From a virus: DNA of 21,392 nucleotides. The position numbers and the translations under genes are program-made. This document shows, in pieces, positions 1 to 21,392 of this stretch. The notes under the pieces are model-generated. The model worked only from the letters and a program-made list of their open reading frames with translations, was not told the DNA's origin and did not search any database. The stretch covers positions 1-21,392 of IMG/VR virus record IMGVR_UViG_3300032605_000163, one strand, 5' to 3'. How positions within the stretch are numbered: the first letter of the stretch is position 1; every line of letters starts with the position of its first letter.

Positions 1-214
1 TGCGTTCATTTGCAGGTTTCCTTCTCACTCTTTTAGCAACGGCAGCAATCCCATCTTCTGGGTCTTTTTCTAATTCTTCAATCAAAGCATCTCCGCAACG
101 CACGGCTATATCGGCCATATGTTCCATGGAAAACTCATTGGGCGCGCCCTGTAACAATCCAGTAAAAGCAAAACAACTTGCTAAAAACCTCATGTGTTTC
201 TTGTCGTCTTCCAT
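1..214 (-). CDS. Hypothetical phage protein, C-terminus cut by window edge
   Basis: An open frame runs leftward from ATG at 214-212 off the window edge. The product starts MEDDKKHMRFLASC and is helical and charged, with an acidic stretch (LIEELEKDPEDG) followed by a basic one (KRVRRKP). It overlaps the end of the upstream leftward gene by about 25 bases, as is usual in this operon. A second ATG at 193-191 is possible, but the first start keeps more sequence. I recognise no family. About 71 codons are visible. Confidence 0.6.
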   Translation of the reverse strand, partial: MEDDKKHMRFLASCFAFTGLLQGAPNEFSMEHMADIAVRCGDALIEELEKDPEDGIAAVAKRVRRKPANER

Positions 215-615
215 TCTTTATATTCCGTATAGATATCTTTTAAGGCTGTTTGGGCTGCCAAGTTATTCTTAATCTCTGAACGCGATCCAACGACCAAATA
301 ATGCTGCATCCATTCGATACATTCTTTTTCGCTCTTGTCGTAAAGGCTGCCTTCTTCGTGTAAGAATTCCCAAAACTCTTTGTCCCTGCAAAGCATCCCT
401 GCAAGTTTGACCATTTGTGCGCCCGCATATTCCTCCCGATTTAATGGTTTTTCTTCATCATCTAAACGAACCATAACCACCATATACCGCGCCCCAACGA
501 AATCTCTGATAATTTCATCAGGAACTTCGTCAGGGTGAATAGCCAAGTTCAATACATATCCATCTTTAGTTTGCTTCATGGATATTTTTTTAGCTTCAAA
601 TTGCGGATGATCCAT
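190..615 (-). CDS. Conserved phage protein of unknown function (141 aa)
   Basis: The protein has an N-terminal beta-rich part (DGYVLNLAIHPDEVPDEI, then RYMVVMVRLDDEE) and a helical C-terminus rich in W, E and K. The pattern 'hydrophobic strand - HPDEVP - GxRYMVVMV' recurs in phage proteins encoded near annealing proteins, but I know no function. ATG at 615 is preferred: it overlaps the stop of the upstream gene as TAATG, while the slightly longer frame would begin at TTG at 627. It sits next to the SSB-like protein and the DUF1071 annealing protein, so a role in DNA recombination is plausible by position only. Confidence 0.75.
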   Translation of the reverse strand: MDHPQFEAKKISMKQTKDGYVLNLAIHPDEVPDEIIRDFVGARYMVVMVRLDDEEKPLNREEYAGAQMVKLAGMLCRDKEFWEFLHEEGSLYDKSEKECIEWMQHYLVVGSRSEIKNNLAAQTALKDIYTEYKEWKTTRNT

Positions 616-890
616 TAGTCGTCCCAAGGATCTTTGCCATCATTTGCTACTGGTTTTGCTTGCTGATCCATTGTGTTTACAGCAAGGGATAAGTAACTGT
701 TTCCAGCTTTACTAACTTTTTTCCAACCATTAATTTTAATTTCCACTAAATCTGCGCTTGAAGTTTCAATCATATGACGCAAATACTCAGGATCAAACTT
801 TACAGAACCCCACAAGTCTGGCGACTTTTCTGTACGCTTTTCTTGGGTTTTCATTAGCTTTCCTGTGTTTGGGTAATCTTGATATTCCAT
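615..890 (-). CDS. Small acidic-tailed protein, possible ssDNA-binding accessory
   Basis: This 91-residue protein has a predicted beta core (LVEIKINGWKKVSKAGNSY, then LSLAVNT) and ends in an acidic tail with an aromatic residue, DGKDPWDD. That tail resembles the acidic C-termini of single-strand binding proteins, and the 'GWKKxSKxGNxYLSL' core resembles the small DUF736-like beta fold. Both comparisons are inference; no full SSB fold is recognised. The ATG directly follows the upstream TAA and has an AGGAAAG ribosome site five bases away. Sitting right after the annealing protein fits a DNA-recombination accessory. Confidence 0.7.
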   Translation of the reverse strand: MEYQDYPNTGKLMKTQEKRTEKSPDLWGSVKFDPEYLRHMIETSSADLVEIKINGWKKVSKAGNSYLSLAVNTMDQQAKPVANDGKDPWDD

Positions 891-1583
891 TTACTTTCCT
901 TTCGTTAGTGTTGCTTTGGTTTTACTAAACTCTGCCATCATCTCTGAATAAAACTTCTCGTCCATAGCCTTGGCTTTATCAAAGACTACGCGGTTATTCT
1001 TAAATATATTGGCTACATCATCTGCATGAGTGGCCAGCGATAACAATGCATCTACGCCCGCTTTAAGAGCCTCTAACCAGCCTTTTGCATCGTCGGTATC
1101 CATCACTGTAATCTGCCACTCACCGGGCTTTCCCGCAGTCTTGGTTACCTTTGCTTTCTCCACCGCTTTTGCTGGCGCTGGGATATTAGACACTTTAGGG
1201 GTTTGTGTAATATCTTCTTGCAAGTCAGGCGGGACGTCTTCACCGTTGTATATGTATAGACCCAGCCCATGCAGGGCAATAGCTTTAGCCAAACAGCGTT
1301 GCATAGCGGTGTTGATTGCAAATGCGTCAGGCTCAGAAATGGCTTTATTGCGATAGTCCATTACCGGAAGTTGTGCAGTGCGCGCAATATCATTGGCCAC
1401 TACAGTACAAAACACCATTACTGTGCCGTTGCCCCAACGTTGATACTCCGGATAAAACCAATGCGCTTTGGGATCAGCAAGTAATAGCTGGTCGACTGCC
1501 CACGCCCAAGATAAATAGGTAAGACCATTTTTCTTTTCTGTGTATTTTGAGACATCAATCTGTCTAAGTTCTTTGTATTCCAT
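891..1583 (-). CDS. DUF1071 / Sak-type single-strand annealing protein
   Basis: Single-strand annealing proteins pair complementary ssDNA for phage recombination and repair, usually with an exonuclease. The N-terminal ~120 residues match the DUF1071 (Sak-type) pattern well: KKNGLTYLSWAWA near residue 18, a strand-rich middle with LPVMDYRNKAI, then NTAMQRCLAKAIALHGLGLY and IYNGEDVPP. A proline/alanine-rich linker (about 130-150) leads to a helical C-terminal region of about 80 residues ending KATLTKGK. The start overlaps the upstream stop (TAATG). Two PD-(D/E)XK nucleases lie upstream in the same operon, a logical exonuclease partner. The family call is strong; the exact Sak subclass is from memory. 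Confidence 0.9.
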   Translation of the reverse strand: MEYKELRQIDVSKYTEKKNGLTYLSWAWAVDQLLLADPKAHWFYPEYQRWGNGTVMVFCTVVANDIARTAQLPVMDYRNKAISEPDAFAINTAMQRCLAKAIALHGLGLYIYNGEDVPPDLQEDITQTPKVSNIPAPAKAVEKAKVTKTAGKPGEWQITVMDTDDAKGWLEALKAGVDALLSLATHADDVANIFKNNRVVFDKAKAMDEKFYSEMMAEFSKTKATLTKGK

Positions 1584-1753
1584 TACAGTCCTTTAATCAT
1601 TTCATCTGCCAAATCTTTGGCGTATTCCATGACATATTCAGAAAAATCAACCGAATCTATATCTGGATCGTATTTGTTCCATGTTGAATATAATGCGCCG
1701 TTAGATGATAGTGCTACCATAAAGTCATAAATCATTTCTTGTCTTGTTTTCAT
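1583..1753 (-). CDS. Small hypothetical protein (56 aa)
   Basis: ATG at 1753 overlaps the upstream stop as ATGA, and the TAA overlaps the next start as TAATG, so the frame is locked into the operon. The product (MKTRQEMIYDFMVALSSN...) is acidic and mostly helical, with YDPDIDSVDFSEYV in the middle. No family is recognised. Tight coupling on both sides is the main evidence that it is real. Confidence 0.7.
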   Translation of the reverse strand: MKTRQEMIYDFMVALSSNGALYSTWNKYDPDIDSVDFSEYVMEYAKDLADEMIKGL

Positions 1754-1995
1754 TTGTCATGTTCCTCTTTTAGTTTACGAATTGTTTCTACTTCAATAAG
1801 TTTTTGAGCGTAGTGAATAACCTTCTCAAGGTCTTGTATACCGCCTTTTCTACGCCAGCGAGTGGTATATTTAATAATGTTTCCCTCAAGGTACCCCAAA
1901 CCATTAGCCACGATATAGTCCCAAGGCTGAATAGAATTATCAGCATAATGAGAACCGGCAACTTGGTATTCATTTGCTTTTATCTTGTGATCCAT
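1750..1995 (-). CDS. DUF3310 family protein
   Basis: The 81-residue protein fits DUF3310: an N-terminal 'GSHYAD..IQPWDYI' segment, then LGYLEGNIIKYTTRWRRKGG and a helix with DLEKVIHYAQKLIE. In phages the family occurs alone or fused to other domains; T7 gp1.7, reported as a nucleotide kinase, is often linked to it, but nothing here shows catalysis. The ATG at 1995 (AGGAT upstream) is preferred over a GTG two codons earlier. It overlaps the membrane-protein gene upstream by 16 bases and the next start as ATGA. Confidence 0.85.
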   Translation of the reverse strand: MDHKIKANEYQVAGSHYADNSIQPWDYIVANGLGYLEGNIIKYTTRWRRKGGIQDLEKVIHYAQKLIEVETIRKLKEEHDK

Positions 1996-2204
1996 GTCCA
2001 CAATCCTGTTCCAAAGACTCCAAAGACTGCGATAAAAAGCAGCATCCAGACAAACACCTCTCGGACGAAAGATTTAGTTCTATCCCAATCCGTTTCGCAT
2101 CTCCAAATAGGCGTTGCATAATCTGCATCTCTAAATGCTTCGGATACAGATCTAGTGGTTTGTGTATATCTGTGATATCGGTTTGTAAATTGTTCATAAC
2201 TCAT
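1980..2204 (-). CDS. Small single-pass membrane protein (74 aa)
   Basis: The product has a charged, aromatic N-terminal ~45 residues (YEQFTNRYHRYTQTTRSVSE) and one strong hydrophobic segment at about 49-71 (FVWMLLFIAVFGVFGTGLW), ending WITR. The ATG has a strong GAGGAG site and overlaps the nuclease stop as TAATG. Another frame at 1970-2197 on the same strand lacks these signals and is treated as a shadow. No function is known; the inner membrane is the likely location. Confidence 0.75.
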   Translation of the reverse strand: MSYEQFTNRYHRYTQTTRSVSEAFRDADYATPIWRCETDWDRTKSFVREVFVWMLLFIAVFGVFGTGLWTWITR

Positions 2205-3076
2205 TATTTCTCCTCTAAATAACGTTTATATTGATCGCAAAACTTAGATACCGGACAGAAGCTTGAGCAACGGGTGCGATCCCCTTCTCGAACTTCAAGA
2301 ATAAATCCTTTGCCGGCTTTAAGTAATGCCTCCTCTGCTGCCTCAAGATCATTATGCACCGATTTTGCTCTAACTGCATCAACTTTTTTTACTGCATAAG
2401 TTGTCGGCTTTTCCCACATTTCGGCAGGAGTGCATAGCGGTAATTCCTCCCCCGCATCCATCGCAAACAGTCCTTCTGAATGCAAGTGAATGCGGTCTTT
2501 AATAAACTGCTCCCTTTGCTCCATAGGCCATAAAGTAACAGGGATTACTTCAACCGGACATTGGGGATAACCCTGACGAGTTTTTGCGTCTCTGCGGTTC
2601 CAATCGCGGATGATGGCAATAATAGCTAACTTGTTTACTGGGGTTTTCTTTACAGTTTCTACCAGCCATGCATAAATATTTAGCTGTTGTTCCCACTCAG
2701 CCTTCTCATTCATTACCGACCATACGCCTACATTCTTATAGTCGTTAATTTCTACGCCATCATCATGAATAATTTGTAAGTCAATAGCGCCAGAAATATG
2801 CCAACCATCAAGATCCGCATGAAGTCTTTGCTCCACAATATGGTTAGCATCCTTGCCATGTTCCAATACTCCGTGAATCGCAGTTCCAATAATTGACCAA
2901 ACCATATCTGATACATCAGTTTCAATCTGGTCGTCATACTTCTTTTTAAGTTGCACAATGCGTGGGCTATTGAGTAGTTCAGTGGCCGATACATGAGCCT
3001 TGCCCTTTGTGTATGCCGGACGTTCGGCTACATTCATAAAGGTTTGGGGAAGATTAAATTTATTAGTTAATTTCAT
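2204..3076 (-). CDS. PD-(D/E)XK (RecB/Cas4-like) exonuclease with four conserved cysteines
   Basis: A phage RecB-type nuclease, probably processing DNA ends for the annealing protein. The order of residues fits the fold: H68 in GTAIHGVLE, D99 in ISGAIDLQ, D112-x-K114 in EINDYKN, and Q130/Q131 in EWEQQLNIYAW. C215 (LPLCTPAEMW) and C270, C274, C280 (CSSFCPVSKFC) form the 1+3 cysteine arrangement that holds an iron-sulphur cluster in Cas4/AddB-type nucleases; the cluster here is inferred. It is 290 residues, normal for the phage family. It overlaps the upstream nuclease-like gene by 14 bases. Family membership is confident; 5'-3' polarity is not visible. Confidence 0.88.
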   Translation of the reverse strand: MKLTNKFNLPQTFMNVAERPAYTKGKAHVSATELLNSPRIVQLKKKYDDQIETDVSDMVWSIIGTAIHGVLEHGKDANHIVEQRLHADLDGWHISGAIDLQIIHDDGVEINDYKNVGVWSVMNEKAEWEQQLNIYAWLVETVKKTPVNKLAIIAIIRDWNRRDAKTRQGYPQCPVEVIPVTLWPMEQREQFIKDRIHLHSEGLFAMDAGEELPLCTPAEMWEKPTTYAVKKVDAVRAKSVHNDLEAAEEALLKAGKGFILEVREGDRTRCSSFCPVSKFCDQYKRYLEEK

Positions 3077-3539
3077 GTATGTTCTTGTTTAATTGATCTT
3101 GCGTCATTACATAACCTTTGCCATGACCCAAATCATCAATGTTCTCATCCTTAAATAATTCTTCTTTAGTTGTCCATCCCGCAATTTTTGCGCCTTTGTC
3201 ATTCAGAATTGCTAAAACATACATATCGCAAGGATGATCCTCTTTTTTTAAAGTGGCCAATAGTTTACCGGATTGATATCTTGTGGACTTAACATCTATT
3301 GTGCGTTTAAAGTAATTGACCAAATCTGATCCACCTTTTCTAATGCTGACAGTCAAATCTGGGCATAGATTAAGCGCCTTAGCTACGCAATACTCTGCAA
3401 TAACTCCATCTATATCTATTTCAAAAGGATCCTGCTTTCCCATTTGTTTGTCTTGCACATTTCCAGAAGCCGTACATCTACGCATTACGCCAAGTAATCT
3501 GCAGATTTCCAGCTCCGGCATAGACAACTCAATCAGCAT
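3063..3539 (-). CDS. Restriction-endonuclease-fold protein (second PD-(D/E)XK candidate)
   Basis: This 158-residue protein shows the minimal nuclease-fold pattern: E49 in DGVIAEYCVAKALN, D72 in RKGGSDLVN, and D82-x-K84 in RTIDVKSTRYQ, followed by a strand with CDMYVLAIL. The spacing agrees with small phage PD-(D/E)XK proteins. The C-terminal part (GWTTKEELF, YVMTQDQL) resembles the tail of that group. It may be an endonuclease or a structure-specific nuclease; target unknown. The ATG at 3539 lies inside the upstream small gene, consistent with coupling. Confidence 0.72.
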   Translation of the reverse strand: MLIELSMPELEICRLLGVMRRCTASGNVQDKQMGKQDPFEIDIDGVIAEYCVAKALNLCPDLTVSIRKGGSDLVNYFKRTIDVKSTRYQSGKLLATLKKEDHPCDMYVLAILNDKGAKIAGWTTKEELFKDENIDDLGHGKGYVMTQDQLNKNIHEIN

Positions 3540-3699
3540 TACGTTTATTCATTTCGAGCCAGTCGGCTGAGATTGTTGCGGTATGCGCCAAAGCTCGCAA
3601 AGCCTGAATTGTTTGCTCCTGATTGCCTTTTAGTAATAACTCATAAGACTCACGCAAAGCCTTGTCCATAGCTAGATAACTTTCGCTGTAATCAATCAT
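3529..3699 (-). CDS. Small hypothetical helical protein (56 aa)
   Basis: ATG at 3699 has an AGGAG site five bases upstream. The product (MIDYSESYLAMDKALRESYE...) is almost entirely helical and alanine/leucine rich (IQALRALAHTATISADWLEM). It overlaps the following nuclease-like gene by 11 bases. No family is recognised, and the similarity to helical adaptor peptides is only compositional. Confidence 0.65.
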   Translation of the reverse strand: MIDYSESYLAMDKALRESYELLLKGNQEQTIQALRALAHTATISADWLEMNKRNAD

Positions 3700-3707
3700 A
3701 CATTCTC

Positions 3708-3854
3708 CTATTTAGTTGCCATTAAATATAAACCTACGTTAGCGGCAGCGTAACTAACATAGGTGATACATAAAGCTAGGTTGCCTTTGTAACCCTGTTC
3801 ACAGCCAATATAAAGATAAATAAGGCCAGTAACAATAATTAACCAAGCGCTCAT
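3708..3854 (-). CDS. Small two-segment membrane protein (48 aa)
   Basis: ATG at 3854 overlaps the stop of the oxygenase gene as ATGA. The product has two hydrophobic segments, roughly residues 3-17 (AWLIIVTGLIYLYIG) and 27-45 (LALCITYVSYAAANVGLYL), separated by a short polar turn with K and E. It looks like a small inner-membrane protein; no function is assigned. Confidence 0.65.
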   Translation of the reverse strand: MSAWLIIVTGLIYLYIGCEQGYKGNLALCITYVSYAAANVGLYLMATK

Positions 3855-4927
3855 CTGTTTTGTGCCTTTAACATTTTTTCAATTGATTCAATTTTGTTTT
3901 TAATTTTTGTAAAAAAACTTTGTTCAATATTCATTCTATAAACTTGTTCTATTGAGTTGGCATACAAAATGTATAGCAAATCTAATTGTGTTTGCAAATT
4001 ATTATTGTTTAAATTTTGAATTATTAAATTATCCCTATTGGGAAGGGCAAACTGCTCTACTAAATTAGTGGCTTCGTCGCCAATTAACTGACTAATTTCC
4101 TCTTTAAGAATTTTTTTATGAAACTTAAAATATTCTGTTCCCAAAATAGCATGAAACATTCCTGCCAAACACACTCTTTCTGGCTGTTTCAAAGACTTTA
4201 AAATATAAAATGTATTTGATAAATGTTCATAAAAAGTTGTGCCACTATGCGGTGTATCGCCTGTTTTTTGTTCAATGTAATCTAAACAAGTTTGTTCTTT
4301 TTGTGTCAAATCACATTTTTTTTGATAAATAAAGTCTTGAATTGTTATTGAATTTGACCAATTGGGAGATTCTTTTATCGTAAATTTAATGACAAATACA
4401 AATCTGTAATATTTTGCATTGGGCGCTGGTTGAGATGATTTGTGTGGAATTGTCCCATCAAATATTACAAACCTACCGGGAATAAATGCGCTTGAATACA
4501 AAATATCCTGCATTGAATCATCTGAAAAATGAGTTTCTCCTTCCCAAGTCGGATCCCATTCAATATTAATATAATAAAGACCTGATGGACATTTTGAAAC
4601 TGGTGTATCAACATGGTATTGATACACATCACTAGCGCTGCATAGGTTAATATAACAATGATGTATTTTTAAATCATTTTGTTTAATGTAATTAACAATT
4701 TCATCGTTTTCAAAAAATCCAAATGACAAAATGTCTTTTAATGAAAATTCGCATTTTAATGTTTTATGTAAAGATAGCCTTTCGGGAACATCGGCTGCAA
4801 CTCTTTCAACAACATAATAAGATTTAATGGCAAAGCTATATAAATCAAATCTTTTATTAGCGCTAAATACATCATCGTAAATTTCAATAAATTTACCATT
4901 GATGTCAATTTTTCTTTTTAATTTCAT
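3851..4927 (-). CDS. 2OG/Fe(II) oxygenase fused to a DUF6817-like HD-type domain
   Basis: Residues ~85-182 fit a prolyl-hydroxylase-type 2-oxoglutarate oxygenase: H105-x-D107 in YQYHVDTPV, a GLYYINIEWDPTWEGETHF strand pair, H162 in GTIPHKSSQ, and R175 in YYRFVFVIKF as the likely 2OG ligand. Residues ~225-300 match DUF6817, an HD-like metal-binding domain in my recollection: HSGTTFYEHL (227-236), CLAGMFHAILGTE (253-265) and LIGDEATNLVEQF (281-293). The substrate is unknown. The gene is clearly more AT-rich than its neighbours, with runs of A and T, suggesting separate acquisition. It has only a weak ribosome site (AAGAT) and is coupled by ATGA to a membrane protein. Family calls are strong; the joint role is open. 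Confidence 0.85.
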   Translation of the reverse strand: MKLKRKIDINGKFIEIYDDVFSANKRFDLYSFAIKSYYVVERVAADVPERLSLHKTLKCEFSLKDILSFGFFENDEIVNYIKQNDLKIHHCYINLCSASDVYQYHVDTPVSKCPSGLYYINIEWDPTWEGETHFSDDSMQDILYSSAFIPGRFVIFDGTIPHKSSQPAPNAKYYRFVFVIKFTIKESPNWSNSITIQDFIYQKKCDLTQKEQTCLDYIEQKTGDTPHSGTTFYEHLSNTFYILKSLKQPERVCLAGMFHAILGTEYFKFHKKILKEEISQLIGDEATNLVEQFALPNRDNLIIQNLNNNNLQTQLDLLYILYANSIEQVYRMNIEQSFFTKIKNKIESIEKMLKAQNR

Positions 4928-4941
4928 TTATCTTGCGCTTT

Positions 4942-5394
4942 TTAGCAACGTCCATCAGGATCGTTACCATCTAAATCCCATTCATCCATAATTTCTTGGC
5001 GACGCTGTTTCATTTCCTTGGTGGCGTATTTGTCTAACTGTTCGTAGCTGATGTAACGATCCCATAAACGCTCACACTTCATGCGAACCATATTTGCAAG
5101 ACCTAATAAAGTATTGCTTAATTCATCTTCGGTCATTGTGTTATTTGCATGATGCTCATAAAGAACTGTTAAATCTTCGTGAATGTTATACATCCCTTGA
5201 ATAGCATCTTCCAATTCAATTCTTTTCTTTAAATCTTTTTTCTTTCCCATCTGTTTCTCCTGTTCGATTGCCTCTTTAAGCATGGCTACTACACCATATT
5301 GGATAAGGACTATTTGACCTTCATCATCGTAATCAACTATTGCATCCGCAGAACCATCTTCATTCTCCCGCGTTATCCTCAGCTTGATCTCCAT
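4942..5394 (-). CDS. Conserved phage protein of unknown function (150 aa)
   Basis: The N-terminal part is beta-rich (MEIKLRITRENEDGSADAIV, then a YDDEGQIVLIQYG strand), and the rest is a charged helical region with coiled-coil potential (KEAIEQEKQMGKKKDLKKRI, RMKCERLWDRYISYEQL). It ends in the acidic DGNDPDGRC. The N-terminal pattern recurs in phage early genes, but no function is known to me. It overlaps the upstream gene by 35 bases and is separated by 14 bases from the oxygenase. Confidence 0.75.
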   Translation of the reverse strand: MEIKLRITRENEDGSADAIVDYDDEGQIVLIQYGVVAMLKEAIEQEKQMGKKKDLKKRIELEDAIQGMYNIHEDLTVLYEHHANNTMTEDELSNTLLGLANMVRMKCERLWDRYISYEQLDKYATKEMKQRRQEIMDEWDLDGNDPDGRC

Positions 5395-5665
5395 CTTCTT
5401 CCTCCATAAACTTTCTTAAATACTCACGCAATTCTTTGGCATCTTCTTTGGTATCAAATATCTTTTGGTATGTTCCGCGAGACGGAATTCTTACAGCCTC
5501 AGTAAAGTAATAGTTATACGCAACATAGGTTCCAAAAGGCCTGCAAGCCCATTCATTCTCTTTGCATATTTGCGTATGTACGCAGTTGTCGCATGGACAA
5601 ACGCCCTCCACTCTTGGTCTTGGCCCTTCTGCCGCTATTCTGTCTTCCGTAGTAAACGTAGTCAT
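5360..5665 (-). CDS. Small cysteine-cluster protein, possible zinc-binding
   Basis: The 101-residue product carries a compact cysteine cluster near residues 23-41 (CPCDNCVHTQICKENEWAC), then a conserved-looking RPFGTYVAYNYYF and an acidic C-terminus. The Cx4-5C spacing fits a small zinc site seen in short phage proteins, but no fold can be named. The ATG has GGGG four bases upstream and is the first gene of the leftward operon, facing rusA across 54 bases. Confidence 0.72.
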   Translation of the reverse strand: MTTFTTEDRIAAEGPRPRVEGVCPCDNCVHTQICKENEWACRPFGTYVAYNYYFTEAVRIPSRGTYQKIFDTKEDAKELREYLRKFMEEEDGDQAEDNAGE

Positions 5666-5719
5666 AGATCCCCTATATAATTCTTTGATACTAATCCCGC
5701 AAAAGAAAGTTGAATATAG
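5666..5719. promoter_or_regulatory. Divergent intergenic region between leftward operon and rusA
   Basis: This 54-base AT-rich gap separates genes transcribed away from each other and so should hold at least the leftward promoter. On the minus strand TTGCGG and TATATA are 17 bases apart, but the TATATA lies only about 11 bases from the ATG and overlaps the ribosome site, so it is not convincing. No repeat or palindrome stands out. Confidence 0.35.
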
Positions 5720-6070
5720 GTGATTACCCTAACATTTCCATACCCTCCCAGCGTCAACGCATACTGGCTTCAAGCCGGTAAACGCCGGTATATTTCTAAA
5801 CGAGGAGTAGATTTTAAAAGAGCTGTCCATGAAATATGTGACAAATTGCCAAGTTTTGGTGATAAACCCATAGAAATATTTATTGTGTTGTATCCGCGCG
5901 ACAAACGCCTTTTGGATATTGATAACTGTTGTAAGGCTATTCTTGATTCCATGAATGGCCTGATGTATGACGACGATCAGCAGGTATGGAAACTAACAGT
6001 AGAACGGGGCGAGAAGATTAAAGGCGGTGGATGCCAAGTAACCATCAAAGAATATAAGGGTAAACCCTAG
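5720..6070 (+). CDS. rusA: RusA-type Holliday junction resolvase
   Basis: RusA dimers cut four-way junctions formed in recombination and replication. The 116-residue product has the family start (TLTFPYPPSVNAYW), a basic KRRYISKRG segment, and the acidic cluster RLLDIDNCCKAILDSMNGL followed by MYDDDQQVW, which supplies the catalytic aspartates. The start is GTG with a weak ribosome site; it is chosen because the family motif begins directly after it. Length is typical. The gene is divergent from the recombination operon and ends about 70 bases before a strong terminator, so it may be transcribed alone. Confidence 0.92.
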   Translation: MITLTFPYPPSVNAYWLQAGKRRYISKRGVDFKRAVHEICDKLPSFGDKPIEIFIVLYPRDKRLLDIDNCCKAILDSMNGLMYDDDQQVWKLTVERGEKIKGGGCQVTIKEYKGKP

Positions 6071-6142
6071 TATTTAGTGTTTATTTGTATGTGATACACT
6101 ACCTATGTATCTCGTGAGGATACTTCCCTGTAGTACTTTTGG

Positions 6143-6169
6143 GGCTGTCTCTTGACAGCCTCTTTTTTA
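6143..6169 (+). terminator. Rho-independent terminator after rusA
   Basis: A perfect 7-base-pair stem GGCTGTC/GACAGCC (6143-6149, 6154-6160) with a four-base loop is followed by TCTTTTTT. It ends the rusA transcript in the plus direction. Its 3' arm contains the TTGACA of the next promoter. Confidence 0.88.
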
Positions 6170-6180
6170 TGTTGTAAATT
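6152..6180 (+). promoter_or_regulatory. Sigma70-type promoter in front of a structured leader
   Basis: TTGACA at 6152-6157 is a perfect -35 box; 17 bases later TAAATT (6175-6180) gives four of six matches to the -10 box. Transcription would start near 6187-6190, just before the first helix of the folded RNA candidate. The -35 box is built into the terminator stem upstream, a compact phage arrangement. Strength and start are predictions. Confidence 0.65.
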
Positions 6181-6186
6181 AACAAT

Positions 6187-6338
6187 GCAGAGATGGACTT
6201 TGGACGGTTCACTATGTATAATCTCGAGTCAATAACCTCATACACATGGGGTCTACATATAGTTTCTTTATGTTTGGTTGACTCGGTGACAAACACAAAG
6301 GAATGTCCAAAAGTAGACTCCAGCTGTATGGGGTTTTT
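6187..6338 (+). ncRNA. Candidate structured small RNA or attenuator leader
   Basis: About 150 bases lie between a promoter and a terminator. Helices read from the sequence: 6197-6205 with 6305-6314 (9 bp, one bulged A); 6225-6232 with 6278-6285 (8 perfect bp, CGAGTCAA/TTGACTCG); 6236-6240 with 6247-6251 (CCTCA/TGGGG). A competing 9-bp pairing joins GGGGTCTAC (6248-6256) to GTAGACTCC (6313-6321) across the 8-bp helix; it would break the terminator stem. This is the layout of a terminator/antiterminator switch or a pseudoknotted small RNA. I match it to no known RNA family. The weak frames crossing it on both strands lack ribosome sites. Confidence 0.55.
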
Positions 6339-6343
6339 CTTTT
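6315..6343 (+). terminator. Terminator-like hairpin closing the structured leader
   Basis: A7-pair stem (6315-6321 with 6330-6336, including two G-U pairs) with an eight-base loop runs into TTTTTCTTTT. The T tract and G/C base are terminator-like, but the stem is modest. Its 5' arm can instead pair with 6248-6256, so termination may be conditional. Confidence 0.55.
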
Positions 6344-6582
6344 CTGCGAACCATTCTGGACGGCAGAGAAACACCAGCGGATTGGTTCCTAGCGTTACTG
6401 GGGAAATGTCTGTAATAGCGCAATATCGGTGGCGAAGCTAGTGCCGATGACATGAACGACTGGCGGGTGCTGTGGCTCCGAATGAGTAGCAGTTGAAGGC
6501 GCACTTCTAGGGCGAGGTGCGTCCACCAAATGAGTAACATTAATATTAATAATATATATATCAATCATATAAGGAGAATAAT
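6341..6582 (+). other. Structured, G+C-richer non-coding stretch before the replication genes
   Basis: No convincing gene is seen. Several helices can be drawn: 6343-6347/6363-6367 (TCTGC/GCAGA); 6374-6377/6398-6401; 6406-6410/6449-6453 stacked on 6425-6429/6444-6448 with a 14-base bulge; 6468-6471/6488-6491 with an inner CTC/GAG; 6498-6504/6517-6523 (GGCGCAC/GTGCGTC). The words AATGAGTA occur at 6481 and 6529. The last 40 bases are very AT-rich and hold the AAGGAG site of the next gene. It may be a second part of the upstream RNA or a long 5' leader. Confidence 0.4.
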
Positions 6583-6765
6583 ATGCGAGACGGCGGAAAA
6601 GGCGATACACAAAGACCATTAGGCGTACCAGTCGAAGAGTTTAATAACGCATGGGATCGCATATTTAACAAGGCTAAGATTGCGGAAGCGATTGACCAAA
6701 CCATTTTGCAACACGCGGGCTTTTTACAAGATCTCGCAACTCACGAAAAAGAATGCGGAAAATGA
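6583..6765 (+). CDS. Small conserved phage protein (60 aa)
   Basis: ATG with AAGGAG seven bases upstream. The product begins MRDGGKGDTQRPL and continues FNNAWDRIFNKAK; short phage proteins with 'GGKGDxxRP...WDRIF' are common, function unknown. It opens the helicase/primase operon, 240 bases after the terminator-like hairpin, so it would be the first gene affected by any leader control. Confidence 0.75.
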   Translation: MRDGGKGDTQRPLGVPVEEFNNAWDRIFNKAKIAEAIDQTILQHAGFLQDLATHEKECGK

Positions 6766-6938
6766 ATTACAGAGAAATGATTAAAACGCAAGTAGGGAAA
6801 ATACCTACTAAAGTTATGCAAGGATCGGTTCAAGAAGTAGTAAGATGGAAGGAACGAGCCAATGAAGCATTACGGCTTGCCAACAATAAAAATACCTCCG
6901 ATTACGAATTACAGCTAGCATTAGACAGGATTAAGTAA
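6762..6938 (+). CDS. Small hypothetical protein (58 aa)
   Basis: The ATG at 6762 overlaps the previous stop as ATGA; an in-frame ATG at 6753 is also possible. The product (MNYREMIKTQVGKIPTKVM...) is basic and helical, with VVRWKERANEALRLANNK. The stop overlaps the next start as TAATG. No family is recognised. Confidence 0.65.
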   Translation: MNYREMIKTQVGKIPTKVMQGSVQEVVRWKERANEALRLANNKNTSDYELQLALDRIK

Positions 6939-7111
6939 TGACTCTCACAGAAGAAAACAGAATAAAAACACTTGAAGCCACCCTCCATGCAACAGAATCA
7001 CAACTCAACATCAAAACCAATGAAGTAGCCGGATACCTAGACCAGATCCGGTATTGGAAACGGCGCGCTGAAAAAGCCGAAAAGAAGTTAAACGAAGCAG
7101 TCCAAGTTTAA
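6938..7111 (+). CDS. Small coiled-coil protein (57 aa)
   Basis: This frame starts in a TAATG overlap. The product (MTLTEENRIKTLEATLHATE...) is a continuous heptad-like helix with a basic RYWKRRAEKAEKK segment, probably a short coiled coil. No function is known. It is the last gene before the 104-base gap that precedes the helicase. Confidence 0.65.
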   Translation: MTLTEENRIKTLEATLHATESQLNIKTNEVAGYLDQIRYWKRRAEKAEKKLNEAVQV

Positions 7112-7116
7112 TCAAC

Positions 7117-7203
7117 GGGGTCACGCCTGTTTTTAATGCTTCACATACATTATTTACTCAGGGGGCGTGATCCCACCCTTAACGTAGCTGGGCGTATCCC
7201 AGC
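7117..7203 (+). promoter_or_regulatory. Two stable hairpins in the leader of the helicase gene
   Basis: An 11-pair stem (7117-7127 GGGGTCACGCC with 7164-7174 GGCGTGATCCC, one G-U) encloses a 36-base AT-rich loop. A second perfect hairpin, GCTGGG-CGTAT-CCCAGC (7187-7203), ends 12 bases before the helicase ATG, close to a weak AGAAAGA site. Neither has a T tract, so they look like RNA processing, stability or translation-control elements rather than terminators. Confidence 0.55.
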
Positions 7204-7215
7204 AGAAAGATTTAA

Positions 7216-8706
7216 ATGCTCCAGCTTCGCCCTCACCAGCAAGAAGTTATACAGAAGTTAAATGAAGGATTTAAAGAACACAAGCGTCAAATCCTATGCG
7301 CAGTAACAGGGTTTGGTAAAACCGAATGTGCGATGGCAGTCATGCAAGAAGCTGCAGCGCAAGGTAAACGAGTAGCGATGGTGCTTGACCGGATTGTGTT
7401 GGTAGATCAAACCAGCAGGCGCCTATCTAAGTATGGTATCCCACACGGCGTATTGCAGTCTGCCCACTGGCGTAATCGTCCATACGAGCCAATTCAGATT
7501 TGCTCAGTGCAAACTCTAGCCCGCAGAAAAATTCCATTAAATGTAGATTTATTGATTGTGGATGAAGCCCATGTGCTTTATAAATCCACAGTAGATTTTA
7601 TTAAAGCAAACTTCAATATGCAGGTCGTTGGATTGACCGCTACGCCCTTTACTAAAGGTTTGGGGGAGATCTATACCAATGTAATCGGCGCACAGCCTAT
7701 GACCCATTTAGTTGAGGATGGATGGGTTGTGCCACTGAAAGTCTATATTGCCAAAGAAATTGATATGACCGGCGCAAAGAAGTTAGCTGGAGAATGGCGG
7801 GCAGATGATGTAACCGAAAGAGGTATGAAAATTGTCGGTGATGTTGTCAAAGAATGGGTGCAGAAAACCCATGAGATTTATGGTGGACCCAAAAAGACTA
7901 TTGTGTTCTGTGCTGGAGTTAATCATGGCAGAGCATTGGTAGATCAATTCAAACAATCAGGTTACAACTTTGTATCTATTTCATATAAGGAAGATGATGA
8001 ATTTAAGAGAGCTACTATCGAAGATTTTGCGCGTCCAGATACCGACATCCACGGACTTATCGCAACTGATATCCTTACTCGTGGTTTTGATGTTAGTGAT
8101 GTTTGCATTGGGATTTCAGCTCGCCCTTTTTCTAAGTCATTTAGCTCCCATGTGCAACAGATAGGACGGATTCTACGACCACACGAAGGCAAAGATTTTG
8201 GTGTATTGTTAGATCATTCCGGTAACTTCTTGCGGTTCAGAGAAGATTGGGATGGGCTGTATCACGATGGCGTAACTGAACTCAAGACAGGCGGAGAGAC
8301 AGTCAAGCGTGAGCCAACAGAGAGAGAAAAGAAAGAAGCCAAGTGTCCTAAATGCTCGGCTTTGTGGACTTCAAAAGATAACACTTGCGCCTCTTGCGGT
8401 CATGTAAGACTAGCCCAAGCCTCGATCTCCAATATCGCTGGCAGAATGGAAGAACTACAACTCAATGCCCGCAACATCAATAAAGAAAGAGCTGACTTTT
8501 ACAATCAATTAGTTTATTACGGCAAGATGAAGGGCTACAAAGAAGGTTGGGCTGCGGTTCAATTCAAAGCTAAACATGGAGTGTATCCGAATGGATACAA
8601 ACCAGAGCCATCTCCACCAGATGCTAAAACTCTTGGCTGGATTAGAAGTCGCAACATAGCGTTTGCTAAATCAAAACAAAAATATGCTGAAAGGATTGCT
8701 GCATGA
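7216..8706 (+). CDS. SF2 DEAH-box helicase with C-terminal zinc ribbon
   Basis: An ATP-dependent helicase or translocase of the phage replication/recombination set. Visible motifs: RPHQQ near the N-terminus (Q-like), Walker A TGFGKT (31-36), DEAH (116-119), TATP (141-144), the second RecA domain with TIVFCAGVNH and ATDILTRGFDV, and motif VI QQIGRILRP (314-322). A zinc ribbon follows at C377, C380, C391, C394 (CPKC...CASC), then a basic helical tail. The layout is that of SSL2/RadD-like phage helicases. It overlaps the primase start as ATGA, implying coupled translation. The leader holds two hairpins. Confidence 0.92.
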   Translation: MLQLRPHQQEVIQKLNEGFKEHKRQILCAVTGFGKTECAMAVMQEAAAQGKRVAMVLDRIVLVDQTSRRLSKYGIPHGVLQSAHWRNRPYEPIQICSVQTLARRKIPLNVDLLIVDEAHVLYKSTVDFIKANFNMQVVGLTATPFTKGLGEIYTNVIGAQPMTHLVEDGWVVPLKVYIAKEIDMTGAKKLAGEWRADDVTERGMKIVGDVVKEWVQKTHEIYGGPKKTIVFCAGVNHGRALVDQFKQSGYNFVSISYKEDDEFKRATIEDFARPDTDIHGLIATDILTRGFDVSDVCIGISARPFSKSFSSHVQQIGRILRPHEGKDFGVLLDHSGNFLRFREDWDGLYHDGVTELKTGGETVKREPTEREKKEAKCPKCSALWTSKDNTCASCGHVRLAQASISNIAGRMEELQLNARNINKERADFYNQLVYYGKMKGYKEGWAAVQFKAKHGVYPNGYKPEPSPPDAKTLGWIRSRNIAFAKSKQKYAERIAA

Positions 8707-9515
8707 ACTTTGAATCATTTGCAGAGCAACATGGCTTGATTATTGACCATCTTGTTTATGATCGCTGGGCGCGTGTTCCCACTACTGATAAGCCTAATAA
8801 AAAGAATGGAGCATACATATTTGATGGCACTACCGGTGCGGTTCGTAATTGGGCGGTGCATGAGAAGCCAATATCTTTTTCTCCGGATGTTAAATTTAAA
8901 TTATCAAAAGAAACAATTAGGAAGAAGATTGCTGAATCTAAAGAAAAGCAAAAACTTAGACACAATCAAGCAATTAAAAGAGCCAGAGATATGTTGGATA
9001 ATTCTGAAAAAATGCCTCATCCTTATATGGCCAAGAAAGGTTTTCCAGATTTCAAAGTGCCTGTCAATAATGGCCTCATGCTGTTACCTATGCGGATTGG
9101 TCAGAACTTAGTTGGCTGTCAGGTTATCAAAGATGATGGCTCAAAGTTTTTTTTGTATGGGCAAATTACCAAAGGTGCAGAATTAGTCATAGATAGCAAG
9201 GGTAAGCATATTCTATGTGAAGGGTATGCTACTGCCATGTCTTTGCGTAGAGTATTAAAGAGTTTGGACTTGCGTTATACGATTCATGTTTGCTTTTCAG
9301 CGTTTAATATTTGTGAAATAGCCTCATACTACGAACAATGTGTCGTCCTTGCCGACAATGATCCTGCTGGACTAGAATACGCAGAAAAAACGGGCAAACC
9401 CTTTTGGAGTCCACCCGTTTTAGGAGAAGATTTTAATGATCTTGAATTGCGTGTTGGCACAGAAGAAGCCGGCAAGTTATTTATTGCAAGCGGTTTGATG
9501 GAGGCATCTGACTAA
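8703..9515 (+). CDS. Toprim-domain primase
   Basis: Primes DNA synthesis at the replication fork. The Toprim core is at about 168-250: E173 in ILCEGYATAMS, D218-x-D220 in VVLADNDPAG, and GEDFNDL (241-247). The N-terminal half has GAYIFDGTTGAVRNW, as in phage primase-like proteins with the DUF7146-type segment, but lacks the zinc-finger cysteines of DnaG-like N-termini. No helicase domain is fused; the SF2 helicase next door is not DnaB-like, so a replicative helicase may lie outside the window or come from the host. The 3' end overlaps a convergent gene by 35 bases. Confidence 0.9.
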   Translation: MNFESFAEQHGLIIDHLVYDRWARVPTTDKPNKKNGAYIFDGTTGAVRNWAVHEKPISFSPDVKFKLSKETIRKKIAESKEKQKLRHNQAIKRARDMLDNSEKMPHPYMAKKGFPDFKVPVNNGLMLLPMRIGQNLVGCQVIKDDGSKFFLYGQITKGAELVIDSKGKHILCEGYATAMSLRRVLKSLDLRYTIHVCFSAFNICEIASYYEQCVVLADNDPAGLEYAEKTGKPFWSPPVLGEDFNDLELRVGTEEAGKLFIASGLMEASD

Positions 9516-9675
9516 ACTCATTCTCAGCAAACAACACTTTCTTAGCCTCATGCACCTTAGCTACGATTTCGTTGCCCAATACGAATGATTTAGTAGGATA
9601 GCCTACCAACTCCATGTTTACTTCAACTTCTCCGTCCTCTGCGTCTTTGAGATAGATAATTGTGGCGTTGAGCAT
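9481..9675 (-). CDS. Small phage protein (64 aa)
   Basis: The beta-rich N-terminus (MLNATIIYLKDAEDGEVEV) and 'MELVGYPTKSF' resemble short phage proteins of unknown role. The ATG has AAGG five bases upstream. It overlaps its upstream neighbour by 58 bases in another frame and the end of the primase gene, on the other strand, by 35. It is the last gene of the leftward early operon. Confidence 0.65.
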   Translation of the reverse strand: MLNATIIYLKDAEDGEVEVNMELVGYPTKSFVLGNEIVAKVHEAKKVLFAENEFSQMPPSNRLQ

Positions 9676-9851
9676 ATAAGCCTTATGGTTCTGTTAGGGA
9701 TAAAGTATTCCGGAAAAGCGTCTACTAATCGTTTAAGATTAGATTGATCTGCCAATAAGGCCGTTTCCCCCAATTTTACTGCAAAACCACCACGATTATA
9801 AAGCTGATCTACGGCCTGTATTAGAGCCGTCCTATCTGTTAATAGCCTCAT
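9618..9851 (-). CDS. Small phage protein (77 aa)
   Basis: The first ~50 residues (MRLLTDRTALIQAVDQLY, then GGFAVKLGETALLADQSN and LVDAFPEYF) have a well-formed alternation of helix and strand. The last ~25 residues overlap the next gene and look less constrained, so the functional part may end near 'PEYF'. AGGA lies six bases before the ATG. No family named. Confidence 0.65.
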   Translation of the reverse strand: MRLLTDRTALIQAVDQLYNRGGFAVKLGETALLADQSNLKRLVDAFPEYFIPNRTIRLICSTPQLSISKTQRTEKLK

Positions 9852-9852
9852 T

Positions 9853-9969
9853 CTAATTCCTATGATATGTGTCGTTAGGGTGTGCTAACATAGATTTGAG
9901 AAGATCATCAATGGTATTAAACCATTGGATGACCTTCAATCCGTCAGCTTGATAGATGGTAAAGCTCAA
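9853..9969 (-). CDS. Possible 38-aa protein with TTG start
   Basis: A TTG at 9969 overlaps the previous stop (TTGA) with GAGGG six bases upstream; the frame reads MSFTIYQADGLKVIQWF and ends one base before the next ATG. It fills the only gap in this part of the operon and looks protein-like (beta hairpin then helix), but a TTG start and short length leave it uncertain. Confidence 0.4.
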   Translation of the reverse strand: MSFTIYQADGLKVIQWFNTIDDLLKSMLAHPNDTYHRN

Positions 9970-10148
9970 TATAAACCCTCAGGGTCATCATCTTCATAAG
10001 ATTCACTATCCGTTACCTCTAGGTCATCTAGCTGGTGCATATTCGCAAGCTCATCATAAGCACAATCTACGGCCTCGCCATCATCAGGGGCGGTGATATA
10101 GAAGGTTTGCACTCCGGAATAGTATAGTTTTACGCAAAAAGGTTTCAT
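9966..10148 (-). CDS. Small acidic protein (60 aa)
   Basis: MKPFCVKLYYSGVQTFYI followed by an acidic helix (APDDGEAVDCAYDELANM) and a strongly acidic tail. The strand-strand-'A-x-D-x-x-x-A' pattern resembles the tandem paralogues at 11179-11681. AAGGAAG precedes the ATG, which overlaps the upstream stop as ATGA. Confidence 0.7.
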   Translation of the reverse strand: MKPFCVKLYYSGVQTFYITAPDDGEAVDCAYDELANMHQLDDLEVTDSESYEDDDPEGLY

Positions 10149-10387
10149 TGGACTTCCTTAATAGAATTAAAGTTAAAACCACGACAAGGAATCTTCTCGT
10201 TTTTGGGTTTAATCATGAAGACTCTATATCTAAGCTCTTCGTCTTTCAAAAATGCCGAAGGTGTTTCCATTCTTAGCTGGTCTAATAAATCATCAAGTGC
10301 CGTATTAGGTTTACCGCAATCAGGATGGTCTTCCTTGCGTCCTACTGCTTTTAATCGGTTTTGTTGCTCTTTCGTTAGTTTGTTCAT
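10145..10387 (-). CDS. Hypothetical protein (80 aa)
   Basis: MNKLTKEQQNRLKAVGRKED opens a helical region; DDLLDQLRMETPSAFLKDEE follows, then a basic strand-rich end (RYRVFMIKPKNEKIPC). AAGGA site upstream; coupled by ATGA to the next gene. Not recognised. Confidence 0.68.
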   Translation of the reverse strand: MNKLTKEQQNRLKAVGRKEDHPDCGKPNTALDDLLDQLRMETPSAFLKDEELRYRVFMIKPKNEKIPCRGFNFNSIKEVQ

Positions 10388-10406
10388 GCTACTTTTTTCC
10401 TTTTAT

Positions 10407-10688
10407 TTAAACTGCTACTTTTGCTTGTTGTTCTAAAACCCAATCCACCCAATGCTCAATTACATCTCGGTTAATTCCATACTCTGAATCGTATTCCTTG
10501 ATGGCTAATCTCAATACTTCTCTTGCGTCCTCATCAGAAAGTTCTTCATCTAAATAATCTGAACAGTCTTTAACATCATCAATGTGCCACCAATCTGCAA
10601 TCCAATTAGGATCAGTAAGTCGCACAATATCTCTAGGATCAGGGATAGCCTGTCCTTCCGGTAAATCAAACTCAACGACTACTTTCAT
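10407..10688 (-). CDS. Conserved acidic phage protein (93 aa)
   Basis: The product starts MKVVVEFDLPEGQAIPDPRD and carries RLTDPNWIADWWHIDD, then an acidic helical part ending WVDWVLEQQAK. 'VEFDLPxG...DIVRLTDPNW' is a pattern I associate with small phage early proteins; function unknown. The net charge is very negative. GGAGG precedes the ATG, which overlaps the upstream stop as ATGA. Confidence 0.75.
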   Translation of the reverse strand: MKVVVEFDLPEGQAIPDPRDIVRLTDPNWIADWWHIDDVKDCSDYLDEELSDEDAREVLRLAIKEYDSEYGINRDVIEHWVDWVLEQQAKVAV

Positions 10689-10855
10689 GCTTCCTCCAAA
10701 TCAAATCGACAATAATCGCCTACACCAGATTCATATCCAGCTTTATAGTAATGCTTGCATGGGTCTGCTGGATCGTAATCAGTTTCTTCGCACCCGTAAT
10801 GTCTGCCTTCCCAATATCCAATAGCATACGCTACCATTTCTGATGTAATTTTCAT
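10685..10855 (-). CDS. Small hypothetical protein (56 aa)
   Basis: The ATG at 10855 is chosen over one four codons earlier because GGAGG lies just upstream and the ATG overlaps the previous stop as ATGA. The product (MKITSEMVAYAIGYWEGRHY...) has a YAIGYWEGRHYGC helix and 'HYYKAGYESGVGDYC'; aromatic and acidic, three cysteines. No family named, but GYxxG-rich small proteins of this kind recur in phages. Confidence 0.7.
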   Translation of the reverse strand: MKITSEMVAYAIGYWEGRHYGCEETDYDPADPCKHYYKAGYESGVGDYCRFDLEEA

Positions 10856-11034
10856 AATTCCTCCCATGTTCGAAAATTATATTCATCAATAATTTCCCGC
10901 AAGGTTTGTTTGTCGTAGCCTATTCCACTCATAAGAATATCATAGAGATACTCTGCGTCCCCTTGCTCCAAGCCTATCTTAATCTTTGTAATATCGTCTG
11001 CGATTAGTCTTTTGACCATACTATGTCTGTCCAC
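10852..11034 (-). CDS. Small hypothetical protein (60 aa), GTG start
   Basis: GTG at 11034-11032 has GAGGAG six bases upstream; an ATG five codons later lacks such a site. The product is helical (VKRLIADDITKIKIGLEQGD, LREIIDEYNF). It overlaps the upstream gene by 31 bases. Not recognised. Confidence 0.65.
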   Translation of the reverse strand: MDRHSMVKRLIADDITKIKIGLEQGDAEYLYDILMSGIGYDKQTLREIIDEYNFRTWEEL

Positions 11035-11186
11035 AATAGCTCCTCATCATACATACGATCTTCCACAAAATAATTAGCTCCGGTAGCTAATCGCCTTTTA
11101 TTACCCTCTGATATTGCTTGCATCAGGGTTGAATATTCTCCAATCGTCTCATTGGTCTGCATATCAAATAACATCCATCTAAGCAT
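11004..11186 (-). CDS. Small hypothetical protein (60 aa)
   Basis: MLRWMLFDMQTNETIGEYST suggests a short beta hairpin, then a helix (LMQAISEGNKRRLATG) and an acidic end. GAGGAG is seven bases before the ATG. It overlaps neighbours on both sides. Not recognised. Confidence 0.68.
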   Translation of the reverse strand: MLRWMLFDMQTNETIGEYSTLMQAISEGNKRRLATGANYFVEDRMYDEELLWTDIVWSKD

Positions 11187-11358
11187 GAGTAATCTCCTCT
11201 ATTTCTAAAACTTCAAAATCACCACCATCTGTAATATCTGAAGGATTAAAATCAATTTCATTCTCGTAAAGCAAATTGCTTACTTCATCTTTATTTTCGG
11301 CCTCAACATCTACCATGTAATAAACAACTTCTTTTGCATAAACAATAAATTTAGGCAT
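11179..11358 (-). CDS. Tandem paralogue C of a small beta-beta-alpha family (59 aa)
   Basis: Begins MPKFIVYAKEVVYYMVDVEA and continues ENKDEVSNLLYENE, then an acidic end. The first 25 residues align with the two genes directly upstream: MxKFxVxAxEEVYYxxxVEA followed by an acidic helix. AAGGAG is well placed. The fold looks like the small DpnD/PcfM-type proteins, but that is a guess. Confidence 0.7.
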   Translation of the reverse strand: MPKFIVYAKEVVYYMVDVEAENKDEVSNLLYENEIDFNPSDITDGGDFEVLEIEEITHA

Positions 11359-11524
11359 TTTTAATCTCCTTTACTTCAAGTGTTGTGTATTGTTGTTTAG
11401 TAGCTAATTTACTTATTTCACCCAAAGACAAGGCAAACTCAGCCTCTGCCTCGTCTTGATCTTCAGCCTCTACTTCACCTTCGTAATAAACTTCTTCATA
11501 TGCTTTTACTTTAAATTTAAGCAT
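11351..11524 (-). CDS. Tandem paralogue B (57 aa)
   Basis: Begins MLKFKVKAYEEVYYEGEVEA, then an acidic alanine-rich helix (EDQDEAEAEFALSLGEI). Clear relative of the neighbours on both sides, overlapping each by a few bases. GGAGGAAG precedes the ATG. Probably a small soluble protein; no function. Confidence 0.7.
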   Translation of the reverse strand: MLKFKVKAYEEVYYEGEVEAEDQDEAEAEFALSLGEISKLATKQQYTTLEVKEIKNA

Positions 11525-11681
11525 TTTCTTCCTCCAATAATTTAACTACTTCAGCACAATGGGGTTCAGATAAATCCCCACGATCAAATAAATCCCATGC
11601 TAAATCTTCAGCGTCTTGATACCCTTTAGCCTCGACTGTATAAATTGCATGGGTAGAAATTACTACTTCAAATTTAGGCAT
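11517..11681 (-). CDS. Tandem paralogue A (54 aa)
   Basis: Begins MPKFEVVISTHAIYTVEAKG, then YQDAEDLAWDLFDRGDLSEP. It shares MPKF, the second strand ending in V-E-A, and the D-A-E helix with the next two genes. GAGGTG lies seven bases before the ATG, inside the end of the DUF6927-like gene. The most diverged member. Confidence 0.68.
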   Translation of the reverse strand: MPKFEVVISTHAIYTVEAKGYQDAEDLAWDLFDRGDLSEPHCAEVVKLLEEENA

Positions 11682-12222
11682 TTTGCACCTCATATTCTTT
11701 GTCTTGCCATTTTGTAATCCGGCACTTCATTCCGTTGCCCGCAATGAAAAAGGTTTTACGGCCTTCTTTATGTATCTTGAATGTATCCTCTTTGAATGAC
11801 CGGAAATCTAAAGGCCGTGCAAAGCGGATAGTCAAACCATCAGGCACGGATACTTTAGCCTTCTGCTCTAAGCATTTATCCCGCCATAACCTAGCATTAC
11901 CCTCAACTTGTGGATTAAGGGCATCTAATTTCTTAATCATGGAAATCGGGGCATCATAGTAATATGGCATCATTTCTTCGGCCATCTCTTTATATCGCCA
12001 CTCATCAGCACTAAATGACATAAGAATCACAATGCCAGCACTATGCCAACTGCCATCAGGCCTAACCATTGTATAAATTCCGTAAGCCGTATTGCCACGA
12101 ATAGATAAGTCGGTCAATGTCCATGAGGGATTAGTCCCAACTTCACCGGCCTGATTAAACTGCTCCTCTAACCATCTTTTTTTATCCCCGTGATAGGGGG
12201 GTTGCATTCCTGTCCAGCCCAT
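11674..12222 (-). CDS. DUF6927-like protein (182 aa)
   Basis: The MGWTGM start, the mid segment TAYGIYTMVRPDGSWHSAGI, KEMAEEMMPYYYDAPISMI and LWRDKCLEQK agree with the DUF6927 pattern (MGW..., 'PYYYxxP', 'WRDKC') found in phages and mobile elements. No catalytic residues can be named. The C-terminal ~60 residues are beta-rich and basic (LTIRFARPLDFRSF, GMKCRITKWQDKEYEV). GAGGAG precedes the ATG. Upstream is a 125-base gap with a repeated 15-mer. Confidence 0.78.
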   Translation of the reverse strand: MGWTGMQPPYHGDKKRWLEEQFNQAGEVGTNPSWTLTDLSIRGNTAYGIYTMVRPDGSWHSAGIVILMSFSADEWRYKEMAEEMMPYYYDAPISMIKKLDALNPQVEGNARLWRDKCLEQKAKVSVPDGLTIRFARPLDFRSFKEDTFKIHKEGRKTFFIAGNGMKCRITKWQDKEYEVQNA

Positions 12223-12243
12223 AATTTTCTCCTCTTAAAAAAA

Positions 12244-12283
12244 TTAGCCTCATACTACTGTCAATAATTTAGCCTCATACTAC
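12244..12283. repeat. Two copies of a 15-base direct repeat in an operon leader
   Basis: TTAGCCTCATACTAC occurs at 12244-12258 and 12269-12283, 25 bases apart, in the untranslated gap upstream of the DUF6927-like gene. A third copy, TAGCCTCATACTACGA, is at 9319-9334 inside the primase gene and matches the second copy over 16 bases. The leftward leader RNA would carry the complement of that primase segment twice. TTGACA lies between the copies on the minus strand. Confidence 0.7.
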
Positions 12284-12293
12284 GACCAAAAAC

Positions 12294-12336
12294 ATAGGGA
12301 TAAACCCTATACCAAAACCCTTATTGCTAAGGGTTT
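12294..12336. repeat. Two neighbouring inverted repeats
   Basis: ATAGGG-ATAAA-CCCTAT (12294-12310) and AAACCCTTA-TTGC-TAAGGGTTT (12315-12336, nine perfect pairs) lie in the same gap. On the leftward strand the second is followed by only one further T, so it is at best a weak terminator; it may be an RNA processing site or operator. Confidence 0.6.
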
Positions 12337-12347
12337 CAGTATCCGGT

Positions 12348-12488
12348 CTATTGGTTTGCTTGCTTGAGTTGCTCCTCAAGTTTTGCGATTGCTTGCTCGG
12401 CTCTTGCCCGTTGTTTTGGGTCGGTGGTTCTATTTAAAATAAAGCGTTGCCATATAAGCGAGGTTTCTAGCGTTCTTTTAGAGTTCAT
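12348..12488 (-). CDS. Small basic helical protein (46 aa)
   Basis: Starts in a TAATG overlap. The product (MNSKRTLETSLIWQRFILNR...) has a basic N-terminal half and a C-terminal helix KQRARAEQAIAKLEEQLKQA with coiled-coil spacing. Not recognised. The 125-base repeat-bearing gap follows it. Confidence 0.6.
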   Translation of the reverse strand: MNSKRTLETSLIWQRFILNRTTDPKQRARAEQAIAKLEEQLKQANQ

Positions 12489-12817
12489 TAGTCCATTACC
12501 CCATCATCATAAATTGCTGTAATGCCATGTTCTTTCAAGTAGTCTAGTGCCGGTTTTACTGATCGACTGGCCGAAAGATTGCCTTGCACCCAATCACAAC
12601 GGGTTATTTTCAATTCTTCCGGTTTGCGTTTACCCTTGCCGATAAACCAAACATTTAAGCCCTTGCCCATGCAACAAGTCCCGTTATCCTCTTGGCCTTG
12701 TCTTTGCCATTCCGTGAGCCATAATTCGCGGGCTACTTCCCCGTGATGTCGCAAGGCCTCTAATTCTGTCGGTGTGTAGGCCTCAATTTTCCGGCCATAT
12801 AAATCGCAAGTTTTCAT
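12488..12817 (-). CDS. Hypothetical protein (109 aa)
   Basis: The middle holds NGTCCMGKGLNVWFIGKGKR with paired cysteines, and the end is LDYLKEHGITAIYDDGVMD. The N-terminus (KTCDLYGRKIEAYTPTELEA) is mixed. GC is higher than in the oxygenase genes. AAGGA lies nine bases before the ATG, which overlaps the previous stop as ATGA. Not recognised. Confidence 0.68.
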   Translation of the reverse strand: MKTCDLYGRKIEAYTPTELEALRHHGEVARELWLTEWQRQGQEDNGTCCMGKGLNVWFIGKGKRKPEELKITRCDWVQGNLSASRSVKPALDYLKEHGITAIYDDGVMD

Positions 12818-12966
12818 TCTGTTAGTTCCTTTTCTATTTTTTCCTTAATAATTGCTAGCCTATTTGCCTCTCCTATACCAGCAATTTGCCAGCCTTCCCG
12901 CATTTCTTGAATTTCTCTATGCAATAACCAAACAATTTCGGCTAGTTCATCTTGGTTTAATGTCAT
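12814..12966 (-). CDS. Small helical protein (50 aa)
   Basis: The product MTLNQDELAEIVWLLHREIQ... is one or two amphipathic helices ending IKEKIEKELTE. ATGA overlaps at both ends and GAGGG before the start support translation. Not recognised. Confidence 0.62.
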   Translation of the reverse strand: MTLNQDELAEIVWLLHREIQEMREGWQIAGIGEANRLAIIKEKIEKELTE

Positions 12967-13136
12967 AATTCCCTCTTAATAATTGAGTTAATAATTTCCC
13001 CGTTGGGGTAAGCGTTTAATGCCTGTTCTTCGGCATGGTCGGTATCTTCAGCCCAACAATCAAAATAGAGGGTAAATTTATCCCCTTTATCCTCATGCAA
13101 GCTAACCCGATACTCTGTTAAACCGGCAAAAATCAT
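12963..13136 (-). CDS. Small beta-beta-alpha protein (57 aa)
   Basis: ATG at 13136 is chosen over one four codons earlier because it overlaps the previous stop as ATGA. The product (MIFAGLTEYRVSLHEDKGDK...) has TLYFDCWAEDTDHAEEQALN, recalling the strand-then-'A-x-D' helix layout of the tandem paralogues at 11179-11681. Function unknown. Confidence 0.65.
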   Translation of the reverse strand: MIFAGLTEYRVSLHEDKGDKFTLYFDCWAEDTDHAEEQALNAYPNGEIINSIIKREL

Positions 13137-13273
13137 AATTTCACCCATTTAAAAATTGCGGATACTAAAACCCATAAAGCATAAAAGCCCGCAAGAATAA
13201 TCCCGAAGGATAATAGCTCACTCCAAACAGTAGTAAGCAATTTCCACAATGTATCAATATCTGATTGGTTCAT
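13133..13273 (-). CDS. Small single-pass membrane protein (46 aa)
   Basis: ATG with GGGGAAAT upstream. Residues ~18-41 (SELLSFGIILAGFYALWVLV) form one hydrophobic segment, ending FKWVKL. Likely inner membrane with a basic C-terminus inside. No function. Confidence 0.65.
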   Translation of the reverse strand: MNQSDIDTLWKLLTTVWSELLSFGIILAGFYALWVLVSAIFKWVKL

Positions 13274-13282
13274 AATTTCCCC

Positions 13283-13570
13283 TTAATCTAAAATACATTC
13301 TCTAAGTGTTCGCATTTCATCCGGCCATGATTGCCCGCAAATATAGCTGACCTTGCCGTCATTAAAAACAATGCGGGAATAAATGCCAAAATTACCCCAT
13401 AAAGACAAGGGTAAATCAATCCTACGGGATAACCGGTCTTTTGTAGGTTTTCGGCATCCTGAGCTAATAAAACGGAAAATTTCCATTTTTTGATCTTCAG
13501 TCAATTCTTGGGGTAGGTCTTTAGCGTCATTCTTAGCACACCAAATCCGGTTTGATAGATTGTCATTCAT
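13283..13570 (-). CDS. Hypothetical protein (95 aa)
   Basis: A charged N-terminal half (LPQELTEDQKMEIFRFISSG, CRKPTKDRLSRRIDLPLSLW) and a beta-rich C-terminal half with IVFNDGKVSYICGQSWPDEM. GGGG lies eight bases before the ATG. Not recognised. Confidence 0.66.
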   Translation of the reverse strand: MNDNLSNRIWCAKNDAKDLPQELTEDQKMEIFRFISSGCRKPTKDRLSRRIDLPLSLWGNFGIYSRIVFNDGKVSYICGQSWPDEMRTLRECILD

Positions 13571-13572
13571 AA

Positions 13573-13728
13573 TTAAGCCCCTTTTTTACATTTATGACAC
13601 AAGCCGAAGCCGTGGCCGGTTGAGAAATACCTATAACCTATTGCGTATTGATAGCGATAGGCCGTAGATTTTTTAAAGTAATATTGCGGGCCTTTAAACC
13701 CGCATTTTTCGCAAGTGGTAAGAATCAT
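13573..13728 (-). CDS. Small zinc-ribbon protein (51 aa)
   Basis: CEKC at 6-9 and CHKC at 44-47 frame a basic, tyrosine-rich core (YRYQYAIGYRYFSTGHGFGL), the layout of a minimal zinc ribbon, likely binding nucleic acid or protein. AAAGGG precedes the ATG. It directly follows the ArdC-domain gene, with two bases between them. Confidence 0.7.
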   Translation of the reverse strand: MILTTCEKCGFKGPQYYFKKSTAYRYQYAIGYRYFSTGHGFGLCHKCKKGA

Positions 13729-13730
13729 TT

Positions 13731-14027
13731 TTATACCCTTTCAGTTTGTGTAATGTGGAAAACATAAGCGGATTGTGGTTTAACGACTTCTTGGCCGGTT
13801 TTATCGGTATATCTGATCCATGTAATAACCTTGACCCCCTTTTCACCTTTTTTTACTTGCCGGCCTATTGCTTGCCATGCTTTATAGGTTAGGACATTTT
13901 CACGGGGAATAATCTCGCTAGAAGGAATACCTCTAGCCATAAAGCCCGCAAATATCGCCTGATAGTTAAGCCCGCTAGTATTGCCTCTAGCACGGGATAA
14001 AGCCTCTTGTGCGTGTATATTGTTCAT
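13731..14027 (-). CDS. ArdC-type N-terminal (ssDNA-binding) domain protein
   Basis: The 98-residue product matches the N-terminal domain of ArdC-type antirestriction proteins: helical start, then ENVLTYKAWQAIGRQVKKGE, KGVKVITWIRY and SAYVFHITQTE. Full ArdC proteins add a metallopeptidase domain; here only the first domain exists. ArdC N-domains bind ssDNA, and ArdC blocks restriction. The ATG at 14027 (GAGGA upstream) is preferred over a TTG ten codons earlier. It is the third gene of the early operon and has a leader repeat before it. Anti-restriction is plausible but unproven. Confidence 0.8.
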   Translation of the reverse strand: MNNIHAQEALSRARGNTSGLNYQAIFAGFMARGIPSSEIIPRENVLTYKAWQAIGRQVKKGEKGVKVITWIRYTDKTGQEVVKPQSAYVFHITQTERV

Positions 14028-14056
14028 TGTGTCTAGTCCTCTGTTAGTGTTTGACA
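14028..14056 (-). promoter_or_regulatory. Repeated leader element (copy 3 of 3, diverged)
   Basis: Leftward: TGTCAAACACTAACAGAGG, then ACTAGACACA and ATG of the ArdC-domain gene. GTCAAAC and CTAGACA are kept, with GAGGA as ribosome site. Confidence 0.45.
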
Positions 14057-14059
14057 AAT

Positions 14060-14075
14060 AACCCCTTGCGGGGTT
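14060..14075. repeat. GC-rich hairpin between early genes
   Basis: AACCCC-TTGC-GGGGTT, six pairs. In the leftward RNA the loop is GCAA (GNRA type) and the downstream bases are ATTTG, a poor T tract; rightward it is followed by TT. It may partly end or protect leftward transcripts. Confidence 0.5.
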
Positions 14076-14103
14076 TTCGGGTATTAAACCCTCATCAGTT
14101 TGC

Positions 14104-14460
14104 CTATGCTCTATTGGGTTGCCCTAATTGCTCCATCCGATCATTAAAAGCCCGTTTTAATATTGCTAAATCCGGCTCAATATCGGCTCTGAGGGTTGGT
14201 GTATATGGTGTATTGAGATAAGCTCTAACCATGTGGTCAAAATTCCTATATGCGGTGTAATAACTTGTAATTGCGTCAATATCAATCCATTTGCTAGAAT
14301 TGACCATTCCGTCATTTGCTAGCATTTCAAAATGCTCTCCGCATACATAACCCCTAAAGGGTTTATCCCCATTGTGACCGGTGATATACCATTGTGACGG
14401 GATGTTTTCTTGCTCTCCGGATTTGCAAGAAAAGCAATAAGCCTTGTAATTTAATTTCAT
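14104..14460 (-). CDS. Hypothetical protein with N-terminal cysteine pairs (118 aa)
   Basis: CFSC at residues 9-12 and YVCGEHF at ~38-44 could form a Cys3-His zinc site. A helical C-terminal half follows (AYRNFDHMVRAYLNT, DLAILKRAFNDRM). The leader repeats that of the first gene and includes AAGGG. Not recognised beyond the zinc-like pattern. Confidence 0.68.
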   Translation of the reverse strand: MKLNYKAYCFSCKSGEQENIPSQWYITGHNGDKPFRGYVCGEHFEMLANDGMVNSSKWIDIDAITSYYTAYRNFDHMVRAYLNTPYTPTLRADIEPDLAILKRAFNDRMEQLGQPNRA

Positions 14461-14491
14461 AATCTAGCCCTTTCGGTTAAATGGTTTGACT
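14461..14491 (-). promoter_or_regulatory. Repeated leader element before early start codons (copy 2 of 3)
   Basis: In the leftward direction, AGTCAAACCA and GAAAGGGCTAGA lead into the ATG. The same words lie before the ATG at 14809 (14810-14834, six bases shorter) and, more diverged, before the ArdC-domain gene (14028-14056: TGTCAAAC...GGACTAGACACA). Both the ribosome site and the CTAGA spacer are kept. Next to it 14495-14512 holds an ATATCC-type inverted repeat. Confidence 0.55.
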
Positions 14492-14530
14492 GCGATATCC
14501 TTACGGATATTTCGGCTCATAAAGCCATCA

Positions 14531-14809
14531 TCAGGCAGTCTGAAAGCCCGTTAGTTTTTCTTGCAAAAAGTCTAAATTAAACCAATGCCCTTTATCTGTA
14601 AGTATCAAGTATGTTCCGGCACTAGAAGTCTGATAACAATATTTTCCTTCCCTCTCTGAATACCATATAGGGTTATAATCAATTCCCCATATAGACTTCA
14701 GCACTTGAGAGAGTTTTTCGGCTCTCCGGTGGTTTACTTCAATATTGTCTGTATCCTTCTGTAATTCAATCCATACTTCATCTACTGTATCGTCATCTAT
14801 TACCAACAT
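14531..14809 (-). CDS. First gene of the leftward early operon, hypothetical (92 aa)
   Basis: Acidic start (MLVIDDDTVDEVWIELQKD), then a basic helix (EVNHRRAEKLSQVLKSIWG) and a beta-rich aromatic end with YSEREGKYCYQTSSAGTYL. Being first after the divergent control region it should be expressed earliest. AAGGG site in a repeated leader. No family. Confidence 0.68.
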   Translation of the reverse strand: MLVIDDDTVDEVWIELQKDTDNIEVNHRRAEKLSQVLKSIWGIDYNPIWYSEREGKYCYQTSSAGTYLILTDKGHWFNLDFLQEKLTGFQTA

Positions 14810-14834
14810 TGTCTAGCCCTTTCATGGTTTGACT
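14810..14834 (-). promoter_or_regulatory. Repeated leader element (copy 1 of 3)
   Basis: Leftward reading: AGTCAAACCATGAAAGG, then GCTAGACA and the ATG. It matches the leader at 14461-14491 except for a six-base gap. Confidence 0.55.
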
Positions 14835-14842
14835 AATTAAAA

Positions 14843-14871
14843 AAATACTACTTACTGCCCTTGTAGTATTT
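14843..14871 (-). terminator. Hairpin with T tract in the early-operon leader (possible attenuator)
   Basis: AAATACTAC (14843-14851) pairs perfectly with GTAGTATTT (14863-14871), loop 11 bases. Read leftward, the stem runs into TTTTAATTAG, terminator-like but AT-rich. It sits between the proposed promoter and the first early gene, so it could attenuate the operon, or serve as an operator. Confidence 0.45.
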
Positions 14872-14890
14872 CACGGGTTTACCTATAAAT

Positions 14891-14908
14891 TCTTGATCTA
14901 GGTCAAGA
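14891..14908. promoter_or_regulatory. Operator-like palindrome 1
   Basis: TCTTGA-TCTAGG-TCAAGA: six-base arms around a six-base centre in the divergent control region. The size and place fit a repressor dimer site; no protein can be assigned. Confidence 0.45.
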
Positions 14909-14925
14909 AAATCAAAAATAATTTT

Positions 14926-14936
14926 TCACAATGTGA
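14926..14936. promoter_or_regulatory. Operator-like palindrome 2
   Basis: TCACA-A-TGTGA, an odd-length perfect palindrome between palindrome 1 and the LexA-type boxes. Short, so it could be chance. Confidence 0.35.
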
Positions 14937-14955
14937 GATAGTTTAGGTTTTTATA

Positions 14956-14989
14956 CTGTGGATTTATACAGTCCTGTGCATATATACAG
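14956..14989. promoter_or_regulatory. Two abutting LexA-type (SOS) boxes
   Basis: CTGT-GGATTTAT-ACAG (14956-14971) and CTGT-GCATATAT-ACAG (14974-14989) both fit the CTGT-N8-ACAG LexA box of beta- and gammaproteobacteria, with AT-rich cores and A/T flanks on some sides. Their centres are 18 bases apart. They overlap a possible leftward promoter and lie 52 bases before the small-terminase start, so a LexA-type repressor could control either or both directions. Confidence 0.7.
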
Positions 14990-14992
14990 TAA
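14963..14992 (-). promoter_or_regulatory. Possible leftward early promoter overlapping the LexA-type boxes
   Basis: On the minus strand TTACTG (14992-14987) and TATAAA (14968-14963) are 18 bases apart. Both boxes lie within the repressor sites. The match is moderate; no other candidate in the gap is better. Confidence 0.4.
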
Positions 14993-15040
14993 TTATGGTA
15001 TTGTCTATCCATGTTCTGATGATGTATCCATTATGTATAT

Positions 15041-15754
15041 ATGAGAATCCCAAGATTAAGTAAAAAGCAAATCAATGAGGCCTTAGATCAAGCCCCTATG
15101 TATGAGCTATTGAATGTTAATAAATCAGCACTCACAAGTAAGCAATTCAAATACTGTGAGGGTTTAGCACGGGGAGAGACTAAAGCCGGTGCGTATCGGA
15201 AAGCATATAACAGTAAGGGCAATAGTCGGACAATAGCAAAGCGAGGGCATGAGATGAGCAAGCGAGGGGATATTCAGGCTACAACGGAAGCGATTAAGTT
15301 AGCGATTGAGTGGGAGAAATCGCATACAGCAGGACAAATAAGAGCATTAGTAGCTCATAGATTGACAGTAGAAGCCATTGCTGAGGAATCTAACCCATCA
15401 GTCAGGGTAAACGCACTCAAGGCACTAGGCACAATCGCTGGTGTGGACTCTTTCATTCACAGATCAGAGACTAAGGTCGTGAAGGATAGCGACAAGGCCA
15501 AAGATGATCTATTGGCCATGCTTAAAAATGCCCTCGAGGATAATTCGCGAACCATTGATGAGGACTTAGATATTCAAAACCTTATGCGGGAAATAGAAGG
15601 ACAGGGACTTGGCGATTCTAGCGGGCAGATCAGCGACCCCCATACCCCCCTTTTGGAGAGTAGGAGTCCCTTAGAGACATTGCATACTATTCCAGACATA
15701 CAATCACCATCCGAAAGCACCCCCCCTGAAGACAATGAAAATAAAGATGAATAA
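15041..15754 (+). CDS. terS: Terminase small subunit
   Basis: Binds phage DNA and starts packaging with the large subunit. Residues ~30-100 show the terminase small-subunit pattern: ALTSKQFKYCEGLARGETKA, GAYRKAYN and a helix-turn-helix region up to MSKRGDIQATTEAI; then a helical middle (VRVNALKALGTIAGV). The C-terminal ~60 residues are proline/serine/acid rich and probably disordered. The ATG at 15041 has no clear ribosome site; it may be translated from a very short leader. It begins the rightward late cluster right after the LexA-type boxes. Confidence 0.85.
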   Translation: MRIPRLSKKQINEALDQAPMYELLNVNKSALTSKQFKYCEGLARGETKAGAYRKAYNSKGNSRTIAKRGHEMSKRGDIQATTEAIKLAIEWEKSHTAGQIRALVAHRLTVEAIAEESNPSVRVNALKALGTIAGVDSFIHRSETKVVKDSDKAKDDLLAMLKNALEDNSRTIDEDLDIQNLMREIEGQGLGDSSGQISDPHTPLLESRSPLETLHTIPDIQSPSESTPPEDNENKDE

Positions 15755-15768
15755 AATCAATAGCTTAC

Positions 15769-15788
15769 ATCTGTTAATATTAACAGAT
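15769..15788. promoter_or_regulatory. Third LexA-type box inside a perfect 20-base palindrome
   Basis: CTGT-TAATATTA-ACAG (15771-15786), extended to ATCTGT...ACAGAT. It begins 14 bases after the terS stop and 75 bases before the next start. It fits the same LexA consensus as the pair at 14956-14989. Confidence 0.65.
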
Positions 15789-15796
15789 ACAGAAAC

Positions 15797-15835
15797 ACCC
15801 CCCTATGTTGTTTTTTTACAACAGGGGTGGGGGGT
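15797..15835 (+). repeat. G/C-run hairpin after the third LexA-type box
   Basis: ACCCCCC (15797-15803) pairs with GGGGGGT (15829-15835), and TGTTGT (15806-15811) with ACAACA (15818-15823), loop TTTTTT, with an internal loop. TATATTTTT follows, so it could act as a terminator; the GGGG-T-GGGGGG run might instead form other structures and it supplies the purines nearest the next ATG. Confidence 0.55.
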
Positions 15836-15843
15836 ATATTTTT

Positions 15844-16023
15844 ATGAGAAATATTAAGGATGTGAAGTATGAGCTGGACTGGGCTATAGGAAGACTAGAG
15901 CAGTACGCTAGGCTAGTAGAGTTCCTAAGCCACGAGCATAGTTGTTTGATTAAGGAGCAGAAGGACCAAGAGAAACTAGCTGAAATTGAGGCTAAACAGC
16001 TAATTGAGAGGATGATGAAATGA
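15844..16023 (+). CDS. Small coiled-coil protein (59 aa)
   Basis: The ATG at 15844 is chosen; an earlier in-frame ATG at 15805 lies inside the hairpin and would add a low-complexity leader. The product (MRNIKDVKYELDWAIGRLEQ...) is helical and charged, ending LAEIEAKQLIERMMK. The stop overlaps the next start as ATGA. Not recognised. Confidence 0.65.
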   Translation: MRNIKDVKYELDWAIGRLEQYARLVEFLSHEHSCLIKEQKDQEKLAEIEAKQLIERMMK

Positions 16024-16241
16024 TTGAATCTATTGTAAAACCCCAACCCCTAGATAATGACGTAGCGGTGATTAAGATCCTACAGTTAATGGGACAGCTA
16101 TCCGTATCCGATATCCGGTATGTGTTAGAAGTGTGTTCCCGTATCTATGGAGTAGTACAGCACCAAGACCGAGTTGCGTCTGCGCATTGGGTAGCGGGCG
16201 AAGAGGCGGGGAGTGACCGCAACTGGGAAAGCCACCTATGA
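16020..16241 (+). CDS. Hypothetical protein (73 aa)
   Basis: ATGA overlaps at both ends. Helical N-terminal part (DVAVIKILQLMGQLSVSDIR, YVLEVCSRIYG), then a polar region with RVASAHWVAGEEAGSDRNW. The first helices could be a small helix-turn-helix, but this is weak. Lies in a coupled string leading to the LexA-like gene. Confidence 0.62.
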   Translation: MIESIVKPQPLDNDVAVIKILQLMGQLSVSDIRYVLEVCSRIYGVVQHQDRVASAHWVAGEEAGSDRNWESHL

Positions 16242-16309
16242 ACCGCGATTTAGTCCTAGCCGTCCTTGGCATGGCGATTATCTGGTTAACCCTAAATATC
16301 CTTTTATGA
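16238..16309 (+). CDS. 23-residue hydrophobic membrane peptide
   Basis: The frame MNRDLVLAVLGMAIIW, then LTLNILL, starts in ATGA with the upstream stop and ends in ATGA with the LexA-like gene's ATG at 16306. GGGAAAG lies seven bases before its ATG. It is a single hydrophobic helix with a charged N-terminus, typical of membrane microproteins. The competing reading is a longer LexA-like protein from GTG at 16213. Confidence 0.5.
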   Translation: MNRDLVLAVLGMAIIWLTLNILL

Positions 16310-16548
16310 CAGAAAAGCAACAATACGTCTATGAGGTAATTGAGACCTATTGGCTCAAACGGGGATACGCGCCCTCGATTCAGAACATTATGGATATCAC
16401 CGGCGATAAGTCCAAGGCTAATATCCAAAGGATTATCGTTAGGCTGTGTGAGCTGGGACACTGTAAGAGAATTCCTCGAACTGCCCGGTCCGTCCGCCCC
16501 GCATACATTAAATTAAAGCGTCCTAATGAATCTGACCGAGCTAGTTAA
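16306..16548 (+). CDS. Stand-alone LexA-type DNA-binding domain protein
   Basis: The 80-residue product fits the LexA N-terminal winged helix: MTEKQQYVYEVIETYWLKRG, YAPSIQNIMDITG, a recognition-helix region KSKANIQRIIVRLCELGH, and a wing-like PRTARSVRPAYIKL. The LexA/S24 peptidase domain with its Ser-Lys pair is absent, so RecA-triggered self-cleavage is not possible. It may repress or activate phage promoters, or compete with host LexA. ATG at 16306 (ATGA overlap) is preferred to GTG at 16213, which adds 31 residues without family character. Its end overlaps the terminase gene by 23 bases. Similar small proteins are known upstream of phage terminases; their targets are mostly unknown. Confidence 0.72.
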   Translation: MTEKQQYVYEVIETYWLKRGYAPSIQNIMDITGDKSKANIQRIIVRLCELGHCKRIPRTARSVRPAYIKLKRPNESDRAS

Positions 16549-18019
16549 GAAACTAGACCCTGCCCAGCAAGCTGCCTTTATGGAGGCGGCGGAGGTGTAT
16601 TTAAATTCTAAAAAGCGCGAAAAAGCGACCACTGACTTTATGGCGTTTGTTCATGAAATGTGGCCGGGATTTATTAACGGCGCCCACCATAAGGTGATGG
16701 CCAAGAAGTTTGAGGAGATAGCCAGTGGGAAAATTAAAAGACTTATTATTAATATGCCTCCACGACATACCAAGTCTGAGTTTGCTTCTTATATGCTTCC
16801 TGCTTGGTTCTTGGGGCGTTTCCCTAATAAGAAGATTATTCAGTGTAGTAACACTGCTGAACTGGCAGTAGGCTTTGGACGAAAAGTCCGTAACTTAGTA
16901 GGAAGCGAACAATATGCGAAAGTATTCCCAGATGTCTCTCTTCGGTCAGATAGCAAAGCTGCTGGTCGCTGGTCTACTAGCGGTAACGGCGAGTATTTTG
17001 CTATTGGTGTTGGCGGTACCGTTACAGGTAAGGGCGCGGATCTACTCATCATCGACGACCCGCATTCTGAACAGGAAGCTGCGATTGCGGCCACGAATCC
17101 CGAAGTTTACGATAAAGTATACGAATGGTACTCCTCAGGTCCACGTCAGCGACTCCAGCCGGGCGGAGCGATTGTAGTCGTTATGACCCGCTGGGCTAAG
17201 AAAGACTTAACCGGCAGGATTATTAAATCGTCAATCGAGAAAGACGGTGACGTTTGGGAGCAGATTGACTTTCCGGCGATTCTCCCTTCGGGCCGCGCAT
17301 TATGGCCAGAGTTTTGGGATTTAAAAGAACTGGAAGTTCTTCGGGAGGAATTGCCAATTTCTAAGTGGCAGGCACAGTATCAACAACAACCCACCTCCGA
17401 AGAGGGCGCGTTAGTCAAACGCGAGTGGTGGAAAGTTTGGGATCAAGAGTATCCTCCTCAATGTGATTTTATTATCCAGTCTTGGGATACTGCCTTTACT
17501 AAGAATGAGCGCTCAGACTACTCAGCCTGCACGACTTGGGGCGTTTTCTATAAAGACGAGAACGAAAATGATCCCAACATTATCTTGATTGATGCCTATA
17601 AAGCGCGCTTAGAGTTTCCAGAGCTAAAGGAAAAAGCGTTTGAAATGTACAAAGAGTTCCAGCCAGATGCGTTTATTGTGGAAGGAAAGGCATCAGGATT
17701 GCCGTTAATCGGAGAATTAAGACGCATGGGTATTCCTGTATCCGAGTTTACCCCAACCCGAGGAAATGATAAGATAGCCCGATTGAATTCAGTAACAGAC
17801 TTGTTTGCGTCTGGCAAGGTTTGGGCGCCTGAGAAAAGATGGGCGGAAGAGGTTATCGAAGAGATGGCTTCTTTCCCTAATTCCGATCACGACGACTTAG
17901 TGGACTCATCCACGCAAGCGCTTATTCGCTTTAGACAGGGCGGATTCATTAGACTTCCATCCGATGAACCCGACGAACCGCAGTATTTTAAATCCCGACG
18001 TAATGCTGGATATTATTAA
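16526..18019 (+). CDS. terL: Terminase large subunit (packaging ATPase/nuclease)
   Basis: Drives DNA into the prohead and cuts genome ends. ATPase motifs: Walker-A-like MPPRHTKSE (77-85, R80, K83), Walker B LLIIDDPHS (173-181), and VVVMTRW (217-223) in the coupling position. The C-terminal nuclease has QSWDTAFTKNERSDYSA (D321), IVEGKASG (E386) and SDHDDLVD (D456, D457, D460). 497 residues is typical of the Terminase_6/6C type. It starts inside the LexA-like gene; only a weak ribosome site is seen. Subfamily (cos or pac) cannot be told. Confidence 0.95.
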   Translation: MNLTELVKKLDPAQQAAFMEAAEVYLNSKKREKATTDFMAFVHEMWPGFINGAHHKVMAKKFEEIASGKIKRLIINMPPRHTKSEFASYMLPAWFLGRFPNKKIIQCSNTAELAVGFGRKVRNLVGSEQYAKVFPDVSLRSDSKAAGRWSTSGNGEYFAIGVGGTVTGKGADLLIIDDPHSEQEAAIAATNPEVYDKVYEWYSSGPRQRLQPGGAIVVVMTRWAKKDLTGRIIKSSIEKDGDVWEQIDFPAILPSGRALWPEFWDLKELEVLREELPISKWQAQYQQQPTSEEGALVKREWWKVWDQEYPPQCDFIIQSWDTAFTKNERSDYSACTTWGVFYKDENENDPNIILIDAYKARLEFPELKEKAFEMYKEFQPDAFIVEGKASGLPLIGELRRMGIPVSEFTPTRGNDKIARLNSVTDLFASGKVWAPEKRWAEEVIEEMASFPNSDHDDLVDSSTQALIRFRQGGFIRLPSDEPDEPQYFKSRRNAGYY

Positions 18020-18027
18020 GGAAGCAA

Positions 18028-18594
18028 ATGAATCAAGAATTGTTAGAAAACAATTTTGTAGTAATAAATGATTTTATTAATGAAGATAGGGCAAAAGAGC
18101 TATATCAAGAATTTAAGGAAATTTATAAAACTCATGAAAGTATGTTTCGCCATACAACAAGCGCTAAAGATTCAAAAGGGATGTATGGACCATTAATTTT
18201 TATGGAAATTTTAATGGAAAAAATTGGGTTTATGGCAGATTTTTTAAAAGAACCAGTTTTCCCAACGTATGCATATGGAAGGTTTTATAGCAAAGATAAT
18301 GATTTGATAAAACATACAGATAGACCGGCTTGTGAAATTAGCGTCACTTTAAATTTAAATGGCGATAAAGAATGGCCTATTTGGTTTACCAAACCAGATA
18401 ATACAGCTGTACCAGTAACTTTGAAGCCCGGACAAGCAGCAATTTATTTAGGAATGAAGTCTGTGCATTGGAGAGAGAAGTATGAAGGTGAAGAATATAC
18501 GCAAGTTTTTTTGCATTATGTAAAAGCAAAAGGCGAAAACCGTTGGGCAATTTTTGATATAAACAAAAAACAGGAACAAAATTATGGCAATTGA
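18028..18594 (+). CDS. 2OG/Fe(II) oxygenase (prolyl-hydroxylase-like)
   Basis: The 188-residue product carries H96-x-D98 in LIKHTDRPACE, a beta core (ISVTLNLNGD, WPIWF), GQAAIYLGMKSVHWREKY with H147, and a final strand VFLHYVKAK. The usual 2OG-binding arginine is not obvious; R149 or a nearby lysine may serve. Such enzymes are frequent in aquatic phages and may modify protein or DNA; the substrate is unknown. Markedly AT-rich compared with terL and portal, inserted between them with AAGGA upstream, a typical 'moron' position. Confidence 0.87.
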   Translation: MNQELLENNFVVINDFINEDRAKELYQEFKEIYKTHESMFRHTTSAKDSKGMYGPLIFMEILMEKIGFMADFLKEPVFPTYAYGRFYSKDNDLIKHTDRPACEISVTLNLNGDKEWPIWFTKPDNTAVPVTLKPGQAAIYLGMKSVHWREKYEGEEYTQVFLHYVKAKGENRWAIFDINKKQEQNYGN

Positions 18595-21112
18595 TAAAGC
18601 TCTCTACCAAGCCCCAGAAGGGATTGATGCTCTAGCGGAAAAAGAACTACCGCTTGAGATTGAAATAGTGAGCGTTGAGGAAGGCGGGGACTTTATGGAT
18701 CCGCTGACCCCAGAAGGCGAAAAAAACGACGATTTTTACGCAAATATTGCAGAAGAAATGGATGATCGCGTCTTAGCTACGATGGCAAGCGATTTAATTT
18801 CTGATTTTGAATCCGATATTGGCTCAAGAAAAGACTGGATCCAGACTTATGTGGATGGTTTAGAACTGCTTGGTCTTAAAATTGAAGAAAGAAGTGAGCC
18901 ATGGGAAGGCGCTTGTGGCGTTTACCATCCACTTTTGAGCGAAGCACTGGTTAAATTCCAGTCCGAAACCATGATGTCCATCTTCCCAGCATCAGGTCCA
19001 GTTAAAACCCACGTGATTGGCAAAGAAACACCAGATAAAAAGGCTGCGGCAGAGCGAGTTCAAGAAGATATGAACTTTGAACTGACCGAAGTCATGCAAG
19101 AATACCGTCCAGAAATGGAAAGAATGCTTTGGGGCTTGGGTTTAGCTGGTAATGCGTTCAAAAAAGTGTACGAAGATGAGCAACTTGGACGCCAAGTCTC
19201 TATGTATGTACCTGCAGAAGATATGGTTGTGCCTTATGGCGCATCTAGCCTTGAATCTGCTGACCGTATTACCCATGTTATGCGCAAAACCGAGAATGAA
19301 TTGCGCGCCCTACAGGTTGCAGGGTTCTACCGCGATGTAGATCTAGGAGATCCAGTCAATGCCCTAGACGAAGTAGAGAAAAAGATTGCAGAAAAGCTAG
19401 GATTCCGCGCTACTTCTGATGATCGTTACAAAATTTTAGAAATGCACGTCAACCTAGACTTAGAAGGTTACGAGCATACCGACGCAGAAGGCGAAGCTAC
19501 TGGAATTGCTTTGCCCTACATTGTCACAATTGAAAAAGGCACAAGCACGGTGTTGTCTATCCGTCGTAACTGGGAGCCAGAAGATGAAAGACACAAAAAA
19601 CTCCAGCATTTTGTCCACTATGGGTATATTCCCGGCTTTGGTTTTTATAACTTTGGCCTCATCCACCTTATTGGCGCTTACGCTAAGTCTGGCACTTCCA
19701 TCATACGTCAGTTGGTCGATGCAGGATCCCTTGCGAATCTGCCGGGTGGCTTTAAGACCCGTGGCTTGCGCGTCAAAGGAGACGACACCCCGATTGCCCC
19801 CGGAGAGTTCCGCGATGTTGATGTTCCGTCCGGAGTCATGCGCGACAACATCATGCCTCTCCCCTACAAGGAACCCAGCCAAGTATTAATGGCGTTGTTA
19901 AACCAGATCGTAGAAGAAGGTCGTCGTTTTGCTAACACAGCCGACTTACAAGTTTCTGATATGTCTGCTGCCGCGCCCGTCGGCACAACGCTGGCTATTT
20001 TGGAGCGCACCTTAAAAGTCATGTCTGCGGTACAAGCCCGCATTCATTACAGCCTAAAACAAGAATTAAAGCTATTAAAGAAAATTATTGGACGGAATGC
20101 TCCACTAGATTATGACTATGAGCCAGAAGAAGGCAGTCGTAAAGCCAAGAAAGCGGACTATCACAATGTAGACGTTATCCCTGTCAGCGATCCTAATGCA
20201 TCTACGATGGCGCAGAAGATTGTTCAGTATCAGGCTGTAATGCAATTGGCTATGCAGTCTCCAACACTCTTTAATATGCCTTTGCTTTATCGTCAAATGA
20301 TTGATGTGCTAGGAATTAAGAATGGCGCCAAGCTAATTCCATTGCCTGAGGATATGAAACCAAAAGATCCTGTCACAGAGAATCAGGATATTTTGATGAT
20401 GAAGCCAGCAAAGGCTTTCCAATACCAAGATCATACGGCTCACATCACAGTCCATATGTCTGCAATGAAAGATCCTAAGATTATGCAGTTGCTGCAGGGC
20501 AACCCGATGGCACAGCAGTTACAAGCCGCAATGATGGCTCACATTAACGAACACCTTGGATTCCAGTATCGCGTTGAGATTGAAAAGCAGCTCGGTATGT
20601 CCTTGCCACCTCAACAAGACGAGTCTGGCGAAGATGTTCACATGGATCCAGAAGTCGAAGCCCGCCTTGCCCCATTGTTGGCGCAGGCTTCACAGCGTTT
20701 GTTACAGCAAAACCAACAGCAGGTTGCAGCGCAGCAAGCACAGCAGCAGGCTCAAGATCCGCTTGTCCAGTTACAACAACAAGATATGCAGATCAAGATG
20801 GCAGAGCAAAAACGAAAAACTCAAAAAGATCAAAACGATTTAATGATCGAACAAGAGCGTATCAAAGTAGAACGCGCCCGTATTGCCTCACAAGTGGCTA
20901 TGGACGCAGCAAAATCTCAAGCACAAATGGAAACTTCCGAAACAGTTGAGAAGATGAAGATGGGTGTAGATCTTGTGAAGCACATCTCTGAAAAAGATAA
21001 GGCACATCAGTTACAGAACAAACAGCTGATAACTAATGTTGCATTGCAAAAAAGCAGAGAGCAACATGAATCACAAATGAAACAAATGGAGCCAAAACAG
21101 AAAGGTGAATGA
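18584..21112 (+). CDS. Portal protein
   Basis: Forms the ring at one capsid vertex through which DNA passes. The N-terminal region has DWIQTYVDGLELLGLKIEE, SEPWEGACGVYHPLLSEAL and AGNAFKKVYEDEQLGRQVSM, the pattern of long portals in uncultured and podovirus-like phages; a VPAEDMVVPYGA segment follows. At 842 residues it is longer than most portals: residues ~700-745 are glutamine-rich (LLQQNQQQVAAQQAQQ...) and the last ~95 form a charged coiled coil, possibly a tail-facing barrel extension. It starts within the oxygenase gene by 11 bases and is coupled to the next gene by ATGA. Confidence 0.9.
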   Translation: MAIDKALYQAPEGIDALAEKELPLEIEIVSVEEGGDFMDPLTPEGEKNDDFYANIAEEMDDRVLATMASDLISDFESDIGSRKDWIQTYVDGLELLGLKIEERSEPWEGACGVYHPLLSEALVKFQSETMMSIFPASGPVKTHVIGKETPDKKAAAERVQEDMNFELTEVMQEYRPEMERMLWGLGLAGNAFKKVYEDEQLGRQVSMYVPAEDMVVPYGASSLESADRITHVMRKTENELRALQVAGFYRDVDLGDPVNALDEVEKKIAEKLGFRATSDDRYKILEMHVNLDLEGYEHTDAEGEATGIALPYIVTIEKGTSTVLSIRRNWEPEDERHKKLQHFVHYGYIPGFGFYNFGLIHLIGAYAKSGTSIIRQLVDAGSLANLPGGFKTRGLRVKGDDTPIAPGEFRDVDVPSGVMRDNIMPLPYKEPSQVLMALLNQIVEEGRRFANTADLQVSDMSAAAPVGTTLAILERTLKVMSAVQARIHYSLKQELKLLKKIIGRNAPLDYDYEPEEGSRKAKKADYHNVDVIPVSDPNASTMAQKIVQYQAVMQLAMQSPTLFNMPLLYRQMIDVLGIKNGAKLIPLPEDMKPKDPVTENQDILMMKPAKAFQYQDHTAHITVHMSAMKDPKIMQLLQGNPMAQQLQAAMMAHINEHLGFQYRVEIEKQLGMSLPPQQDESGEDVHMDPEVEARLAPLLAQASQRLLQQNQQQVAAQQAQQQAQDPLVQLQQQDMQIKMAEQKRKTQKDQNDLMIEQERIKVERARIASQVAMDAAKSQAQMETSETVEKMKMGVDLVKHISEKDKAHQLQNKQLITNVALQKSREQHESQMKQMEPKQKGE

Positions 21113-21303
21113 TGGACGCTTTTGAAGTTTTAGTCACAGAACTAGACAACAAGGCAGCACAACTTAAAGAATGGATGTCAGCCGGAAACGCACAGTCGTT
21201 TGAAAGCTACCAAAAAATTTGCGGGGAGATACAAGGTCTTCTCTTTGCAAAGCAGTACGCATTAGACCTCAAACACAGAATGGAACATTCCGACGATGAA
21301 TGA
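21112..21303 (+). CDS. Small conserved protein after portal (63 aa)
   Basis: AAAGGTG precedes two adjacent ATGs at 21109 and 21112; the second has the better spacing. The product (MDAFEVLVTELDNKAAQLKE...) is helical with SYQKICGEIQGLLFAKQYAL. Short helical proteins in this place are common in phages with long portals, role unknown; head assembly is a guess. Confidence 0.7.
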   Translation: MDAFEVLVTELDNKAAQLKEWMSAGNAQSFESYQKICGEIQGLLFAKQYALDLKHRMEHSDDE

Positions 21304-21392
21304 TTTAAATTTAGCACAAGCAGTAGATTTATCAGCAGTACTCGACAAGAGCCAAGAGGAAAAAGCCAGTCAACTTCCAAAACCCCAAGGTT
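21296..21392 (+). CDS. Start of a further structural-cluster gene, cut by window edge
   Basis: ATG at 21296 overlaps the previous gene by eight bases. Visible product MNDLNLAQAVDLSAVLDKSQ... is acidic and helical with a proline-rich stretch (LPKPQG). Given the order terL-portal-small gene, a scaffolding or head protein is likely, but nothing diagnostic is visible. Confidence 0.55.
   Translation, partial: MNDLNLAQAVDLSAVLDKSQEEKASQLPKPQG

Follow-up and report, generated by a model that had tools for sequence, protein, structure and literature searches.

The window analysed here is the whole of a 21.4-kb virus record (21,392 nt) from a freshwater phage, with recombination genes on the left, genes for a helicase and a Toprim primase on the right, as the first-pass annotation of this DNA had read them, and a terminase beyond. 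The rusA gene (5720-6070) is followed by its own intrinsic terminator, GGGGCTGTC-TCTT-GACAGCCTC-TTTTTT, which is also kept in close relatives (L360, L366-L368). Between this terminator and the helicase gene lie two structured RNAs, referred to below as RNA1 and RNA2 (Table 1). RNA1 is located between a promoter-like site and RNA2, which heads an operon on the same strand.

Table 1. Features of the region between rusA and the replication genes, in window coordinates
Feature	Position	Strand	Basis or remarks
Intrinsic terminator of the rusA unit	6141..6168	+	9 pairs, 6 of them GC, then TTTTTT
-35 box TTGACA of the putative small RNA promoter	6152..6157	+	sequence
-10 box TAAATT (4/6), putative	6175..6180	+	kept in closest relatives; expected RNA start ~6187
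RNA1, self-terminating structured small RNA	6187..6343	+	z = -4.8; covariation
5' hairpin, 6194-6198/6207-6211, loop TTTGGAC	6194..6211	+	compensatory changes in L360, L362-L366
PK1, 5' strand, TTTGGAC	6199..6205	+	loop of 5' hairpin
PK2, 5' strand, CGAGTCAA	6225..6232	+	linker
Long terminator hairpin, 6234-6244/6325-6335, 6247-6256/6313-6322, 6262-6269/6297-6304, 6271-6276/6290-6295	6234..6335	+	
PK2, 3' strand, TTGACTCG	6278..6285	+	apical loop of long hairpin; type A support
PK1, 3' strand, GTCCAAA	6305..6311	+	bulge, 3' side of long hairpin; class-wide support
U-tract, TTTTTCTTTT	6334..6343	+	sequence; kept in relatives
RNA2 = RF02932 (Betaproteobacteria-1)	6349..6536	+	Rfam model 6349-6468, conserved to ~6536; replication operon leader
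RNA2 direct repeat, copy 1, AATGAGTA	6481..6488	+	sequence; class-wide
RNA2 direct repeat, copy 2, AATGAGTA	6529..6536	+	sequence; class-wide
DNA helicase	7216..8706	+	
Toprim DNA primase	8703..9515	+	Pfam score slightly under cut-off

A perfect TTGACA and a fair -10 box had been proposed to drive transcription of RNA1, and both are present, separated by 17 nt. In the region as a whole promoter-like matches are not enriched (3 versus 3.4 in shuffled sequences), and the window promoter is credible because the relatives have a -10 box at the matching place before RNA1. In type A it is found just 5' of the 5' hairpin in 29/30 RNAs (at least 5/6 matches; 5% of control windows), and in type B a TATAAT-like box lies upstream of 28 of the 57 RNAs (1.4% of control windows), while the -35 boxes are weak in both types. 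The genes on either side of RNA1 in the relatives are mostly on the same strand. From these sequence features, RNA1 is likely to have its own promoter and to terminate itself. The TTGACA sits in the 3' arm of the rusA terminator, a single element thus serving as terminator and -35 box, and this arrangement is retained in the closest relatives; the segment 6104-6170 may be a short RNA in its own right.

RNA1 (159 nt) folds at -51.1 kcal/mol, compared with -34.4 +/- 3.5 kcal/mol for dinucleotide shuffles. It comprises a short 5' hairpin, a linker and a long hairpin (-42.8 kcal/mol) with a T-tract immediately 3' of it (T residues at 6334-6338 and 6340-6343), tied together by two pseudoknots: PK1, between the loop of the 5' hairpin and a bulge in the 3' strand of the long hairpin, and PK2, between the linker and the apical loop. 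Three of these elements had been recognized in the first-pass annotation with different degrees of precision. Its helix 6225-6232/6278-6285 is exact and corresponds to PK2, which covaries; its helix 6197-6205/6305-6314 is a real pseudoknot (PK1), but is better described as the pairing of 6199-6205 with 6305-6311; and its terminator hairpin at 6315-6336 is able to form (-8.5 kcal/mol), although the terminator that is conserved consists of the base of the long hairpin.

In the RNA1 of the window, approximately 1 nt separates the end of the PK2 linker from the base of the long hairpin (~35 bp). Judged from this geometry, PK2 could form in cis alongside the complete hairpin only if the latter folded back at the PK1 bulge. 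Since the lower stem (~21-23 bp) is about as long as the upper stem (~14-15 bp) plus PK2 (7-8 bp), the dimensions would suit such a fold-back. It is also possible that PK2 forms between two molecules, or before the lower stem closes.

Relatives were collected in two ways. A degenerate pattern of the RF02932 core matched viral contigs (at least 120) and genome contigs (22), mostly of Betaproteobacteria; upstream of many of these loci, at the same position, lies a long terminator hairpin whose 3' side leaves ~7 nt unpaired. In most cases these ~7 nt are complementary to a loop located a few tens of nucleotides 5' of the hairpin. Stem-based searches, in which the pseudoknot strands were left free, yielded 103 type A contigs, at least 120 type B contigs and, from the branch to which the RNA1 of the window belongs, ten close relatives in addition to a contig of the same phage (L024). 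In total, RNA1 is present in well over 200 contigs of uncultured phages. Four matches of the hairpin scan that resemble coding sequence (L016, L075, L099 and L117) were dropped, L044, which was folded differently by the scan, was excluded from the statistics, and L142 was rejected as a chance match to the pattern. The search patterns themselves impose part of the mid-stem invariance of types A, B and C, which was therefore not used as evidence; the strands of PK1 and PK2, on the other hand, lay in free (N) positions or outside the patterns.

The pseudoknots were evaluated in 31 distinct RNAs that had been found via RF02932, i.e. independently of the sequence of RNA1. When the pairing of each RNA with its own partner strand was compared with the pairing with foreign strands, PK1 (loop and bulge) gave a sum of 487, and none of 20,000 permutations exceeded 378; PK2 (linker and apical loop), which is restricted to some branches, gave 409, with 387 as the highest permuted value. 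Among 60 type B sequences, 99.3% of PK1 cells are paired, with 120 double changes versus 30.6 after shuffling; the score of 0.742 (0.147 in shuffles) was reached by none of 500 shuffles, and pairing falls to at most 49% when the partner is slid by 1-3 columns. These 60 RNAs contain 26 distinct pairs of PK1 strands, or tags, 25 of which are entirely Watson-Crick. In 30 type A sequences, 97.6% of the PK1 cells and 94.6% of the PK2 cells are paired, and all pairs have changed on both sides. The window branch itself includes, for PK2, the variants CGAGTCAA/TTGACTCG, ACCCAA/TTGGGT, CGACCAA/TTGGTCG and CGGGCAA/TTGCCCG and, for PK1, TTTGGAC/GTCCAAA and TTGGAAG/CTTCCAA, and the stem of its 5' hairpin also varies. 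Thus compensation is found for both pseudoknots in the closest relatives and for PK1 in ~90 more distant viral RNAs. Pairing of the 7-nt loop of the 5' hairpin with the 3'-side bulge and, in the window branch, of the linker with the apical loop can be taken as demonstrated by this comparative evidence.

The acting strand is indicated by constant G-U pairs in the stems of the + strand, which would be C-A on the other strand, so that it is the + strand that forms the RNA. A protein frame as the cause of the conservation was ruled out because RNA1 varies in length among close relatives (153-157 nt) by amounts that are not multiples of three; an 82-aa frame over RNA1 has no PHROG match. Judging from the alignments, the structure of RNA1, its strand and its existence as a unit are nearly certain, and the covariation, together with the conserved -10 box and U-tract and the same-strand neighbours, strongly supports two suggestions of the first-pass annotation, namely that of a pseudoknotted phage small RNA and that of a terminator placed before the replication genes. 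The letters of the tag can vary freely provided that the match is kept; no diversifying selection is claimed, as the backgrounds were selected by pattern.

RNA2 matches RF02932 over the full model (positions 1-120) with 90.7 bits, well above the gathering score of 49.4, and belongs to this family. The statement that the leader resembles no known RNA class therefore holds for 6187-6345, where a search of Rfam 15 returned no family above the gathering score (the matches are far under threshold and to unrelated families), but not beyond, as RF02932 begins at 6349. The family lies immediately downstream of RNA1 and does not include it, and its model ends ~70 nt short of the conserved end: in loci L002-L143 conservation continues up to a variable direct repeat. 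The two copies of this repeat covary between phages (own match sum 296 versus a maximum of 222 in permutations, n = 43), and no pairing partner for it was found in RNA1, RNA2 or the flanks. We found no useful literature naming RF02932 or Betaproteobacteria-1. In bacterial genomes G002 and G003 (Paraburkholderia, Xenophilus) RF02932 is present in two to three copies, one of them below the cut-off. BLAST searches of known phage records gave only short marginal matches, with the exception of Acidovorax phage AP1, which has a weak match to the RF02932 core, and of an RNA2-like sequence in an uncultured podovirus (MW202484.1, 33533-33892; L359), annotated as a hypothetical protein, which is possibly a misannotated RNA.

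The RF02932 core follows type A RNA1 in 21 of the 94 loci with sufficient downstream DNA, and in all 21 it is located 122-131 nt behind the hairpin core. Nearly all remaining type A loci have other conserved noncoding sequence straight after the U-tract. By clustering, these stand-ins fall into about ten to a dozen recurrent groups, a small one of which (L291/L331) resembles coding sequence; no Rfam match was found in 20 representative loci. In the largest group (67 loci) the predicted pairs contain 122 double-changed cells, compared with at most 17 when the strands are slid, and double-changed pairs occur in several stand-in classes. Examples of the classes are L147:2586-3061, L145:10378-10852, L246:7854-8324, L153:2944-3418 and L265:7116-7595, and further ones are found at L257, L244, L261, L252, L270, L242 and L250. 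RNA2 groups 1 (RF02932) and 3 both have, close to the 3' end, a direct repeat whose sequence is phage-specific. In class 0 (L147, L150) the 3' end of the second RNA enters a GGG-rich, Shine-Dalgarno-like stretch right before an ATG, so that such RNAs may be leaders that affect translation. Additional inverted-repeat segments of ~100-200 nt occur between RNA1 and RNA2 or within RNA2 at L248, L245, L243, L292 and L324, as if hairpin modules had been inserted.

Many loci have RNA2 without RNA1, which indicates that the unit can do without RNA1, and RNA1 is also found without RF02932. A -10 box directly 5' of RF02932 is present in 17 of 52 loci that lack RNA1, as opposed to 1 of 31 loci that have it, and RNA1 therefore appears to have been inserted between the promoter and RNA2. 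This position provides the anatomical ground for describing RNA1 as both an attenuator and a small RNA. In most cases no promoter is evident in the sequence between the two RNAs.

RNA1 has the hallmarks of an intrinsic terminator or attenuator, i.e. a promoter-like site, a hairpin with a U-tract and same-strand genes, and no Rfam family covers it. A literature search, whose coverage largely excluded subscription journals, retrieved no relevant description of RNA1. The phi29 pRNA, GOLLD and ROOL are phage noncoding RNAs with a conserved fold and complementary loops; RNA1 has complementary loops in common with them, but differs in size and location and lacks an Rfam match. IsrK, a small RNA of the Gifsy-1 prophage, has a terminator past which part of the transcription continues; this gives short and long isoforms that have sequence in common, the short one acting on the long one (PMC4825925). 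Like IsrK, RNA1 has its own promoter-like site, a rho-independent terminator and an RNA or gene downstream, into which its transcription may likewise continue. Unlike RNA1, IsrK affects anrP translation and leads to antQ, and the parts of PMC4825925 used here describe no loop-bulge pseudoknot for it, whereas RNA1 has one and precedes another structured RNA and replication genes. In phage P4, as summarised in the same source, complementary leader RNAs (seqA, CI RNA and seqC) halt transcription of the replication genes. RNA1 likewise lies before replication genes and carries complementary segments; however, these are inside one terminator hairpin unit, whereas P4 generates its CI RNA by processing and uses it in lysogeny (PMC4825925), and type B RNA1 was found in none of 274 bacterial genomes. 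The put RNAs of HK022 are structured early-operon leaders, located close to the early promoters of the phage, that are able to act on RNA polymerase (PMC9378689). They are ~70 nt long, form two stem-loops and suppress termination, while RNA1 is ~155 nt long and ends in a terminator, so that by size and fold RNA1 is not a put RNA; put may instead serve as a functional analogy and possible model for RNA2 (~190 nt). The tests made here do not place RNA1 among RNAs of the IsrK, P4-leader or put kind.

In our opinion RNA1 is, on balance, probably a small RNA that terminates itself and at the same time serves as an attenuator, read-through of which yields RNA2 and the operon. Attenuation of RNA2 and the replication operon is the best single reading, with about an even chance of being correct. 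According to it, an early RNA1 of roughly 155 nt would be transcribed from its own sigma-70-type promoter and would terminate itself by means of the base of the long hairpin and the U-tract. Most polymerases would stop there and release stable RNA1, while a minority would read through into RNA2 and the replication mRNA, and RNA1 would thus set the level of both. As loop and bulge are complementary and phage-specific, it is conceivable, with less confidence, that free RNA1 pairs with nascent RNA1 of the same phage and thereby tunes read-through, which might resemble what the two IsrK isoforms or the P4 leader RNAs do, as far as they are described in PMC4825925. Against the attenuator stand the imperfect -10 box of the window and the overlap of its -35 box with another terminator. 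Besides, the terminator stems are so strong that read-through might be negligible, and RNA2 might instead originate from an upstream promoter (that of the rusA unit) or from processing.

The strength of these stems also argues for a complete terminator. RNA1 would then be a stand-alone RNA that acts in trans or as a scaffold, binds a protein or an RNA of host or phage, or kisses into dimers or oligomers by means of its tag, and lies next to RNA2 merely by tandem packing. This is possible but, on the whole, unlikely. The ~10 different RNA2 classes found behind RNA1 indicate that it is not bound to one downstream element, and its self-complementary, phage-specific loops resemble the interlocking loops of pRNA. 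However, some read-through or upstream transcription seems to be needed, since a promoter between RNA1 and RNA2 is not evident (1/31), and the nearly fixed position of the RF02932 core behind type A hairpins is not what tandem packing would suggest.

A rather improbable reading gives the tag itself the main role: the PK1 pair would be a phage identity mark, by which RNA1 recognizes itself in cis or in trans and controls copy number, or shuts out superinfecting relatives by acting on early transcription, with the RNA behind it as a swappable cargo from ~10 unknown classes. Copies and complements of the PK1 tag showed no excess elsewhere in the fetched phage DNA, so that pairing in trans would be possible only among copies of RNA1.

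Still less probable is a two-state switch, in which the long hairpin and two local hairpins (6236-6240/6247-6251 and 6315-6321/6330-6336) would be mutually exclusive and would set termination or read-through, possibly under the control of a ligand or protein. The nine-base pairing of GGGGTCTAC (6248-6256) with 6313-6321, on which the first-pass annotation had built its switchable terminator, does exist, but it is one section of the long hairpin's main stem. The window sequence allows both local hairpins to form, and similar self-complementary arms recur in window-like and type-A-like RNAs, where among 31 relatives they are significant (p < 0.05) for the 5' arm in 11, for the 3' arm in 7 and for both in 4. 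They are, however, missing from type B and several further branches, and the conserved helices PK1 and PK2 involve no pairing to the terminator arms. As the 3' local hairpin is itself a terminator, either state leaves a hairpin before the U-tract and the exchange would not turn termination off, hence an on/off switch of that form is not supported. The riboswitch that had also been considered finds no support either: types A, B and C share the architecture alone, without a common sequence that could represent an aptamer or ligand-binding core. Attenuation by other means, for instance read-through or contact between RNAs, is conceivable. Finally, it is very improbable that the DNA acts rather than the RNA, the inverted repeats being protein sites or a replication origin and the RNA structure a by-product. 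In favour of this are the inverted repeats that the complementary tags make at the DNA level, the iteron-like, phage-specific direct repeats of RNA2 and the replication genes downstream. Against it, the G-U pairs are constant on the + strand, the -10 box and U-tract are conserved at the two ends, and in other phages the unit or its RNA2 also follows genes of other kinds, such as primase or PAPS-reductase-like genes (gene calls partly by eye).

Whichever of its proposed roles applies, RNA1 shows very clear pseudoknot covariation, yet it is absent from Rfam; it ties a terminator to an upstream loop and nearly always precedes a second, exchangeable RNA. It therefore offers a handle on the role of RF02932 and its uncatalogued stand-ins, and on how early transcription may be metered in these phages.
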